Assembly: GCF_018613715.1 (NCBI RefSeq)
Contig: NZ_JAGGPT010000010.1
Span: forward strand, 1 to 64,000
DNA from: Chryseobacterium sp. ISL-6
Lineage (GTDB): Bacteria > Bacteroidota > Bacteroidia > Flavobacteriales > Weeksellaceae
Length of the DNA stretch: 64,000 bases
Direction of reading: 5' to 3'
Both the position numbers and the translations under genes were made by a program. Positions 1-64,000 of this stretch are shown here, piece by piece (the stretch's first letter is position 1; every line of letters begins with the position of its first letter). Below the pieces are notes generated by a model. The model had not been told where the DNA came from, searched no databases, and worked only from the letters and a program-made list of their open reading frames with translations.

Positions 1-302
1 GTGGCAGAAAGTGCCGATTGTAGCTGTCCACCATTTATTCCCGCATTATTAATGAGTACATCTAATACTCCTGTTTTTTCGCCGATTATTTTTCTAGCAT
101 TTCTTACCGATTCATCATTAGTTACGTCTAGTTCCACGGCTTCAACATTCATTAATCCTTCTTTTTTTAGAATTCCAACGGCTTCTAAACCGTTTTCTAA
201 ACTTCGGCTACCGAGATAAACATAGTATCCTTTTTGCAGTAATTGTTTGGAGATTTCAAAACCAATACTTTTATTAGCTCCTGTTATCAATGCTTTTTTC
301 AT
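1..302 (-). CDS. Short-chain dehydrogenase/reductase, N-terminal part (cut by window edge)
   Basis: The minus strand is open from an ATG at 302 to the left edge, giving about 100 residues of a classical SDR. The N-terminus carries the Rossmann glycine motif TGANKSIG, and about 80 residues in there is the NNAG motif that stabilises the sheet. SDRs are NAD(P)-dependent oxidoreductases; the substrate cannot be told, because the catalytic Tyr-Lys part lies outside the window. The gene is downstream of, and on the same strand as, the Crp/Fnr regulator that starts at 942. A 16-bp palindrome sits 56 bp upstream of its ATG, and the same palindrome precedes the regulator, so both are probably under that regulator's control (inference). 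Confidence 0.88.
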   Translation of the reverse strand, partial: MKKALITGANKSIGFEISKQLLQKGYYVYLGSRSLENGLEAVGILKKEGLMNVEAVELDVTNDESVRNARKIIGEKTGVLDVLINNAGINGGQLQSALSA

Positions 303-357
303 TTTTAAAATTATTTAAAATTAATACTGCAAGTAACATCAAGGGAATATGAAATTG

Positions 358-373
358 TTTACCATTTGGTAAA
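358..373. promoter_or_regulatory. Candidate operator TTTACCATTTGGTAAA upstream of the SDR gene
   Basis: This 16-bp near-perfect palindrome (arms TTTACCA and TGGTAAA around a 2-bp centre) lies between the Crp/Fnr gene and the SDR gene. An identical copy is at 976-991 upstream of the regulator. Crp/Fnr dimers bind two-fold symmetric sites of about this length. Assigning it to the adjacent regulator is inference from position and identity of the two copies. Confidence 0.6.
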
Positions 374-381
374 AAGCGACT

Positions 382-942
382 TTAGCGAATGTTTTTTCTG
401 ATTCTGCTTAACGATTGTTGCGTAATTCCGAGATATGAAGCGATATAAGAAAGTGGAACACGATTCGCAAGCGTTGGGAATTTTTCCAAAAATGTCAGGT
501 AACGGGTTGTAGCATCTTCCGCAACCAAGGAACTTCTTCTGTCCAACTTTTCCATTAATCCTTTTTGAAATATCTTATTCGCAATGATTTCCCAACCGAC
601 GATTGTATTAGAAAGTTCATTCCAGTCTTGTGGAAAAAAGATGATGAGTTTACAATCTGTAACAGCTTGAATATATTCGGTCATTGGTTCACCTTTGAGT
701 GGATTGGAGAGCAGGTGGTTTTCATCAATAAAATATTTTGTGATTTCTTCCCCTTTGTTGTTGTAGTAACAGATACGCAAAATCCCTTTCAGAATAAAAA
801 CAACCTGATTAAATATTTTACCCGCCTCAACAAAATACTCGTCTTTTTTGATTTGTAATTCGGTAGCTTTACTAGTAATCAAGTCAATTTGATGTTTATT
901 CAAATTCCCGAATTTTAAAATATATTTAATTAATTCTTCCAT
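382..942 (-). CDS. Crp/Fnr family transcriptional regulator
   Basis: A regulator of about 186 residues with an N-terminal cyclic-nucleotide-binding-like beta-barrel (roughly residues 5-115) and a C-terminal winged helix with the recognition segment IASYLGITQQSLSRIRKNI. I see no cysteines arranged for an FNR iron-sulphur cluster and no recognisable cAMP-binding arginine-serine signature, so the ligand is unknown. I chose the ATG at 942 (protein start MEELIKYILKF) because the alternative at 975 only adds an AT-rich stretch reaching the edge of a large palindrome. The SDR gene follows on the same strand. Identical 16-bp palindromes precede both genes, which suggests autoregulation plus control of the SDR. 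Four more paralogues lie in this window. Confidence 0.88.
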   Translation of the reverse strand: MEELIKYILKFGNLNKHQIDLITSKATELQIKKDEYFVEAGKIFNQVVFILKGILRICYYNNKGEEITKYFIDENHLLSNPLKGEPMTEYIQAVTDCKLIIFFPQDWNELSNTIVGWEIIANKIFQKGLMEKLDRRSSLVAEDATTRYLTFLEKFPTLANRVPLSYIASYLGITQQSLSRIRKNIR

Positions 943-959
943 TGCAGAAAGGTATAAAA

Positions 960-1007
960 AATAATATTTTATCAATTTACCATTTGGTAAATTGATAAAA
1001 TATTATT
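960..1007. promoter_or_regulatory. Perfect 22-bp inverted repeat containing the second operator copy
   Basis: Two 22-bp arms are exact reverse complements around a 4-bp centre (ATTT). The core at 976-991 is TTTACCATTTGGTAAA, identical to the site at 358-373. It lies 18-65 bp upstream of the regulator's ATG, where an operator or the base of a transcript hairpin would act. The symmetry well exceeds a normal Crp-type site. Confidence 0.7.
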
Positions 1008-1174
1008 CGAATAGATTATGAACATAGTCAAAATTCAGTTTCAATGTTTTTATATTTCACTTAAAAAATATCGCCACTACAGAAATCAGTAGCGTAATTT
1101 TAATTATACAGCCAATAAAACAAACCTTTTTACCTTTCCTGCACTAAATGCTGTAAATCTGGATCGTTCTTAAT

Positions 1175-1330
1175 TCACTCTATTTCGCTTTTAACAATAT
1201 TCAGTATATCAGAGTAAATCTGAAGCCCATTATTTTCAGTCTCATGTTTTATTTTATTTTTCCCGTTTTCATCTGCAAAAGGATAAGATTTGGGAGATCT
1301 TCTGATAGATTTTCGTTTTGATGTTTCCAC
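1175..1330 (-). other. Possible small coding remnant in the 1.0-1.4 kb gap
   Basis: On the minus strand a frame of about 51 codons runs from a GTG at 1330 to a TGA at 1175. The product is charged (start VETSKRKSIRRSPKSYPF) and its composition looks protein-like, but I do not recognise the family. There is no ATG, and a stop lies just upstream of the GTG. The rest of 1008-1416 shows nothing I can name. It may be a real small gene, the tail of a lost gene, or chance. Confidence 0.22.
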
Positions 1331-1416
1331 TTCAATTTATTGCCAAAATGATTGATTACAGTCTAGTGAATTATTCCCTTGAATATACAGACATTAAGCA
1401 AGAATGTTAGCGTTCC

Positions 1417-3789
1417 TTACTGTGTACGCTTTTTTTCTTCCTCACTTCCTGTTATCCGTTTCCGGGACGCTGCCACATCTTTACCAAAACGATAAGAGAG
1501 ACTTAATGAAAAGTTACGGCTTTCAACATGATGCAGAGAAGTACTATGCTGGTCAAGATAATTGATACCGATGAGATAATAGTTAGTATTGAAAATATCG
1601 TTTACCGCCAGGCGCAAAGTGCCGTTGCCATTCAGGATGTTGGTTTTTATACCTGCATCCACTTCTGAGTTGTAATTTACCCGGTAAATGCCCTGAATTG
1701 CAGGACCAATGAGTGCACCACTGATTTCTGCTTTCATTGCTGACTTTTTATCGATGGTAAACGACTGCTTAAGTGTAGCATTATATGAATATATATGATA
1801 ATTATAATTACTGGAAAGATAGGCTGACTTATCCTGTTGCCTGTAACCTTCGGCGAGTAAATCCATATTCCACCAATCAGCTGCCCGGATCGATGCAGAT
1901 AAACGGACTCCGGCACTCCTGCTTAAACCTAAGTTCGCATGGGTTCCGTAATAAATCTTATTTGCATTATCCTGTATATTGATGTTCGAGAAAATGTCGC
2001 TGGTATTACTGAAATATCCGGTAATGACATAGTGTTGTTTATAGGTATAGCTCAGTTCTAAGCTATGCGTAAAAGATGGCTGCAGGCCCGGATTACCTAC
2101 ATAAATATTGTAGGGAGAATTGAAGCGTCTTGCAGGGTTCAAACGGTTATATTCAGGCCGCTCAATCCGGTAGGCGTAGTTAAGCTGCAATTGGTTGTCG
2201 TTACCTGGGTGATATTGAATGAACAGCGTTGGAAAAAGCTTAAAATAACTTCGTGTATTAAAAGCATCCAGGGTAATCGAATACCCGCTCGTTCTGGTAT
2301 ATTCACCGCGGAGACCGGCCTGCAAGGTCCATTTTCCAAATATACCGGACGTACTTGTGTAAGCAGCAACTGTTTTTTCTTTGTAAATAAAATAGTTGGA
2401 ATTCTCGGTAACGCCTTCAAACAATGATCCATTGCGGTTGAAATAATCAAAAGTACTGTAGCTCCGTGTACTGTTGTATTTTAAGCCTGAGCCCGATTCC
2501 CACTTTCCAAACAAGCGATAGTTCATATCGGCTTTTCCCGAATAAATATCAATTTTCTGCGAACTGGGTGTATAGATGTGAAATTGATTAGACGTTTGTG
2601 AACCATCTGGTAAAAAAGAGCTATTATCTGTCCAACCACCATTTTGGCTTTGATAAGGTGAGTAATCAAAATCAAGGTTGATACTTTTCTTACCAGAATC
2701 GAGCTTGATATTATAATTAAGATTGTATGCATATTGATTCCCCGAATTTCTGATAGAATTATCTGTTATTAAAGTAGAATCAAGCACCATAGGTTTTCCG
2801 GTTACCTGTGTTATTGAATGGGCGTTACTACTCCCGTTTCGGTTGCTCCCTGTTATCAATAGTCCCAAGACCTGGTTATTTGCCAGCTGATAGTCGACAC
2901 CCAGCCTATAATTATGATTATCAGATCGGGTTATGATGCGGTTCGGAGCGTTCCAGAATGAATCCCCATAATCAATATCATTGTTATGATCCTGAAAATT
3001 ATGCCTATGGGCAAATCCATAACTCCCGTAAATGTTGAGATTATCCTTCCTGTAGTTGAAATTTCCACTACCATTATAAGTACTATAGGTGCCTTGGGTG
3101 AAGCCATTGTTCAATGTAACATTGAACCCCTGTCTCTTTGCTTTTTTTGTTACGATATTAATTACTGAAGCACCTTCCGCTTCGAATTTCGCAGGCGGAT
3201 TTGTATAAACCTCCACTTGTGCCACAAGGTCTGAGGGCAGTCCCTGAAGGTAGGCAGAAAGATCTTCTCCAAAGAGTTTAAGGGCTTTACCATCCAGATA
3301 AACCTGTGCATTTTTGCGGTTGGCAGTAAGGTCGTTGCCAGAGCTAACCTGGACACCTGGGGCTTTGGCAAGTGCTTCCCAGGCACTTCCGCCAGATGCG
3401 ACGATACTGTTTTCAACATTAAAAACAACCCTGTCAATCTTACGTTCAATGAGTGGCCTATGGAAAGTTACCACCACCTCCTGTAACTCTTTACTGTCTG
3501 GCACCATAATTAAGGCAATACTGTCTTTTGGCAGTTGGACCGTAATTTGTGTTAGTTTATAGCCTATAAGTGTGGCATAAATACTATAGATACCAGGTTC
3601 GCTATAGTTAAGTATGAATTTACCACGTTCTGCCAAAACTGAAGAAATTTCTTTGTCATTTTGCTTTAAGAAAATAGTTGCAGCCTCAAGCGGAAGCCCA
3701 TTTGTATCTTTGATGTTACCTATCACTTTAAACTGAGCGTGAATAAATAATGGAATAACCAGGATAAGAAATAGAATATATTTTTTCAT
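1417..3789 (-). CDS. TonB-dependent receptor / outer-membrane beta-barrel protein with carboxypeptidase-like N-terminus
   Basis: A 790-residue protein that begins with a signal peptide (MKKYILFLILVIPLFIHA), continues with a carboxypeptidase-regulatory-like domain (about 20-105), then a plug-like domain (about 110-215), then a long barrel rich in alternating aromatics. Near the C-terminus it has the typical LSLSYRFGK strand, followed by a short charged tail. Such proteins are outer-membrane importers or barrels of the Bacteroidetes outer-membrane beta-barrel family; the cargo is unknown. It is transcribed divergently from a histidine kinase/response regulator operon. The 110-bp gap holds three GGTTAA repeats at 10-bp spacing, so it is probably a target of that two-component system (inference). 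Confidence 0.88.
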   Translation of the reverse strand: MKKYILFLILVIPLFIHAQFKVIGNIKDTNGLPLEAATIFLKQNDKEISSVLAERGKFILNYSEPGIYSIYATLIGYKLTQITVQLPKDSIALIMVPDSKELQEVVVTFHRPLIERKIDRVVFNVENSIVASGGSAWEALAKAPGVQVSSGNDLTANRKNAQVYLDGKALKLFGEDLSAYLQGLPSDLVAQVEVYTNPPAKFEAEGASVINIVTKKAKRQGFNVTLNNGFTQGTYSTYNGSGNFNYRKDNLNIYGSYGFAHRHNFQDHNNDIDYGDSFWNAPNRIITRSDNHNYRLGVDYQLANNQVLGLLITGSNRNGSSNAHSITQVTGKPMVLDSTLITDNSIRNSGNQYAYNLNYNIKLDSGKKSINLDFDYSPYQSQNGGWTDNSSFLPDGSQTSNQFHIYTPSSQKIDIYSGKADMNYRLFGKWESGSGLKYNSTRSYSTFDYFNRNGSLFEGVTENSNYFIYKEKTVAAYTSTSGIFGKWTLQAGLRGEYTRTSGYSITLDAFNTRSYFKLFPTLFIQYHPGNDNQLQLNYAYRIERPEYNRLNPARRFNSPYNIYVGNPGLQPSFTHSLELSYTYKQHYVITGYFSNTSDIFSNINIQDNANKIYYGTHANLGLSRSAGVRLSASIRAADWWNMDLLAEGYRQQDKSAYLSSNYNYHIYSYNATLKQSFTIDKKSAMKAEISGALIGPAIQGIYRVNYNSEVDAGIKTNILNGNGTLRLAVNDIFNTNYYLIGINYLDQHSTSLHHVESRNFSLSLSYRFGKDVAASRKRITGSEEEKKRTQ

Positions 3790-3822
3790 GGTGCAAACTT
3801 ACTTTAACCCAATGTTATGACC

Positions 3823-3848
3823 GGTTAACCAAGGTTAACCAAGGTTAA
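3823..3848. promoter_or_regulatory. Three 10-bp-phased GGTTAACC-type repeats between receptor and two-component system
   Basis: GGTTAACC occurs at 3823-3830 and 3833-3840, and GGTTAA at 3843-3848, with AA spacers, so the units repeat every 10 bp on one face of the helix. OmpR-type regulators commonly bind tandem direct repeats of 10-11 bp spacing (family knowledge). The site starts 34 bp upstream of the receptor ATG and ends 52 bp before the kinase ATG. Confidence 0.6.
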
Positions 3849-3899
3849 ATCGTATGCAGGATTAAATAAAGAAGTATGTATTTGACTTAAATTAGCTTT

Positions 3900-5360
3900 A
3901 TGAAATGGTTTACAAACAAATATGCTTACTTACTGGCAATCTTGGCGATGCTTTTCTGCATAACATTGCAGATAGTCTGGCTCATTCAGTTGTTCGGTGC
4001 CCAACAGGTACAGGTAAAGCGTGATCTCGATCAGGCAGTGAGTAACGCTGCATGTGTGAGCGACTATATGAGTGTAGCGCAAGGTCATGAAAAAAGTGAA
4101 AACTTCCGTAACTTTTTTCTTTCACCGGAATGGCTACAGATCAAGCAGTCCTTTACGCGGCTGCGCGAGCGTCATGTAGGCGGGAGTTTTAGCTCACAGA
4201 TTACTCCCGACAGCACTTTCCTTTCTATTGGCTTCAATATTGCAAATAACAAAGCCGGACATAAAAACCGACGTATAAAGCATATTTATGACCAGGGCGA
4301 GACTTTGGAATCCATAATGACTGCAGACAAAAGAGACCTCAAACGGATGGACAGCCTGGTCAAGACAGAATGTTTAAAAGCACAGCTGAATATGGAAACC
4401 TACCACATTTTATATAATTATGACAGCGGCAAGCCGGAATCAAAAGCTGACTGGGAAAAAACAAAGAAAGCTGACTATCAAAACCAACTTTACGGCTATA
4501 ATCTTAATTTTTTCCTACATACTTATCAATTGGTGGTGCCCTCAATCAAATCGGTAGTTTATTACCGAATGCGCTACTATCTGCTATCATCCTTCTCAAT
4601 GTTGATACTTACTGGGCTGGCATTTATTTTTCTTTTCCGCATGATACATACCCAAAGGATGTATACCCAAGCGAGAATTGCCTTCACAGGAAATATGACC
4701 CATGAATTAAAAACACCGGTGTCGGTTATAGAGGCTGCACTTGATGCGGTTAGCCGTTATCAGCTTTACCGGGAGCCAGAAAAACTGGAAAATTACCTTG
4801 CTATCAGCAAATCCGAGCTTCACCGCTTAACGCTCATGATCGACAAAGTACTCCAACTCGATCAATTGGACCATGGTGAGATCAAACTGAGAAAGGAGCT
4901 GTACGATGTACAACAGGGACTCGAAGGTGTAGTTTCCTCCATGCGGTTTCGTAATGAGCAGGGAGCAAAAATTGTATATATTCCTGTGGATGAACCATGT
5001 TTTGTTGACGGTGATCCCATACATCTAATCAACGTATTTTACAATCTGACGGATAACGCTCTAAAATACTCCGGCGCAGAGGCGACTATCAAAATAACCC
5101 TAAAAAATACTGGCGACAAAGTTATAATCAGTTTTAATGACAATGGACCAGGTATTAACAATATATATCAAAAGCGTATTTTTGAACGCTATTTCCGTAT
5201 ATCCGACAATCCTAATATCCATAATGTTAAAGGTTCGGGACTCGGGCTCGATTACGTAAAACGGATTATTGAGCAACACGGCGGGAGGATATACCTGCTC
5301 AGTGAACCGGGAAAAGGTAGTAACTTTGTTATAGAATTACCAGCTTACCATGAATTATAA
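3900..5360 (+). CDS. Membrane sensor histidine kinase
   Basis: A 486-residue class I histidine kinase. One membrane segment lies at about 10-33, a periplasmic sensor region at about 35-222, and a second membrane segment at about 226-247. The HisKA motif GNMTHELKTP carries phospho-acceptor His268. The ATPase domain shows the N box (DNALKYSG), the G1 box (DNGPGI) and the G2 box (GSGLGLDYV). No HAMP domain is obvious. It overlaps the response regulator gene by 11 bp, so the two are translated together and form a cognate pair. The signal is unknown. The divergent TonB receptor and the phased repeats between them suggest that the pair controls that receptor. Confidence 0.92.
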   Translation: MKWFTNKYAYLLAILAMLFCITLQIVWLIQLFGAQQVQVKRDLDQAVSNAACVSDYMSVAQGHEKSENFRNFFLSPEWLQIKQSFTRLRERHVGGSFSSQITPDSTFLSIGFNIANNKAGHKNRRIKHIYDQGETLESIMTADKRDLKRMDSLVKTECLKAQLNMETYHILYNYDSGKPESKADWEKTKKADYQNQLYGYNLNFFLHTYQLVVPSIKSVVYYRMRYYLLSSFSMLILTGLAFIFLFRMIHTQRMYTQARIAFTGNMTHELKTPVSVIEAALDAVSRYQLYREPEKLENYLAISKSELHRLTLMIDKVLQLDQLDHGEIKLRKELYDVQQGLEGVVSSMRFRNEQGAKIVYIPVDEPCFVDGDPIHLINVFYNLTDNALKYSGAEATIKITLKNTGDKVIISFNDNGPGINNIYQKRIFERYFRISDNPNIHNVKGSGLGLDYVKRIIEQHGGRIYLLSEPGKGSNFVIELPAYHEL

Positions 5361-6039
5361 AGTTTTATATGTAGAAGACGAACCTACCCTGGCACAGATC
5401 ATCAGCGAAGGACTACGCAGCAGTGGATATGAAGTCGTTGTGGCAGCAGATGGGCAGCAGGCATTGGAAGTCTTTAATTCCAATATTCCTGATATTTGTA
5501 TACTCGATATTATGATGCCAATAAAAGATGGATATTCTCTTGCTCAAGATATCCGTGAGAAGGAAAGTAACATCCCAATTATTTTTCTTAGTGCCAAGTC
5601 ATTACCTGAGGATGTAATTAAGGGCTTTAAAAGTGGCGGAAATGATTATTTAAGAAAACCATTTAATATGGGCAAATTACTGGTCAGAATGGAAGGACTG
5701 CTCACGCGTTTCGGCACGCTGAAAGAAGACAACCTACCAATATCAAGCCGCAAGCGTTTCGGCGCATGCGAGCTCGATACCTTAACCCAGCAGCTAAAAA
5801 CACCCATTGATACCTATTCGCTATCCTATAAGGAAACAGCGTTGTTAGAATTGCTTCTTTCTCATCGGAATACCCTGCTGGAAAGGCACGTACCTTTAAA
5901 TAAGATATGGGGCGACGATAGCTATTACAATGCGCGGAGTATGGATGTATTTATGTCGCATCTGCGAAAAATGCTTAAGGACGACCCCAGTATACAACTC
6001 ATGAGTATAAGAGGAGCCGGTTACAAGTTTATCTTCTAA
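5350..6039 (+). CDS. OmpR-family DNA-binding response regulator
   Basis: A 229-residue regulator with an N-terminal receiver domain (acidic pair VEDE at 9-12, phospho-acceptor Asp53 in ILDIMMP, conserved Lys in YLRKPF) and a C-terminal winged-helix trans_reg_C domain ending in the typical SIRGAGYKFIF. The gene starts inside the end of the kinase gene. Known family behaviour is dimer binding to direct repeats, which fits the GGTTAACC repeats at 3823-3848 upstream of this operon and of the divergent receptor. Assigning that site to this protein is inference. Confidence 0.93.
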   Translation: MNYKVLYVEDEPTLAQIISEGLRSSGYEVVVAADGQQALEVFNSNIPDICILDIMMPIKDGYSLAQDIREKESNIPIIFLSAKSLPEDVIKGFKSGGNDYLRKPFNMGKLLVRMEGLLTRFGTLKEDNLPISSRKRFGACELDTLTQQLKTPIDTYSLSYKETALLELLLSHRNTLLERHVPLNKIWGDDSYYNARSMDVFMSHLRKMLKDDPSIQLMSIRGAGYKFIF

Positions 6040-6351
6040 CCCTTTAAGGTATTTACTGCCTTTGGCACAGATCGTTCAAACCATCAGATATACAAATTTC
6101 CGGTACATACCTATAACCTTCAGATCCTAAATCACCCTTTAAAAGCTTTTACTACCTCCTATAATTCTGGGTTTGGAATAGTTGTATGGAAGCATAGCGA
6201 AAAAATCTATCGTATTTCAGATTATGCCAGTTGTAGAAATACTTATCAGCATTTATTAGAACAGGATGAATGTATTTCATTTAATAACCGGATTAATTCT
6301 AAAACATTTATCAACTATATAACCAGATTTAAAACGATTACTTTTTTATAA
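6040..6351 (+). other. Start-less open frame immediately after the response regulator
   Basis: The frame of the response regulator stays open after its stop for about 100 codons, to a TAA at 6349-6351. The second half (around NSGFGIVVWKHSEKIYRISD) looks like real protein. There is no ATG and no family that I recognise. It could be the tail of a gene whose start was lost, or chance. Its end overlaps the tail of the minus-strand remnant below, so at most one of the two is likely meaningful there. Confidence 0.2.
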
Positions 6352-6714
6352 TACTCTGTAGCGATAAAATCTTTTATTGTAGTTGAGCCTGAAGGTCCTA
6401 CCCAGATGGTAGAATCATTTTCCGGATGTTGTGAGTCATAAAGTACGCTCGCTGCACCTCCTGTCTTTGACAGATCACTACGCTTCCATTGGTTACCCAG
6501 TGATCCTCCCCAGGTCGGTAAATTTCACAGTAATTGTTCCAATGAGACCGCCTGCGCTGGGATTGATTTCTGGAATATCTATTATAAGCGCAGCAGTTAC
6601 TTTTCCTTCTTTTATCATACTGGTGAGCATATTATACTCCGCAGACCTACCCATAAGCGGAAATCCTATTTCAGATTTTTCATGCGCAGGAAGATAAGAT
6701 TTCCCAGATTGTTT
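6315..6714 (-). pseudogene. Frameshifted remnant of an unrecognised gene
   Basis: On the minus strand a protein-like frame (containing LPAHEKSEIGFPLMGRSAEY and LIIDIPEINPSAGGLIG) stops after a TDLGRITG segment. It continues naturally in another frame (NQWKRSDLSKTGGAASVLYD, then STIWVGPSGSTTIKDFIATE) down to a stop at 6315. One indel near 6510 joins the two parts. I do not recognise the family and no start codon is visible. The complementary-strand frame over this stretch is an antisense shadow. Confidence 0.4.
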
Positions 6715-6766
6715 TTACAAGACTTCCTGTTTATTTTCTATCAGTTTTCAAGATCATTCACCAAAT

Positions 6767-7009
6767 CTACTGCTTGAAATTCGAGCGTTGTCTTACTTGA
6801 GAAATGTAGTTTGCATTGAAAAGAAAAATTTCTATTGCTAAACATAACATCGTCATTTCGTTTGTTATTATAAACGGAGCCGAAAATATAAAATCATTGC
6901 GGGTAGTGCCTTGATATTTCTCAATAATTCGTTTCTGTATTTCCGTTAATCGAACATTGGATGCAGCATCTGATTTTTTTCTCCTGCTGATAATGTATTG
7001 GCGCCAAAG
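6767..7009 (-). pseudogene. Possible tyrosine-recombinase (integrase) fragment
   Basis: A minus-strand frame without a start, stopping at 6767, reads SRRKKSDAASNVRLTEIQKR and then IIEKYQGTTRNDFIF. This resembles the part of Bacteroidetes tyrosine recombinases where a basic strand is followed by the segment ending in IIEKY...DYIFP before the catalytic box. No HxxR box or catalytic Tyr is present. It is a short fragment at best; identification is by pattern memory only. Confidence 0.28.
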
Positions 7010-7172
7010 TTAATAAAGTATATATATATGATCTCCACTTTTGAATAGTATCAACATTCAGCAATGTTGATACTATTCATGTTTATAGATCTAAGCACCT
7101 GAATCTATTGCCCTGCTTCGTTATTCAGGATCATGAAGCCGGCTAAATTAATCCTCTATTTTTCTGAAGTGA

Positions 7173-7478
7173 TCAAAACTTAATCTCTTCCCAAAATTCG
7201 AAAGAGGGTTTACCATCGATGAAAGTGGTGGATTTTTGCCTGAATGCGGCACCATACGCTGTTTGCATATGAGATCCAAGGAAAGTATCTTTACTATCCC
7301 AATGTTCTACGATTAATAATCTGTGTGGGTTTTCATGAATTCTTATAGCCAAACAACCCTTTTCTTTTTCCAATACCGTTTTTGAAACAGTCGTTAATGC
7401 TTTTTTAGCTAAAGCCATCTTACCTTCTTGTATGTTAAGGGAAATTAATACCGTTACCGAATTTTTGTTTTCGTTCAT
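7173..7478 (-). CDS. Antibiotic biosynthesis monooxygenase-domain protein (quinol monooxygenase-like)
   Basis: A 101-residue single-domain protein of the dimeric alpha-beta ABM fold. It has the early strand SVTVLISLNIQEGKMALAKK, the central motif RIHENPHRLLIVEHWDSKDTF, and a C-terminal strand with Phe and Trp (FEFWEEIKF). The family includes quinol monooxygenases of the YgiN type as well as proteins of unknown substrate. It lies 71 bp downstream of an AraC regulator on the same strand, which itself follows an SDR gene, so the three form a likely operon for oxidation and reduction of one unknown compound, possibly a quinone (inference). Confidence 0.75.
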   Translation of the reverse strand: MNENKNSVTVLISLNIQEGKMALAKKALTTVSKTVLEKEKGCLAIRIHENPHRLLIVEHWDSKDTFLGSHMQTAYGAAFRQKSTTFIDGKPSFEFWEEIKF

Positions 7479-7549
7479 AACTTTGATTTATATTAAAATT
7501 TATGTAATGCTTCGTTGTAAAATTTATTCATTCAAGTTATATGGGTTAT

Positions 7550-8470
7550 CTAATTAAACGATTGCCTAAACTCTATAGGAGAAAGACTGGTTTTGCTTTT
7601 AAATAGCTTACTGAATGATTGCGAGTGCTCAAAACCAAGTTCGTAAGCAATTTCGCTGACTGATAAATTAGTGGTTGATAATCGCTCCTTGGCTTTTTCA
7701 ATGAGCTTGTCGTGGATATGTTGCTGCGTACTTTGGCCAGTCAAAACTTTAAGCAATCCAGTTAAATATTTAGGTGACAGGTTTAAAGCATCGGCAATAT
7801 ATGGTACAGTTGGCAGCCCTTTTGCAACTAACTGATCACCTTCAAAATAATCGGCTAGTAGCTTTTCCAGGCCTTCCAAAACTTTGTAGTTACTTTTTTC
7901 TCTCGTGATGAACTGCCGGTTGTAAAATCTTTCGGAATAATTTAATAATACTTCAATATGCGATACGATGATATGCTTACTAAATTTGTCAATATTCAAT
8001 TGGTATTCCTGTCTTATGTTATCGATGATTCCGCTCATCGTCGTTTCTTCTTTCTGCGAAAGAAACAATGCCTCATTAACGGAATAATCAAAAAAACCAT
8101 ATCTATGCAGTTCCTTGGCAAGCGAAGTGTTCCAAAATAGATCCGGATGAATTAGTAAAACCCATCCAGATGGTTCTCCGATTGTATTTAGGTCTATTTC
8201 GATCTTAAAGATTTGATTAGGAGCCATGAATGACATGACTCCTTTATCAAAATCGTATTCCTGCTGACCATACTTCATTTTTAAACCAATTCCTCTTTTC
8301 AAGGATATCTGATAAAAATCGAAAATCCATTTACTATCACCAATAGTTGACAGATGAACCAGCTCCCCAAAATCTATGATACTAATCAACGGGTGTTCAG
8401 GTGCCAGGAGATTTCGCGACTGATGAAACTCACTAATAGTTTTTATCCTATTTATTTGTTTTTCTTCCAT
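7550..8470 (-). CDS. AraC family transcriptional regulator
   Basis: A 306-residue regulator. The first ~190 residues are an AraC-type N-terminal sensor region. The last ~95 hold two helix-turn-helix units, with the signature LSVSEIAYELGFEHSQSFSK followed by LFKSKTSLSPIEFRQSFN. It lies 21 bp downstream of an SDR gene and upstream of the ABM monooxygenase on the same strand. It is clearly paralogous to the AraC protein at 11481-12398: both share a distinctive middle segment (SVNEALFLSQKE versus SVNEALHLSEKE) and nearly the same C-terminus. It probably regulates its own operon (inference from adjacency). Confidence 0.92.
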   Translation of the reverse strand: MEEKQINRIKTISEFHQSRNLLAPEHPLISIIDFGELVHLSTIGDSKWIFDFYQISLKRGIGLKMKYGQQEYDFDKGVMSFMAPNQIFKIEIDLNTIGEPSGWVLLIHPDLFWNTSLAKELHRYGFFDYSVNEALFLSQKEETTMSGIIDNIRQEYQLNIDKFSKHIIVSHIEVLLNYSERFYNRQFITREKSNYKVLEGLEKLLADYFEGDQLVAKGLPTVPYIADALNLSPKYLTGLLKVLTGQSTQQHIHDKLIEKAKERLSTTNLSVSEIAYELGFEHSQSFSKLFKSKTSLSPIEFRQSFN

Positions 8471-8491
8471 ATGACAAACATACTAATTATC

Positions 8492-9256
8492 TTAAAGTCC
8501 CTGACCACCAGAAACTTCTATCCTTTCTCCTGTCACCCAATCTGAGTCCTCTGAACAAAGGAAAGCTGCTACTTTTCCTATGTCATCCGGTAACCCAACA
8601 CGGCCTAAAGCTGTTGCACTGGCTATTCTTTCGTTGGTTACCCCATTATCACGAACCATACCGCCGTCAAAGTCGGTTTCAATGGCACCCGGAGCGATTG
8701 CATTAACTCGAATTTTTCTTGGACCTAGTTCTTTTGCCAAATAACGTGTTAAAACTTCTATGGCACCTTTCATGGAGGCATAAACAGGAGCAGGAGTCAT
8801 TGTCGTCCTTGTCAGCCCAGAAGAAAGGTTGATAATACTGCCACCATCGTTCATCGCCGGAAGTGATTTTTGGATTAAGAAAAACACGCCCTTGTAATGT
8901 ATATCTAAAAGCTCGTCTAATTGTTTTTCAACAGTCTGGCTAGCAGGTAAAATTAAACCGGTACCTGCGTTATTTATCAAGAAGTCGAATTTTGAACTAC
9001 CATTTTTTTCTTCCAGGTATTTTGAAACCTGTTGAATAAAAGTATCGAAGGTATCTACCTTACGCGTATCCAGTTGCATGGCCAGGCCATTTCTACCATA
9101 AGATTGAATTTCCGAAACTACTTTATCTGCTTCTGACTTATTAGAATGATAAGTCAAAATTACATCGATACCTTTTTTTGCAAGGGTCAATGCGATATTC
9201 TTTCCAAGTCCACGGCTACCACCTGTAACCAATGCGATTTTTGTTTTTGTACTCAT
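8492..9256 (-). CDS. SDR family oxidoreductase
   Basis: A 254-residue classical SDR. It has the cofactor motif TGGSRGLG (11-18), NNAG at 95-98, a Ser in IINLSSG (145/146), catalytic Tyr159 and Lys163 in YASMKGAIE, and the late GRVGLPDDIGKVAAFLCS motif. It is full length, NAD(P)H-dependent and cytosolic; the substrate is unknown. It is the first gene of a probable SDR-AraC-ABM monooxygenase operon (21-bp and 71-bp gaps). Confidence 0.93.
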   Translation of the reverse strand: MSTKTKIALVTGGSRGLGKNIALTLAKKGIDVILTYHSNKSEADKVVSEIQSYGRNGLAMQLDTRKVDTFDTFIQQVSKYLEEKNGSSKFDFLINNAGTGLILPASQTVEKQLDELLDIHYKGVFFLIQKSLPAMNDGGSIINLSSGLTRTTMTPAPVYASMKGAIEVLTRYLAKELGPRKIRVNAIAPGAIETDFDGGMVRDNGVTNERIASATALGRVGLPDDIGKVAAFLCSEDSDWVTGERIEVSGGQGL

Positions 9257-9327
9257 ATTTTTTTACTTTTTGTTTTTACTTGTTTATATTTATTTTCCGC
9301 TATTCAACCATTTTGTAAACTCATCTA

Positions 9328-9486
9328 TTATATAACTTGATTAAATCTTCCAATGGCTTCAGGTGTAACAACTATTTCGGTTTTAAACTCGCCAAAACTT
9401 GGTGTAGATTAAATAAACGGCAATCCTGTTATCCGGGCATAAAAATCGCCTAATCTTTTTACGTCATTGTGATAATTCTTGTTGAA
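9328..9486 (-). pseudogene. VOC (glyoxalase/bleomycin-resistance-like) remnant
   Basis: Minus-strand frame beginning about NKNYHNDVKRLGDFYARITG. It then has an in-frame TAA at 9409-9411, after which the same frame continues STPSFGEFKTEIVVTPEAIG. This matches the N-terminal half of a VOC fold (approach helix, then the strand with FGEF..T). The second half is gone. No ATG is visible at the expected place. Clearly non-functional. Confidence 0.5.
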
Positions 9487-9527
9487 ACAAGATTCATTTT
9501 AAGTTGTTATTTTTGTTATTAATTATG

Positions 9528-10021
9528 TTAAGCCATATTATGAGAAACCAATATCAGCCATTTATCGTTATTCTTTGTTAAAACGAAACTCATTAAACCT
9601 TTTTCTGCAATTTCATTACCGTCTGCATTTTTATTCCCATAAAGCATCAAGAACGGCAACATCAGGTTATAAATCGATATTTTGTTTTGCCTATTTTCAG
9701 AAAACTGTCTTTAAACCGTATTGCAAAAATGAGTTCGTGGTGTGTTTCTATTTCACTTTTTCCGTGAAAGGATTGTCCATGAACATTCGTTAAATCTGCA
9801 TCATTCGTAAAAATATTGGAGAATGCTTTTGCATCATGTTTGTTCCACGTTGTTGTGAAGTCAGCAAGTACTTGTTTTATTTCTGCTTCATCGTTGGTAT
9901 TGGTTTGCCTAAAAGTATTTGACGACATAATCATTGCTACTAAAATTGAAAAAAGAAGTTTAATAATTTTGATAATGCAAAATTCCGCAGAATTTGGAAA
10001 ACAGATGTAACCGAAATTCAC
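9528..10021 (-). pseudogene. SnoaL/DUF4440-like protein, frameshifted
   Basis: Minus strand. An N-terminal hydrophobic stretch (KIIKLLFSILVAMIMSS) looks like a secretion signal whose ATG is lost: the nearest in-frame ATG, at 10021, would add an unlikely leader. The mature part reads EIKQVLADFTTTWNKHDAKA then FSNIFTNDADLTNVHG, typical of the NTF2-like SnoaL/DUF4440 fold. The frame ends at 9662. The missing C-terminal half appears in shifted frames (PDVAVLDALWE, then GLMSFVLTKNNDKWLILVSH, stop at 9528). One indel is needed at minimum; the best homology reading needs two. Either decayed or affected by sequence errors. Confidence 0.6.
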
Positions 10022-10078
10022 TTTGTTGTAGCCAAAAAGTAAAGACTTATATTATGACAGAAAGTGGTTTTGTATTAT

Positions 10079-10909
10079 TTATTGTTTTTTTACTATTGTA
10101 TTAATGATTTGCACCAATTCCTTAGGTTTGGAAAGAAAAGGACTGTGTCCAGCTTCAATTTTGTAGGTATTTATAATGTTCGCTTCAGATACCATTTGTT
10201 GCTGAAAAGAATAACTAATCGCTTTGTCTTCGGTAGTATAGATGTAGTATTTATTAGCTATAGTATTATAGATATCTTTACTGTAATTTAATGGAGTTCC
10301 CGCAGCTACAACCGGTTCAGGACGAAGTTTGTTTACCAATAAATTTATGTCTTCATTTGAACCGTCATTACAAAAGATCTTGCGCATATTTATTTCTGCG
10401 TTTGCGATAGTAACTGTACTTCCATCCGCTGAGAATTCTAATGCAGAAGGAATCAACGTTCCAGAATCCATTGCCGAATAATCAAATACACTACTTCCAC
10501 TTTTAGGAATGAATCCGGCAACATAAATTAATTTTTCTATTTTTTGCGGAATCTTGGTAGCAGCTTGTGTCACTATAGCACCACCTAAGCTATGTCCTAC
10601 CAGAACAACCGGTGTATTTAAACGATCAATAACATCTGTTACTTGTTTTACATATCCATCAAAAGTTATTTCTGAAACAGGTGTTTGATCATTTCCATGA
10701 CCAGCTAACTCGACAAGTACAACCGTATTTCCTCCTGCTTCTAAAGATGCTTTTACCTTATCCCATACGAATGATGCCTACCAAGCCCCATGAACCAGTA
10801 CAAATGTTGAGTGATGTTCCGGTTTAACAAAATCGTCGTTATCCTTAGAACAAGAATTTAACATGAGAACGAATACCAATATAGGTACAATATATTTTAA
10901 TAATTTCAT
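10079..10909 (-). pseudogene. Lipoprotein alpha/beta hydrolase interrupted by one amber codon
   Basis: Read through a single in-frame TAG at 10778-10780, the minus strand encodes a complete 276-residue alpha/beta hydrolase. It has a lipoprotein signal (MKLLKYIVPILVFVLMLNSC), the oxyanion motif HGAW directly before the stop, the nucleophile elbow GHSLGG, and the C-terminal catalytic His in AGHSPF. Relatives have Gln after HGAW, and CAG to TAG is one transition, so this is a point nonsense mutation in an otherwise intact gene. The piece starting at 10573 is only the tail. It resembles salicylate-esterase-like secreted hydrolases; the substrate is unknown. Confidence 0.75.
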
Positions 10910-10921
10910 TTTGTTTGATCT

Positions 10922-11255
10922 TTAATTTTGATTAATAGCATCCACAGCTTTTTTTGGGTTTGGTTTAGTGGAGCTGATATCCGGCTCCATGAATTTTGTA
11001 AGCCCAGGTTTTTCGATTTCTGGTGCCGATTTTTTTTGCAGTTTCAGGACCTGTGATATCGTTGATTACAAACTGGTAAGCCCCGTCTTTGTTGTTTTCT
11101 GTAAGAGCAGCCATTGCTCTTTCTTCATTGGCTTTGCAGACGCTGCACCAATTAGCACTTTTCACTACAGCGATTATTTTACTTTGAGCGAATGCTCCTG
11201 CTGACATTACTGTAGGAAGGATTACAGTAGCGAATACTTTTGTGAGTACTTTCAT
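10922..11255 (-). pseudogene. Secreted thioredoxin-like protein with a homopolymer frameshift
   Basis: Minus strand. A signal peptide (MKVLTKVFATVILPTVMSAG...AFA) precedes a thioredoxin-like segment with the redox pair WCSVCKANEERAM. The frame as sequenced ends at 10965 after an unrelated tail. Removing one base from the run of eight T at 11030-11037 restores a family-like C-terminus (AKKSAPEIEKPGLTKFMEPD, then KPNPKKAVDAINQN) ending at 10922. This is a real slippage mutation, a phase-variable tract, or a sequencing error in a homopolymer. Confidence 0.65.
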
Positions 11256-11480
11256 CTATTTTATTCTTTAAATTGCTTGTCAATATTGACAATACAAAAT
11301 TGCGATAGAAAAAAGAGAAGGGTTTTGTGAATCAGTTCGATTATTTGGCAATTTGGTCCAAAGAAGTACTCATTAAAATTCTTTATCGGATAACACGGAA
11401 GACCTGAATAATTTCGAACGTGGTAGAATGCGAATTGATCGCAATTTGGGAAGAATTTGAAACAGGTCTAGCGTTTTTAA

Positions 11481-12398
11481 TCAGTTGAATGATTGCCTAA
11501 ATCCCAAAGGCGTCATGTTGGTTTTACTTTTGAATAGTTTATTGAAAGATTGTGAATGTTCGAATCCCAACTCATAGGCGATTTCTGAAACAGATAACGT
11601 TCTATCTACTAATTTTTCCTTTGCCCTTTCGATGATATTTTGATGAATATATTGCTGCGCATTTTGACCGATGAGCAGACGAAGCATATCACTCAAGTAT
11701 CCTGACGTTATATGAATTTGTTCTGCCAAATAGTGAACAGTGGGAACTCCAAATTCAATTGTCTTCTCAGTGGTAAAATAATCTTCCAATAAATTGTCTA
11801 ACTTTTTTAATATATCGTTGCTACCTGTTTTTCGGGTGATGAACTGTCGCTTGTAAAATCGATTGCAATAGTTTAGTAATAAATCAATTTGGGCAATTAC
11901 AATATCCTGACAAAATTCATCAATCCTCCCATCCAATTCATCTCCTATAATTTCGATAACCGAAAGAATGGAGCGTTTTTCTTTTTCTGAAAGATGCAAT
12001 GCTTCATTTACAGAATAGGAAAAAAAATTGTATTGTTTAATTTTTGAAGCTAAAGGGCTTCCTAATAAAAAGTCGGGGTGTATGAATAATGCAAAACCAG
12101 CGTTATCGCTATCTTCAATTTCTTCTATCGATTTTGGTAGAAGGGGCGAACTAAAACACAATCCGCCTTCTTCAAAATCATGATAACTTTCTCCATATTT
12201 GAATCCGGATTTGAGATTTGGTTTATAAGCTATTTTGAAAAAGTTCAAAACAAAAGATCTCGGGAAGTTAACTTCTGAAATATAGCTATGACTATTGTTA
12301 ACTATACTAATTAATGGATGTACAGGATTTGGCAAACCAAGTACCTTGTGCAGTTCGGACAAAGAATTGAATATATAGGGTTTGCTATTTTCTTTCAT
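11481..12398 (-). CDS. AraC family transcriptional regulator (paralogue of the 7.5 kb gene)
   Basis: A 305-residue AraC-type regulator with an N-terminal sensor region of about 190 residues and a double helix-turn-helix C-terminus (LSVSEIAYELGFEHSQSFNK, then LFKSKTNMTPLGFRQSFN). The C-terminus differs from that of the 7550-8470 protein at only a few positions, so the two arose by duplication or repeated acquisition. It starts 19 bp downstream of an alpha/beta hydrolase gene on the same strand and is probably co-transcribed with it, the same arrangement (enzyme first, AraC second) as at 7.5-9.3 kb. Confidence 0.92.
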   Translation of the reverse strand: MKENSKPYIFNSLSELHKVLGLPNPVHPLISIVNNSHSYISEVNFPRSFVLNFFKIAYKPNLKSGFKYGESYHDFEEGGLCFSSPLLPKSIEEIEDSDNAGFALFIHPDFLLGSPLASKIKQYNFFSYSVNEALHLSEKEKRSILSVIEIIGDELDGRIDEFCQDIVIAQIDLLLNYCNRFYKRQFITRKTGSNDILKKLDNLLEDYFTTEKTIEFGVPTVHYLAEQIHITSGYLSDMLRLLIGQNAQQYIHQNIIERAKEKLVDRTLSVSEIAYELGFEHSQSFNKLFKSKTNMTPLGFRQSFN

Positions 12399-12417
12399 AA
12401 CTCTAAAATGAGACTAA

Positions 12418-13344
12418 CTATTTTGATATAATTGTTGCTTGTCTGTTTTGAATTTCATTCAATTTTTTCGATTCATTTTTCCAACTGTTATCTTGTGGAG
12501 AAAAAAATGAACGTAAGTATGCGGTAGTCATTTTTTGAATAATAGCCACTCTTTCAGGGTTTTCATCTGTAGTTTCTGCTGCGTCATAACCAGTAACCCC
12601 TCCTAACATGTGTTTTCCATCAATGAGTATAAGTAAATCCTTTTTACCAGGACTTTGATAATAGGCATCCATATGATATTTCTCGCCTTTCGAACTAATT
12701 GGTGACACATCCTTATCTCCAGCTACAACCAAAGCGGGTGTTAGCATCTTATCATACCTAAATGTCCTCACTATATCTAGTTTTCCCCAGGGCGCTGGCA
12801 TATGGTCATCACCTTCGCCACTTGTTGCCATTAATATTCCAGTTTTTATTCGGTTATCGGGCATATACATTTCCGTACCGTTATCATCTGTATAGTAAGC
12901 TCCTATCAACATTGCGGCTGTTAATCCACCTCCTGAATGACCTGCCACTGCTATTCTTTCCTTGTCAAATTTCCCTATGAGGATAGGATATTCACTTTCG
13001 ATTTTGTGTAACTGGTTCAATATCTCTGTAAAATCTTCCACTCTTGATTTGGCATAAATAGGAAAACCAGTGGTAGTTGGAGGTAAGTCTAGTGTTTTAG
13101 AACTTAAATGAGTAGGTTGAATAACTGCAAACCCTTGTGAAGCCCAATAGTCAACTAAAGGACCACCACCTTTATAGGAAGTTAAGAAATTGCTGTTACC
13201 ACCTCCATGAGAAAATAAAATAACAGGAAAACCACCGCCTTGCAAAGGTACAGTTATTTTGATTTCCAGATCGACCAGTCTGCCTGTAACTTTAAGAGTA
13301 ATAGGACTAATCGAAAGAATTGTGTTTTGATGAACTTGTTCCAT
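12418..13344 (-). CDS. Alpha/beta hydrolase (dienelactone-hydrolase/chlorophyllase-like)
   Basis: 308 residues from the ATG at 13344 (MEQVHQNTILS); the ATG at 13371 would only add a short hydrophobic leader. It shows the oxyanion strand VILFSHGGG, the nucleophile elbow GHSGGG, an acid in VAGDKDVSP and a His in DGKHMLGG, so the catalytic triad looks intact. It resembles predicted dienelactone hydrolase-like or chlorophyllase-type esterases. I see no signal peptide, so it is probably cytosolic. It is followed 19 bp later by an AraC regulator. The substrate is unknown. Confidence 0.85.
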   Translation of the reverse strand: MEQVHQNTILSISPITLKVTGRLVDLEIKITVPLQGGGFPVILFSHGGGNSNFLTSYKGGGPLVDYWASQGFAVIQPTHLSSKTLDLPPTTTGFPIYAKSRVEDFTEILNQLHKIESEYPILIGKFDKERIAVAGHSGGGLTAAMLIGAYYTDDNGTEMYMPDNRIKTGILMATSGEGDDHMPAPWGKLDIVRTFRYDKMLTPALVVAGDKDVSPISSKGEKYHMDAYYQSPGKKDLLILIDGKHMLGGVTGYDAAETTDENPERVAIIQKMTTAYLRSFFSPQDNSWKNESKKLNEIQNRQATIISK

Positions 13345-13775
13345 AAATATATATTTTAATATGATAAACAAAGTTCAGACAAATATTGGCTTTAAATGTT
13401 TCCAAATTGAGAGAGTTTGTAGCCGAAGTGAGGATTATAGCTTATCACTGACGATACAAAAATTAATCTTACAAGCTGTTTATCATTTTCTGCTGGATGT
13501 ACACTGGTACGTTAACCAATAACCAATCATTAAGATTATTTCCAATACTCACGACCAATTATTGATTATTAACCATGGCGAACTTTACCATTTTCGAATA
13601 TTATTCAGAAATCTAATCAAAAAATGGCTTACCTTTTCATGAGTGGATATTATAGGAGGTAGGATGCTTAAAATTTTTCACGAAAATTACCCGCTTTAAA
13701 ATTTCAGAGGGCTTATTTTATTTTTTTATGCTCCAACAAAAACTTTCCAACCTCTACTCAATGCTTTATTAAATA
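13345..13775. other. Intergenic, nothing recognised
   Basis: I see no coding potential, hairpin terminator or repeat that I can support here. There are scattered AATAACCAAT and ATTAACC-like words but no ordered array. Confidence 0.5.
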
Positions 13776-14540
13776 TTAATTCCATATCTCATTCATTTCC
13801 GTGAGGATTATTGGATTTCCATCAGTTACAACAATGGTATGTTCGTGTTGTGCCATATAACCACCTTTATTACCTATCATTGTCCAACCATCATTAAGTT
13901 CTGTTGCATACGTTGAAGTAGTGGAAATAAATGTTTCAATAGCTACAACCGAGTTTTTCTTAAATCGTCTTTGATCAAGTCGATTTTTATAATTCATTAA
14001 TTCGTCGGGCTGTTCATGTAAACTTCTACCAATGCCGTGTCCACCAAGATTTTTAATAACCTTAAAACCTCTGTTTTTTGCTTCAGTTTCCATTATATGT
14101 CCAATATCTGCAATCTTAACGCCACCTTTAATATTAATAATAGCTTTCCGCAAAATTTCTTTTGATGCATCAACTAATTTTTGATATTGACAAATGTCTT
14201 TTCCAAGAACAAATGAAGCTCCATTATCTGCCCAAAATCCATTAAGTTCTGCTGATACATCTATGTTTATTAAATCTCCTTCATTTAATATTCGTTTTTC
14301 CGAAGGAATACCGTGACAAAATTCATTACTAACGCTGATACAAGTCCAACCCGGAAAACCGTAGGTGAGGTACGGTGCTGATTTAGCTCCGAAATCAGAG
14401 AGTATCTTCGCCCCATACTCGTCTAATTGTTTCGTTGTCATTCCAGGCTGAGCATAGTTTCGCATTTCTTTTAAAGCAATAGCAACAGCTTCACTTACCT
14501 TTTTCATTCCTATCAATTCATCTTCTCTTGTTATTGACAT
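13776..14540 (-). CDS. map: Methionine aminopeptidase type I
   Basis: 254 residues from MSITREDELIG (ATG at 14540; the ATG at 14570 adds ten unlikely residues). The metal ligands of type I enzymes are present: Asp94 (INIDVS), Asp105 (ADNGASF), His168 (GGHGIG), Glu202 (AIETF) and Glu233 (QHEHTIV); His76 in FCHGIP is also conserved. It removes initiator methionine from nascent proteins. It stands alone, without the ribosomal-protein and infA/secY neighbours that usually flank the housekeeping map, so it may be an additional copy (inference). The catalytic residues indicate an active enzyme. Confidence 0.93.
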   Translation of the reverse strand: MSITREDELIGMKKVSEAVAIALKEMRNYAQPGMTTKQLDEYGAKILSDFGAKSAPYLTYGFPGWTCISVSNEFCHGIPSEKRILNEGDLINIDVSAELNGFWADNGASFVLGKDICQYQKLVDASKEILRKAIINIKGGVKIADIGHIMETEAKNRGFKVIKNLGGHGIGRSLHEQPDELMNYKNRLDQRRFKKNSVVAIETFISTTSTYATELNDGWTMIGNKGGYMAQHEHTIVVTDGNPIILTEMNEIWN

Positions 14541-14611
14541 AGGATAATAAGTATTTATAGTTAGTAACAAATATACAAATTAATCTGCTCAGCATTTTTC
14601 TATACTTTGGT

Positions 14612-14880
14612 TTATATTTTTTTATTACTTCTCTTTTGCGTTCTGAACTGTAAAACAGAACCAACGATAAACAGCACAAAAATAACCACAAGTGTTTTAG
14701 CGATTAATGGGTCTTTCGGACCATTTGCCAAAGTATACCCGACGGAATACGAGTTAAAGTTTCATTAACGATAGGAAAAGGCTAAAGGAAAGAAATTCTC
14801 GATAAAACGAGATCGGTTGCTTCCCTGTTTTTTGGCGTGAAGAAAATACGAGACCAAAATCAAAACTACAATCAGTAATT
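14612..14880 (-). pseudogene. Remnant of a small membrane protein
   Basis: Two hydrophobic stretches on the minus strand in different frames (LIVVLILVSYFLHAKKQGSN, and further on LIAKTLVVIFVLFIVGSVLQ ending FRTQKRSNKKI with a stop at 14612) look like one two-helix membrane protein broken by an indel near 14765. There is no start codon and the family is not recognised. Confidence 0.35.
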
Positions 14881-14893
14881 CTAAAATATGTCC

Positions 14894-14944
14894 CGGATTA
14901 CGGGTGAGCAGATTTCTGTTTCAGGCGGGATGTATGGTTTTTAA
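14894..14944 (+). pseudogene. Orphan 3' end of a second SDR gene
   Basis: Seventeen in-frame codons on the plus strand encode RITGEQISVSGGMYGF and a stop. This is the same C-terminus as the SDR at 18037-18795 (there WITGEQISVSGGMYGF). By eye, 45 of 51 bases match and the differences are almost all synonymous, so this is the end of a diverged paralogue. No SDR body precedes it. A terminator-like hairpin follows at 14979-15018, as it would after a real gene. Confidence 0.7.
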
Positions 14945-14978
14945 AACATACTTTTAATCAGGAACATTCAATAAATGT

Positions 14979-15018
14979 AAAAAGCACAGATATTAAATCA
15001 TTTGTGCTTTTTGATTTT
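14979..15018 (+). terminator. Terminator-like hairpin after the SDR scar
   Basis: AAAAAGCACA (14979-14988) pairs with TGTGCTTTTT (15003-15012) and is followed by GATTTTTG. It is 35 bp past the scar's stop codon and probably belonged to the deleted gene. Confidence 0.6.
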
Positions 15019-15041
15019 TGAAAAAGATTTAATTTTATCTA

Positions 15042-15079
15042 AAAAATGCCAAATAATTTCATCGTTATTCGGCATTTTT
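15042..15079 (-). terminator. Terminator-like hairpin downstream of the SDR at 15136
   Basis: AAAAATGCC (15042-15050) pairs with GGCATTTTT (15071-15079), with an inner AATAA/TTATT pairing. It lies 57 bp past the minus-strand SDR stop; the A/T flanks would allow termination in both directions. Confidence 0.55.
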
Positions 15080-15135
15080 GATATTAGAAGATTACTTAGT
15101 TTCAATCATAATCTTGTAATAAGGATTAAGACAAA

Positions 15136-15888
15136 TTATTTTACCAGATAAGCCATTCCTCCATCAACAAGCAGTTCAGTACCAAGCATAAAAGAAGAAT
15201 CGTCGGATGCCAAAAATACTGCAGCACTTCCGATATCAGAAGGTTGCCCTATCCTGCCCGCCGGAACGGCTTCAGCAAACTGTTGTTTCACGGCATTGAT
15301 CTTTTCGGCAGGAATAAACTTTTCAAATGCCGGAGTATCCGTTGTACCAGGTGTTATCACATTCGCTCTTATTTTTCTGTCTAAAAGATCCATAGAAAAT
15401 CCTTTCGCCAAATAAATTACAGCAGATTTTGCAGCGCCATAAAGTGTGAAAGAAGCATAAGCGCGGTGTGCAGCATTGGATCCGATAAGAATAACAGAAC
15501 TACCATCATTAAGATGAGGTAAAGCTTTTTGAACTGTGAAATAAACTGCTTTCAGGTTCAAATTCATTAATCTGTCATAATCTTCTTCAGTTGTAGTTGC
15601 AACCGTTCCTACGCTTCCGGCACCAGCATTGGCGACCAAAATATCAATCTTGCCAAATTTATCTGCTGTTGTTTTAAACGCTCTTTCAAGATCTTCAGCT
15701 TTTGTTACATCGGCATTGATTGCTATAAAACCATTCCCGAGAAGCGCTAAAGCTTTGTCTAAAGTTTCCTGATTTCTACCAACAATTGCGCCTGTTGCGC
15801 CTTCATTTTTTAATGCTTCTGCAATACCAAGACCGATACCGCTGTTACCACCGGTAATAACTGCAACTTTGTTTTTTAATTTACTCAT
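15136..15888 (-). CDS. SDR family oxidoreductase
   Basis: 250 residues from MSKLKNKVAVITGG (ATG at 15888; the longer ATG at 15963 adds 25 residues not typical of SDRs). Motifs: TGGNSGIG (12-19), ANAG (86-89), Ser in ILIGSNAA, Tyr150 and Lys154 in YGAAKSAVIYL, and PSDIGSAAVFLASDDSSF near the end. It is an NAD(P)-dependent reductase or dehydrogenase of unknown substrate. It is downstream (197 bp) of a Crp/Fnr regulator on the same strand, and is probably its target. Confidence 0.93.
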   Translation of the reverse strand: MSKLKNKVAVITGGNSGIGLGIAEALKNEGATGAIVGRNQETLDKALALLGNGFIAINADVTKAEDLERAFKTTADKFGKIDILVANAGAGSVGTVATTTEEDYDRLMNLNLKAVYFTVQKALPHLNDGSSVILIGSNAAHRAYASFTLYGAAKSAVIYLAKGFSMDLLDRKIRANVITPGTTDTPAFEKFIPAEKINAVKQQFAEAVPAGRIGQPSDIGSAAVFLASDDSSFMLGTELLVDGGMAYLVK

Positions 15889-16084
15889 AATTGTACATTT
15901 TATAAATTCAGATATTTTGTTCTGAATTATAAGTACAAAGATATTTCCGCAGCACAAATGCATTCTTGACCTGAATCATTAAATACACTTGATCTAAATC
16001 AAGTCATAGATTTGAAGTTTCTGGAAGTATTTTTTTGAAATTAGAAGCAGGAAAATAAAAGAGAGAAAATATTTGTATAAATTT

Positions 16085-16675
16085 CTATTTTGAATTTATT
16101 TTTTTTCGTAATCTGCTCAGTGTTTCAGGAGACAAACCTAAATAGGACGCAATCATATTTTGAGGAAACCGTTGTAAAAAATGAGGATAATAATTGACAA
16201 AATCAGAAAAACGTTCTTCTGCTGTATAACGGATAACAGCTTGCATCCTGTTTTGATTCGCAATTGCATTGTTCTGCTTGATGACCTCCATCATTGCCGA
16301 AAATGCCGGGATAGGTTTAAAAAATTCTTCAACCTGCGCATTGGTCACCTGCAACACTTCTAAATCCTCTATTGCCTGTATGTTGTACTGACTTGGCGTC
16401 AGATGATAAAAACTTTCAAAATCAGCCAGCCACCAGTTTTCGACACTTAGTTTAAGAATATTTTCATTTCCTTCTTCATCCACAGAAAATGTTCTGGCAG
16501 ATCCTTTTACGATAAATCCTGTATATTTGCAGACATCTCCTTCCTGCAGAAAATATTGTTTTTTCCAGAACCTTCGTGGTTTCATATGAGCTTCGATCAC
16601 TAATTTTTCACCCTCAGAAAGTATTTCTCCAGACATTTTTTTAATGTAGTCATAAAAAGCTTCGAAATTGGACAT
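16085..16675 (-). CDS. Crp/Fnr family transcriptional regulator
   Basis: 196 residues: a cyclic-nucleotide-binding-like barrel (about 25-115) with the segment FLQEGDVCKYTGFIVKGSAR, and a C-terminal winged helix with MIASYLGLSPETLSRLRKK. It is closely related to the divergent gene at 17014: both start MSNFE.FFDYI-like and share the EGDVCKY...GFIVKGSARTF...DE.G.ENILKLS.ENWW core. No FNR-type cysteine cluster is evident. It precedes an SDR gene on the same strand. Ligand unknown. Confidence 0.92.
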   Translation of the reverse strand: MSNFEAFYDYIKKMSGEILSEGEKLVIEAHMKPRRFWKKQYFLQEGDVCKYTGFIVKGSARTFSVDEEGNENILKLSVENWWLADFESFYHLTPSQYNIQAIEDLEVLQVTNAQVEEFFKPIPAFSAMMEVIKQNNAIANQNRMQAVIRYTAEERFSDFVNYYPHFLQRFPQNMIASYLGLSPETLSRLRKKINSK

Positions 16676-16858
16676 TTACAAGTAGCTATTAGTTTGCAAT
16701 ATACTAAGACGTCTATTTAAAACAAAATCATTTCTTAAATATCCGAGCTTTAGAATTAAAAATCTCTAAACAGGATTATTTATTTGTGAAATTGTAGCAA
16801 TTCTTTCTAAATCTTCAATTAAAAATTTCGATATTTCTTCGGTTATGGGTACAAAAGA

Positions 16859-16894
16859 AAAATGGCACTAACTAAAAACAGTTAGTGCCATTTT
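16859..16894. terminator. Orphan perfect hairpin between two divergent Crp/Fnr genes
   Basis: AAAATGGCACTAACT (16859-16873) and AGTTAGTGCCATTTT (16880-16894) are perfect 15-bp complements around a 6-base loop, followed by ATTTAA. It has the form of a bidirectional rho-independent terminator, yet both flanking genes point away from it, so it probably ended a gene that has been lost. Confidence 0.55.
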
Positions 16895-17013
16895 ATTTAA
16901 CACACTTTGATAATCAAACAAATTACAAAAGGCAGTACCCTAATATATGTTTTCTGCATTATAGAGATATGTTTTAAATTGAGTAAATTGCAAACCATTA
17001 AGATACTTTTATA

Positions 17014-17598
17014 ATGTCCAATTTTGAAACGTTTTTTGATTACATTCAAGAAATATCAGGAAAATTGCTATCAGAAGATGATAAGCAATTATTGACAGTA
17101 CATTTCAAACCCAAAAAACTTCGAAAACGACAATATTTTTTACAGGAAGGAGACGTTTGCAAATATATTGGATTTATTGTAAAGGGCTCCGCCAGAACCT
17201 TTACAGTAGATGAGAAAGGACATGAAAATATACTAAAATTGTCTATAGAAAATTGGTGGCTGACAGATTTTGAAAGCTTTTACCTTCTAACACCAAGCCG
17301 CTTTAATATTGAAGCGTTGGAGGAACTTGAGATCCTACAATCAACAAACGCGGAAATTGAAGAATTTCTCAAGCATATCCCTGCTTTTTCTGCGATGTCG
17401 AACGTGATTAGCCAAAACAATACTATTGCAGCTCAGAAAAGAATGCTGGCTATTAACTATTCAGCTGAAGAGCGCTATGAGGAATTCGTCAAAAATTATC
17501 CTTATTTTCTTCAGCGGTTTCCGCAAAACATGATCGCTTCTTATCTTGGATTAACATCTGAAACTCTGAGCAGGATAAAGAAAAACGCTTTAAAATAG
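17014..17598 (+). CDS. Crp/Fnr family transcriptional regulator (paralogue of the 16.1 kb gene)
   Basis: 194 residues with the same architecture as the neighbour: a nucleotide-binding-like barrel with FLQEGDVCKYIGFIVKGSAR, and a winged helix with MIASYLGLTSETLSRIKKNA. It is divergent from the 16085-16675 paralogue across a 338-bp gap holding an orphan terminator. The next gene downstream on the same strand, after 438 bp, is an SDR, so again regulator and SDR are paired. Ligand unknown. Confidence 0.92.
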   Translation: MSNFETFFDYIQEISGKLLSEDDKQLLTVHFKPKKLRKRQYFLQEGDVCKYIGFIVKGSARTFTVDEKGHENILKLSIENWWLTDFESFYLLTPSRFNIEALEELEILQSTNAEIEEFLKHIPAFSAMSNVISQNNTIAAQKRMLAINYSAEERYEEFVKNYPYFLQRFPQNMIASYLGLTSETLSRIKKNALK

Positions 17599-18036
17599 AT
17601 CCTTTAACTATCTTAGGATTCGCTATCATTTTACGCCTGTTAGATTGAATCACCTAAGGATCTTCTACCCACCTGACATAAACATCCTATAAATCAATGC
17701 CCGGATTTGTATAATTTGTAAATTACCTCCGCCAGATACCCCAATTTGGATTATGCAATTTTGTCCCTTCCCCCAATGAAAAAGTACTTAATGATGCAAT
17801 TTATGCCTTTGTGATCCTTTAGCATTCTCTTTTTTTCATTTTCACATTTTCCATAAGTCGCTTTTTTACAACCTTTTAACATATCTATTTGATTTAAATC
17901 ATCACTTTGAATTGATATTTGTCACTTGTAATCAATGATCCATCTCAACGTGCAGCTCGTTATGATGCAGCAACTTTGCATATACTTCAGAAGGAAAAAA
18001 ACCTGAAGAATTTCAATGCAATTAATAATAGAAATC
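17599..18036 (+). other. Intergenic leader before the SDR, possible gene tail
   Basis: Mostly without signal. From about 17917 a start-less plus-strand frame reads NDPSQRAARYDAATLHILQK and then EKNLKNFNAINN, ending at 18044 just inside the SDR start. It looks protein-like but I cannot assign it; it may be the 3' end of a deleted gene. Confidence 0.25.
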
Positions 18037-18795
18037 ATGAGTAAATTAGAAAACAAGGTAGCGATAGTTACCGGTGCTTCCAAAGGAATTGGTGCAGCTA
18101 TTGCCAAACATTTTGCAGCAGCAGGTGCAAAGGTTGTTGTAAATTATGCCTCCAGCAAAGAAGGAGCAGACAAAGTCGTTAAAGCAATAACAAATAATGG
18201 TGGAATAGCCATTGCAGTACAAGCAGATGTATCGAACGAAGCAGATGTGATCAGGTTGTTTAAAGAAACCGAGAATGCTTTCGGCACCCTGGATATTTTA
18301 GTCAATAATGCGGTATCTCAGGGATATGCACCTATTGAAGAAATTTCGGTAAAGGATTTCCACCAAAGTTTCAACGTCAATGTGTTAGGAACTGTATTGA
18401 CTATCCAGGCAGCTCTGAAACTTTTTGGAGATAAAGGCGGAAACATCATCAATATTAGTTCGGGTGCAAGTAAATACCCACTTCCAAATGCATCATTATA
18501 CTCTTCAACCAAGGCCGCAATAGATGCGTTCACCATTGCATTATCTAAAGAACTGGGTGGAAAAAATATCCGTATCAATTCTATTTTGCCCGGCGCTACG
18601 GAAACAGAAGGTGCAACCAGTGCAGGCGTTACCGCCGGCAGTGAGTATGAAAAAATGTTTATCGAAAAAACACCACTTGGCCGCAGAGGACAGCCCGCAG
18701 ATATTGCAAAAGCTGCGGTATTCCTGGCTTCAGATGATGCAGCCTGGATTACGGGTGAGCAAATTTCCGTTTCGGGTGGTATGTATGGTTTTTAA
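18037..18795 (+). CDS. SDR family oxidoreductase
   Basis: 252 residues from MSKLENKVAIVTGAS (ATG at 18037; the ATG at 18016 adds seven residues). Motifs: TGASKGIG (12-19), NNAV at 90-93 in place of the usual NNAG, Ser141 (IINISSG), Tyr155 and Lys159 in YSSTKAAID, and GRRGQPADIAKAAVFLASDD near the C-terminus. It resembles 3-oxoacyl-ACP reductase-type SDRs but is isolated from fatty-acid genes. It follows a Crp/Fnr regulator. Its C-terminus matches the orphan fragment at 14894-14944. Confidence 0.94.
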   Translation: MSKLENKVAIVTGASKGIGAAIAKHFAAAGAKVVVNYASSKEGADKVVKAITNNGGIAIAVQADVSNEADVIRLFKETENAFGTLDILVNNAVSQGYAPIEEISVKDFHQSFNVNVLGTVLTIQAALKLFGDKGGNIINISSGASKYPLPNASLYSSTKAAIDAFTIALSKELGGKNIRINSILPGATETEGATSAGVTAGSEYEKMFIEKTPLGRRGQPADIAKAAVFLASDDAAWITGEQISVSGGMYGF

Positions 18796-18884
18796 AATCG
18801 CAACTCCAAAAATGAAAGTTAATAAGACTTATCATTGATTAACAGTGTTTTTTTTCAAACTACATTTTCGGTTATGGTACTCAA

Positions 18885-18918
18885 CCGGAAAAGCGATGCT
18901 TTTCCGGCTTTATTTTTT
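18885..18918 (+). terminator. Rho-independent terminator after the SDR gene
   Basis: CCGGAAAAGC (18885-18894) pairs perfectly with GCTTTTCCGG (18898-18907) around a 3-base loop, followed by CTTTATTTTTT. It is 90 bp past the SDR stop. Confidence 0.85.
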
Positions 18919-19084
18919 AGTAACCGATTGTTAATTTAGAGAATATACGTCCGAAAAACATTGCTTCTGGTGATTCGTTATACCACTCAATTTTTGCAGA
19001 TCCGAGATGTAAAGAATATTCTTTATAATTTTGACCACATTCGTTTAATGATTAACTTCACATTTCACCGAATTAATCTCTCAC

Positions 19085-19489
19085 ATGAAAAAAATAATAC
19101 TATTTCTTTTAATGACTTTTGTTTTGACAGCCTGTGGAAACGATTGTTATAATGCTCCTCTGCCTATCATTTTTGAATTCGTTGATGTTGATAATGTAAA
19201 CCTGATTACCAACGGAACTCTTAATAACTTTTCAGTCAAAGACGAAAATCAAGTTGTGATACAGGCTTCCAAAACAGATGATGACAAGATTATTTTAGAG
19301 AATGTAGGTGAATATAATGGCACAAAAAATTACACATTCTATTCTTCAGTCAAAACTTTTAATTTTTCAATACAGTCGTCCGAATTCAAAGGAGGCTGTG
19401 ATGGGTTCCAAATAAACAAACTGACATTTACGGGAGTAGGTTTTGATGTTAAAGAAGAAAAAGGATACTATAAAATTATACTGCAATAA
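19085..19489 (+). CDS. Hypothetical small lipoprotein
   Basis: 134 residues. The N-terminus MKKIILFLLMTFVLTAC ends in a lipobox (LTAC), so the mature protein should be anchored by an acylated Cys in the periplasm or outer membrane. The rest is beta-rich and contains Cys pairs (CGNDC near the start, GGCDGF near 105). I recognise no family. It is isolated: the 289 bp upstream hold the SDR terminator and no further gene, and no operon partner is evident. Confidence 0.75.
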   Translation: MKKIILFLLMTFVLTACGNDCYNAPLPIIFEFVDVDNVNLITNGTLNNFSVKDENQVVIQASKTDDDKIILENVGEYNGTKNYTFYSSVKTFNFSIQSSEFKGGCDGFQINKLTFTGVGFDVKEEKGYYKIILQ

Positions 19490-20047
19490 TATAAATAGTT
19501 TTACAACTTGTATTTCCTTCGGAAAAATGACCCAATTATCAAACTGTCAATATGATGACTTGCAATACTGAACTTGTAATAATTGATAAGTGCTTTTTAT
19601 TACTTTTTTCAACTTCAATTTTTGAGATATTTGCTTTAAGTGAGCTCTCTTAGTTTATTCGGGAATGTATAAGATTTTCATAATTCTTTTCCATAGTATA
19701 TCAGTTCACAAAATACAGCCGTAAAAACCTATCAATCAGTTTTTCAGGATTATTTTTTATCCCTAAAGTGACTCTCACACCAGTACAGAAGGGAAGATTC
19801 CCATCATCTCCAATTAACAAAAAATGAAAAATTCATCATAAATTTTATCAAAATAATTTATATTGACGACTGGTTATTAAAAACTTAACAATAAAAATAC
19901 TTATTTATTAAAATAATTTTCTTTTTTTTGCGTTTTACTAATATATGCCCATAAACCAACAATTAAATGTCATTACTTTCCTTTTTAGTTTATGGTAATC
20001 CCCTCACTAACATTTGATTACTGCAAAAACAGCAAAAACAACTACTT
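19490..20047. other. Long AT-rich intergenic region upstream of lpxD
   Basis: I see no coding frame, hairpin terminator or repeat that I can support in these 558 bp. The base composition is very AT-rich near 19840-19930, as in promoter regions, but I cannot place a promoter with confidence. Confidence 0.45.
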
Positions 20048-21061
20048 ATGAAATCATTTTCAGCATTAGAAATTAATACGTTATTAAAAGGTTACATAGT
20101 AGGCGGTACGTCGCATTCTGTTTCCTCTCCTGAGCAAATAGAACTCGCCGGAAATCATCAAATTACTTTTATAGGTAGTAAAAAATACGAAAAACTTTGG
20201 GCATGCAGTAAAGCATCGGTAGCTGTTGTAAATAATGATATATCTATTGAGCCCGGTGAAAACAGAGCATTTATAAAGGTTAATAATGCTGACCTTGCCA
20301 TGTCGCAGATACTGGAATTGTTTGCACCCCTTCATCCACAATTCGATACAGATATTCATACTACAGCTTCGGTACACCCTTCTGCTATTATTGGTGTAGG
20401 TGTACGTATTGGTGCAGGTACATATATTGGCCCTAATGTAGAATTGGGTGACAATGTAACCATTTACCCAAATGCTACGATTTTAGATAAAAGCACTATT
20501 GGTAAAAACAGTACTATATGGAGCGGTGTTGTTATTAGAGAAAACTGTCATATTGGTAAAAACACAATAATTCATCCCAATGCAACTATTGGTGCAGATG
20601 GTTTTGGGTTTAGACCATGCCCTGAAAGGGGATTGGCAAAAGTCCCACAAATTGGTAATGTTATCATTGGGGATTGGGTAGAAATTGGTGCCGGTACGTG
20701 TGTTGACCGTGGTAAATTTAGCTCTACCATTATTGGCGATGGATGTAAGATCGATAATCTTGTGCAAATCGGTCACAACAGTATACTGGGTAAGTTTTGT
20801 ATTATGGCTGGTAACAGTGGACTTGCAGGGAGTGTTACTCTGGGTAATGGTGTTATTATTGGTGGAAGCGCCTCTATTAAAGACCATACTACTATTGGCG
20901 ATGGCGCCACTATAGGTGCGGGGTCTGGTGTTGTAGGCGATGTACCTGCTGGTAAAACCTATCTTGGTTATCCTGCTGCCGAAGCACGCACTACTCTAAA
21001 ACAATGGGCTTTTCTTAAAAGACTTACGGCTGGAAAAAAAGAAATCAGCGAACTAACGTAA
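20048..21061 (+). CDS. lpxD: UDP-3-O-acylglucosamine N-acyltransferase (LpxD)
   Basis: 337 residues, the usual length of LpxD. An N-terminal uridine-binding domain (about 1-100) leads into a left-handed beta-helix of hexapeptide repeats (about 105-300; for example [14 protein letters not shown]), then a C-terminal helix ([12 protein letters not shown]). The catalytic His of the family corresponds to His243 in DNLVQIGHN. The enzyme adds the N-linked 3-hydroxyacyl chain in lipid A synthesis. In Bacteroidetes lpxD normally sits with lpxC/fabZ and lpxA; none of those are here, so this is probably an additional or transferred copy (inference). A lipoprotein gene follows after 22 bp. Confidence 0.93.
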
Positions 21062-21082
21062 GACAATTATCAGTGTTTTAAA

Positions 21083-21481
21083 ATGAAATTATTAGTATTT
21101 ATTTTATCTTCAATTCTCCTATTAAATTCATGCCTGGGTGATTATGATGCTCCTCCTCCTGAAATCAAAAAATCTATAAAATATTTTGTATACAAATCAC
21201 TAACCAGAAAAAATAATATCGTAACATTTACTGTGATACATGAAGGCACCTGCACTGCAAAGTCATATTATGAAATCACTCAGCCTAGTGATGCCACTTT
21301 TGTATCCTACTCTACCTGTGATCATTACACTACACAAAAAGGAACATTTGGTAATGGAAGTATGATATTCAATGGGGTTATTTATAATGCTTCAATTAAA
21401 GGAGATGAATTAACCGTTTCACAATTCAATACAGTAATGGGTGATACCTATGAGGAAATCACAATTGCAAAAAGGCAGTAG
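21083..21481 (+). CDS. Hypothetical small lipoprotein
   Basis: 132 residues with a lipoprotein signal ending in the lipobox LNSC (MKLLVFILSSILLLNSC). The mature part is a short beta-rich domain with two Cys (GTCTAKSYY and YSTCDHY) that could form a disulphide. I recognise no family. It begins 22 bp after lpxD and may be co-transcribed with it, but nothing links its function to lipid A. Confidence 0.72.
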   Translation: MKLLVFILSSILLLNSCLGDYDAPPPEIKKSIKYFVYKSLTRKNNIVTFTVIHEGTCTAKSYYEITQPSDATFVSYSTCDHYTTQKGTFGNGSMIFNGVIYNASIKGDELTVSQFNTVMGDTYEEITIAKRQ

Positions 21482-21514
21482 CCGAAAATGATAACAAGCT
21501 ATACATATAATAAG

Positions 21515-22096
21515 TCACTTGCTTTTTTTCGAAATTATATTTCTAATCCTACTTAAAGACTGTGGTGTTATTTTTAAATAAGAAGCAATATATTGTTGTG
21601 GTACTTGTAATGCTAAAATTGGATAACGGCTGATAAATTCAAGATATTTCGTTTTAGCATCACCATAATTTAAAAAATCATTATCTTTTAATTTGTTTAA
21701 AAGTTGCGCTTCGGTTATACTTTTCAGGTAAATATAAAAGTTGGGAAGATCTTCACTCAGTTTTTCAATAACCGATTTTTGGATCGAATAAATTGTTGAG
21801 TCTGTAACCGCCTGAAAAGCATCCTTGCTTGGTAATGATGCATAATAACTCTCCAGATCAACAAAGAATTGACTCTCACGAACAAAGTATTTTGTAACCT
21901 CTGTATCATTTTTATCAATAGAATAACCCCTTATTATACCATTTTCTACAAACCCAATTTTATTTGAAACTCCATCAATCTGTTGAAAATGCTCATTAGC
22001 TTTGAGTTCATTTTTTTTGAATAACAATGAGACATGATCTATGCTCTCTTGTGATAAAATACCTCCAAAACTTAAAGATGATCTTAACTTTTCCAT
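21515..22096 (-). CDS. Crp/Fnr family transcriptional regulator
   Basis: 193 residues with an N-terminal nucleotide-binding-like barrel and the winged-helix signature YIASYLKITPQSLSRIRNII. No FNR cysteines. It starts 2 bp after the stop of the epimerase/reductase gene at 22099 and must be co-transcribed with it, the enzyme first. Ligand unknown. It is a more distant paralogue than the 16-17 kb pair. Confidence 0.92.
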   Translation of the reverse strand: MEKLRSSLSFGGILSQESIDHVSLLFKKNELKANEHFQQIDGVSNKIGFVENGIIRGYSIDKNDTEVTKYFVRESQFFVDLESYYASLPSKDAFQAVTDSTIYSIQKSVIEKLSEDLPNFYIYLKSITEAQLLNKLKDNDFLNYGDAKTKYLEFISRYPILALQVPQQYIASYLKITPQSLSRIRNIISKKSK

Positions 22097-22098
22097 TT

Positions 22099-23127
22099 TT
22101 ATTTTATAATTCCCAATTCACTGATACTTTTTGCACAGGATAAAACAGCTTCTTCTAAAGATAATGGTTTCCACTGTAGTTCATTTATTGCTTTTGAAGT
22201 ATCTATTTTCCTTTTTATTCTCAAATCTATTAAAATTGGCTTTAAAGCGGTATCAAAATTAGAAAGTAATTTTACAAATATATCTGGAAGCTCTTTAGAT
22301 GGTATTTTCCTGTCTGGATTATGTAATTTTAGTATTGCTGCAATATCTTTAAAAGTTAAATATCCTGATGAAGCTATATATCTCTGATTCTTTGCCTGTG
22401 GCAATTCCATAGCCCTTATTAATAAGTCTGCAACAGAACGAACATCAACGATATCAAATCCTATTTTAGGTAATGCTGGTGTGCTTCCATCCATTAATTT
22501 GATCACTATATTTGCAGAAGTACCGAAATCATCTTCTAATACAGGTCCTAATATAGCTCCTGGTAAAACAGTAGTTAATTCTAAACCAGATCTATCTTTT
22601 TGAATAAATTTCCATGCTGACTTTTCTGCAATTGTCTTACTTCTGATATAAGGTGTTGTATCTTTTTTATTATTTTCATCGGTCCAGTTGTTTTCATTTA
22701 ATGTTGAAGCAAGTTCATTTTTTGTTTTGCCATACATTACTGATGCTAGGGACGAAGTTATCACCACACGCTTTACACCATTTGCTGATGCCGCTTTTAG
22801 TATATTTAAAGTACCTGATTTTGCAGGTTCTATGAGTTCTTCTTCTTTTTTAGGTAAAACACGAGGAAATGGTGATGCAATATGTTGAATAAAATCAATA
22901 TTTTCTGTCAATTGAAACCAAACATCTGTCGATTTCAAATCTGCTTCAACAAAAGAAATATTTTGAGCATTTGAGGTATGTTTTTCAATGATTGCTTTAA
23001 TGGCACCTGCCCTCTCGAGGTTTCGTAATGTCCCGATAACTGTATATCCTTTTTCCAAAAGCTGGATTGCTGTGTGTAGACCTAAAAAGCCAGACACCCC
23101 TGTTAATAAAACTCTTTTATTGTTCAT
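22099..23127 (-). CDS. NAD-dependent epimerase/dehydratase family protein (extended SDR)
   Basis: 342 residues. The N-terminus has the extended-SDR motif LLTGVSGFLGLHTA (TGxxGxxG). Further on there is ADLKSTDVW (cofactor Asp), Ser residues in RVVITSSLASV, and the catalytic Tyr and Lys in TPYIRSKTIAEKSAW. The overall sequence is like the dihydroflavonol-4-reductase or aldehyde-reductase branch rather than sugar epimerases; the substrate is unknown. It is first in a two-gene operon with a Crp/Fnr regulator. The 432-bp region upstream holds palindromic words, noted separately. Confidence 0.88.
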   Translation of the reverse strand: MNNKRVLLTGVSGFLGLHTAIQLLEKGYTVIGTLRNLERAGAIKAIIEKHTSNAQNISFVEADLKSTDVWFQLTENIDFIQHIASPFPRVLPKKEEELIEPAKSGTLNILKAASANGVKRVVITSSLASVMYGKTKNELASTLNENNWTDENNKKDTTPYIRSKTIAEKSAWKFIQKDRSGLELTTVLPGAILGPVLEDDFGTSANIVIKLMDGSTPALPKIGFDIVDVRSVADLLIRAMELPQAKNQRYIASSGYLTFKDIAAILKLHNPDRKIPSKELPDIFVKLLSNFDTALKPILIDLRIKRKIDTSKAINELQWKPLSLEEAVLSCAKSISELGIIK

Positions 23128-23362
23128 GATCTTTTTTTTAATGTTTAATGTTTTAATGAAAAACTCTAATCATTATCATTAGAAATACAGTAATAATAAT
23201 TTCAAAAAAGAGTAAAATAGCAATCTCTTTTTTGATATTTTAATTGAATACAAAATAATTTTTAAATCATTTGTTTCCCAGTTTCGTGTATATAAAATTT
23301 CCGTACTGTTATTTTTTAAAATTATTATAACAAAAGTTCTATTTCGAGAACAGGTACTCCGT

Positions 23363-23416
23363 TTTACAATTGTAAAGTTACTGGTTGTCATTGAGTTGAC
23401 AATTACCATTTGTTAA
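23363..23416. promoter_or_regulatory. Candidate symmetric regulatory sites far upstream of the reductase/Crp operon
   Basis: Three words cluster here: the perfect palindrome TTTACAATTGTAAA (23363-23376), an inverted pair TTGTCA/TGACAA (about 23385-23402), and TTACCATTTGTTAA (23403-23416), which differs by one base from the core of the 358/976 operators. All are 235-290 bp upstream of the ATG at 23127, so the link is tentative. Confidence 0.3.
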
Positions 23417-23470
23417 AAAATACTGTCATTACCTTTTTTCGATTAAGTCATTACTTAGTATAATCTCCCA

Positions 23471-23499
23471 AAAAAACCTCTGAAAAATTCAAAGGTTTT
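23471..23499 (-). terminator. Terminator downstream of the serine hydrolase gene
   Basis: AAAACCT (23473-23479) and AGGTTTT (23493-23499) form a stem. On the minus strand it is followed by a run of seven T (the AAAAAAA at 23470-23476 on plus). It is about 60 bp past the stop of the gene at 23560. Confidence 0.55.
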
Positions 23500-23559
23500 A
23501 TTTTTTCACCATTTTTAAAAACACTTTCGTATCGTTTTAAGATATTATTCTTTACACTA

Positions 23560-25062
23560 TCAAATTTCACCCAATCCCTTCAAAACTTTTTTCCCATTTT
23601 CATTTTTAGGATTGAGTTCTATTGATTTTTTGTACATTTTTATCGCCTCATCCTTTTCGTTATTTAGTAATAAAGTTTCTCCATAACTATCAAATGCATT
23701 CCAACTTTCCGGGAATATTTGAGTCGTGGTTTTAAAAACATGAAGTGCTGAAGCTAATTTTTTCTGTCGGGCAAGTTCATAACCCATTCGAATCAATTCT
23801 CTTTCGGTGACCCTATATTTTTGAGGGTTTTTATTGTATTTGTTCAACAGTTGATTGGCTTCTTTTACTCCTTTATCTACAAGTGTACTTCCGTATATCC
23901 TTGAAAAAGCCTGTCGAACCGGATCATATTGTTTCTGATTCAATAATGCTATCATGGCATTTGATGCAGAAAAAACAGCATTGCTTCCATTATTTTCCAG
24001 TAGAATAACGGACTGTTTTTGAGAAATATTTCTCACTAATATACTTGTAAGACCCGTTATAGACCCATCATGAAAAACAATTTTTCCATTACTTTCATCC
24101 AAATATATCTCCCATCCCAATCCATATCCTACTTCTTTTTCATCAAGTTTATATACTGCTGTTTTTCCATCATTAAGTTTTACCCGGGTAAATGCTTCAT
24201 TGAGTTCCTCTTGTCCCAGCAACACACCACTGTAAAGACTCTGGTCAAAAAGATAAAGATCTTCCGCTGTGCTTACTATTCCTCCATTCCCATAAAAATT
24301 GCTATGCTCACTTATTTTGAAATTTTCCTGCATGCTGTGAACATTCTCAAGCTTTGTTGTATAAAGATTTCTAAAACTATAACGCTCAACCTCTCCTTCC
24401 TGTAAAACACCTCTATCAAAGGGCTGTATACTGTTTTTCATCCCAGCTGGTTTAAAGATATTTTCCTGTAAATATTTGGAATATGGTATTCCTGAAACTT
24501 TCTCAACAATCAGTGCCGCAATGCAGAAATTCACGTTGTTATATTCCCATTTTTCTCCGGGAGCAAAGCTAAGTGGAACTTTATACTGAATCAATGTCGG
24601 AATAATATCACTATTGGTTATAATCTTATCAGGATTCTGTTCCATTACAGAATCAAAGAGGTGATAATAATCTACCAAACCTGAAGTATTACTGAGCAGA
24701 TGCTTTATAGTAACCTCTTTATATGGAAAATCGGCAAGATATTTCTGGACAGGATCACTAAGTTTAAGCTTTCCTTTTTGTTTAAGCTGCAATATAGCCG
24801 TTGATGTAAAGGTTTTAGAAATAGAAGCTATTGGAAATTTAGAATCTGATGAAAGAGGTAGTTGCGTTGTTAAGTTAGCAAAACCCAGCGACTGCCGATA
24901 AACAATACCGTTTTTATCAGCAATTAATACATTGCCATTAAACTGTTGGTCAGCGTGTAATTCTTTAAAAAATGTGACAACATCCTTTCTTTGACCAGAG
25001 ATAAAAGAAAATATAAATAATGGTACCAAGCAAAAAATGTAAGTAGAGACTGTTCTTCTCAT
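23560..25062 (-). CDS. Serine hydrolase (class C beta-lactamase/penicillin-binding-like) with C-terminal TPRs
   Basis: 500 residues. A signal peptide (about 1-23) is followed by a beta-lactamase-family domain with the SxxK motif at Ser80-Lys83 (IASISKTF), the YxN motif at Tyr174-Asn176 (WEYNNVNF) and a late HxG-like motif (VFHDGSI), so the catalytic set looks complete. Residues from about 430 form a tetratricopeptide pair (ALHVFKTTTQIFPESWNAFD, then KMYKKSIELNP). This is the 'serine hydrolase' group common in Flavobacteria, secreted to the periplasm, acting as an esterase or D-amino-acid peptidase. Nothing suggests that it is an antibiotic resistance enzyme. Confidence 0.9.
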   Translation of the reverse strand: MRRTVSTYIFCLVPLFIFSFISGQRKDVVTFFKELHADQQFNGNVLIADKNGIVYRQSLGFANLTTQLPLSSDSKFPIASISKTFTSTAILQLKQKGKLKLSDPVQKYLADFPYKEVTIKHLLSNTSGLVDYYHLFDSVMEQNPDKIITNSDIIPTLIQYKVPLSFAPGEKWEYNNVNFCIAALIVEKVSGIPYSKYLQENIFKPAGMKNSIQPFDRGVLQEGEVERYSFRNLYTTKLENVHSMQENFKISEHSNFYGNGGIVSTAEDLYLFDQSLYSGVLLGQEELNEAFTRVKLNDGKTAVYKLDEKEVGYGLGWEIYLDESNGKIVFHDGSITGLTSILVRNISQKQSVILLENNGSNAVFSASNAMIALLNQKQYDPVRQAFSRIYGSTLVDKGVKEANQLLNKYNKNPQKYRVTERELIRMGYELARQKKLASALHVFKTTTQIFPESWNAFDSYGETLLLNNEKDEAIKMYKKSIELNPKNENGKKVLKGLGEI

Positions 25063-25341
25063 AAAATGTTCTTTTGGAAATAGTTTAATAGTATATCGTA
25101 GTGCTAACTTAAGCGTTCATTAATAGAACAACTCAACATTCAATAACATAACCTCATTAACAAAATTTAATAAAAATAAATAAATTTTAAATAGCTAAAA
25201 TCAAGCTCATTGCATCAATAAATATATTTCCAATCGCCTTTCTACATTATATTAGCACTGATTTTAAACAATAATATGTACCTTTATAGTGAATTATTTA
25301 TAAACAAAACCAATCTCAGATTGAGAAATCTAAACAGCACA

Positions 25342-25938
25342 ATGAAGACTATTTTCACGATCCTTTTAGCCTCTGTATTAGCAGTCTCATGCAGCGGAAA
25401 TGATGACACTTCCGAAAATCCACAGCCAGCAGAAAAGAATGTACACAATTTCGAGTATAAAAATTATCATTTGAAAAATATTGTCCTTTACAAAGGACCC
25501 ATCGCTCATGAATCTGATCCCGGGGAGTCATATCTAAACAATTACTGGAATTCTTATAAGGAGCCGATTTGGAAAAAGATCAGTGTAGATACAAAAAGCA
25601 ATTTGATAAAATTGCTTTCCGGGACATCTGCAGATGTATCGTATCCGATTAAAGTTTCAAAAGATTCTTTGTTTATCATTAACAATAATGAACTGAATTA
25701 TATAGGAACTTTCAATAAAAAAGAGTCATCTTTTACTCTAAAAAGAACTTTTCAATATGTAAAAAAAGTTCCCAGGAATAATTCTACTCCTTTATTTGTT
25801 TCTCGTAATAGTACTTTTGGAATTTCTCATTACACCACCATATTCGGAAATAGTTCATTTACTACACCATCTGAAATGACCGAACCAGGTGATGAAGTTT
25901 TATGGAGTAATATTGAATATGATTACAAGGCACTCTAA
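25342..25938 (+). CDS. Hypothetical lipoprotein
   Basis: 198 residues from MKTIFTILLASVLAVSC (ATG at 25342). The earlier ATG at 25276 would put 22 residues before the signal peptide, which is unlikely. The lipobox AVSC is followed by a Ser/Asp-rich linker (SGNDDTSENPQPAEK), and the mature domain is rich in Tyr, Asn and Lys without a family I recognise. A weak terminator follows. It is probably surface- or periplasm-exposed. Confidence 0.75.
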   Translation: MKTIFTILLASVLAVSCSGNDDTSENPQPAEKNVHNFEYKNYHLKNIVLYKGPIAHESDPGESYLNNYWNSYKEPIWKKISVDTKSNLIKLLSGTSADVSYPIKVSKDSLFIINNNELNYIGTFNKKESSFTLKRTFQYVKKVPRNNSTPLFVSRNSTFGISHYTTIFGNSSFTTPSEMTEPGDEVLWSNIEYDYKAL

Positions 25939-25967
25939 AAAGTAAAAAGTGAAAAGGTAAAATACAA

Positions 25968-25991
25968 AAGGAGTAATCTCCTTCCTTTTTT
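25968..25991 (+). terminator. Short hairpin followed by a T run
   Basis: AAGGAG (25968-25973), a TAAT loop, CTCCTT (25978-25983), then CCTTTTTT. It is 30 bp past the lipoprotein stop. The stem is short, so efficiency is uncertain. Confidence 0.5.
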
Positions 25992-26035
25992 AGTAAAAGC
26001 AGTACCTTAGAAGCTGTAATTAACTTGCTTTTAAA

Positions 26036-26611
26036 ATGAATAACACACTACTTCTAGCCATACAAAGTACAATAAAAATAAGTTCGGATGAAGAAGAAAT
26101 AATTCAAGACTTATTCAAATTAAAAGAATATAAAAAAGGAGATTTCTTTCTTAAAGAAGGCGAAGTTTGTAAGTATGTGGGCTTTATCAAAAATGGTATT
26201 GTACGTTATTACATCAATGATGATGGAGAGGAAAAAACCTATGGCTTTTCAAAAGAAAATGAGTTTACCTGTAATTATGAAAGTTTTGTCCCACAAACCC
26301 CATCAAATCAGATTATTCAGGCTTTAGAAGATACTGAAATCTGGACAATTTCTTATGAAAATCTGCAGAAATTTTATGAAGAAATAGAGCTCGGGGAAAG
26401 ATTTGGAAGGATTGTTATTGAGCAGGTTTTCATTCAAACATTAAAAGATAGAAACTCATTCTATACTGATTCTCCAAAATCCCGTTATGAGAAGTTTCTT
26501 AAAGAACACTCTGATTTGCAACAACGGTTATCTCAATATTACATTGCTTCTTATGTAGGTGTAAAGCCACAATCTCTAAGCCGGATCAGAAAAAGAATAT
26601 CCCTTTTTTGA
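26036..26611 (+). CDS. Crp/Fnr family transcriptional regulator
   Basis: 191 residues: a barrel domain with FLKEGEVCKYVGFIKNGIVR and a winged helix with YIASYVGVKPQSLSRIRKR. No FNR cysteines; the ligand is unknown. It is the fifth Crp/Fnr paralogue in the window. Downstream after 70 bp are DUF4267-like and truncated membrane genes. An inverted repeat lies right in front of that next gene and may be this regulator's site (inference). Confidence 0.92.
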   Translation: MNNTLLLAIQSTIKISSDEEEIIQDLFKLKEYKKGDFFLKEGEVCKYVGFIKNGIVRYYINDDGEEKTYGFSKENEFTCNYESFVPQTPSNQIIQALEDTEIWTISYENLQKFYEEIELGERFGRIVIEQVFIQTLKDRNSFYTDSPKSRYEKFLKEHSDLQQRLSQYYIASYVGVKPQSLSRIRKRISLF

Positions 26612-26650
26612 TTTATTAACCCAGGTGCATTAATATTTATCAAGAGTTGA

Positions 26651-26680
26651 AGAATTTTGTATCAACAAAAACAAAATTCT
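26651..26680. promoter_or_regulatory. Perfect 10-bp inverted repeat immediately upstream of the DUF4267-like gene
   Basis: AGAATTTTGT (26651-26660) and ACAAAATTCT (26671-26680) are exact reverse complements separated by 10 bp, ending one base before the ATG at 26682. The centre-to-centre distance of 20 bp is compatible with a dimer-bound operator; alternatively it is an RNA hairpin hiding the start codon. Confidence 0.5.
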
Positions 26681-26681
26681 T

Positions 26682-27080
26682 ATGAAACGTTTACAACAAC
26701 AAACAGCATTTTGGCTTAGCCTTCTTTCAGGGATTGGCCTTCTTTACATCGGCATCCGTTTTTTTATTAACCCGATAGGTGCAGAAATCGATTATGGCAT
26801 TCATACCGTAACCAATGGAGATTTTTCTTTTCAGTATATTAAAGGTGTGCGGGATTTTTTCTTTGGATTAATTATTATCATTCTTTTATGGAAGAAACAA
26901 TTATTTGCCCTTGGCTTAATTCTCATTTTGGGAACAATAATTCCTGCAATGGATTTTTGTGTGGTATTATCTCATCCCGACTTTAAAACAGGCCATTTAA
27001 TTTCACATCTAATCGCCGTTATCATTTGTCTGTCCTGTGGATTCTATTATTTAAAAAACCATAAAATTTTAATATCATGA
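26682..27080 (+). CDS. DUF4267-like small membrane protein
   Basis: 132 residues with about four hydrophobic segments (around 10-28, 55-70, 75-95 and 105-125). The pattern GIGLLYIGIRFFINP, then YIKGVRDFFFGL, then GTIIPAMDFCVVL matches what I remember of DUF4267 proteins. Function unknown; inner membrane. It overlaps the next gene by 4 bp (ATGA), as in a translationally coupled pair. It follows a Crp/Fnr gene with an inverted repeat in between. Confidence 0.75.
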   Translation: MKRLQQQTAFWLSLLSGIGLLYIGIRFFINPIGAEIDYGIHTVTNGDFSFQYIKGVRDFFFGLIIIILLWKKQLFALGLILILGTIIPAMDFCVVLSHPDFKTGHLISHLIAVIICLSCGFYYLKNHKILIS

Positions 27081-27286
27081 TTTTATTCAATAGTATTCTG
27101 ATTTTACACTTGGCGGCTTTCCTGCTTTTTCTTCTTCAATTAGCTGTGTTATTCCCGCAACAAAAAAAAGAATTACACAAAAAGACAAACCTGGCTGGAG
27201 TCTTAAACACCTATGTTACAGCCTCTATCGCTTCATCAATTTCTGATAAGCATGTTAAAGGTACTTCAGCAGTACTTCTCGTGTAG
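27077..27286 (+). pseudogene. Truncated membrane-protein gene fused at a rearrangement junction
   Basis: The frame opens with a credible membrane protein (MILFNSILILHLAAFLLFLL, then a charged HKKTNLAGVL) coupled by an ATGA overlap to the upstream gene. After about residue 44 the sequence (NTYVTASIASSI...) is simply the antisense of an aldehyde-dehydrogenase remnant on the other strand. So the original gene was cut at about 27208 and the last 25 codons are junk. It would encode one membrane helix plus a random tail. Confidence 0.6.
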
Positions 27287-27366
27287 TTAGATTTTCAACA
27301 GGTAAGTGTTCGATAGCTTTACTTTCTATAAAAGCTCCATCGATTAATATTTTCACTTTTCTGATA
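27214..27366 (-). pseudogene. mmsA: N-terminal remnant of methylmalonate-semialdehyde dehydrogenase
   Basis: Minus strand: RKVKILIDGAFIESKAIEHL, then PVENLTTREVL, a one-base frameshift, then EVPLTCLSEIDEAIEAV. This is the beginning of a CoA-acylating methylmalonate-semialdehyde dehydrogenase (aldehyde dehydrogenase family). No ATG is evident and everything after about 48 residues is missing. In valine catabolism this enzyme yields propionyl-CoA, the substrate of the methylcitrate genes directly upstream on the same strand. That supports the identification and suggests that the remnant was once part of the prp locus. Confidence 0.6.
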
Positions 27367-27394
27367 TACTATTTTAGTGAATTGAGAGGTAGAA

Positions 27395-27446
27395 ATTGAA
27401 AGTTGAGAACTGGATTCCATTTTTCAACTTTCAATTTTCAACTTTG
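27395..27446. repeat. Intergenic ATTGAAAGTTGA/TCAACTTTCAAT repeat
   Basis: ATTGAAAGTTGA (27395-27406) and TCAACTTTCAAT (27424-27435) are perfect complements, followed by a further TTTCAACTTTG. Nearly the same words occur at 49128-49220, so this is an interspersed intergenic element. Here it also lies just past the prpD stop and could act as its terminator. Confidence 0.6.
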
Positions 27447-27452
27447 CATTAA

Positions 27453-28904
27453 TTAAATAACCAATAGATCTACAAACTCATTAACATTGAGACTGATTAG
27501 TTTATCGTATTCTAAAGAGTTTTCTAACACTTGTCTTTGTTGTTTCTCAGGGAAAATACGAGCCAGATTAACTTTATATTTTTTAATCAACTCAGGAATA
27601 CCCTCATCTCTCCTTCTTTTATGTCCGATAGGATATTCTACCACTATTTCATCCAAAACAGTTCCGTCATTTAATTCAACTGTTAATGCATTAGCAATAG
27701 AACGTTTTTCAGGATCATGATAATCCTGAGTAAATTGAACTTCTTCAACACATTCTATTTTATCACGGAGTATATCAATTCTAGGGTCTGAAGCAATGTT
27801 ATCTTCATAATCTGCTGCAGTCAGCCTTCCATAAATAAGTGGCACTGCTACCATATACTGAATCGCATGATCACGGTCTGCAGGATTGTTTAATGGTCCT
27901 TTTTTATCAATAATCCGGATCGCAGCTTCATGCGTACGAATGGTAATTTTTTTGATATCGTCTGTAGTTTTACCCAAATTTTTTAATTTATGATGCAAGG
28001 TCATAGCGGCCTCTACTGCAGTCTGTGAATGGAATTCTGCTGGAAAAGAAATCTTGAATAATACGTTTTCCATCACATAAGAACTGTATTCACGCTGAAA
28101 TTTAAATTCATTTCCTTTAAATGAAACATCATAGAATCCCCATGTTTTAGCAGTAAGCACTGAAGGATATCCCATTTCTCCTGTTTTAGCAATTAATGCT
28201 AAACGTACCGCTCTTGAAGTAGCATCTCCTGCAGCCCATGATTTACGGCTTCCGGTATTTGGAGCATGACGGTAGGTTCTTAGAGACTGTCCATCTACAA
28301 AGGCAAGAGAGATAGCATTGATCAACTCATCACGGCTTAGTCCAATTAATTTCCCTACAACGGCAGTAGACGCAAGCTTTACTAATAGTACATGATCAAG
28401 ACCTACTCTGTTAAATGAATTTTCAAGAGCTATAACACCCTGAATTTCATGAGCCATAATCATTGCCTCTAACACTTGTTTCATTTTCAAAGGTGCTTTT
28501 CCTTCCGCAATATTGGTCCTTGATAACCAGTCTGCAGTTGCTAAAATACCGCCTAAGTTATCTGAAGGATGCCCCCATTCTGCGGCTAACCAGGTATCAT
28601 TAAAATCCAGCCAACGAATAATGGCCCCAATATTAAAAGCAGCCTGAACCGGATCTAACTGAAATTGAGTTCCCGGCACCTTAGCGCCATTCGGAACAAC
28701 AGTTCCTTTTACGATTGGTCCCAACAATTTGGTACAGGCAGGATAGGTTAAAGCTTCCAGCCCACATCCAATAGTATCTAAAAGGCAGTAATGAGCCGTT
28801 TTCCAGGCTAAATCATTTTTAATTTCGTAGTTCAATACGTAATCTGCAATATCGGTTAATACACGATCCGGTTGTGGTCTTTCATTTGAAATGTGTGATG
28901 ACAT
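27453..28904 (-). CDS. prpD: 2-methylcitrate dehydratase
   Basis: 483 residues of the MmgE/PrpD family, full length. Recognisable segments are [20 protein letters not shown] near the N-terminus, [20 protein letters not shown] (conserved around residues 105-125), [11 protein letters not shown], and [14 protein letters not shown]. It dehydrates 2-methylcitrate to 2-methylaconitate in the methylcitrate cycle that converts propionyl-CoA to pyruvate and succinate. It is third in a prpB-prpC-prpD operon, 45 bp after prpC. No acnD/prpF pair is present, so the usual PrpD plus aconitase route is implied. Confidence 0.95.
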
Positions 28905-28949
28905 CTTTATTATTTTGATTTTAATTATTATTTATTTGAATTGAATTTA

Positions 28950-30095
28950 TTATCTGCTTCCAATAGGAACGAAATCTTTGTTTTCAGGCCCTGTATAATT
29001 GGCACTTGGACGAATAATTTTTCCATCCTGTCTCTGCTCGATGATATGAGCACTCCATCCTGTTACCCTCGAAACGACAAATAATGGAGTGAACATTAAG
29101 GTGGGAACTCCCATTAAATGGTAAGATACCGCTGAAAACCAATCCAGATTAGGGAACATTTTCTTTTCGTCCCACATGATTTTTTCCAATCTTTCTGCAA
29201 TATTATAAAGCAACATATCTCCAGCTTCTTCGGAAAGTTCTTTAGCTACTTTTTTTATCACTACATTTCTTGGATCTGATATGGTGTATACCGGATGTCC
29301 GAATCCAATAATTACTTCCTTGTTGGCAATCCGTTTTTTAATATCTTCTTCCGCTTCATCAGGAGAATTATAACGGCTTTGGATCTCAAAAGCAACTTCA
29401 TTAGCACCGCCATGCTTAGGGCCTCTTAATGCTCCGATTGCTCCTGTTATACAGGAATAGAAATCCGAAGATGTACCAGCAATAACACGAGCAGTAAAAG
29501 TAGAAGCATTAAATTCATGCTCGGCATAGAGATTAAGGGATATTTCCATTGCTTTTACCCAGGAATCAGGAGCCTTTTTACCATGCAACAAGTGCAGGAA
29601 ATGTCCACCAATAGTATCATCATCAGTTTCTACATCAATCTCTTTCCCATTATGAGTATAGTGATACCAATATAAAAGCCCGGAACTGAATGATGCCAAT
29701 AATTTGTCAGCAATATCTCTTGCTCCTGCTACATTATGATCATCTTTTTCAGGCTGAATGCTTCCAATCGCTGAAACCATTGAACGCATGACATCCATCG
29801 GGTGTGCAGCTGCCGGAATACTTTTTAAGATATTTCTTACAGAGTGAGGCAGTCCTCTCAATGATTTTAATTTGGCTTTATAGTTTTTTAATTGAGCTGC
29901 TGTTGGTAATTGTCCATAAATAAGAAGGTAAGCTACCTCTTCAAATTGTGCTTTTTCCGCAAGATCCAAAATATCATAACCTCTGTAATGGAGATCATTT
30001 CCGCTTTTACCAACACTGCAGAGAGCAGTATTACCAGCTGTTACACCCGAAAGCGCTACGCTTTTTTTGGGCTTAAAAATAGGTTCATTATTCAT
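28950..30095 (-). CDS. prpC: 2-methylcitrate synthase
   Basis: 381 residues of the citrate synthase family. Catalytic His residues are in GPKHGGANE and GFGHPVY, and the catalytic Asp is probably in [16 protein letters not shown]. The length and the starts [11 protein letters not shown] and HPMDVMRS are typical of methylcitrate synthases rather than hexameric citrate synthase, and the position between prpB and prpD confirms it. It condenses propionyl-CoA with oxaloacetate. Its start overlaps the end of prpB by 8 bp. Confidence 0.95.
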
Positions 30096-30996
30096 TGATA
30101 TTTTTGTTCTTTTGAAATAGGTTATTTAATTTTTGTTCATAGTCGTGATAGCCGATACTTTTGTAAAGCTCGTCGCGGGTTTGCATAGTATCAAGTACAT
30201 TAACCTGAGTGCCATCCTTTCGGATATGTTCATAAACATTCTGAGCAGCTTTATTCGCTGCACGGAAGGCCGAAAGTGGATATAAAATCAAACCTACTCC
30301 AGCACTTTTAAGTTCATCAACAGTGTACATTCTGATCATTCCAAATTCGGTGATATTGGCTAATACGGGAATACCTGTTGCATCGACAAATTTTTGGTAA
30401 TAGCTTAAATCAGGAACAGCTTCCGCAAATATAAAATCTGCCCCGGCTTCTTTGTAAGCGACTGCTCTTTCCAATGTTCTTTCTAATCCTTCATTCGCAA
30501 AAGCATCTGTTCTTGCTCCGATAACGAAATTTTCATCTGTCCTTGCATCAACCGCAGCTTTTAAGCGGTCTACCATTTCATCTTTACTCACTACTTCTTT
30601 ACCTGGACGGTGTCCACAACGTTTTGCCCCTACCTGATCTTCAATATGTAAAGCTCCAGCTCCAGCTTTAATTAAGGATTTTACAGTTCTTGCCACATTA
30701 AATGCTGAAGGACCAAAGCCCGTATCCACGTCCACCAATAATGGCAGATCACATACATTGGTTATCCGTTGAATATCGATTAATACATCTTCAAGGGTTG
30801 TTATTCCCAGATCGGGAACTCCCAAAGAACCTGCAGCAACCCCTCCTCCTGAAAGATAAATGGCATTGAAACCTGCCTGCTGTGCCAACAATGCGTGATT
30901 AGCATTGATCGCTCCTACAATCTGAAGAGGACTTTCTTTTTGTATCGCCTCCCGAAACCGTAATCCGGCAGACTCTAAACTAACATGTTTACTCAT
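30088..30996 (-). CDS. prpB: Methylisocitrate lyase
   Basis: 302 residues from [14 protein letters not shown] (ATG at 30996; the upstream ATG at 31047 adds 17 unlikely residues). PEP mutase/isocitrate lyase superfamily: metal-binding Asp89 and Asp91 in [10 protein letters not shown], and the active-site loop KRCGH (125-129). It cleaves 2-methylisocitrate into pyruvate and succinate. It is first of the prp operon. A cobalamin riboswitch lies 380 bp upstream on the same strand, which suggests B12-responsive expression (see findings). Confidence 0.95.
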
Positions 30997-31374
30997 CTTT
31001 AATATTATTGTTCGTTTTAATGTATTTAACTCACATACCATCAACAATTTAAAAAATTATCTTTTTTAAATTCTGTTAAATTAATCAAACGACCTATAAA
31101 CCTTAGCGAACGGCTGAATGGGTATACAATCATCTTTTTAATGTTTATAAATCATTATAAAAAGAGGGTGATAAACTTCACAATACTTTGTAAGAGAGAA
31201 AATTATGGAAAGGGGTGATACGCCAGAGTTATAGGTACAGCATAACTTTAAAAGCTAATACTACAAACTATCTTTAAATTATGATAATGTACCCGGAAAA
31301 AGTTGTGCACGATTATCAAAACGTATCATACCTGACTATAAGCTTCAGATCGCGAAAGCATCGTCAATTCGAAA
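30997..31374 (-). other. Long untranslated stretch between the cobalamin riboswitch and prpB
   Basis: No credible gene lies in these ~380 bp on either strand. On the minus strand the only early ATG after the riboswitch opens an 11-codon frame (MLSRSEAYSQV). An AT-rich imperfect hairpin is near 31135-31165 (CTTTTTAATG and its complement). The stretch is either a long leader of prpBCD or the scar of a deleted riboswitch-controlled gene. Confidence 0.5.
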
Positions 31375-31545
31375 TAGGCAGGTCTCCTGACTTGTAACGA
31401 TTTTTATCGTCCTTCCCATTCACAAGAGCAAACAGTGGACCTTGATTGATAAAAACCTTTTGAGTGTTACTTACAGTTGCGCGACAGTTCGTGATTTACA
31501 CACGATTCCCTTTTAATTCACAGCTAAGTGTAACCAGTTTCGGTT
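31375..31545 (-). ncRNA. Cobalamin (B12) riboswitch
   Basis: Read on the minus strand, the element has the order of conserved parts of this class: a CTGGTT entry (near 31540), AAAAGGGAATCGTGTG with its partner CACGA, the core CTGTCGCGCAACTGTAAG, a CCACTG segment, GGGAAGG, and the B12-box end AGTCAGGAGACCTGCC (31376-31391 on plus). The class binds adenosyl- or methylcobalamin and lowers expression of the downstream gene when cobalamin is present. The next gene on this strand is prpB, about 380 bp on. Identification of the aptamer is firm; the target is inference. Confidence 0.92.
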
Positions 31546-31883
31546 GATAAAGAAGTTTAAATGAACTCCTTGGTGGTAAATATAACTATTTTATTGAAAC
31601 GCTAATATATTAATTCACGAACAAGCGTTAGGATTTTACAACAGCCTGTAAATATGACAATTAAAAGTAATTCAAAATTTTAAAAAAATAACTAAATGAC
31701 AAAAATCATATAAAAATAAATTGTCGAAAAGGAATGCTAAGGACGTTTTTTAGAAAAAACATATGCTATAAATATCAAAAAAGATCTCATGTGAATTGAG
31801 AGAAAACTAAAATTCATAATCACCTCTTCCTGTTTCATTTTGAAAAAAGTCAGGTTAAAAGTATACTATATTGCAAAAAACAG
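31546..31883. other. AT-rich intergenic region upstream of the riboswitch
   Basis: It presumably holds the promoter for the riboswitch transcript on the minus strand and the end of the MocR transcript; I cannot place either with confidence. No gene or repeat is supported. Confidence 0.4.
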
Positions 31884-33299
31884 CTATAAAAGCTCTTTAA
31901 CTTTCTCGCCTGCATTTTTCAAAGATATTAAACTGTGAGAAGTAATACGGTCAGCAAAAACAATCCGAAAATGATGACTAAACTGATCTGTCAAACTAAA
32001 GATTTCTCCTGGGGTAAATAAAATCCTCTGGTCATCGCAATACCTGTAAAACATCTTCATATCAACTGCTTTTGATAAGCTTCCCCAAATGCTGTATCCC
32101 CCTTGCGGATCCTCAAAATATGAACCCTCTGGAAAAGAAGTACGTAACGCCTCTAAAACATCTCTAGCCTGATCATACAATTGTTTACGAAACGAACGTA
32201 AATGCTTACTATAGCTGTGATCTTCAAGTAATTTAAGCAATAACTCCTGATATATTGGAGCTACCGATCTTCCCAGAGAAAACCTCAGCCTCTCTGCCTT
32301 TGCATGGTACCTCCCTGAATGTAACCAACCGAGACGAATACCCGGTGCCAATGTTTTAGAAAAAGAAGAAAAGGTCATCACCCAGCCATATTCATCAAAA
32401 TTGCGTATGCTGGAAGGACGTTCATCACCAAAATAAAGATCTCCATACAGATCATTTTCAATGATCGGAAACTGATGATCCATGGCAATGGATAACAGCT
32501 CCTTTTTGGTATTATCAGTCATTAACCTCCCTGTTGGATTATGGAAATTTGGGGTAACAACAAGTGCTTTGATATCATTGGCAGCAGAAACCTTTTTCAA
32601 ATGTTCTGTGTCAAATCCGTCTTCACCATGAATAGGGATTTCCAGGACTTTAAGCTTAAGATTAGTGATCACCTCCAGAACAGAAAAAACACATGGGCTT
32701 TCAACAGCAATAAGATCACCCGCATTGGTAACACTTGCCAAAGCAATATACAGTGCCTGCAATGCACCATCTGTGATGATCAATTCTTCAGGATTGAATC
32801 TACATCCATATTGTAAGGCTCTGTCAGCTATCTGGCTCCTCAATTCTGGTAGACCATTGGATGGATAATAGCGAAGAAGAGAAGCTCCTTTTTCACGAAT
32901 GACTTCCTGCATCTTTCTTAAAATAAGCTTTTGTGGTATCAACAGATCGGTTGGGGTTGCTGCATTAAAAGAGCTATATTCAGAAGGTTTATTTCTGACA
33001 GAGGTCAACGCAATATTTTTATTGAAAGCCCCATTTTTCGCGACAGCATATGGTTCTAATAAAGGCTCAGAAATGCTTTGATGCACATCCGAAGCGACAT
33101 AATACCCGGAACGAGGAACGTTTTTAACCAATCCTTTAATAACCAGAAGATCATAACCGCTTTGAATGGAGCTTATACTTAAATGATAGTCCGCCTTAAT
33201 TTCCCTGACCGAAGGTAATCGGGTTCCCGGTTTTAATATTCCTTTTTTTATTTTGTTTTCAATGATAGAAGTAAAAATCTCATATCTGTACGTCTGCAT
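31884..33299 (-). CDS. MocR-type regulator (GntR winged helix fused to PLP aminotransferase fold)
   Basis: 471 residues. The N-terminal GntR winged helix (about 1-72) has KPGTRLPSVREIKADYHLS. The rest is a class I aminotransferase-like domain with YPSNGLPELR, VTPNFHNPTGR and the PLP-lysine motif SSFSKTLAPGIRLGWL. MocR proteins sense PLP or an amino acid and regulate nearby, often divergent, genes. The divergent neighbour is a GNAT-like protein, and the 135-bp gap carries ordered repeats. Two -7-like TACATTTG words sit directly upstream of the gene. Confidence 0.93.
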   Translation of the reverse strand: MQTYRYEIFTSIIENKIKKGILKPGTRLPSVREIKADYHLSISSIQSGYDLLVIKGLVKNVPRSGYYVASDVHQSISEPLLEPYAVAKNGAFNKNIALTSVRNKPSEYSSFNAATPTDLLIPQKLILRKMQEVIREKGASLLRYYPSNGLPELRSQIADRALQYGCRFNPEELIITDGALQALYIALASVTNAGDLIAVESPCVFSVLEVITNLKLKVLEIPIHGEDGFDTEHLKKVSAANDIKALVVTPNFHNPTGRLMTDNTKKELLSIAMDHQFPIIENDLYGDLYFGDERPSSIRNFDEYGWVMTFSSFSKTLAPGIRLGWLHSGRYHAKAERLRFSLGRSVAPIYQELLLKLLEDHSYSKHLRSFRKQLYDQARDVLEALRTSFPEGSYFEDPQGGYSIWGSLSKAVDMKMFYRYCDDQRILFTPGEIFSLTDQFSHHFRIVFADRITSHSLISLKNAGEKVKELL

Positions 33300-33320
33300 A
33301 AGGATTCATCTTTTTCAGGA

Positions 33321-33336
33321 CAAATGTACAAATGTA
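33321..33336 (-). promoter_or_regulatory. Tandem TACATTTG promoter -7 elements for the MocR gene
   Basis: On the minus strand TACATTTG occurs twice in direct succession (33329-33336 and 33321-33328). Both match the Bacteroidetes -7 consensus TAnnTTTG and lie 22-37 bp before the ATG. I see no clear TTTG -33 box at the expected spacing. Confidence 0.5.
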
Positions 33337-33352
33337 CTGGCATAAAATAATA

Positions 33353-33385
33353 AACTGTACCGACTCAATTGTCGCGAACTGTACC
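33353..33385. promoter_or_regulatory. Candidate MocR operator: two AACTGTACC repeats flanking a CGAC/GTCG inverted repeat
   Basis: AACTGTACC occurs at 33353-33361 and 33377-33385, 24 bp apart in the same orientation. Between them lies CGACTCAATTGTCG (33361-33374), whose ends are complementary. Direct repeats in divergent promoters are the usual mode of MocR binding (family knowledge); assignment to this MocR is inference. Confidence 0.55.
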
Positions 33386-33408
33386 CACATTTTAGTTTAA
33401 TAATCCTG

Positions 33409-33416
33409 TAGCTTTG
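33409..33416 (+). promoter_or_regulatory. Promoter -7 element TAGCTTTG for the GNAT-like gene
   Basis: An exact match to TAnnTTTG 18 bp before the ATG at 33435. The expected -33 TTTG box is not clear (TTTAG near 33391). It lies just past the candidate MocR operator, so bound MocR could act on it. Confidence 0.45.
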
Positions 33417-33434
33417 AATAAAAAAAGAATCTAA

Positions 33435-33953
33435 ATGGAGATCATTTCAAAATTCACAGTAGGATCAGATCAGGGGATCGACAATCTCTTTGCCGTTATG
33501 AGACCTTATATCAGAAATGCCTATCACGAAAATATTTCACCGGAAAAAATAGAAGAATACCTTAGCGAACATGTTGAGTATAGAAAAATGATCAATATTT
33601 TAAACGATCTGTCAACTCAGCTTATCATGGTATTTGCGGACAATGAACCCGTTGGCTACTGCCTTTTTAAAAGTGGCTCCACTTATTCCGGCTCTTCTGA
33701 AGGAAAAAGAATGACGGAGATTATAGATTTTGCCATACTTCCGGAATATGATCAACCCGAGGTAAGACAGTCATTGTGGAGCAAAAGCAGATCAGCTATT
33801 ACATTTACCGATAGTATATGGATCAGTATTGCTGAAAATAGCCCTATTATTTCATTTTTAAAGGATCATGGATTTATTTTTAAAGAAAATATCATTTTAA
33901 AAGCATTTTCCCTTCCTGGCCATATTTACGAATTGGATATAAAGAAAACTTAA
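33435..33953 (+). CDS. GNAT-like acetyltransferase
   Basis: 172 residues. The central part LIMVFADNEPVGYCLFKSG resembles strands 2-4 of the GNAT fold, then a stretch TEIIDFAILPEYDQPEVRQS (strand 4 and the start of the acyl-CoA-binding helix), and later AENSPIISFLKDHGFIFKEN, a typical late GNAT strand-helix. The acyl-CoA P-loop (RxxGxG/A) is weak or degenerate here, so activity is uncertain. It is divergent from a MocR regulator and probably controlled by it. An acyl-CoA dehydrogenase follows on the same strand. Confidence 0.65.
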   Translation: MEIISKFTVGSDQGIDNLFAVMRPYIRNAYHENISPEKIEEYLSEHVEYRKMINILNDLSTQLIMVFADNEPVGYCLFKSGSTYSGSSEGKRMTEIIDFAILPEYDQPEVRQSLWSKSRSAITFTDSIWISIAENSPIISFLKDHGFIFKENIILKAFSLPGHIYELDIKKT

Positions 33954-34128
33954 AGCAGTCTCAGGGCAGTGTGATGAACTTCGTTAAAAAAAGAATAATT
34001 CACACCCAGTTTAAATAGAACCATTTAATTAATTGTACCTTACATAAATATACGTGGAGCTGCCGATATTTTGATTTTTAAGTTCTGTTGCCATTCGCTT
34101 CGCTTTATGATATTGTTGTATAGATGGC

Positions 34129-35667
34129 GTGCAGCATTTAAACTTCAATACTACTATGAATGGATTCGCTTTTGATAAACCCCAAAAAACATACCCGGAA
34201 TTTCTTGACCATTTCAAAACTTCATTAAATACACTTTTTCAGGAAGAAAATATAGATCAGCTTAGCCTTTCGCGGGGTCTACCTCCTAATGTATGGAAGG
34301 AGATCATGAATTTAAAACCACTCTCTGTTGCAATTCCGGAAGAATTTGGAGGACGGGGATTACACGTAAAAGAATGTCTGGGAGTCCTATCGGCTGCATC
34401 TTATGAATCACTCTCTCTGTCCTTAACATTTGGAATCAACATCGCCCTTTTTCTTGAGCCTCTGGCAAAATATGGCAGTGAATCCGCAAAAGGCCCTGTT
34501 TTCAACGATTTTTTAAATCATAAGGCGATGGGAGGATTAATGATCACAGAGCCTGATTATGGAAGTGATGCACTCAATATGAGGACACAGAATGAGCTGA
34601 TAGGAGATTATTATCATGTAAAAGGAACAAAACATTGGCAGGGATTAACAGGAATGGCGGATTACTGGCTGATTACTTCACGAAATTTAAATGCTGAAGG
34701 AAAATTGTCAAGAGATGTTGATTTCTTTATTGCAGACACTCATCAAAAAGATCAGAATATTCAGGTTCTTGAATATTATGACAATGCTGGATTATACATG
34801 ATTCCTTATGGCCTTAATAAGATTGATATTAAAGTCCCGGAACATTATAAGCTTATTCCGGAATCTACGGGCTTAAAAATAATGTTAGATACTTTGCACC
34901 GCAGTCGGTTTCAGTTTCCAGGAATGGGAATGGGTTTTCTGAAAAGAATGCTGGATGAGGCTACCCAACACTGCAAAGATAGGATTGTAGGAACTTCTAA
35001 CCTTTTTTGTCTGGATCAGGTTCAGTATCAGCTGTCAAAAATGCAGTCATTTTTTACCCTTTGCTCTGCAATGTGTGCAAAAAGCTGTAAAATAAGTGGC
35101 ATTGATAATGATGTTTCCGGAAGTGGTATTCATGCCAACAGTATGAAAGCTCTGGTCACTGATATGATGCAGGAATCCGCTCAAATATATGTTCAGCTTT
35201 CCGGAGCAAAAGGATACAGAACTTCCCATATTGGAGGTCGAGGAATTATGGACAGTCGTCCTTTTCAGATCTTTGAGGGTTCCAATGAAATGCTATACAC
35301 TCAGATATCAGAAGGAATTCTGAAAGACATGAAGAAAAAGAAAACGGAACATTTCGGAGATTATCTGGCTGTAAATGAGTTAACACAAAATGCTTCTAAA
35401 TTATACAGCAAAGAGTTGAATTTCAAGATCGATGCAGTAATATCACAGAGAAAAATGATCGATTTAGGAAAAGTAATTGCGCGAATTATTACTGTAAATG
35501 ATTTATTAGAATTAAATAATTCAGGATTTAATCAAGACCTTACAGATCATACCATTCAGATGATAAGACATGAAATTGTAAGTATTCTCGCTTCCATGCA
35601 CCACCATAAAAACCTTAACGCATTGGATGATATCCATGAAAAAAGCAGTTGGATGGCTTTTTCATAA
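34129..35667 (+). CDS. Acyl-CoA dehydrogenase family protein
   Basis: 512 residues. FAD-binding and substrate segments are recognisable: MGGLMITEPDYGSDALNMRT (FAD loop), YHVKGTKHWQGLTGMADYWL, and the C-terminal helix bundle with GAKGYRTSHIGGRGIMDSR and FQIFEGSNEML, where the Glu before Gly-Ser matches the catalytic base position of medium-chain enzymes. It oxidises an acyl-CoA thioester or a related substrate, passing electrons to ETF; the substrate is unknown. An internal ATG at 34156 (MNGFAFDKPQK) is a plausible alternative start. It is longer at the C-terminus than standard ACADs (~380). Confidence 0.85.
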   Translation: MQHLNFNTTMNGFAFDKPQKTYPEFLDHFKTSLNTLFQEENIDQLSLSRGLPPNVWKEIMNLKPLSVAIPEEFGGRGLHVKECLGVLSAASYESLSLSLTFGINIALFLEPLAKYGSESAKGPVFNDFLNHKAMGGLMITEPDYGSDALNMRTQNELIGDYYHVKGTKHWQGLTGMADYWLITSRNLNAEGKLSRDVDFFIADTHQKDQNIQVLEYYDNAGLYMIPYGLNKIDIKVPEHYKLIPESTGLKIMLDTLHRSRFQFPGMGMGFLKRMLDEATQHCKDRIVGTSNLFCLDQVQYQLSKMQSFFTLCSAMCAKSCKISGIDNDVSGSGIHANSMKALVTDMMQESAQIYVQLSGAKGYRTSHIGGRGIMDSRPFQIFEGSNEMLYTQISEGILKDMKKKKTEHFGDYLAVNELTQNASKLYSKELNFKIDAVISQRKMIDLGKVIARIITVNDLLELNNSGFNQDLTDHTIQMIRHEIVSILASMHHHKNLNALDDIHEKSSWMAFS

Positions 35668-35690
35668 TATGTTTTTACGATAATTTAATA

Positions 35691-35715
35691 ATCCCTGTAA
35701 ATAATGTGCAGGGAT
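35691..35715. terminator. Hairpin between convergent genes
   Basis: ATCCCTG (35691-35697) pairs with CAGGGAT (35709-35715) around an 11-base loop. It lies between the convergent ends of the acyl-CoA dehydrogenase (35667) and the glycosyltransferase (35750). The T-tract is poor on both sides, so this is a tentative shared terminator. Confidence 0.45.
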
Positions 35716-35749
35716 CCAGAGTATTTGATGCTTTGTTAATGCATTAGAT

Positions 35750-36574
35750 TCAGTTATTTTGCCAACCACCAGCTCTGAGTTCCCTTTCGATCTCATTAAC
35801 ATCAGGTAATGGAATATGATAACTTTCATGAATGTACTGGATAATACTCTCATCCGTGGCGTCATCTATTTTCCTTATAAAAAGTTGATTGTTTGATTTT
35901 AAATACTCAATAAATTCTTCCGGACTTTCGGTTGTACAAAATTTCTTTCCAATTACAGCCCTCTTATCATCATTTACGATAATATCATGAAAAGAAGTAT
36001 TCATTAGAACAGTTTGAAAAAAAGAATCTCCTGGTAAAAGAGTGTTTAGATAATAATCTTCAAAATCCATTACTTTCTTATTATTACTTAAAAAAGCGCA
36101 AGTGTCTCTGGTAAGAATGACCCACTTGCCCCCAATATAAGGAACAACTCCTTTCATAAATTCTCTTTTATAGATTAAAGAAGATATCTTGTGCGCCAGT
36201 TCTGTGAAATGATTTTGTATCCTCTGCAGGGTATCCGGTCTGTAAAATTTTTGATCATAATAGAATAAATAGTTTTTACCTTTACGGATACTGAGAAACT
36301 GACGAATGATATGTTGTGATTTTAAAGGATAATCTTCACCACTTAAATTAATGAAATAATCCCAATCCTTACTTACATTCAACAAAAACTCCATTGCATC
36401 CAGCTCAGCCTGGTGAAACAAGTTAACAAATCTTTCCGGTTTATCATGAACCATAATAAAGTAAGCAATCTTCACTGATTCCGGAGAAAGACTTCTGAAA
36501 GATTGTTCTTGGGGCTGGTTGATGGGATATGGTCGCATGGTTAGAAGATTAAAATCATCTGCACCTGCAAACAA
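35750..36574 (-). CDS. GT14 (core-2/I-branching-like) glycosyltransferase, probably internally deleted
   Basis: 274 residues. Family segments are present: KIAYFIMVHDKPERFVNLFH (first strand), then AELDAMEFLL, DWDYFINLSGEDYPLKSQ, PYIGGKWVILTRDTCAFL, and a C-terminal acceptor part. Normally 50-60 residues carrying the VHID-type strand and a VxWGGYS motif lie between the first strand and AELDAM; here the two are joined directly, suggesting an in-frame internal deletion (from memory of the family). The start may be the ATG at 36538 (MRPYPINQPQEQ). Without that segment donor binding is doubtful. Confidence 0.65.
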   Translation of the reverse strand: MFAGADDFNLLTMRPYPINQPQEQSFRSLSPESVKIAYFIMVHDKPERFVNLFHQAELDAMEFLLNVSKDWDYFINLSGEDYPLKSQHIIRQFLSIRKGKNYLFYYDQKFYRPDTLQRIQNHFTELAHKISSLIYKREFMKGVVPYIGGKWVILTRDTCAFLSNNKKVMDFEDYYLNTLLPGDSFFQTVLMNTSFHDIIVNDDKRAVIGKKFCTTESPEEFIEYLKSNNQLFIRKIDDATDESIIQYIHESYHIPLPDVNEIERELRAGGWQNN

Positions 36575-36651
36575 CTTAGATTACATATAAAGTTACAAAC
36601 AATTTTTTGAAAATCAATCATTTAAAACATAGTTTATTCCATATTTTTTTG

Positions 36652-36777
36652 TATATTTGCATATAATAAATAAACAGGCCTCTGCCTTTGCTTTCTGTTA
36701 CAGTTTAGAATACTTATTTTTTTCTTTCAGTTTTTGCTTTTTCAGCTGCCAAAAATTAACCCTTATTTATTTCATGA
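36652..36777 (+). promoter_or_regulatory. Promoter -7 element and long leader of the cold-shock cluster
   Basis: TATATTTG (36652-36659) matches the TAnnTTTG element. A transcript starting about 36666 would have a leader of some 110 bases, rich in T and C, before the RRM remnant's ATG at 36778. Long structured leaders are usual for cold-shock genes (general knowledge). No clear -33 box is visible. Confidence 0.4.
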
Positions 36778-37063
36778 ATGAATATTTATATCGGCAACTT
36801 TAAAACTCAAACAATAGAAAAACAATTTGAACATCCTTTTACTCCTTTAGGAGATTTACTCTCAGTAGAAATTACAAAAGAAGACCATTCCGCAGGCTCA
36901 AGGGTTTACGGGCGTATAGAAGTGCTCAACTAACACGAGGCATGACACGCTATTGCAAACTCAGCAACGATCTTTATATATTCAGATTATTGGTGAACAA
37001 AGCAAAATAAAATAATGGAAAGACGAAGAATTAATTCTTTATTTTAACCATATACCAATAGTA
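36778..37063 (+). pseudogene. RRM-type RNA-binding protein, broken
   Basis: The frame starts MNIYIGNFKTQTIEKQFEHP with RNP2 (IYIGNF) and continues to a degenerate RNP1 (VYGRIEVLN), stopping at 36931-36933 after 51 residues. Beyond it, family-like pieces continue past stops and in other frames (HAIANSATIF, then IIGEQSKIK...WKDEELILYF to about 37063). Bacteroidetes cold-shock RRM proteins are about 80-100 residues, so at least two stops and one frameshift have broken this gene. It sits directly upstream of a DEAD-box helicase remnant. Confidence 0.6.
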
Positions 37064-37127
37064 AAATAAATATTTCAATTTCTGATAAAGAATTGATAAA
37101 AGGTCGAAGATTCGGCAACCCTTATAG

Positions 37128-37874
37128 ATGAATTTCAAGAATTTAAATTTAATAAATCCCATTATCCGCGCTGCAACAGAAGCAGGATATTCAAAACCTA
37201 CAGAAATACAGAGTGGTGCTATTCCACAAATTCTGATTGGTAGAGATATTCTTGGTTATGCTCCGAAGGGAACGGGAAAAACGGCTGCATTTGCAATGCC
37301 GGTTATTCAATTACTGAAAAAAAGTTCTCCTGAACATAAAGAAGTACGAACTCTTATATTAACACCTACTCAGGAACTGGGTATTCAGATTGAAGAAAAC
37401 TTCAGAGTGTACAGCAAATACCTTCCATTGTCCCAACTTACTATTCATGATGGAACTTCACAAGGAAATCAACTTGCCGCTTTAAGGATAAGAGTGGACG
37501 TTCTTATAACAACACCTGCTGCACTACTCGATCTAATTAACCAAAGACATATTAATCTTTCCAAGATCGAAATTTTGGTTTTGGATGAAGCTGACAGAAT
37601 GCTTGATATGGGTTTTATAAATGATGTGAAAAAAGTTCTTAAACTTATTCCTCAAAAAAGACAGACCTTACTTTTTTCTTCAACAATATCAGAAAATATT
37701 CGGAAATTTGCTGACATGCTCTTAAACAATCCTATAGAAATTAAGGCAAGTCCTATTTCTTCTACAGCGAAAATTGTTGATCAATCAGTATTTCTTGTTG
37801 AAAAAAAAGAAAAAACGGATAGGCTATATAATGCCTGCAGTCCGAAAAAATATTTCAATACAATAACTAAATAA
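37128..37874 (+). CDS. DEAD-box RNA helicase, truncated after the first RecA domain
   Basis: 248 residues. Motifs of the first RecA lobe are present: the Q motif (KPTEIQSGAIP), motif I APKGTGKT (A..GTGKT), Ia PTQELGIQ, Ib TPAAL, motif II DEAD (LDEADRMLDMGF) and motif III SST. The protein then ends in the short odd tail YNACSPKKYFNTITK, so motifs IV-VI and the whole second lobe are absent, and helicase activity is not expected. The next gene begins 12 bp later. It probably belonged to the RhlE-like group that is induced by cold. A deletion between helicase and cold-shock gene is the likely cause. Confidence 0.85.
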   Translation: MNFKNLNLINPIIRAATEAGYSKPTEIQSGAIPQILIGRDILGYAPKGTGKTAAFAMPVIQLLKKSSPEHKEVRTLILTPTQELGIQIEENFRVYSKYLPLSQLTIHDGTSQGNQLAALRIRVDVLITTPAALLDLINQRHINLSKIEILVLDEADRMLDMGFINDVKKVLKLIPQKRQTLLFSSTISENIRKFADMLLNNPIEIKASPISSTAKIVDQSVFLVEKKEKTDRLYNACSPKKYFNTITK

Positions 37875-37886
37875 TAAAATTAATTT

Positions 37887-38315
37887 ATGGCAGATTCTTT
37901 CTCTAAAAAAGAAAATTTCAAGAAAAAAATTCAAAAACAAAAAGAAAAGGCTTTACGTCGTGAAGACCGTAAAACTAATAACAATAAGGGAAAAGGACTT
38001 GATGAGATGTTAACATATGTTGACTCATATGGAAGACTTACCTCTACTCCACCTGAAGAAACACATGAAATCAATCTTGATGATATCCAGTTAGGAGCTG
38101 CACCTATTCCCGAAGAAGAAATCCGTAAGACAGGAATTATCACTTTTTTCAGTGATAAGGGTTATGGTTTTATTACTGAAGATAAAAGTAAGGAAAATGT
38201 ATTTTTCCACACCAACAACTGCACGGAACTAGTAAAGAAAGGAAATAAAGTATCATTTGAAAAAGAGAGATCTCCGAAAGGATTTTCTGCTATTGATATT
38301 CAATTGGTCAAATAA
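37887..38315 (+). CDS. Cold-shock-domain protein with basic N-terminal extension
   Basis: 142 residues. A highly charged N-terminus (KKENFKKKIQKQKEKALRRE, about 6-35) is followed by an acidic linker and a C-terminal cold-shock domain (about 80-142) with GIITFFSDKGYGFITED (RNP1-like) and ENVFFH (RNP2-like). It binds single-stranded RNA or DNA in the cytoplasm. It lies 12 bp after the truncated helicase and 35 bp before a CspA-type gene, so the three were probably one cold-inducible unit. Confidence 0.9.
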   Translation: MADSFSKKENFKKKIQKQKEKALRREDRKTNNNKGKGLDEMLTYVDSYGRLTSTPPEETHEINLDDIQLGAAPIPEEEIRKTGIITFFSDKGYGFITEDKSKENVFFHTNNCTELVKKGNKVSFEKERSPKGFSAIDIQLVK

Positions 38316-38350
38316 ATAATAATAACAACAACAATTTTAATACAATTACA

Positions 38351-38545
38351 ATGCAAGAAGGCACAGTAAAATTTTTTAACGAAACAAAAGGTTTCGGATT
38401 TATTTCTCCATCAAACGGAGGAGAGGATATTTTTGTACACGCTTCAGGATTAAGCACTAGAATCATTCGTGAGAATGATAAAGTGACTTTTGAAGTACAA
38501 AAAGGTGAAAAAGGATTAAACGCAGTAAACGTAAAACTTGCATAG
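38351..38545 (+). CDS. Cold-shock protein (CspA family)
   Basis: 64 residues, the usual single cold-shock domain: GTVKFFNETKGFGFISP (RNP1) and DIFVHAS (RNP2), then KVTFEVQKGEKGLNAVNVKL. An RNA chaperone that melts secondary structure at low temperature. It is the last gene of the cold-shock cluster and is followed by a strong terminator at 38586. Confidence 0.95.
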   Translation: MQEGTVKFFNETKGFGFISPSNGGEDIFVHASGLSTRIIRENDKVTFEVQKGEKGLNAVNVKLA

Positions 38546-38585
38546 TTTTCCAGATATTTCAATAAGATAATATCAAATCACTCAT

Positions 38586-38609
38586 AAGCCCCATTTTTGG
38601 GGCTTTTTT
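38586..38609 (+). terminator. Rho-independent terminator of the cold-shock cluster
   Basis: GCCCC and GGGGC pair around an ATTTTT loop and are followed by six T. It starts about 40 bp past the cspA-type stop. Confidence 0.9.
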
Positions 38610-38695
38610 ATGTATATATGCGATCTCTTAGATTAGGAAAAGGATTTTTCAACAAAGTTAGTCTGAACCTTTCAACAAAATAGAATATTAAGATT

Positions 38696-38884
38696 TTGGC
38701 AGAAATTTGTATCAGAAAGCTAAAGCAATTGTTCCTTTACCGGGAGTCAATAGAAAGACCAGTAATGCAAAAACTAAAACGGATTTGGGTTGGTAATGAA
38801 GATGCTATTCTGGCCACTGTAAAAAGCTTAGTTCAATACAATTCACTACAACAACTTGACCAAGATCTTTCATTTCTTGATTGA
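38696..38884 (+). other. Unassigned short open frame (TTG start)
   Basis: A 62-codon frame from TTG. The second half (RIWVGNEDAILATVKSLVQY then NSLQQLDQDLSFLD) looks like genuine protein, while the first half may be out of frame. I recognise no family and see no ATG; probably the tail of a lost gene. Confidence 0.3.
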
Positions 38885-38917
38885 ATATTGTAACTTGGAA
38901 ATTATAAAAACACCCAT

Positions 38918-39067
38918 ATGAATAGCATTATTGCCAGAGCAAAAAGCATGGTAAACAAAGATCTTTTGCCAGAATGTCCACAGAATAACAAAGCCATCAA
39001 AGGCAATAAAGATCCCATGGTTGAGAACATTTCTGAAATAAAAAATATTAACACTTTATTAAAATGA
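38918..39067 (+). CDS. Possible small protein coupled to the MBL-fold hydrolase
   Basis: A 49-codon frame (MNSIIARAKSMVNKDLLPEC...) whose stop overlaps the ATG of the next gene (ATGA), the usual sign of translational coupling. Lys/Asn-rich and not recognised. It may be a real leader gene or a chance frame. Confidence 0.35.
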   Translation: MNSIIARAKSMVNKDLLPECPQNNKAIKGNKDPMVENISEIKNINTLLK

Positions 39068-40194
39068 AGAAAGTGATTAAAATATTTAAGAGAATATTTG
39101 TTGTATTAGTAGTTATCCTGGTGGTTCTTAGTGTAACCATCTTTTTCTATATGAGGCGAGCGGAATTTGGATCTTTACCTGAAGGAAAACGTTTGGAGCT
39201 CGTGAAATCTTCACCCCATTATAAAAATGGCCGATTCAGGAATCTGGTGGAGAGACCTACAATTACTAAAGGATACAACATGATGGGCGTATTGTATAAA
39301 ACACTGTTTACAGAATTCCCCAATAGATATCCTATTGATTCCCTTCCTTCTGTGAAAACGGATTTAAAAACAATTGATCCTCAAAAAAATGTGTTAGTAT
39401 GGTTTGGACACTCTTCGTTTTTCCTTCAACTGGATGGCATAAAGATTCTTGCAGATCCTGTATTCAGTGGAAAAGCTTCCCCTTTACCGGGCGGTGTAAA
39501 AGCCTATAAAGGAAGTGACATTTACACAGTGAATGATTTACCAGACATCGATTATTTACTTTTATCCCATGATCACTATGATCATCTGGATTTTGAAACT
39601 ATAAAAGCACTACAAAACAAAGTAAAATTCGTCGTTTGCGGACTTGGAAATGGGGCTCATTTTGAGCGTTGGGGCTATACACCAAAGCAGATCATTGAGA
39701 AAGACTGGTATGAATCCGTTGATGTAAAACCCGGATTTAAAATACTGATAGAATCTACCCACCATGATTCCGGTCGCGGTTTTACAAGCGGACAGGCTTT
39801 GTGGCTATCGTATTTCATTCAGACACCCTCAACGAATATTTATTACAGCGGTGATGGCGGACGTGATAACCGCTTTAAAACAATCGGTTCAAAATATGGA
39901 AAAATAGATTGGGCAATTATGGAATGTGGCCAATATAACAAAGCCTGGCAGTCGGTACATGAACTCCCTGAAGAAGTTGCTCTGGCTACAAAAGAGCTTA
40001 AAGCACAAAACCTATTACCTGTACATAATTCTAAATTCACTCTGGCAAATCATCCCTGGAAAGAACCTTTGGAAAAAATCTCTGCCCTGTCTAAAAATCA
40101 ACCCTATCGTTTAGCAACCCCTATGATCGGTGAGTTGGTAGAATTAGATAATCCTCAACAACCATTTAAGGAATGGTGGAAAAATGTCCGTTAA
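39064..40194 (+). CDS. MBL-fold metallo-hydrolase (NAPE-PLD/UlaG-like), membrane-anchored
   Basis: 376 residues. An N-terminal membrane helix (about 7-29) precedes a metallo-beta-lactamase fold with the metal motif HDHYDH (169-174) in LLLSHDHYDHLDF, further His in ESTHHDSGRGFTSG and an Asp in IYYSGDGG, and a late VHNSKF His. The sequence type is the lipoprotein/NAPE-PLD-like group (PDIDYLLLSHDHYDHLD, LPVHNSKFTLANHPWKEPL). The metal site looks complete, so it is probably an active hydrolase facing the periplasm. The substrate is unknown. Confidence 0.9.
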   Translation: MKKVIKIFKRIFVVLVVILVVLSVTIFFYMRRAEFGSLPEGKRLELVKSSPHYKNGRFRNLVERPTITKGYNMMGVLYKTLFTEFPNRYPIDSLPSVKTDLKTIDPQKNVLVWFGHSSFFLQLDGIKILADPVFSGKASPLPGGVKAYKGSDIYTVNDLPDIDYLLLSHDHYDHLDFETIKALQNKVKFVVCGLGNGAHFERWGYTPKQIIEKDWYESVDVKPGFKILIESTHHDSGRGFTSGQALWLSYFIQTPSTNIYYSGDGGRDNRFKTIGSKYGKIDWAIMECGQYNKAWQSVHELPEEVALATKELKAQNLLPVHNSKFTLANHPWKEPLEKISALSKNQPYRLATPMIGELVELDNPQQPFKEWWKNVR

Positions 40195-40264
40195 TCTACT
40201 TATTTTCCTTTGAATGATCTAAATTAGTATATCTTAGAAATTGACAGAAATAAAATCGTGTTAG

Positions 40265-40453
40265 ATAGGTCCTGAGATATCTCCGGAACAGTTTATTCCT
40301 GAACGTTTCTTTTTGTTTTTAATTAAAGGAAAAATTAATGGTTATGATGGACAGCAAAATTACACCATGAACCCCAGAGAATTTTGTACTGCTCGCAAGA
40401 ACCGTCTGGCTCGATATAACAAAGAAAAGATAAGGACTAATTTGAAAAAGTAA
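40265..40453 (+). pseudogene. AraC-type regulator remnant (N-terminal sensor part only)
   Basis: A start-less plus-strand frame reads EISPEQFIPERFFLFLIKGK, INGYDGQQNYTMNPREFCTA and RKNRLARYNKEK before stopping at 40451. This matches the N-terminal cupin-like part of a group of Bacteroidetes AraC regulators (EHFFL..KG...YDG...Y.M..G...ARKNHL.RY.K). Neither the start nor the DNA-binding half remains. The rest of 40195-40553 shows nothing else. Confidence 0.5.
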
Positions 40454-40553
40454 TTATTGTTTTGATGAGCCGTTTCTCATTTTTCCTTTGCCTTTAAAAA
40501 ACATTTTGGAAATGCACCACGGGATTTGGTGAAGTAAGAATATAATCGGGATA

Positions 40554-41012
40554 TTATTCTATTGTATTAATATCTATAATATTTCGCATATTATCTAAAC
40601 ATTGAGTTTCCATGAAAATCTCTAATATTTCATTTGGTAAATCACCAACCGTCATAGGTTTTACAGGACTTGCAACTAAATGATATTGACCATCAAGAAA
40701 ATTGTTAAAATTACTTTTATCAAATGAATATAATCCTTTTTTGGTCATCGAAACATAATCTGTTAAATACCTTTCATCGGCGCCAGTTCCAGATCTATTG
40801 ATCAATAGTGCATCTAATTCAGGATTAATTACAAAATCTGATATTTCAGGCAGGTTCCTAAAATAAGAAACCATTTTTTTATGATTTTCTGCAGACTTAG
40901 CCACTGAATCTGGTAATTTCCCTCCTCCGGATGCCATGAATCCGATGTATTTACCATCTGTTAGAAACCAATCTATATCTAGGGTCTGTTGTTCTATTTC
41001 TGTTATTATCAT
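40554..41012 (-). CDS. Hypothetical protein
   Basis: 152 residues, soluble, acidic, without signal peptide or membrane segment. It begins MIITEIEQQTLDIDWFLTDG and has a Gly-rich turn (FMASGGGKLPDS). I do not recognise a family. Position between small unrelated proteins, an upstream HAD protein (18 bp before it on the same strand) and a broken gene resembles the immunity-gene clusters left by polymorphic toxin loci, but no toxin is present in the window, so that remains a guess. Confidence 0.65.
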   Translation of the reverse strand: MIITEIEQQTLDIDWFLTDGKYIGFMASGGGKLPDSVAKSAENHKKMVSYFRNLPEISDFVINPELDALLINRSGTGADERYLTDYVSMTKKGLYSFDKSNFNNFLDGQYHLVASPVKPMTVGDLPNEILEIFMETQCLDNMRNIIDINTIE

Positions 41013-41030
41013 CTTTTACAACTATTAATA

Positions 41031-41489
41031 TTATTTCCTGTCCTTTTCTAAGATATTAATTAACTCTCTTGAATTAATTAAACCGATGTAAGAATCAGTT
41101 TGTAACCATCTCCATTTTAAACGCTCAGGTAATTCGTGTAATGATTTATCATCATCGATAATAATTAAATCATCGGGATCCATTTCATTATCATTGATCC
41201 ATTTCTCTATTTCTTCTCTTCTTGATATTTTAATATTCAACGGTATATCTACAATAGAGATTTCTTTAAATTTAATATTTCTCCTAAGGAAAATATTTTT
41301 CCATTCAGAAATAGTAAATCTAAATCTGTGAGAAGTTGATAAAATAATCTCTATATTAAAATCATAAAGAGAATTTATTATTGTAATAGCAGCGTCATTA
41401 AACTTATAAAATCCATCTTTCTCTATATCAACTTTTTTATAAGGATTAGCATGAACCATCACTCCATCAATATCCAAAAAAATTTTCAT
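41031..41489 (-). CDS. HAD-superfamily protein of the 'Swiss army knife RNA repair' type
   Basis: 152 residues from MKIFLDIDGVMV (ATG at 41489). Motif I DIDGV, a Ser in IILSTSHRFR (motif II), and an acidic cluster DDLIIIDDDKSLHELPERLK that fits motif III/IV of HAD hydrolases. The short form with ..RLKWRWLQTDSYIGL at the end resembles HAD_SAK domains, which occur alone or in RNA-repair fusion proteins. It is probably a phosphatase. It precedes the hypothetical gene at 40554 by 18 bp and likely shares its transcript. Confidence 0.75.
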   Translation of the reverse strand: MKIFLDIDGVMVHANPYKKVDIEKDGFYKFNDAAITIINSLYDFNIEIILSTSHRFRFTISEWKNIFLRRNIKFKEISIVDIPLNIKISRREEIEKWINDNEMDPDDLIIIDDDKSLHELPERLKWRWLQTDSYIGLINSRELINILEKDRK

Positions 41490-41522
41490 AATCAAATTTA
41501 ATAATATAGAATATAGAATATA

Positions 41523-41791
41523 TTACAAATTATTAAGAGTGTCAATTAATCCTTGATAGGAGCATTCTTTTTCACCCTTTAATAACTTGCCTGGCTTATA
41601 TTCTTCTACAACTATGTTGTACTTTATCTTGATATTATAATGAAAAGTAAATATATATACTAATTTTTGTTTTTCGTCAATCCTATGGCAGTGGTATCTG
41701 CTTCACAAAGATCAACAATTTCAAAATCTTGTAATCACTCTTCTTTAATTTTCAATAGAAAATTATTTATTTCTACTGTCTTATTTTTCAT
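41523..41791 (-). pseudogene. Broken small gene of unknown family
   Basis: From an ATG at 41791 the minus strand reads MKNKTVEINNFLLKIKEE, a TGA at 41735-41737, LQDFEIVDLCEADTTAIG, and, after a frameshift, NIKIKYNIVVEEYKPGKLLK ending KGEKECSYQGLIDTLNNL with a stop at 41523. Joined, this gives a normal-looking protein of about 88 residues. I do not recognise it. It lies just upstream of the HAD gene on the same strand. Confidence 0.5.
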
Positions 41792-41802
41792 TATCTTAAA
41801 AT

Positions 41803-41838
41803 AAAAAGCCTCTTCAAAAAAATTTAAAGAGGTTTTAT
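41803..41838 (-). terminator. Terminator of the bat/marC transcript
   Basis: On the minus strand AACCTCTT pairs with AAGAGGCTT and is followed by TTTATTTT. It lies about 20 bp past the stop of the small membrane protein at 41859, the last gene of the long minus-strand run. Confidence 0.65.
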
Positions 41839-41858
41839 AATTGATTGTAATATTAAGA

Positions 41859-42053
41859 TTACTTCTTTATTCCAATTTTACTCCAGGTATTCAATACAAA
41901 AAGCAAGATCAATCCGATAACCGCTGAAGCAATTGAAAAAACAAACTTCAGATTATCTTCTGATAAAACTTCTGACTGCCAGTCTAACGCATAAAGATTA
42001 ATTGCGATGAAAACGATAAATAGTACTAAAAATACTTTATAAAACTTCTGCAT
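41859..42053 (-). CDS. Small two-helix membrane protein
   Basis: 64 residues with hydrophobic segments at about 5-22 and 36-57 and a basic end (TWSKIGIKK). Family not recognised. It starts 5 bp after the marC stop on the same strand and is followed by a terminator, so it appears to be the last gene of the operon. Confidence 0.65.
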   Translation of the reverse strand: MQKFYKVFLVLFIVFIAINLYALDWQSEVLSEDNLKFVFSIASAVIGLILLFVLNTWSKIGIKK

Positions 42054-42058
42054 GATTC

Positions 42059-42661
42059 TTAAAAATTAATATAGTTCTGCACCAATTGGGCAAAGTTAGC
42101 GGTAAATAATTTAATTGAAATTGCTAAAAGGATGATTCCGAAAACTTTCTGCAAAATTGCCAATGTGGCCTCGCCCATTTTTCTTTCCAGCCATTTAGCT
42201 GATTTCAGCACCAAATATACGAAAATTGTATTGAGAATAATTCCACAAATAATATTAATATCATGAAATTCAGCTCTCAACGATAATGTGGTAGTTAGCG
42301 TTCCTGCTCCGGCAACAAGAGGAAAAGCAATAGGAACAATAGACGCCGATTTAGCCTCTGTTGTTTTATTAATTTCAATTCCTAAGATCATTTCCAAAGC
42401 AATAATAAAAATTACAAAAGCACCGGCAATAGCAAAAGAATTAACATCCACTCCGATGAATTTCAAAATTTTATTTCCCACAAATAAAAAGACCATCATA
42501 ATTACTCCTGCCGTTATCGATGCCCTTCCAGCCTCTATTTGCCCGAATTTCTGTTGCAAACTAACAACAATGGGAACAGAGCCTATAATATCGATTACAG
42601 CAAAAAGAACCATAAAACAGGTTAGAACTTCTTTTAAAGAAAAATGATCAAAAACTTCCAT
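42059..42661 (-). CDS. MarC family integral membrane protein
   Basis: 200 residues, six hydrophobic segments, with family features FAVIDIIGSVPIVVSLQQK, GAFVIFIIALEMILGIEINK and VPIAFPLVAGAGTLTT. MarC/YchE-type proteins sit in the inner membrane; their transport function is not settled, and the old link to multiple antibiotic resistance is not supported for the family. It follows batD after 43 bp on the same strand. Confidence 0.9.
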   Translation of the reverse strand: MEVFDHFSLKEVLTCFMVLFAVIDIIGSVPIVVSLQQKFGQIEAGRASITAGVIMMVFLFVGNKILKFIGVDVNSFAIAGAFVIFIIALEMILGIEINKTTEAKSASIVPIAFPLVAGAGTLTTTLSLRAEFHDINIICGIILNTIFVYLVLKSAKWLERKMGEATLAILQKVFGIILLAISIKLFTANFAQLVQNYINF

Positions 42662-42704
42662 CTTTTGTAATTAAAAATTTCGCAAAAATATGAAAAAAAA
42701 TTGA

Positions 42705-44444
42705 CTATTTGCTAATCTTAGAATACAAATTAACAATAGCAACTAAAAGTTCATCAATTCCCTCTGAAGATTTCACAGGTGAGAACTTTTCAATCTGAAT
42801 CTTTTGTGAAAGCGTTCTATACTCTTCAGCAATAGCAATCCCTTTATAACTTTCTAAAAATTTTCCAAAATCTTTTGTAGAGCCCTGAAAATACTCTTTT
42901 CTAACTTCTTCATCTAATTCATCAACCGTCTGAAAGAACTTTTGATAATCTTCACTATCTTTAAGATTCTCTAAATAACTGAAATAATCATTGACATCAG
43001 TTTTCAGTCTTTGTCTTATTTCATTTTCTGTTTCAGCAACTGATCCAAGAGGTTTCATCGGTACAGTTTCTTTAATTAATTTGCGTTTTTTTTGCCAAGT
43101 CTTAAATAGAATATATGCAATAAATAAGCCTAAAAGAATTCCAATATTCGTTAAAAGGATACTCCAATGGAACTTGTTTTTCTCTTTAACTTTAAATGTT
43201 GTAGTCTTTAATACCGGAGTATCTACCGTTTCCAGGAGAGTATTGGTATATTCATTTACTCTTTCAACCGTAGAGCGGGCTTCCATAATCTGATCATGTG
43301 AAAAAGCGTTTACGGCTAATGTTTCCTGACCCAGATCTATATATTCCTTACTATTAGGATTAAAGAATGCAAACTGTTCAGTTTTAATTGATATAGGACC
43401 TGCTTTCTTGGGAATCACAACATAGTTTGCTAAAACCTCTCCTTTTATTCCAGTCATATCAGGAACTACTTTCGAAGTGATCTTAGGTGCAAATAAATCA
43501 TAATCCGGAGATTCAACAATTTTTGGCAAAATCATATCTGTTAAATTTCCTACACCGGAAACCTTTACAATGATATTCAATGGTTTCTTAACCTCTACTT
43601 TTTCGTTGGAAGTATTGTAAACGCTCACATTGAAATTTCCTACTGCATTTTTAAAATACTCTGGTGAACCTTCGGGTAGTTTTTTTACATTAAGCTTAAC
43701 CTTATTTGACAAAATTTTATTCTTGTTCGCATATGTACTTACAGAAGCTGAAACAGAGGGAACTTCGACATATCCTGCTTCATTTGGAAAAACCATGAAC
43801 ATAGCTAAAACCTGCGAAGCCATATTTCCGTAACCTGAAGGATCAATTTCTGATCTGTTGAAATTAATAGGATGAACATTGATATTATCCTGATCCGGAA
43901 GATGAATATTTTTCACCTTTCTGAAGTTGTCTATATTTTTAGAATAAACTTTTAAAACGGCAATAGTTGGTTGATCCTGATAAACCTCTCTGTCTTCAAT
44001 CTCCATATTAAGATAGACATCGTTTGAAGCATTAGCAACAGATTTTTTTTCAACATCTTTCACAAAGATGTCGAAAGGTTCGGTTTTATAAATTTTATTA
44101 TTTATGGTAACAAGTACAGACCCGATTTTTACTTTTCCTTTCTGTTTAGGTTCAAGGGCTACTCTGGTTACATATTGGGTAATCACAGTATTGGTTTCAG
44201 GATCCATATAGCCACTGCTTACAGATCCACTACCCACCATATTAAATTTTGATAGATCGGGTAAACGAAGTGGTGTTTGCTGATTGTATTCGCTCCCATT
44301 CAATTCAAGAATAATGGTAAGGTTTACAATGTCCTTGCTGCTGTAATCTGTTTTATCTGGGGTTACGGAAATATTTACCTGTCCGTAAGAAATTACGGAA
44401 GTAAGGATAACCAGTATGTAAAACAGTTTATATTGCATCACCAA
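42705..44444 (-). CDS. batD: BatD aerotolerance protein (oxygen-tolerance, DUF11-like repeats)
   Basis: 579 residues. A signal peptide (YKLFYILVILTSVISYGQ) precedes a periplasmic beta-rich region (about 20-430) of repeated immunoglobulin-like folds (for example NISVTPDKTDYSSKDIVNLT), then one membrane helix near 435-455 (FHWSILLTNIGILLGLFIAYILF) and a cytoplasmic tail. This is the BatD architecture. The start could be the third codon (MQYK). It overlaps batC by 7 bp. Bat proteins form an inner-membrane complex with MoxR and VWA partners and were linked to oxygen tolerance in Bacteroides. Confidence 0.92.
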   Translation of the reverse strand: MVMQYKLFYILVILTSVISYGQVNISVTPDKTDYSSKDIVNLTIILELNGSEYNQQTPLRLPDLSKFNMVGSGSVSSGYMDPETNTVITQYVTRVALEPKQKGKVKIGSVLVTINNKIYKTEPFDIFVKDVEKKSVANASNDVYLNMEIEDREVYQDQPTIAVLKVYSKNIDNFRKVKNIHLPDQDNINVHPINFNRSEIDPSGYGNMASQVLAMFMVFPNEAGYVEVPSVSASVSTYANKNKILSNKVKLNVKKLPEGSPEYFKNAVGNFNVSVYNTSNEKVEVKKPLNIIVKVSGVGNLTDMILPKIVESPDYDLFAPKITSKVVPDMTGIKGEVLANYVVIPKKAGPISIKTEQFAFFNPNSKEYIDLGQETLAVNAFSHDQIMEARSTVERVNEYTNTLLETVDTPVLKTTTFKVKEKNKFHWSILLTNIGILLGLFIAYILFKTWQKKRKLIKETVPMKPLGSVAETENEIRQRLKTDVNDYFSYLENLKDSEDYQKFFQTVDELDEEVRKEYFQGSTKDFGKFLESYKGIAIAEEYRTLSQKIQIEKFSPVKSSEGIDELLVAIVNLYSKISK

Positions 44445-45184
44445 TCTTTCTCATTGCTTTCAGGCATTGAGTAAGAATCTTTATTTAAAATTCTTTTGGC
44501 GGTCTCTTTTTCTTTTTCGCTTACTTTATTCAATATTGCATTTTCAAGATCTTTTGGCATTTTACCTTCATTATTCTGGTTTTGGTCAGGATTATTGTTC
44601 TGCTGACTTTCACCTTGATTTTGCTGGCCTTTGCCCTGATCTTGTTTTTGATCTTTTGGATTGCCTTTTTGATCATCATTTTGTTGTTGGTCTTTACCAC
44701 CGCCACCTTTTCCAGATTTACTCTGTTGGTTTTTCTTTTGCTGGCTTTCTTTTTCCTTCAACTTAGCAATTTCATAATTCTTTCTCGTAGCTTCGTTATA
44801 GGGATCCTGTTTTAAGGATTGCTTATAAAAATATGCAGCTTTATCAGGTTGATTCATCTGCATATAAGTATTCCCTAAATTATAAAGAGCCGCTGCTTTA
44901 TCCGGCAAGGTCTGAGATAGCTTTTGTGCTTTTTCAAATTCAGTCCTGGCCTCTTCATATTTTTTATTTTTATACAATGCATTTCCTAAATTGTAATGTG
45001 CTGTAAAATCTTTTTCATTGGATTTTATAGCTTCCATATATTTAGAAGATGCGCCATCATAGTTTTTACCATTGAATTTTTGATTGCCTTCATACACCAA
45101 AGTCTTGTAGTTTTCCTGAGCAAACAACGTCCCTGACACTAGAAAAGCAATTATAAACGATAAAAAAATGATTTTAGTATTCAT
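44438..45184 (-). CDS. batC: BatC: tetratricopeptide protein with Gln/Asn/Lys-rich tail
   Basis: 248 residues from MNTKIIFLSFIIAFLVSG (ATG at 45184). A signal peptide is followed by three TPR units (about 25-140; YNLGNALYKNKKYEEARTEF, YNLGNTYMQMNQPDKAAYFY). Then comes a low-complexity segment (about 150-215) rich in Lys, Gln, Asn and Gly, and a short conserved end (ETAKRILNKDSYSMPESNEK). Such TPR proteins act as periplasmic scaffolds for the Bat complex. It lies between batB and batD in the operon. Confidence 0.9.
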   Translation of the reverse strand: MNTKIIFLSFIIAFLVSGTLFAQENYKTLVYEGNQKFNGKNYDGASSKYMEAIKSNEKDFTAHYNLGNALYKNKKYEEARTEFEKAQKLSQTLPDKAAALYNLGNTYMQMNQPDKAAYFYKQSLKQDPYNEATRKNYEIAKLKEKESQQKKNQQSKSGKGGGGKDQQQNDDQKGNPKDQKQDQGKGQQNQGESQQNNNPDQNQNNEGKMPKDLENAILNKVSEKEKETAKRILNKDSYSMPESNEKDW

Positions 45185-45284
45185 TATATGCAAAATTATT
45201 CCTTTATATGTTAATAAACAGGCTTTTATTTGTTAAAATTGGGTTAAAGTATCTGGTGAAAAAATAGGAAAAAAACTAGAAAAA

Positions 45285-46295
45285 TCACACATTAAAATCT
45301 CTTTTTGGATTGAAAATGTAAATTAGCAAAAAAAACAATAAGGACACTGCTAAAAAGTATTGATAATAATGATTTGCGTTTTGAGATTTTACCAGTGTTT
45401 CTGAGGTAGACATCTTTTTATTTAAGGCATCAATAATTCGGTCTGGTGTTTCATTGATATTATTACCATCAACGTATGATCCACCTGTAGATTCTGCTAT
45501 TTTTTTTAGTGCTCCGGTCTGTCTTTTTGAAATAACAGTTTCTCCCGCTCTATCGGTTTTATATCCCATTAACTGGCCAAATACATATTCCGGGACTGGC
45601 GCTCCTTCATCCGAACCTATTCCTACAGAAGTAACCATAATACCTTCCTTATTAGCAAGTTTTATTGCTGCATTATCATTCCCTTCATTATCTTCTCCAT
45701 CACTTAATAAGACAACCTTCCGGGCTCCTTTGCTTACATTTTTAAACTTACTGACCGCTGCCTGCATGGCTTTAAGAAAATCGGTTCCCTGGATTTGCAT
45801 AGAATTCGTTTCAATTGCGTTGATATACGTTTCAGCGGAAGTATAATCCGTTGTCAAAGGCATTATAGAAGTAGCTTCACCTGCAAAAATCACAATTCCT
45901 ATTTTATCACTTTTCATCTTCTGCATCGTATTGATCATTAGATTTTTTGCCTCATTCAACCGATTTGGATTAATATCCTCCGCATTCATCGAATTGGAAA
46001 CATCAAGCATAAAAATGACATTATTTAATTTTTGATTGGTTTTAATTTCTTCAGAACCATTTAATAGATCAATAATTGCAAAAATTAAAAAGAGGGTTCC
46101 CAAAAGATATAAGGCGGGAAATACTTTGGTAAATCCTGATTTTTTTTCAAAAAGATCTTCATGAAACTGATTATCCGCAAAAATCACTTTTCTTTTATCC
46201 TTCCATTTCAGGTAACGAACCAATAAAAAACCGAGCAGCGGCAAAAGCAACAGCAACAACAAATACCAATAATTCCCTAAATACCAATCCATCAA
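45285..46295 (-). CDS. batB: BatB: VWA-domain membrane protein
   Basis: 336 residues. Membrane helices are at about 8-26 and 55-77 and at the C-terminus (about 312-330). A VWA domain carries the MIDAS motif DVSNS in VIFMLDVSNSMNAEDINP and a later VVLLSDGEDNEGN. Its start overlaps batA by 4 bp. VWA proteins of this operon bind metal and partner proteins at the inner membrane. Confidence 0.93.
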   Translation of the reverse strand: MMDWYLGNYWYLLLLLLLPLLGFLLVRYLKWKDKRKVIFADNQFHEDLFEKKSGFTKVFPALYLLGTLFLIFAIIDLLNGSEEIKTNQKLNNVIFMLDVSNSMNAEDINPNRLNEAKNLMINTMQKMKSDKIGIVIFAGEATSIMPLTTDYTSAETYINAIETNSMQIQGTDFLKAMQAAVSKFKNVSKGARKVVLLSDGEDNEGNDNAAIKLANKEGIMVTSVGIGSDEGAPVPEYVFGQLMGYKTDRAGETVISKRQTGALKKIAESTGGSYVDGNNINETPDRIIDALNKKMSTSETLVKSQNANHYYQYFLAVSLLFFLLIYIFNPKRDFNV

Positions 46296-47284
46296 CTCAA
46301 AAATTTATAAAAAAACCATCTTAGCAATGCATCAATAACGAGCATCCCTAAAGCGATCCACAGGAAAATTTTAAAATATTCCTGATAATTATACAGTTTG
46401 GAAACTTTCACATCAGACTTTTCCAATTGGTTTATTTCGTCATATACTTCTTCCAGACTGCTGTTTGAGGTAGCCCTGAAATATTTACCTCCCGTTGTCT
46501 GAGCAATTTCTCTTAAAATAGGCTCATCAATTTTAACTTCTGTTTCCGTAAAGACAAGATCTCCGAAAATATCGGTTTGGGTTGGCATTAGAGCGTATCC
46601 ATTTGTTCCAATCCCAATAGAATATACTTTGATGTTATTATTCTTTGCCAGCTCTGCACCCACCTGAGTAGGCATCGCATTTTCAATGGTATTTACACCA
46701 TCTGTCATAAGGATAATAATTTTACTTTTTGCTTTACTATTCTTTAAATGGTTTACCGCTACAGAAAGTCCCTCGCCAATAGCTGTTCCCGGCTGAAGTT
46801 CCAGTGGATTAAGATTCTTTAATTCATCTATCACCACCTGATGATCGGATGTCACAGGAACCTTTGTAAATGCCTCCCCTGAGTAGGTCACCAAACCTAA
46901 TCTGTCATTAGGTCTTTTTTCAACAAATTTTATTGCAATATCTTTAAGAGCCGTTAATCGGTCGGGTGTTAAATCTTTAGCAAGCATACTTAAAGATACG
47001 TCCACAGAAAGCATAATATCAATTCCTTTTGTATCATCTCTGTCTTGAGAGATCGTAAAGGTTCTTGGTCTTGCCATCGCAATAATAAGTGCAGAAAGTA
47101 TAATATACTTTGACATTTTAAGTAAAAACAATACTGCTACAATTCCATTGCTGCTATCCATACTTTTTACTGTAGGTACTTTTATACCTTTTTTCTTCTG
47201 CTTACTTATGTCTCTAAACAAAAGAGGAATAAACAACAGAAAAAGCAGAAAAAACCAGGGGCTATAAAATTCGAAATTAAACAT
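46292..47284 (-). CDS. batA: BatA: VWA-domain membrane protein
   Basis: 330 residues. N-terminal helices at about 8-24 and 55-75, a VWA domain with the MIDAS motif DVSLS (IDIMLSVDVSLSMLAKDLTP) and ILMTDGVNTIENAMP, and a C-terminal helix (about 307-328). It is paralogous to batB, which follows with a 4-bp overlap; the upstream BatD-like gene overlaps it by 8 bp. Confidence 0.93.
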   Translation of the reverse strand: MFNFEFYSPWFFLLFLLFIPLLFRDISKQKKKGIKVPTVKSMDSSNGIVAVLFLLKMSKYIILSALIIAMARPRTFTISQDRDDTKGIDIMLSVDVSLSMLAKDLTPDRLTALKDIAIKFVEKRPNDRLGLVTYSGEAFTKVPVTSDHQVVIDELKNLNPLELQPGTAIGEGLSVAVNHLKNSKAKSKIIILMTDGVNTIENAMPTQVGAELAKNNNIKVYSIGIGTNGYALMPTQTDIFGDLVFTETEVKIDEPILREIAQTTGGKYFRATSNSSLEEVYDEINQLEKSDVKVSKLYNYQEYFKIFLWIALGMLVIDALLRWFFYKFLS

Positions 47285-48179
47285 CCTTTCTTAAGTTTTC
47301 AAATTCCAGATCTTTTGATGATCTTTTTACAAACTCTCTGATATCTGCAAAGTCATTTTCCATGGTCTTCTGATCAGGGAAAGTTTTGGCAAACTTCACT
47401 AAATCTCCCCTTAGAAAGACCTCTTCAACTACCTTTTCATTCTCCAATGATATTGTATTATTCTCTTTCATTAAATGTACAAGATCATCTGTAAGCAATA
47501 CATCCGCAGGTAAATGATATTGTTTAGTGATAAATTTTCTTGAAATTTCAATTAATTCAACATAAAAAGAACGATAATTTCCTTCTTCTATATATTTTTT
47601 CTTTTTAAGCGAGTCCAGTTCCTTCAGTGTCTGATTGGTAGCTACGACAGGAGAGCTTTTTGATTTCCTTCCCCACTTCAGATACATAATGATTGCAATG
47701 ATAAGGGCAATAACCGATAAGGCAGCCAAAATATACCATTTATAAAGCTCCCAATAATCTTTAGTTCCCAGTTTTACTTCTTTATTCTTCATGATATCAT
47801 TAATCTGATCCCCTTTTTGGGCCGTATTAATGACGTCTATTTCATAAGGAATGGTTTTTAATATTTTATCTCCTACTTTAAATTCGAGTTCAGGAATGGT
47901 AAATTTCCCTTCTTCATAAACAGCAAATTCGATCTTTCTCTCATATAAATCTGGCTTAGTACCAATGCTGTCTTTCACCTCTTCAAAATGGAAAGGCAGC
48001 AGTTCATTTTTAGCTGCTGCACCCACCTGCTGATTGTTCAGGTTATCAATTTTAATAACAAAATGATTCACTTCTCCTAAAGCAAGAGTCTGTTTTTCAA
48101 GATGGGAAGAAAGGATCTGTGAAAAAGTATTTACACAGACCAGAGAACATATTATAAATAGTATTTTTTTCAATTTCAA
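47277..48179 (-). CDS. BatD-like single-pass membrane protein of the bat operon
   Basis: 300 residues. Signal peptide (about 1-20), a periplasmic beta-rich domain (about 20-140), one membrane helix at about 145-167 (YILAALSVIALIIAIIMYL), and a cytoplasmic helical domain with YRSFYVELIEISRKFITKQY. This position and shape are constant in Flavobacterial bat operons, usually annotated as hypothetical or DUF4381-like. It overlaps batA by 8 bp. Confidence 0.8.
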   Translation of the reverse strand: MKLKKILFIICSLVCVNTFSQILSSHLEKQTLALGEVNHFVIKIDNLNNQQVGAAAKNELLPFHFEEVKDSIGTKPDLYERKIEFAVYEEGKFTIPELEFKVGDKILKTIPYEIDVINTAQKGDQINDIMKNKEVKLGTKDYWELYKWYILAALSVIALIIAIIMYLKWGRKSKSSPVVATNQTLKELDSLKKKKYIEEGNYRSFYVELIEISRKFITKQYHLPADVLLTDDLVHLMKENNTISLENEKVVEEVFLRGDLVKFAKTFPDQKTMENDFADIREFVKRSSKDLEFENLRKDV

Positions 48180-48251
48180 TTCAATTTTGGCTGAAAAGCC
48201 CTACCTGTTTTTTATTATTGTGCGTTCTTAAAATCACACCTGTTGATACAA

Positions 48252-49115
48252 TTACTTTTTTTGAAAATAATTATATAATAATTTTGAATAATCTTCACCT
48301 GCAGCTACATTCATAAAACTAGCAGAGCTGTTAGCAAAATCTTCTTCTAATGCCCGTACTTTTTGCTTTTGTGCCTCCGCAAAGGTATACCTCCATCTGG
48401 CACTTGATGTATTTGCCCAAACCTGCTTTCCTGTTTCCGCATCATAAAATAATGCATATCCTACATCCGGAATCTCATTATCCTTTTCGTCATAAATCCT
48501 CATTCCCAATAGCTGATGCTTCTTTGAAGTGACCCTCAACATTTTAGAATCATATTCATCATCAAAATCCGAAAAGAGAAAAACGAGTGATTTTCTTTTG
48601 AAAATTCCCATCATGTACTCTAAAGCTTTATCAACCTTTGAAACCGCAGGTACATAATCTGCAGTTAAAATATTACTGATAATGGAAAGGATATGTTTTC
48701 TCCCTTTTTGAGGTGGAATTACTTTATATACTTTATCGGCAAATAAGATCAATCCTACTTTATCATTATTTCCTGCAGCTGAAAATCCAAGGCTCGCAGC
48801 AATCTCTGCTACATATTCTCTTTTGAGCTGTTTTTTTGTTCCATAGTCCATCGATGCCGATATATCGACCAGAATCATCATTGTTAGTTCCCTTTCCTCT
48901 TCCATTACTTTTACGAAAGGTTCCCGGAAACGAGCTGTTTTATTCCAATCTATCCTACGGATCTCATCTCCAAACTGATAAGGACGAACTTCAGAAAAAG
49001 TCATGCCCTGCCCTTTAAAAGCACTATGATATTGTCCCATTAAAGTAGCCTCCGTTTTCTTGCGGGTACGGATTTCTATCTGTTTTACTTTTTTTACAAT
49101 ATCTTTTATCTGCAT
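48252..49115 (-). CDS. DUF58 domain-containing protein
   Basis: 287 residues, no membrane segment. The DUF58 signature is RPYQFGDEIRRIDWNKTARF followed by EPFVKVMEEERE, then a VWA-like fold with a metal motif DISAS (ILVDISASMDYG). DUF58 proteins act with MoxR ATPases in the same operon. It lies between the GNAT gene and the BatD-like gene. Confidence 0.92.
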   Translation of the reverse strand: MQIKDIVKKVKQIEIRTRKKTEATLMGQYHSAFKGQGMTFSEVRPYQFGDEIRRIDWNKTARFREPFVKVMEEERELTMMILVDISASMDYGTKKQLKREYVAEIAASLGFSAAGNNDKVGLILFADKVYKVIPPQKGRKHILSIISNILTADYVPAVSKVDKALEYMMGIFKRKSLVFLFSDFDDEYDSKMLRVTSKKHQLLGMRIYDEKDNEIPDVGYALFYDAETGKQVWANTSSARWRYTFAEAQKQKVRALEEDFANSSASFMNVAAGEDYSKLLYNYFQKK

Positions 49116-49127
49116 AGATTAATTGGT

Positions 49128-49220
49128 AATTGAAAGTTGAAAATGGAGAAAGTGATAAACTATAAATTATTTGTGCTAAACCAAAAATTTTCAACTCTTT
49201 CAACCTTAAATTTTCAACTT
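49128..49220. repeat. Second copy of the ATTGAAAGTTGA intergenic element
   Basis: AATTGAAAGTTGAAAAT (49128-49144) faces ATTTTCAACT (49187-49196) and a further ATTTTCAACTT near 49210-49220. The words are shared with 27395-27446. It fills the 111-bp gap between the GNAT gene and DUF58 inside the bat operon. Confidence 0.6.
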
Positions 49221-49226
49221 CTTGCT

Positions 49227-49685
49227 TTAGTCTTTAAATTCAATGGATACATTAAGCCACTCATCATCAAATTTAGGGTTGTACTTTTTATAAAAATTGA
49301 TAGCTGACTCATTCCAGTTTAATACCTGAAACATCATTCCACTATAATTATTTGATTTTCCGAATTCCACGGTAGCATCGAATAATTTCTTCCCAATCTG
49401 TTTTCCTCTCATTCTCTCAGTCACTACCAGATCTTCTAAATACAATCTCCTTCCTTTCCATGTTGAATATCTGTTATAATATAAAGATATCCCCACTATT
49501 TCATCATCAACTTCCGCTACAAAAGCTCCCCAGACAGGAGAACTCCCGAATCCGGCATCTATAAATTCCTCTAAAGTAACAGTAACTTCATGCAAAGCCT
49601 TTTCATATTCAGCAAGTTCTTTAATAAGCTCCAACATTGGAACGCAGTCTTCCTGAAAAGCTTTTCTTATAACAACATCATTCAT
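49227..49685 (-). CDS. GNAT family N-acetyltransferase
   Basis: 152 residues with a clear GNAT fold: VIRKAFQEDCVPMLELIKEL at the start, YLEDLVVTERMRGKQIGKKL (strand 4 and the acetyl-CoA loop RMRGKQIG), and ESAINFYKKYNPKFDDEW near the end. The type is the spermidine/diamine acetyltransferase-like group. It lies 9 bp after moxR and inside the otherwise standard bat operon, so it is co-transcribed; no functional link to Bat is known to me. Confidence 0.9.
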   Translation of the reverse strand: MNDVVIRKAFQEDCVPMLELIKELAEYEKALHEVTVTLEEFIDAGFGSSPVWGAFVAEVDDEIVGISLYYNRYSTWKGRRLYLEDLVVTERMRGKQIGKKLFDATVEFGKSNNYSGMMFQVLNWNESAINFYKKYNPKFDDEWLNVSIEFKD

Positions 49686-49694
49686 AAAATAATA

Positions 49695-50699
49695 TTAAGG
49701 AGCTTGAATTTTAGCCAAAATTCTATTAACGATTTCTTCTGATGAAATTTCTTCTGCTTCAGCTTCGAATGTTAAACCTATTCTATGTCTTAAAACATCT
49801 TTAGCCAATTCTTTTACATCTTCAGGAATTACAAATGCTCTTCCTCTTAGAAATGCATAGGCTCTTGAAGCTATTGCTAAGTTGATGGAAGCTCTTGGTG
49901 AAGCTCCGAAACTGATATAATTTTTAAGATCTGAAAGTCCATAATTCTCAGGATAACGGGTTGCAAAAACCATATCCAGAATATATTTCTCGATCTTTTC
50001 ATCCAGATAGATCTGATTGATAAGCTCTTTTGCATCTACAATATCCTGAAGACCTATTACTGGCTGAACGGTAGGCTGGTGAGAGGTAGAGACCATTCTC
50101 ATTACCTTTCTTTCATCTTCAAATTCAGGATAATCTATTTTACACTTCAGCATAAAACGGTCACTTTGAGCTTCAGGTAATAAATAGGTTCCTTCCTGAT
50201 CAATCGGGTTTTGAGTGGCCAATACCAAAAATGGCTTAGGAAGCTTCATGGTTTCATCTCCAATCGTAACCTGTTTCTCCTGCATCACTTCCAACAGTGC
50301 TGACTGTACCTTTGCCGGTGCACGGTTGATCTCATCTGCAAGTACAAAATTAGCAAATACAGGACCTTTCTTTATGGAGAAATCATTGTCTTTAATATTG
50401 AATATCATCGTTCCTACAACATCAGCAGGAAGTAAATCAGGAGTAAACTGGATTCTGGAGAAATCACCATGAACAGCTTCTGCCAAAGTTTTTATAGCTA
50501 AAGTCTTGGCTAAACCGGGTACACCTTCCAAAAGAACATGTCCATTCCCCAAAAGACCTACCAAAAGGCGGTCTATCATATATTCCTGTCCAATAATAAC
50601 TTTGTTGATTTCCTGTCTTAGAAGAGAAAACAAGTAATTCTTTTCTTTTACCTTCTCTGTTAACTGACGAATATCTTCTGCTTGGTATGTATCTGACAT
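49695..50699 (-). CDS. MoxR-type AAA+ ATPase
   Basis: 334 residues. Walker A GVPGLAKT (59-66), Walker B and sensor region FVLADEINRAPAKVQSALLE, LATQNPIDQEGTYLLPEAQS (sensor 1), and a C-terminal lid with GASPRASINLAIASRAYAFL. MoxR ATPases are chaperone-like partners of VWA proteins. It is first in the bat operon. Confidence 0.95.
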   Translation of the reverse strand: MSDTYQAEDIRQLTEKVKEKNYLFSLLRQEINKVIIGQEYMIDRLLVGLLGNGHVLLEGVPGLAKTLAIKTLAEAVHGDFSRIQFTPDLLPADVVGTMIFNIKDNDFSIKKGPVFANFVLADEINRAPAKVQSALLEVMQEKQVTIGDETMKLPKPFLVLATQNPIDQEGTYLLPEAQSDRFMLKCKIDYPEFEDERKVMRMVSTSHQPTVQPVIGLQDIVDAKELINQIYLDEKIEKYILDMVFATRYPENYGLSDLKNYISFGASPRASINLAIASRAYAFLRGRAFVIPEDVKELAKDVLRHRIGLTFEAEAEEISSEEIVNRILAKIQAP

Positions 50700-50921
50700 A
50701 GCTTAATTTAAAATAATTGGTAAATTTCTAATAAATACTCGCATTAATCAACACAATAAATGCCATTTTTGAGTTAAAGTTTGTTAAATATTCCTGTGTT
50801 TAAAGAAGAATCCAGTGCTGTTCTATTACTTCAACACCATCTATCACAACAATTCTTCATGCCTATAATTGACTATAAAAATCGACAAACATGATGAAAT
50901 AATATATGTTTATTTGGAATA

Positions 50922-52217
50922 TTAAAGTTTAGTCACTGTAATAGTAAAAGTATCTTCCGCGACATCTGTTGTTTCTTCATACGACCCTACGTTTATGTAA
51001 TATTCAGTTCCTGCTGTTGTGGTAATAGTTATCGTTTCAGCAGCAGCACCACCTCCATTATCCACCGTATTTACGCATACTAAATTGGTACAAGTACCAC
51101 TATATATCCCTATTTGAGGGTCAAAAGCACTACCTGAAGGCATTGTTACTTTAATGGTATATTGACTACCATCGCCAACAAATTTAAACCAGGTCCCATC
51201 ATTCATCGCATCAGCACACACACTGATATTCCCAGCGTTATTAGTAGTGGATATAGCATCACTTTGTGTATAGGTATAAGGGAAAACAGACGCTAACAGA
51301 GCTCCCGAACAAGCATCATTTGTCGGTACTGGAGGAACTGTTTTAAAAATAACATCTGCACAACCAGACGATTCAACACCACCAGAAACAGAAGTAACTT
51401 TTAAATAATAATTAACTCCGGGATTAAGTGCCGTTGATGGAGAAAAATTAGTAGCAGTAACTACTTGCTGGTTAATAACATTTGTTCCTCCCGGAGTGGT
51501 TCCTATTGAAACTTTATAAGAATCTGCTCCTGAAACTGGAAACCATTTAATATTGGGGGATAAAGGAACTGATGGGGCATTATTTACAGGATAAACAACA
51601 AAAGGACAAGCAGGAGTAGTTCTTGGTGTTAATCCTAAAATTGTAATCGATGATTTATAATCAGCTCTTATTCCTCCTGGTGGAGATGCCGGATCAACAA
51701 CTGCATTATCTCCTTTATAATAAAGAGTAGAATATGGAATATGATCATAAACCCGGAAAACTTCGTCAAAATTATTAATATCAATACTTGGAGCGTTTTC
51801 TTTTGCAGCTACAACTAAATTATCTGTATTATTATAAGCAAATGGTGTTGTAAAAGAAATTTCTACCTTACCATTATTATTGGTTATTGTTCCTGCAAAA
51901 ACCTGAGTAAGTTGTGAAAAAGGTATCCAGTCTGTTCCGGATGTGAAGGATGTTTTTGTTGTATGCCCAAGATAGACCGTCCAATTTGAAGAATCATTAA
52001 TACTTGCGGAGGAATCCAAATAAAATGCAAGTCCTGTAATATTTCCTGCGGCATTGGTATTTATTTCCTGTTTAGGATATATCTGCTGAACGTACGAATA
52101 GGAAAAAAAACTACTTATTGGTGCTGTTCCGACATTTGTACTTCCAATATTTAAGTTTATTTGAGCATTAAGCATCAATACTGCTGATAACAAAGACAAA
52201 AGTAATATTTTTTTCAT
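50922..52217 (-). CDS. Secreted multidomain protein (fibronectin-like plus prepeptidase-type C-terminus)
   Basis: 431 residues. Signal peptide (MKKILLLSLLSAVLMLNAQ), an N-terminal beta domain with GLAFYLDSSASINDSSNWTV, a fibronectin type III-like segment near 205-295 (IKWFPVSGADSYKVSIGTTP), and a C-terminal beta-sandwich (about 298-431) with ACSGALLASVFPYTYT and GTWFKFVGDGSQYTIKV. It is common in Chryseobacterium, with unknown role. I see no type IX sorting domain at the end, so it may be released by another route or lack its usual tail. Confidence 0.78.
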   Translation of the reverse strand: MKKILLLSLLSAVLMLNAQINLNIGSTNVGTAPISSFFSYSYVQQIYPKQEINTNAAGNITGLAFYLDSSASINDSSNWTVYLGHTTKTSFTSGTDWIPFSQLTQVFAGTITNNNGKVEISFTTPFAYNNTDNLVVAAKENAPSIDINNFDEVFRVYDHIPYSTLYYKGDNAVVDPASPPGGIRADYKSSITILGLTPRTTPACPFVVYPVNNAPSVPLSPNIKWFPVSGADSYKVSIGTTPGGTNVINQQVVTATNFSPSTALNPGVNYYLKVTSVSGGVESSGCADVIFKTVPPVPTNDACSGALLASVFPYTYTQSDAISTTNNAGNISVCADAMNDGTWFKFVGDGSQYTIKVTMPSGSAFDPQIGIYSGTCTNLVCVNTVDNGGGAAAETITITTTAGTEYYINVGSYEETTDVAEDTFTITVTKL

Positions 52218-52309
52218 ATATGATAGAATTAATAAGGTATGGCATGCTAATTTAGCATTAAAGTTTTAATTTTTATAATAAAAATGATTAATTAACCATA
52301 CATCTTAAT

Positions 52310-52317
52310 ATATTTGT
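52310..52317 (+). promoter_or_regulatory. Promoter -7 element TATATTTG
   Basis: An exact TAnnTTTG match 16 bp before the PNGase F-like start codon. No clear -33 TTTG is visible. Confidence 0.4.
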
Positions 52318-52333
52318 ATCAAACACCAATAAT

Positions 52334-53671
52334 ATGCACAAAAAGCTATTTTTTTTAAGTCTTCTTTTTATTGGCCTTTTCAAATCACAGACCACAACAA
52401 TGACGAATGTGATTTCACAGGCAACTTATTATGATGGCTATGCAGCTACTGTATCAACTCCGGTACCTCCTGGATTAATCCGACTATCGAATACAAGATA
52501 TGCAAGAAAACTTACAGATGCTGAACTCGATTCTTTTAAAGCAAAGATCGCAATGAGAGTGACTATAGGTGCTCTATGCGACAATTATGACCGTCTGGGG
52601 AGCGTCTTTTTGGCAATGGTTCCTAAAAACCAACCCACATACACCATCAACGATGCTAATGTAAAAAGAATTGAAATTGGGAGATACATTACTCCATTTA
52701 TGAATAAAAACCGCTCTCCTCTAGAGGTTCCTTATACTTATGACCTGAGTAATTTGTACAACGTATTTCATGATACCGGTTTACGCAGCACATCAGATCT
52801 ATATATGGAACTCGATGTTTTTGGCGTTCCATATGCGGCGCAGACTCAGGTCGCAGGATGTTCTGGTAGGATTGATGTTTTTTCCGGAACACTAACTTTT
52901 TTTTCAACAAATACAGGAGCAACATCAACAGATCATAATAGTTTGGTTCCTATACTTACTTACAGCAGGCTTAATAATTATAATAGTACTGACGTGACCG
53001 GTGAAACCGTTAGAATAGTAAATTTTAACCTTCCAACTGCTGTTAGCAATGCCCGCTTTTTTGTAATATCAACCCCTCATGGTGCCAATAGTGGTGGCGA
53101 GGAATATGTAAGAAGACAAAACTACACATATATGGATGATGTCCAGGTACTGACTTATACACCAGGAGGAATCTCTTGCGAACCTTATAGAGTCTATAAT
53201 ACGCAAGGTAACGGAATTTATGGAGCTACTCCAAAAACATTCGCAGACTGGACCTCATGGAACAACTGGTGTCCTGGTAATTCTGTTCCGATCAGAGGCT
53301 TTACATTACCTACAATGACTGCCGGCAATCACACCCTGAAACATACAATACCAACAGCTGTTTTCAATCAGCAGCAAGGAGATGTTTATTTATCAGTCTA
53401 TATGCAAGGTAAAAGCAATGCTGTTTTAAATGTAAGTGATGTTAAAACAATAGACGTCAACATATACCCTAATCCTACCTCCGATTTCGTTAATATAAAA
53501 TCAAAAGCAGATGTAGCTTCGATCAGTCTTTTCAGTATAGATGGAAAAAAACTATCTGAAAATTACAATGAAAATAGGATAGATCTTTCAGTTTATAGTA
53601 CCGGAATTTATTTTTTGAATATTGTGCTAAAAGATGGAACCACTTTTAAACATAAGATCATCAAAAAATAA
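52334..53671 (+). CDS. PNGase F-like glycoamidase with type IX secretion sorting domain
   Basis: 445 residues: signal peptide (about 1-18), a two-domain body (about 25-360) resembling flavobacterial peptide-N-glycosidase F, and a type IX secretion C-terminal domain (about 373-445; NIYPNPTSDFVNIKS...GIYFLNI). Residues matching the PNGase F catalytic pair are seen by motif: CDNYDR with Asp86 for the CDEWDR Asp60, and GGEEYVRRQ with Glu256/257 for the CAEWCFR Glu206. NNWCPGNSVP parallels GWCPGMAVP. The enzyme would cleave N-glycans from glycoproteins outside the cell. Overall similarity to the classic enzyme is low, so substrate specificity may differ. Confidence 0.8.
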   Translation: MHKKLFFLSLLFIGLFKSQTTTMTNVISQATYYDGYAATVSTPVPPGLIRLSNTRYARKLTDAELDSFKAKIAMRVTIGALCDNYDRLGSVFLAMVPKNQPTYTINDANVKRIEIGRYITPFMNKNRSPLEVPYTYDLSNLYNVFHDTGLRSTSDLYMELDVFGVPYAAQTQVAGCSGRIDVFSGTLTFFSTNTGATSTDHNSLVPILTYSRLNNYNSTDVTGETVRIVNFNLPTAVSNARFFVISTPHGANSGGEEYVRRQNYTYMDDVQVLTYTPGGISCEPYRVYNTQGNGIYGATPKTFADWTSWNNWCPGNSVPIRGFTLPTMTAGNHTLKHTIPTAVFNQQQGDVYLSVYMQGKSNAVLNVSDVKTIDVNIYPNPTSDFVNIKSKADVASISLFSIDGKKLSENYNENRIDLSVYSTGIYFLNIVLKDGTTFKHKIIKK

Positions 53672-53764
53672 ACATGAGAAGAGTTACCAATGCGGTGTAA
53701 CAACCTACTAAAGTACAATTACTTTAACTCATATCTCCAAATCACATGATTTGAACAACAATAA

Positions 53765-53803
53765 AACCCACCTTTGAATTTTTTTCACTGGTGGGATTTT
53801 TTT
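53765..53803 (+). terminator. Rho-independent terminator after the PNGase F-like gene
   Basis: CCCACC (53767-53772) pairs with GGTGGG (53790-53795) and is followed by ATTTTTTT. About 95 bp past the stop. Confidence 0.75.
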
Positions 53804-53927
53804 GCAAAAAAGAAAATAATAAAGACCGCATTTATTAGGATTTACAAACTTTTACTTTAATACTCCAGCCAAAAAATTGTCATTTTCAGTTTATTAAACT
53901 ATTTTTGGTGATTAAAATTTTTGTAAA

Positions 53928-54398
53928 ATGAATTATCATTTTCAAGCTCACAGACAGGTAAGAAGAAACCTTTTGGAAATATTGCAAAATACCTCCCATG
54001 AAGATCTTTTGCTCATCCCGGATGGCTTCAACAATAACATGTACTGGAATATTGCACATACGGTTGCAACACAACAGCTTCTGCACTATTACCTAAGTGG
54101 TAACCCCTTCCGAATTGATAAATATTGGATTGAAACTTACAAAAAAGGAACCTTACCGAACTTAAATGTTCAAAAGTCTGAGGTTGAAGATCTGGAGTTT
54201 TTATTAACCGAAACTTCAAAAATTTTAATGAAAGATTATGACAGTGATTTCTTTGCAGATTATACACCCTATACCACAAGTTTTGGTATGGATCTGAAGA
54301 GTATTCAGGATGCTATCATCTTTAACAATATGCATGAAAGCCTTCATTATGGCTATATCATGTCACAGAAAAGAGCAATTTTAGGAGAAAAATATTAA
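53928..54398 (+). CDS. DinB family protein
   Basis: 156 residues of the DinB/YfiT four-helix fold. The three metal-binding His of the family are probably those in NIAHTVATQQ and NMHESLHYGY. Enzymes of this family include thiol-dependent transferases (bacillithiol or mycothiol); the function here is unknown. It is 1 bp before the rRNA methyltransferase and probably co-transcribed. Confidence 0.85.
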   Translation: MNYHFQAHRQVRRNLLEILQNTSHEDLLLIPDGFNNNMYWNIAHTVATQQLLHYYLSGNPFRIDKYWIETYKKGTLPNLNVQKSEVEDLEFLLTETSKILMKDYDSDFFADYTPYTTSFGMDLKSIQDAIIFNNMHESLHYGYIMSQKRAILGEKY

Positions 54399-54399
54399 A

Positions 54400-55158
54400 A
54401 TGACAGATAAGAAAGACGATTTTATTTTCGGGCTACGTCCCGTAATAGAAGCTATTGAGGCGGGAAAAACTATTGACAAGATCTTTTTGCAAAATGCACT
54501 TCAAGGTCCTATTTATGCTGAACTGAAAACAGTTTTAGCACAAAATAAAATACGTCCAAACTACGTTCCAATTGAAAAGCTGAACCGTTTTACAAGAAAA
54601 AACCACCAGGGGGTTGTTGCCTTTATTTCGGATGTTCCGTTTCATAAAATAGAAGACATTGTTCCACAACTATTTGAAGAAGGAAAAACTCCTTTTTTAT
54701 TAATTCTTGATCGATTGACTGATGTAAGAAATTTTGGTGCCATTTGCAGAACAGCTGAATGTGTGGGAATTGATGCCGTAATTATACCTGAAAAAGGAGC
54801 TTCTCCAATTAATTCAGATGCCATAAAAACTTCAGCAGGAGCTATTTACAATGTAAAAATATGTAAAGAAGCGAATCTAGCACACACTGTGGATTTCCTT
54901 CAACAAAGTGGAATTGCAGTCTATTCGGCTACTGAAAAAGCACAGAAGTTGATCTATGACGTTAATTTTGCTGGACCTTGTGCTATTGTTATGGGTAATG
55001 AGGAAACAGGAATATCCAAAGAAGTTTTACACCATTCGGATGAAAAAATAAAATTACCAATTGAAGGGAAAACTCAATCTTTAAATGTCTCCGTAGCATG
55101 TGGAGCGATTTTATATGAAGCAGTAAGACAGAAAATGTCTGTGATTCCCAATCCATAG
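54400..55158 (+). CDS. rlmB: TrmH/SpoU-family 23S rRNA (guanosine-2'-O)-methyltransferase
   Basis: 252 residues. An N-terminal RNA-binding domain (about 1-80; FIFGLRPVIEAIEAGKTIDK) is followed by a SPOUT knot with the three family motifs: 1 (NFGAICRTAECVG), 2 (AIVMGNEETGIS) and 3 (LPIEGKTQSLNVSVACG). Length and domain order match RlmB, which methylates G2251 of 23S rRNA in E. coli; assignment of the exact site is by family. Starts 1 bp after the DinB gene. Confidence 0.92.
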   Translation: MTDKKDDFIFGLRPVIEAIEAGKTIDKIFLQNALQGPIYAELKTVLAQNKIRPNYVPIEKLNRFTRKNHQGVVAFISDVPFHKIEDIVPQLFEEGKTPFLLILDRLTDVRNFGAICRTAECVGIDAVIIPEKGASPINSDAIKTSAGAIYNVKICKEANLAHTVDFLQQSGIAVYSATEKAQKLIYDVNFAGPCAIVMGNEETGISKEVLHHSDEKIKLPIEGKTQSLNVSVACGAILYEAVRQKMSVIPNP

Positions 55159-55194
55159 ACAACAAAAATAGTAGTAAAATTTAAAAAATATTAA

Positions 55195-56241
55195 ATGAAA
55201 AATATAGCAGCGATAGCGCTAATATCAATAGCATTAGTTTCTTGTAAAAAAGAAACAGCAAAAATTACAAAAGTAGATCCAAAAACAGGAAAAACCATTA
55301 CAGTGGAAGTTCCGGCTGATTCAATTGCAAAGGTTGCAGAGAATGCTGCCATTAAAGATTCGGCAGGCGTTTATAAACAAACTTTCAAGCTTGAAATAGG
55401 AAAAACATATCCTTTAACAACGTATCAGAGAGATGTAAAGACAATGACTGACCCACAGGGAAAAACATTGAACGGAACAAGTGAATCTACTGATGAGATG
55501 AGTTTTACTGTAAATGATGTTAAGAATAATGTTTATGATATTACGCTGAATCTTATTGCCAAGAGAAATTCTCAGACTGCAGAAGGAAAAACAATTGTGG
55601 TAGACACCAAACAACCTATTCCTAAAGAGGATGATCTTAAAATGATCTGGAATATCAACAGAGCTCTTACAAGCAACAAGCTGAGCATGAAAATGGATAC
55701 TAAAGGAAATGTAATTTCCATTACAGGTTTTGAGCCTGTTTATACTAAAGTTTCCAATGCAGTAGGTACTTTGGTAAAAGATGCCAATCAAAAAGCAAGT
55801 GTTGTAGCTAGTCTTAAGGAAAGCTTTAATGAAAAAGTATTGAAAGATCAGTTCAGTAAAAACCTTACTATTATGCCTAAAAAAGGGGTAAAAGTTGGAG
55901 AAAAATGGACTAATACAGAAAATGCTGATCCAAATGGTAAAATTAAAGTTACCTCAAACTATCAGTTAAAAAGTGTAGGTAACGGTGTTGCTGAAATTGC
56001 TGTAACAGGTGGAATTCCAAAAAAAACAGACAAACAGGCACAAGGACCTATGACTCACAGCATCAGCAGTGAACTGGAACAAAATGGTACTATTAAGTTT
56101 GACGAGAATACGGGATGGATTACCAACCAAAATATCACGGTAAAAACAACTCAGGTAGAAACTATTTCAGACGGAAAACAATCTCAGTCCATGAAAAGTG
56201 TTTCTAATTCTTCGGTCATGGTAAATCCATCTGCTAAATAG
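55195..56241 (+). CDS. DUF6263 family lipoprotein
   Basis: 348 residues with a lipoprotein signal ending LVSCKK (MKNIAAIALISIALVSC). The mature protein begins with a Lys/Thr-rich linker and a beta-rich DUF6263-like body (KLEIGKTYPLTTYQRDVKTM and MKMDTKGNVISITG...). Function unknown; outer-membrane or periplasmic. It lies 36 bp after rlmB. Confidence 0.82.
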   Translation: MKNIAAIALISIALVSCKKETAKITKVDPKTGKTITVEVPADSIAKVAENAAIKDSAGVYKQTFKLEIGKTYPLTTYQRDVKTMTDPQGKTLNGTSESTDEMSFTVNDVKNNVYDITLNLIAKRNSQTAEGKTIVVDTKQPIPKEDDLKMIWNINRALTSNKLSMKMDTKGNVISITGFEPVYTKVSNAVGTLVKDANQKASVVASLKESFNEKVLKDQFSKNLTIMPKKGVKVGEKWTNTENADPNGKIKVTSNYQLKSVGNGVAEIAVTGGIPKKTDKQAQGPMTHSISSELEQNGTIKFDENTGWITNQNITVKTTQVETISDGKQSQSMKSVSNSSVMVNPSAK

Positions 56242-56266
56242 TTTAGGTTTATAAAATTTAAAAGAT

Positions 56267-56491
56267 ATGAAGTGGATTCTTGAGCTAGTACTTACCGCTA
56301 TTATTATGTTCTTTGTCTGGAATATTCTTAGAAGACTTTTCTTTAAGACCTTCTATAGCTATAGATTCAATAACCAGAATAATAAAAAGCAGGATATACA
56401 AAACTCAAATAAGGATATTAATAAGAAAATCAACTGGGACGCAGAAACTGTTGATTATGAAGAAGTAAAAGAGACTAAGGATAAAAGATAA
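56267..56491 (+). CDS. DUF4834-like small membrane protein
   Basis: 74 residues with one N-terminal helix (about 4-20, LELVLTAIIMFFVWNILRRL) and a charged cytoplasmic tail (NWDAETVDYEEVKETKDKR). This is the DUF4834 pattern of Flavobacteria, usually next to a YfhO gene as here. Function unknown. Confidence 0.78.
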   Translation: MKWILELVLTAIIMFFVWNILRRLFFKTFYSYRFNNQNNKKQDIQNSNKDINKKINWDAETVDYEEVKETKDKR

Positions 56492-56521
56492 ATTCCAAGA
56501 AAATAAAAGATAATAACCAGC

Positions 56522-59056
56522 ATGGCGAAAAATAAAAACTTAATTTATATTGCAATTTCATTAGTTGTATTTATAGTTTTAGCATTTTTATATTCCACTC
56601 CTGTTTTTACAGGGAAACAGCTTTTCCAACATGATATCGTTCAGTATCGAGGGGGTGCAAAAGAACTTCTCGATTATAGAGCTAATTATGAAAAGGAAAC
56701 CTATTGGAGTGATTCTATGTTCGGAGGAATGCCAACGTATCAAATGGGTAGCCAGTTTAAAGGTGATATCATAAAAAAAATCGACAGTAACCTGAACTTT
56801 CTTCCAAGACCTGTTAATTATCTGTTTTTACTTTTTGCTGGATTTTTCCTCTTAGGAATGGTTGTGGTCAGAAACTGGAAATACGCTTTATTAGGAGCCA
56901 CTTTCTTTGGTCTTTCAACCTATTTTTACATTATAATTGCAGCGGGACATAACGGTAAAGTTAATACTATTGAATATTTCGCACCGCTTTTAGCCGGTAT
57001 TTTACTGGTTTATATCCGTAAGAAATATATCGTCGGATTTATTGTCACGACGCTATTTATGGGATTACAAATTGCGGCAAACCATCCGCAGATGACCTAT
57101 TATTTATTTCTTGCCTTAGGATTCTTATTTATCTCAGAATTGATCAGAGTTATTCAGAAAAAGACTCTGATGAAGCATTTCCTTATTTCTTCAGCTATTA
57201 TTGCAGCTTCCTGTGTAATCGGTGTTGGAATGAATTCACAGAGAATCATGGCCAATTCGGAATATATCAAGGAAACTGTTCGTGGAAAACAAATTTTAAA
57301 TACCGATAGCCATACTGCAGGAAAATCCGGAATGGATAAAGAAAGTATTCTGTTGTGGAGTTACGGAAAACTGGAAACACTGAACTTATTTATTCCAAGG
57401 TTAATGGGTGGTGGAAGCCAGGAGCCTGAGGCCAAAGAAATGATGAATAAAGTTCAGGAAATGGTTCAGGAAAATGTTTCCAGCCAGGAAGAAATGGACA
57501 GAATTTCTAAAGGCTTTGCTGGAATGACCTATTGGGGAGATCAGCCCGGAACATCAGGACCTGCTTATCAGGGAGCTATTGTATGTTTCCTGGCTCTTTT
57601 AGGCTTCTTTTTCGCATGGAAAAAATACCGTTATTGGATTTTAGGTGCTTCCATTCTTACCATATTATTGGCCTGGGGAAGTAACTTTATGCCATTATCG
57701 GACTTCTTTATAGATTTCATACCATTTTATAGCAAGTTCAGAGCCCCATCTTCTATTTTAGTTGTTGTTGAACTCTTATTTCCATTAATTGCTATTATTG
57801 GATTGTATAGATTCTTTACCGATGAAAAATTAACCGAAGAATATAAAAAGAAAATACTTTTTTATGTAGGAGGTGGAACGTTAGGATTCATATTAATTCT
57901 TTTAATCTTTGGTAAAGGTTTGTTAGGTTTTGCCACAGACAACGAGAAGCTATATTTCCCTCCTTTCCTACTGGATTATCTGGTGGATGAGAGATTTAAA
58001 TTATTCAAAATAGATGCAATCAAAGCATTTCTTTACGTAGCAATAGCGGCTGTAGTTCTATTCCTTACTATGAAGAAAAGGTTAAATCAGAATATTGCTT
58101 TAGTTATAATTGGTGTGGTAAGTTTATTTGACCTATGGACCGTAAACAAGCGATATCTGAATGACGAAAACTATGTAGATAAAGTATTTGCTGAAAATCC
58201 ATTTCAGACTGAAAGCTCAGATCTTCTGGCAGAAAAAGTACAGGCTAATCCGGCTCTTGGATCTATTTTAGCTAACGTGAATGTCAATAAAACATTAGAA
58301 ACAATTGCTGAAAAAGATAAAACACACTATAGAATTTTCAATAATATTTTAGGAACTTTCAGTGAAACGAATACTTCTTATTTCAAATCTTCTATTGGAG
58401 GTTATCATGCTGTAAAACTAAGAAGATATGATGATGTGATCAACGAGTATTTCCAGGTAATGGATTCTGTAAAAGTTCCGAATGTTCTTAGTCTATTGAA
58501 TGCAAAATATTGGGTTCTTGGAGGTCCGGAAAAACCACAGACAATGCCAAATACAAAAGCCAACGGCAATGCTTGGTTTGTAAGTGATATCCAATTTGCC
58601 AATACACCGAATGAAGAAATAAAATCAATTGGTGTTATCAATAGCAAAAGAACGGCAGTTGTTGCTTCTGAAGATAAATCATATTTTACCAATAAACCAG
58701 TTCAGGCTGATTCTACAGCATTTATTAATTTAACAAAATACCAGCCTAACGAGTTAGAGTTTAAATCTAAATCTAAGACTCCACAATTGGCCGTATTTTC
58801 TGAGATCTACTATCCTCATGGATGGAAGATGTTTGTGGATGAAAAAGAGGTACCTTATATTAAAGCAGACTATTTACTTCGTGCTGTTCATGTTCCTGCT
58901 GGAAATCACCACATCAGAATGGTTTTCGAACCCGAGGTTATTGAAAAAGGGAAATGGATATCTTTGCTTTCTTTCGGATTATTCATTGCTCTAAGTGGTT
59001 TTGGTATTTTCTGGGTGAACAAAAAGAAGGGAGACCTAGTTAAAAAAACTGCTTAA
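56522..59056 (+). CDS. YfhO family integral membrane protein
   Basis: 844 residues with about a dozen membrane helices (first at 9-27, then many between 100 and 530, last near 815-833) and large extracytoplasmic parts including a C-terminal periplasmic segment. The YfhO features are YSTPVFTGKQLFQHDIVQYR, WSDSMFGGMPTYQMG and the GHNGKVNTIEYFAPLLAGIL region. YfhO proteins are GT-C-type membrane enzymes proposed to transfer sugars to wall or surface polymers. It is followed by a glycosyltransferase gene 26 bp later. Confidence 0.92.
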   Translation: MAKNKNLIYIAISLVVFIVLAFLYSTPVFTGKQLFQHDIVQYRGGAKELLDYRANYEKETYWSDSMFGGMPTYQMGSQFKGDIIKKIDSNLNFLPRPVNYLFLLFAGFFLLGMVVVRNWKYALLGATFFGLSTYFYIIIAAGHNGKVNTIEYFAPLLAGILLVYIRKKYIVGFIVTTLFMGLQIAANHPQMTYYLFLALGFLFISELIRVIQKKTLMKHFLISSAIIAASCVIGVGMNSQRIMANSEYIKETVRGKQILNTDSHTAGKSGMDKESILLWSYGKLETLNLFIPRLMGGGSQEPEAKEMMNKVQEMVQENVSSQEEMDRISKGFAGMTYWGDQPGTSGPAYQGAIVCFLALLGFFFAWKKYRYWILGASILTILLAWGSNFMPLSDFFIDFIPFYSKFRAPSSILVVVELLFPLIAIIGLYRFFTDEKLTEEYKKKILFYVGGGTLGFILILLIFGKGLLGFATDNEKLYFPPFLLDYLVDERFKLFKIDAIKAFLYVAIAAVVLFLTMKKRLNQNIALVIIGVVSLFDLWTVNKRYLNDENYVDKVFAENPFQTESSDLLAEKVQANPALGSILANVNVNKTLETIAEKDKTHYRIFNNILGTFSETNTSYFKSSIGGYHAVKLRRYDDVINEYFQVMDSVKVPNVLSLLNAKYWVLGGPEKPQTMPNTKANGNAWFVSDIQFANTPNEEIKSIGVINSKRTAVVASEDKSYFTNKPVQADSTAFINLTKYQPNELEFKSKSKTPQLAVFSEIYYPHGWKMFVDEKEVPYIKADYLLRAVHVPAGNHHIRMVFEPEVIEKGKWISLLSFGLFIALSGFGIFWVNKKKGDLVKKTA

Positions 59057-59082
59057 AGTTTAAGTTCGAGGTTTGACATTCC

Positions 59083-60432
59083 ATGGAAAAGAAGAAAATT
59101 CTTATCATCACTTATTACTGGCCTCCTGCAGGAGGTCCGGGTGTTCAAAGGTGGTTGAAATTTGCAAAATACCTACCTGATTTTGGATGGAATCCTATTA
59201 TTTATACACCTGAAAACCCCAGCTACCCTTTATTGGATGCGAGTTTAATAAAAGATGTTCCTCAAGATCTAGAAATTATAAAGACGCCTATTTGGGAACC
59301 TTATCAGCTTGCCGAAAAACTTAATAAAAGTAATAAAAAGTTTAAAGCAGGACAGTTTGATGTTGGTAAAAATCAAAGCTGGAAATCAAAGCTTTCTATT
59401 TGGGTAAGAGGAAATTTCTTCATTCCTGACGCCAGGATTTTCTGGGTAAAGCCTTCTGTGAAATTTTTAGAACATTATTTAAAACAAAATAAAATTGATG
59501 TTGTGCTTACTTCGGGGCCACCTCATTCCTTACACCTCATTGGTTTGCAACTTAAAAAGAAACTTCCAACACTAAAATGGATTGCAGATTTTCGTGATCC
59601 ATGGACAGAGATTTCTTATTATAGGCATTTAAGGCTAACCAAAAGTTCAGATAAAAAGCACCGACAGCTAGAAAGTGAAGTTTTTAAAAACGCAGATATA
59701 ACTCTGGCAACAAGCTATACAGATGCTGAAAACTTCCGTAAAAATGGTGCCAATGCGATTTGTATTACCAATGGATTTGATGAAGATGTTTCGCTCAACT
59801 TAACCGATGAAAAAACGAGCGGGCAAAATAATAGTGAAATCAAAAATAATATACAATCTCTTGAATCCTCAAACCCAAACACTCATTTTATATTGAGTTA
59901 TATTGGTGTTTTAGAACAGCTTCGTAATCCTGAAAACCTTTGGAAAATACTTAATGATCTTGTACAGACAAATTCGGATTTTGCTAAGTATTTTATGTTG
60001 AAATTTGCAGGAAGAGTGGATGATAAGATTTTAGAATCTCTAAAAAATTCAAGTTTAAAAAATTACATTTTAGATTTGGGATATCTTTCCCATGATAAAG
60101 CAATTGTAGAAATGCAATCTTCTGATATGCTGTTGATCACTAATTTTCCAAATGAATCTTCAAAAGGCATTATTCCCGGAAAAATATTTGAATATTTAGC
60201 CACAGGAAAACAAATCATTTCATTTGGTCCTGATAAAGCTGACGTTTCCAAAATACTTGAAGAAACTCAATCCGGCAAGCATTTCAGTTATCAAGATGAT
60301 GATGCAATAAAAGCTTTTATATTAGAAAAATTTGATCTTTGGAAAAATGGAAATCTTCTTGAAAATGCTCAGAATATTGAACAGTTCTCAAGAAGAAATC
60401 TCACTAAAAAGTTAGCTGAAGTATTAGCTTAA
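59083..60432 (+). CDS. Glycosyltransferase family 4-like
   Basis: 449 residues of a GT-B glycosyltransferase. The N-terminal lobe begins ITYYWPPAGGPGVQRWLKFA, typical of GT4-like proteins, and the C-terminal lobe has SYIGVLEQLRNP, MLLITNFPNESSKGIIPGKI and FEYLATGKQIISFGPDKAD (nucleotide-sugar site). Cytoplasmic, acts on a surface polysaccharide or glycan. Together with the preceding YfhO gene it suggests a shared cell-envelope glycan pathway. It converges with the next lipoprotein gene, overlapping by 4 bp. Confidence 0.9.
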   Translation: MEKKKILIITYYWPPAGGPGVQRWLKFAKYLPDFGWNPIIYTPENPSYPLLDASLIKDVPQDLEIIKTPIWEPYQLAEKLNKSNKKFKAGQFDVGKNQSWKSKLSIWVRGNFFIPDARIFWVKPSVKFLEHYLKQNKIDVVLTSGPPHSLHLIGLQLKKKLPTLKWIADFRDPWTEISYYRHLRLTKSSDKKHRQLESEVFKNADITLATSYTDAENFRKNGANAICITNGFDEDVSLNLTDEKTSGQNNSEIKNNIQSLESSNPNTHFILSYIGVLEQLRNPENLWKILNDLVQTNSDFAKYFMLKFAGRVDDKILESLKNSSLKNYILDLGYLSHDKAIVEMQSSDMLLITNFPNESSKGIIPGKIFEYLATGKQIISFGPDKADVSKILEETQSGKHFSYQDDDAIKAFILEKFDLWKNGNLLENAQNIEQFSRRNLTKKLAEVLA

Positions 60433-61070
60433 ATTGTCCACTGATCATTAATAACAGCTATTAAATAATATTTTCCCTGGAATTCCTCATACACAAAACG
60501 AAGAGTCTTCCAATCCATCTCTCCATATTTCTCTGTTCCTTTAATATAATTTTCTGTGAAATCATGCTTTGGATAGATCTCTTTTAAATTATTCAATGAA
60601 TTTCCACCTCCCTGAAACTCATTAAGAGAATAGGAAGATATTGTAAAATCTTTTGAAAAGACCCATTTCCCAAGATAGTTTTTGATCGTCTCTTTGTACA
60701 AGTCTCCTGAACCGTCATGTGAACCCCAGGTAAATTGCGTTTGTGTCTGAACATATTTTTCAAAATCAGTCTTCGAAAAGTGCTTATCCTCTTTAATGTC
60801 TATAAAAGCATACATGGAAAAACGAATCCCTTTTTGTGGGTGAATAAATTCTGAAAATTTCTGATAATCTTTACTTTTTAGAGTCTGCAAAACCTCATCA
60901 TTGGTTTTCTTTAAAATTTCTTTTTTTTCAGCTTCACTCATTTTCGGAACAGTTGTACTATCCGTTTTTGTCTGAGCAATAGAATCGATAGAGTTTGTTG
61001 CAGGCTTCTCCGGATTTTTTTTACAAGCTATAACGCTTAATATCAATATTGAAATGAATAGTTTCTTCAT
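60429..61070 (-). CDS. Hypothetical lipoprotein
   Basis: 213 residues with lipobox VIAC (MKKLFISILILSVIAC). After a Lys/Thr-rich linker comes a soluble domain with KKTNDEVLQTLKSKDYQKFS and a C-terminal WKTLRFVYEEFQGKYYLIAV, resembling small SnoaL- or DUF-like periplasmic domains. Not recognised. It converges with the glycosyltransferase gene (4-bp overlap of ends). Confidence 0.75.
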   Translation of the reverse strand: MKKLFISILILSVIACKKNPEKPATNSIDSIAQTKTDSTTVPKMSEAEKKEILKKTNDEVLQTLKSKDYQKFSEFIHPQKGIRFSMYAFIDIKEDKHFSKTDFEKYVQTQTQFTWGSHDGSGDLYKETIKNYLGKWVFSKDFTISSYSLNEFQGGGNSLNNLKEIYPKHDFTENYIKGTEKYGEMDWKTLRFVYEEFQGKYYLIAVINDQWTI

Positions 61071-61136
61071 CTTTTTTTAATGTTAATTATAGAAAATCAC
61101 CAAAACTAATGCCAGAAAAATAAGTAAATTTGTTGA

Positions 61137-62114
61137 ATGGAAGTTTTAGATATTCTCATTATCGGAGGAGGACCTATTGGGTTAAATTGTGCACTCGAAG
61201 CTCAGAAAAACAATCTCTCATATTTAATTATCGAAAAAGGAACAATTGTTAATTCATTGTATAATTATCCTTTATATATGCGTTTCTTTTCTACGGCTGA
61301 AAAATTAGAAATTGCAGAAATCCCTTTTATATCCACAGCACCAAAACCAGGCAGACAAGAAGCATTAGAATATTACCAGGGAATTACCAGACAGAAAGAC
61401 CTTAACATTCACCTTTATGAAAGGGTTATTAAAGTCTCTAAAACAGATGGTATATTTGAAGTTGAATCCTCCAAAGCCAAGTATTACTCAAAGAATGTGA
61501 TCATTTCCACAGGCTTCTACGATATTCCAAATCTGATGAATATTCCCGGTGAAGACTTACCAAAAGTAAAACATTATTATTCTGAACCCTACCCTTATAC
61601 TAAACAAAAGATCGCAATTATAGGCTCAAGTAATTCAGCCGTAGATGCAGCTTTGGAAACGTACAGAAAAGGAGCTGAAGTAACGATGATCGTCCGACAT
61701 TCTGAAATATCAAAAAGTGTAAAATATTGGGTAAAACCGGATATCGACAACCGAATTGCAGAAGGCAGCATCCATGCCCACTTTAATTCTGAAATTATTG
61801 AGATAAAAGAGCATAGCGTTGTGTTTAAGGATGAAAAAGGTCAGATGAATGAGATTGAAAATGATTTTGTCCTTGCCATGACTGGTTACCTACCTGATTT
61901 TGATTTTCTAAAAAATTCTGGAATTGAATTACAGGGAGATTGTCTTAAGCCTGTACACCATCCTGAAACAATGGAAACAAACATTAAAAATCTATATCTG
62001 GCGGGAGTTGTTTGTGGAGGAAAAGATACCCATCTGTGGTTTATTGAAAACTCCAGAATTCATGCCAGCATGATTATAAAGAACATATTGGCGACTCTTT
62101 CATCTCTTGGTTGA
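61137..62114 (+). CDS. ypdA: YpdA-type bacillithiol disulphide reductase / thioredoxin-reductase-like flavoprotein
   Basis: 325 residues. FAD site GGGPIGLNCALEA (9-21), a NAD(P)H site IGSSNSAVDAALETY (about 161-175), and the late FAD motif ATNIKNLYLAGVVCGGKDTHLW-like (METNIKNLYLAGV). The CxxC disulphide of thioredoxin reductases is missing, as in YpdA. YpdA reduces bacillithiol disulphide in Firmicutes; Bacteroidetes members are usually named putative. A -7-like TAAATTTG lies at 61125-61132. Confidence 0.88.
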   Translation: MEVLDILIIGGGPIGLNCALEAQKNNLSYLIIEKGTIVNSLYNYPLYMRFFSTAEKLEIAEIPFISTAPKPGRQEALEYYQGITRQKDLNIHLYERVIKVSKTDGIFEVESSKAKYYSKNVIISTGFYDIPNLMNIPGEDLPKVKHYYSEPYPYTKQKIAIIGSSNSAVDAALETYRKGAEVTMIVRHSEISKSVKYWVKPDIDNRIAEGSIHAHFNSEIIEIKEHSVVFKDEKGQMNEIENDFVLAMTGYLPDFDFLKNSGIELQGDCLKPVHHPETMETNIKNLYLAGVVCGGKDTHLWFIENSRIHASMIIKNILATLSSLG

Positions 62115-62162
62115 TCACAAAGACACAACTTTTCTCCAATTCTGAGTTTTTAAGATTTGGCC

Positions 62163-62195
62163 GTCATTGGTAGCGAAGCGAAGCAATCTCAATCA
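62163..62195. repeat. Degenerate intergenic GTCATTG...AAGCAATCTC element
   Basis: CGTCATTGGTAGCGAAGCGA followed by AGCAATCTCA resembles the widespread intergenic repeat CGTCATTGCGAGGAACGAAG...CAATCTC. Only one copy is seen in this window. Confidence 0.4.
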
Positions 62196-62280
62196 TGATT
62201 CCAAGGGAAACGGAAGATGAAAATCCAACCCATTTCAAGTAAAAACAAGAAAAATACACTAAGGTCCCAACATTAAAATA

Positions 62281-64000
62281 CTAAAAATCGGCTTTTACAC
62301 CAAAAATAAAATTCCGTTTTGCAGCCGGATTGTAAAAGCGGTTGCCAAATGCATTGGTATCAAATCCTAAAACATAATCTGTATTATACAGGTTTTGAAT
62401 CTGAAGATATACATCGAGTTTTGTTTTTTGAAATTGAACAGGAACCCTGAATTGTAAATTACCAATGAGTGTTGATGTAGACCATACTGAATTGGCGTCG
62501 TTCAAAGGAATTTTTGAAGTATAGAAATGAGAATAATCAATAGAAATGATTTTTAAAACCATGAAATTGAGCAAACTATTTATTGTCGTTGCAGGAACCC
62601 CTGTTAAGCTATTTCCAGAAAAATCCTTGTTATCCTGTTTATAATCTTCAAATCTAAATCTATAAAAACTACCGGAAAGTCTGAATTTGAAATGATTCAA
62701 CACTTCACTGCGAAAGTTGAAATTCTTTGATTCTATTAAGGTTTCAAATCCTCTTTGAACAGTACTTCCCTGGTTAATAAAAAATTCCTGTCCCTTTTCA
62801 TTTTGTCTTCTCACAATAGCATTCTTCATTCTGAAATCAAAATAGCTTCCTTCTACGAACAAAATATCGCCAAATTGTTTTCGGATTCCAATCTCCTTAT
62901 TCCAACCATATTCAGGAGCAAGATTCAGATTGAACTGCTGATCAGAAGATCGGATCTCTTCATTTGTCGGAGCCGAATTTCCCTTTCCGGCTTTCACTCT
63001 TACAGAAAATCCTTTTGTTATAAGATAGGTCAACCCAATGTTTGGAAGCCATTGTTTTTTAAAATTTATCTCTCCACTTTCATTACTTGGATATACCCTA
63101 TCCCATTGGTATGAATTTGAATTCAGGCATACTGAAATATCTGTAAATAATTTTTCATTAAAACTAAATTTTTGTGAAAGGAAATAAAATCCGGATCTGT
63201 TCCTTAGTTTGTCAAAATTTTGAGAACTTCCTTCTGATCCCATATTGTTATCATAATTTTTAACCAGAATGGAATTAATCCCACCTTCAAATCCAAATCG
63301 CCATGCCATTTCAACTTTATCCCAGTGTTCTGTATAATTAAGATGGGTTCGCAATGCAAAATTTTGTTCAAATCTATTTTCAAAATTGGTAATAAAAGGA
63401 TTTTCAAAATCAACATATGAACCTTGCAACATCATGAAATGTGAAAGTTTCGGACTAAGTTCCAGTTGATGAGAAATTCCTGCAAGAATCATTTTATTTC
63501 TTATTCCCGCATTTTGCTCACTGGCACCAGGGATTGTAGTGGTCGCTGGTCTTGACTGTTTCCTATCCACCTGCATTTGTTCTAATGTAAGGCCACCAGG
63601 TGTTTGATAATCAAGATCAGAAAATAAAAGCATGGTATTCAATGATGCTTTTTTAGTATATTGAAATCTGTCTTTAAAAAAAATCTGTTTCCTCTCTACA
63701 GCAGATTGTTTTCGATAAGAATCCGTTCTGTAATAATTCTGAAAAATTTCAAAAAAATGCTTTCCCAATTGCTTTGAAAGGTCAAAGCTTTGGTTAAATG
63801 CCCCATAACTACCGACAGAAAGATGAGCAGATAAATTTTCTGAAGATCTTGTCTGAAGAAGAAGTGTCCCACCAGTTGCAGCCCCATAATCACCTCCTTC
63901 TGGCCCCTTATATATTTCTATCCTATCGATCAATTCAGGGGAGATGAGATTAAAATAGGTATTTCCCGAAGCATCAGACAGGATAAAGTCATCCAGGTAT
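62281..64000 (-). CDS. TonB-dependent receptor (C-terminal part; cut by window edge)
   Basis: The minus strand is open from the right edge to 62281 (573 codons visible). The beginning of the visible part is the end of a plug domain (LIDRIEIYKGPEGGDYGAAT) and the rest is a TonB-dependent barrel, with strands such as FRLSGSFYRFRFEDYKQDNK and the end RNFIFGVKADF with a terminal Phe. It is an outer-membrane importer of the siderophore/cobalamin type; the cargo is not evident. The N-terminus, signal peptide and TonB box lie outside the window. The complementary frames are antisense shadows. Confidence 0.92.
   Translation of the reverse strand, partial: YLDDFILSDASGNTYFNLISPELIDRIEIYKGPEGGDYGAATGGTLLLQTRSSENLSAHLSVGSYGAFNQSFDLSKQLGKHFFEIFQNYYRTDSYRKQSAVERKQIFFKDRFQYTKKASLNTMLLFSDLDYQTPGGLTLEQMQVDRKQSRPATTTIPGASEQNAGIRNKMILAGISHQLELSPKLSHFMMLQGSYVDFENPFITNFENRFEQNFALRTHLNYTEHWDKVEMAWRFGFEGGINSILVKNYDNNMGSEGSSQNFDKLRNRSGFYFLSQKFSFNEKLFTDISVCLNSNSYQWDRVYPSNESGEINFKKQWLPNIGLTYLITKGFSVRVKAGKGNSAPTNEEIRSSDQQFNLNLAPEYGWNKEIGIRKQFGDILFVEGSYFDFRMKNAIVRRQNEKGQEFFINQGSTVQRGFETLIESKNFNFRSEVLNHFKFRLSGSFYRFRFEDYKQDNKDFSGNSLTGVPATTINSLLNFMVLKIISIDYSHFYTSKIPLNDANSVWSTSTLIGNLQFRVPVQFQKTKLDVYLQIQNLYNTDYVLGFDTNAFGNRFYNPAAKRNFIFGVKADF

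What the first reader, a model, noticed from the sequence alone, without database searches (positions are those of the whole stretch)
30088..31545. Cobalamin riboswitch upstream of the methylcitrate-cycle operon
A clear B12 aptamer (31375-31545, minus strand) lies on the same strand as prpBCD with no gene between, only ~380 bp. Propionyl-CoA can be used through the B12-dependent methylmalonyl-CoA mutase or the B12-independent methylcitrate cycle. B12 riboswitches elsewhere silence B12-independent isoenzymes (metE, class Ia/III RNR), so control of prp would be a logical, and to my knowledge little described, extension. The weak point is the long gap: the riboswitch may be the leader of a deleted gene, such as a B12 receptor.
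Basis: partly seen in the sequence, partly recalled or inferred. Interest (0 to 1): 0.72.

Follow-up and report, generated by a model that had tools for sequence, protein, structure and literature searches.

The report
Vitamin B12 switch before propionate genes
A vitamin B12-sensing RNA switch sits in front of the genes that break down propionate without B12, is kept there in the related bacteria examined, and probably turns these genes off when B12 is present so that the B12-dependent route can take over.

Summary
An RF00174 cobalamin riboswitch (95.6 bits) lies at 31360-31553, minus strand, 363 nt before prpB-prpC-prpD. In the window's genus (Chryseobacterium, judged from named relatives) all 24 distinct prpB loci found carry it on the same strand, 363-462 nt upstream of the prpB ATG, with a conserved promoter-like box before it and 38 bases (32 invariant) after it; no conserved gene lies in the gap. 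Elizabethkingia occulta has the same unit; one Pedobacter has one that looks separately recruited. Among 33 further prp genomes, the five with a high-scoring methylmalonyl-CoA-mutase chain are exactly the five with a riboswitch before prpB. In the other 28 neither was found, though 16 have cobalamin riboswitches elsewhere. The prp riboswitches group with those of metE, queH and other bypass genes, apart from those of TonB receptors. Best reading: B12 turns the methylcitrate cycle off, perhaps by stopping transcription in the long leader. Ligand binding, expression and the terminator are not shown, and a terminator test was negative. B12 riboswitches silencing B12-independent isoenzymes are known; this target pathway was not seen in nine searches of an open-access library.

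The parts
31576..31584 (-). Promoter-like box TATATTTAC, about 31 nt before the aptamer (resembles the Bacteroidota -7 element TAnnTTTG; the consensus is recalled)
   Evidence: Present in 24 of 24 distinct Chryseobacterium leaders at 31 nt (23) or 32 nt (1) before the aptamer start, followed by CACCAAGGAG in 22 of 24.
31360..31553 (-). Cobalamin riboswitch aptamer, RF00174
   Evidence: 95.6 bits, E 1.5e-22, complete 1-189 of 189; 24 of 24 distinct Chryseobacterium prpB loci have it.
31342..31359 (-). P13-like hairpin directly after the aptamer (GCTTT...GAAGC around a UCGCG loop; named by analogy with the kissing-loop hairpin of cobalamin riboswitches, recalled)
   Evidence: Only helix in the RNAalifold consensus of 33 post-aptamer segments of prp, metE, queH, mesX and thioesterase riboswitches.
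31335..31342 (-). Possible switch segment CTTATAGT, complementary to ACTGTAAG (31470-31477, minus) in the conserved aptamer core and overlapping the hairpin's 3' end
   Evidence: CTTATAGT in 20 and CTTACAGT in 5 of 26 distinct leaders; ACTGTAAG in 27 of 27 entries. It was the best duplex partner in 20 of 26 rows. No covariation support: nearly invariant.
31322..31359 (-). Conserved 38-nt post-aptamer block
   Evidence: 32 of 38 columns invariant in 24 distinct Chryseobacterium leaders; nearly identical in Elizabethkingia occulta L127.
31282..31318 (-). Candidate attenuator hairpin TGATAAT...ATTATCA; in most relatives a hairpin at this place runs into a U-rich tract, here the tract is weak
   Evidence: Seen in single-sequence folds; not stronger than in shuffled leaders. 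Tentative.
30088..30996 (-). prpB, methylisocitrate lyase
   Evidence: TIGR02317 412 bits (cut-off 354), NF008455 509 bits (cut-off 353).
28950..30095 (-). prpC, 2-methylcitrate synthase/citrate synthase
   Evidence: NF009006 700 bits (cut-off 550); overlaps the end of prpB.
27453..28904 (-). prpD, 2-methylcitrate dehydratase
   Evidence: TIGR02330 861 bits (cut-off 458).

Best explanation
This is the B12-sensing 5' leader of the methylcitrate-cycle operon. Transcription probably starts just upstream of the aptamer (inferred from a conserved promoter-like box). When adenosylcobalamin is plentiful the aptamer folds, the following hairpin docks, and prpBCD expression is shut off; propionyl-CoA then goes through the B12-dependent methylmalonyl-CoA mutase. 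Without B12 the leader refolds, possibly by pairing the segment CTTATAGT with the aptamer core ACTGTAAG, and prpBCD is expressed as a bypass. Because prpB starts 363 nt beyond the aptamer, the switch is more likely to act on transcription within the leader (intrinsic or Rho-dependent termination) than by hiding the prpB ribosome site. Shown: the aptamer, the operon, the conserved linkage, the co-occurrence with the mutase, the grouping with other bypass riboswitches. Inferred: ligand, direction of control, promoter, refolding, termination.
For: RF00174 complete at 95.6 bits. Also Elizabethkingia occulta L127 and Pedobacter cryoconitis M2T3 L123. Promoter-like box in 24 of 24 and 38-nt block with 32 invariant columns. 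The upstream gene is the window's MocR homologue in only 3 of the 27 leader entries, so the riboswitch keeps with prpB while the neighbour differs. In 33 further prp genomes a PF01642 match at E below 1e-220 occurs in exactly the 5 with a riboswitch before prpB; within-genus contrasts: Pedobacter M2T3 has both and Pedobacter Xaverov 94 neither, E. occulta both and E. argenteiflava neither. In a tree of 24 riboswitches, prp, metE, queH, mesX and thioesterase riboswitches are split from the TonB-receptor clade by a branch with support 1.000.
Against: No expression, binding or transcript data. The window's own assembly lacks the large mutase subunit (best PF01642 match 1.3e-97); it also lacks prfA, which lies about 7 kb from the mutase gene in a relative, so an assembly gap is likely but not proven. 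Hairpin-plus-U-tract scores in the leaders do not exceed dinucleotide shuffles (mean -8.2 against -8.4), and even the true aptamer has an ordinary folding z-score. The window's own hairpin lacks a good U tract. The simple sigma-70 scan lists two minus-strand promoter-like sites inside the gap. The co-occurrence rests on few independent events. The Pedobacter mutase chain has 515 aa and misses the full-length mutase equivalog cut-off (659 against 876 bits), so its substrate is uncertain.
Confidence: 0.82

Rival explanations
1. The riboswitch is the leader of a lost gene (for example a B12 receptor) and now stands before prpB by accident.
For: Long gap of 363 nt without a gene; receptor leaders in this genome are much tighter, e.g. 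33 nt from aptamer to the start codon of a TonB receptor.
Against: 24 of 24 distinct Chryseobacterium loci keep the arrangement with a similar gap (363-462 nt) and no conserved ORF in it. The metE leader of the same genome also has a 412-nt gap. The prp riboswitches group with bypass-gene riboswitches, not with receptor ones.
Confidence: 0.03
2. The riboswitch controls a short leader transcript or small RNA, while prpBCD has its own promoter further down and answers mainly to propionate.
For: The leader beyond the aptamer has further conserved stretches. The simple scan finds a TTGTGA-18-TATAAT site at 31183-31154 in the gap, and TTGTGAAG-like sequence recurs at that place in many relatives. 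prp operons in other bacteria often have a propionate-responsive regulator (recalled).
Against: TAnnTTTG occurs in the gap in only 7 of 27 leader entries, fewer than the 9 expected from shuffles (0.34 per gap), and not at one conserved place, whereas the box before the aptamer is in 24 of 24. Co-occurrence with the mutase fits control of prp.
Confidence: 0.12
3. The switch works by translation of a leader ORF (for example 11 codons from the ATG in the post-aptamer block) coupled to Rho-dependent polarity, as in B12 leaders with uORFs.
For: All 24 Chryseobacterium leaders share the block with an ATG next to the hairpin and a stop 11 codons on, by inspection of the alignment. uORFs modulate two B12 riboswitches of Mycobacterium tuberculosis (PMC11260477, abstract and outline only).
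Against: The block is conserved base by base, as RNA structure would require, so coding is not shown. The related thioesterase leaders lack the ATG. Longer ORFs in the gap vary from 11 to 74 codons and are not conserved.
Confidence: 0.1
4. B12 activates rather than represses prpBCD.
For: Direction cannot be read from sequence alone; B12-dependent activation through an antisense RNA is described for Listeria propanediol genes (mentioned in passages of PMC11575231).
Against: The prp riboswitches group with those of metE and queH, B12-independent alternatives for which repression is the sensible sign. No antisense arrangement is evident here.
Confidence: 0.05

Closest known systems
Cobalamin riboswitch RF00174 upstream of metE (B12-independent methionine synthase), e.g. 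Mycobacterium tuberculosis and, here, the window's own genome (C11:47214-47398)
   Same: Same aptamer family, position before a B12-independent alternative to a B12 enzyme, the same post-aptamer hairpin and a long leader (412 nt for metE here).
   Different: Different target pathway (propionyl-CoA disposal). The M. tuberculosis metE switch is described as a translational OFF switch (PMC11260477 abstract; passages of PMC12713380), which the long prp leader makes less likely here.
B12 riboswitch regulons with the category 'isozymes of B12-dependent enzymes' (Sun et al. 2013, PMC3766115)
   Same: The same regulatory category (passages).
   Different: The main text has no occurrence of propionate, prpB or methylcitrate. 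Its Bacteroidota sample is listed as Bacteroidaceae. Its supplements were not read.
Cobalamin riboswitch upstream of queH (B12-independent epoxyqueuosine reductase), here Pedobacter L246
   Same: Same aptamer-hairpin module; queH riboswitch and Pedobacter prp riboswitch 85% identical (QueH by Pfam).
   Different: Target is tRNA modification.
TonB receptor (btuB-type) cobalamin riboswitches of the same genomes
   Same: Same Rfam family.
   Different: Separate clade (support 1.000). In btuB-type leaders such as L002 the post-aptamer hairpin carries GGAGG shortly before the start codon, which the prp leader lacks.

Membership tests
Cobalamin riboswitch (RF00174) | Sequence and structure match above the curated score | tested here: met
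   95.6 bits against 31.5, full model.
Cobalamin riboswitch (RF00174) | Binds a cobalamin | not testable with these tools
   Needs in-line probing or calorimetry.
B12 riboswitch that silences a B12-independent isoenzyme | Lies in the 5' region of genes for the B12-independent route, same strand, no gene between | tested here: met
   prpB, prpC, prpD by NCBIfam; 24 of 24 distinct Chryseobacterium loci.
B12 riboswitch that silences a B12-independent isoenzyme | The genome also has the B12-dependent route | tested here: inconclusive
   Met in 19 of 19 tested Chryseobacterium relatives with prp (15, G393, 3; 4 of the 23 relatives not tested) and in E. occulta. Not found in the window's own assembly, which also lacks prfA.
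B12 riboswitch that silences a B12-independent isoenzyme | Expression falls when B12 is added | not testable with these tools
   No expression data.
B12 riboswitch that silences a B12-independent isoenzyme | A recognisable expression platform (terminator or sequestered ribosome site) | tested here: inconclusive
   Post-aptamer hairpin conserved; candidate terminator not above shuffles; complementarity of one arm to downstream bases modestly above shuffles (mean -5.6 against -4.5 +/- 0.3, 0 of 200, related sequences not corrected for).
Methylcitrate-cycle operon prpBCD | All three enzymes above curated cut-offs, adjacent, one strand | tested here: met
TonB receptor (btuB-type) riboswitch leader | Groups with receptor riboswitches; ribosome site in the hairpin loop near the start codon | tested here: not met
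   Other clade; no GGAGG in the hairpin and start codon 363 nt away.

The most novel reading that the evidence does not exclude
Bacteroidota carry a distinct lineage of cobalamin riboswitches with its own non-ribosome-site hairpin, used as a module for 'B12 bypass' genes (metE, queH, mesX, an acyl-CoA thioesterase, prpBCD) and recruited at least twice to the methylcitrate operon wherever a B12-dependent mutase is also present; it acts in a long leader by a platform not yet described, based on a segment that competes with the aptamer core.
Probability: 0.45. Interest if true: 0.65.

Novelty: new member of a known kind. Interest (0 to 1): 0.55.

Why it matters
Propionyl-CoA is toxic and must be disposed of; bacteria use a B12-dependent mutase or the B12-independent methylcitrate cycle. 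A direct B12 switch on the second route would complete the set of riboswitch-controlled B12 alternatives alongside metE, ribonucleotide reductase and queH, and would let environmental B12 decide how a Bacteroidota cell handles propionate. It gives a sharp test: prpBCD should be B12-repressed in strains with the leader and B12-blind in relatives without it. It would also let riboswitch position predict which prp genomes depend on B12.

Tried and rejected
Deleted-gene leader: rejected by conservation in 24 of 24 distinct loci and by the tree.

Intrinsic terminator as a firm claim: not kept. A hairpin-plus-U-tract search in the first 130 nt after the aptamer gave a mean of -8.2 kcal/mol in 27 leader entries against -8.4 +/- 3.6 in 54 shuffles. 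Folding z-scores were uninformative, since the aptamer itself averages -0.37 in 24 leaders. A direct test of one arm gave a modest excess. The 25-row consensus fold has only 4 pairs with changes on both sides among 85 pairs, and it pairs aptamer bases with far leader bases. I take no helix in the gap as proven.

Second promoter in the gap: TAnnTTTG in 7 of 27 leader entries, at or below the shuffled rate; two minus-strand sigma-70-like sites in the gap remain listed.

Conserved leader ORF: longest same-strand ORFs in the gap range from 10 to 74 codons and differ between leaders.

Loss of the mutase in the window's own genome as evidence against the choice model: not accepted, because prfA, about 7 kb from the mutase gene in G393, is missing as well. 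The DNA search scored only 40 of its 194 candidates.

Same-strand riboswitch-prpB outside Bacteroidota: all 80 named PrpB loci were scanned; 9 of 80 have it, 7 Chryseobacterium, 1 Elizabethkingia, 1 Pedobacter. The list of 80 is capped and leans to close relatives; some loci hold little upstream DNA (L143 328 bases, L176 602, L158 858). One Chitinophagaceae MAG (L131) has a riboswitch before a divergent metE next to prpB. Of the phylum-sample loci, L098-L104 (7 distant ones) were not scanned.

Full report
The observation. cmscan of the window finds one Rfam match over its cut-off, RF00174 at 31360-31553 on the minus strand, 95.6 bits, complete. Downstream on the same strand lie prpB, prpC and prpD, each above NCBIfam equivalog cut-offs. 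The aptamer ends 363 nt before the prpB ATG at 30996. The nearest upstream gene, a MocR-type regulator (below the cut-offs of the named MocR equivalogs), ends at 31884.

The organism. The closest named PrpB loci with this arrangement are Chryseobacterium; the window's genome has 5.2 Mb in 24 contigs and five RF00174 matches. By inspection of the downstream ORFs with Pfam checks, these stand before two TonB-receptor genes (L091 and L090; PF00593 and PF07715), metE (PF01717 and PF08267), a hot-dog thioesterase (PF03061; related to YciA but below that equivalog cut-off) and prpB.

Conservation. In 98 sampled genomes of the genus (own included), 16 have a true PrpB (86-100% identity; the weaker hits are 25-45% identical). 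All 16 loci have RF00174 before prpB on the same strand. Five more same-genus loci from the order sample also have it, 5 of 5. Named records add three further distinct leaders (L118, L119, L120). Altogether 24 of 24 distinct leaders. The gap to the ATG is 363-462 nt. TATATTTAC stands 31 (23 leaders) or 32 (1) nt before the aptamer, and the 38 bases after the aptamer have 32 invariant columns. No ORF is conserved in the gap, and the MocR homologue is upstream in only 3 of 27 leader entries. A leader left behind by a deleted gene would not look like this.

Outside the genus. In one search, 13 of 18 scanned loci lack RF00174 at E up to 0.01; these are all from other genera, among them PrpB loci at 78%, 83%, 73% and 68% identity. 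L095 has only about 366 nt of upstream DNA, so it is weak evidence. All 80 named PrpB loci were scanned: 9 have the riboswitch before prpB on the same strand, namely 7 of 7 Chryseobacterium, Elizabethkingia occulta (gap 320) and Pedobacter cryoconitis M2T3 (gap 192 to the ATG). Elizabethkingia argenteiflava and Pedobacter cryoconitis Xaverov 94 lack it.

Co-occurrence with the B12-dependent route. Thirty-three prp genomes besides the genus samples were searched for the mutase family PF01642 and for RF00174. Five have a match at E below 1e-220: the three Chryseobacterium, E. occulta and Pedobacter M2T3. Those are the five with a riboswitch before prpB. Of the other 28, 14 have weaker matches (1e-80 to 1e-124, IcmF-like fused proteins by length, and a split pair in Myroides that misses the cut-offs) and 14 have none; no riboswitch was found before prpB in any of them, although 16 of the 28 have RF00174 elsewhere. 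In the genus, 97 of 98 genomes have the large mutase subunit, including the 15 other prp genomes of that sample. Caveats: few independent events; unequal assembly quality; and the Pedobacter chain is a 515-aa N-terminal-type mutase below the full-length equivalog cut-off, 47% identical to the Chryseobacterium one. The window's own assembly lacks the large subunit, but also lacks prfA, which is near the mutase gene in G393 (PrfA and MeaB identified), so a gap in the assembly is the likelier cause.

Kinship of the riboswitch. A FastTree of 24 riboswitches with 35 nt of downstream sequence separates two groups at a branch with support 1.000: TonB-receptor leaders on one side; metE, prp, queH, mesX and thioesterase leaders on the other (QueH, MesX, MetE and thioesterase by Pfam; the labels of most receptor leaders are by eye, two of the window's genome checked). 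The Chryseobacterium and Elizabethkingia prp riboswitches form one group (0.976). The Pedobacter prp riboswitch falls beside metE (0.79) and is 85% identical to metE and queH riboswitches, 80% to the window's, which suggests a second recruitment. The support for its exact place is weak.

Mechanism. The conserved hairpin after the aptamer (31342-31359) is the only helix in the consensus fold of 33 related post-aptamer segments. Its 3' end runs into CTTATAGT, which can pair with the aptamer core ACTGTAAG: CTTATAGT or CTTACAGT occur in 25 of 26 distinct leaders and ACTGTAAG in 27 of 27 entries; it was the best duplex in 20 of 26 rows. This offers an on/off competition, but being nearly invariant it has no covariation behind it. 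prpB begins 363 nt further on, so direct masking of its ribosome site is unlikely; stopping transcription in the leader is the natural reading. Evidence for a terminator is thin: hairpins followed by U-rich tracts recur 45-85 nt past the aptamer in most leaders but are no stronger than in shuffles, and the window's own copy has a poor U tract. Rho-dependent termination is an open alternative. The metE leader of the same genome has the same hairpin and a 412-nt gap, so the long leader is not peculiar to prp.

Literature. Nine searches of an open-access library gave no paper describing a cobalamin riboswitch before prp genes. I saw passages of PMC11071462, PMC11287211, PMC3766115, PMC4428469, PMC12713380, PMC11575231 and PMC2700814 and the abstract and outline of PMC11260477. 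No supplement was read, and most subscription papers are not in the library, so absence there is not proof of novelty.

Verdict. A genuine, conserved cobalamin riboswitch on the methylcitrate operon: a known riboswitch family and known logic applied to a pathway for which I found no earlier description. Confidence that it controls prpBCD in response to B12 by turning it off: 0.82. Confidence in the termination mechanism alone: about 0.5.

Noticed in passing
L088:2699-3082 (G000:C19, aptamer at 135404-135581): A cobalamin riboswitch stands before a hot-dog acyl-CoA thioesterase in the window's genome, and in 19 of 29 best-scoring riboswitch loci of the genus. It may be a second outlet for propionyl- or methylmalonyl-CoA when B12 is short; its substrate is unknown.
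   Followed up: partly
L246 and L245 (Pedobacter Xaverov 94): Cobalamin riboswitches before queH (B12-independent epoxyqueuosine reductase) and before mesX (putative oxygenase).
   Followed up: partly
L131:2676-2869 (Chitinophagaceae MAG): A cobalamin riboswitch before metE lies between divergent metE and prpB, so one intergenic region separates two B12-bypass genes.
   Followed up: no
window genome G000: prfA, an essential gene, is missing from the assembly together with the large mutase subunit, which points to a missing stretch of the assembly.
   Followed up: partly
L036, L041, L039 and similar leaders, about 200 nt before prpB: Several prp leaders have an ORF of 58-74 codons in the gap, often starting at ATGTACC or ATGGTGTACC-like sequence; it is absent or interrupted in others.
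   Followed up: no
window 31154-31183, minus strand: A TTGTGA-18-TATAAT promoter-like site in the gap, at a place where TTGTGAAG-like sequence recurs in many relatives; it may be a regulator site or a second promoter.
   Followed up: partly
L123 (Pedobacter cryoconitis M2T3): Its PrpB is 90% identical to the window's although the genus is distant and its riboswitch is of another subgroup, which suggests transfer of the prp operon between lineages with separate recruitment of the riboswitch.
   Followed up: partly
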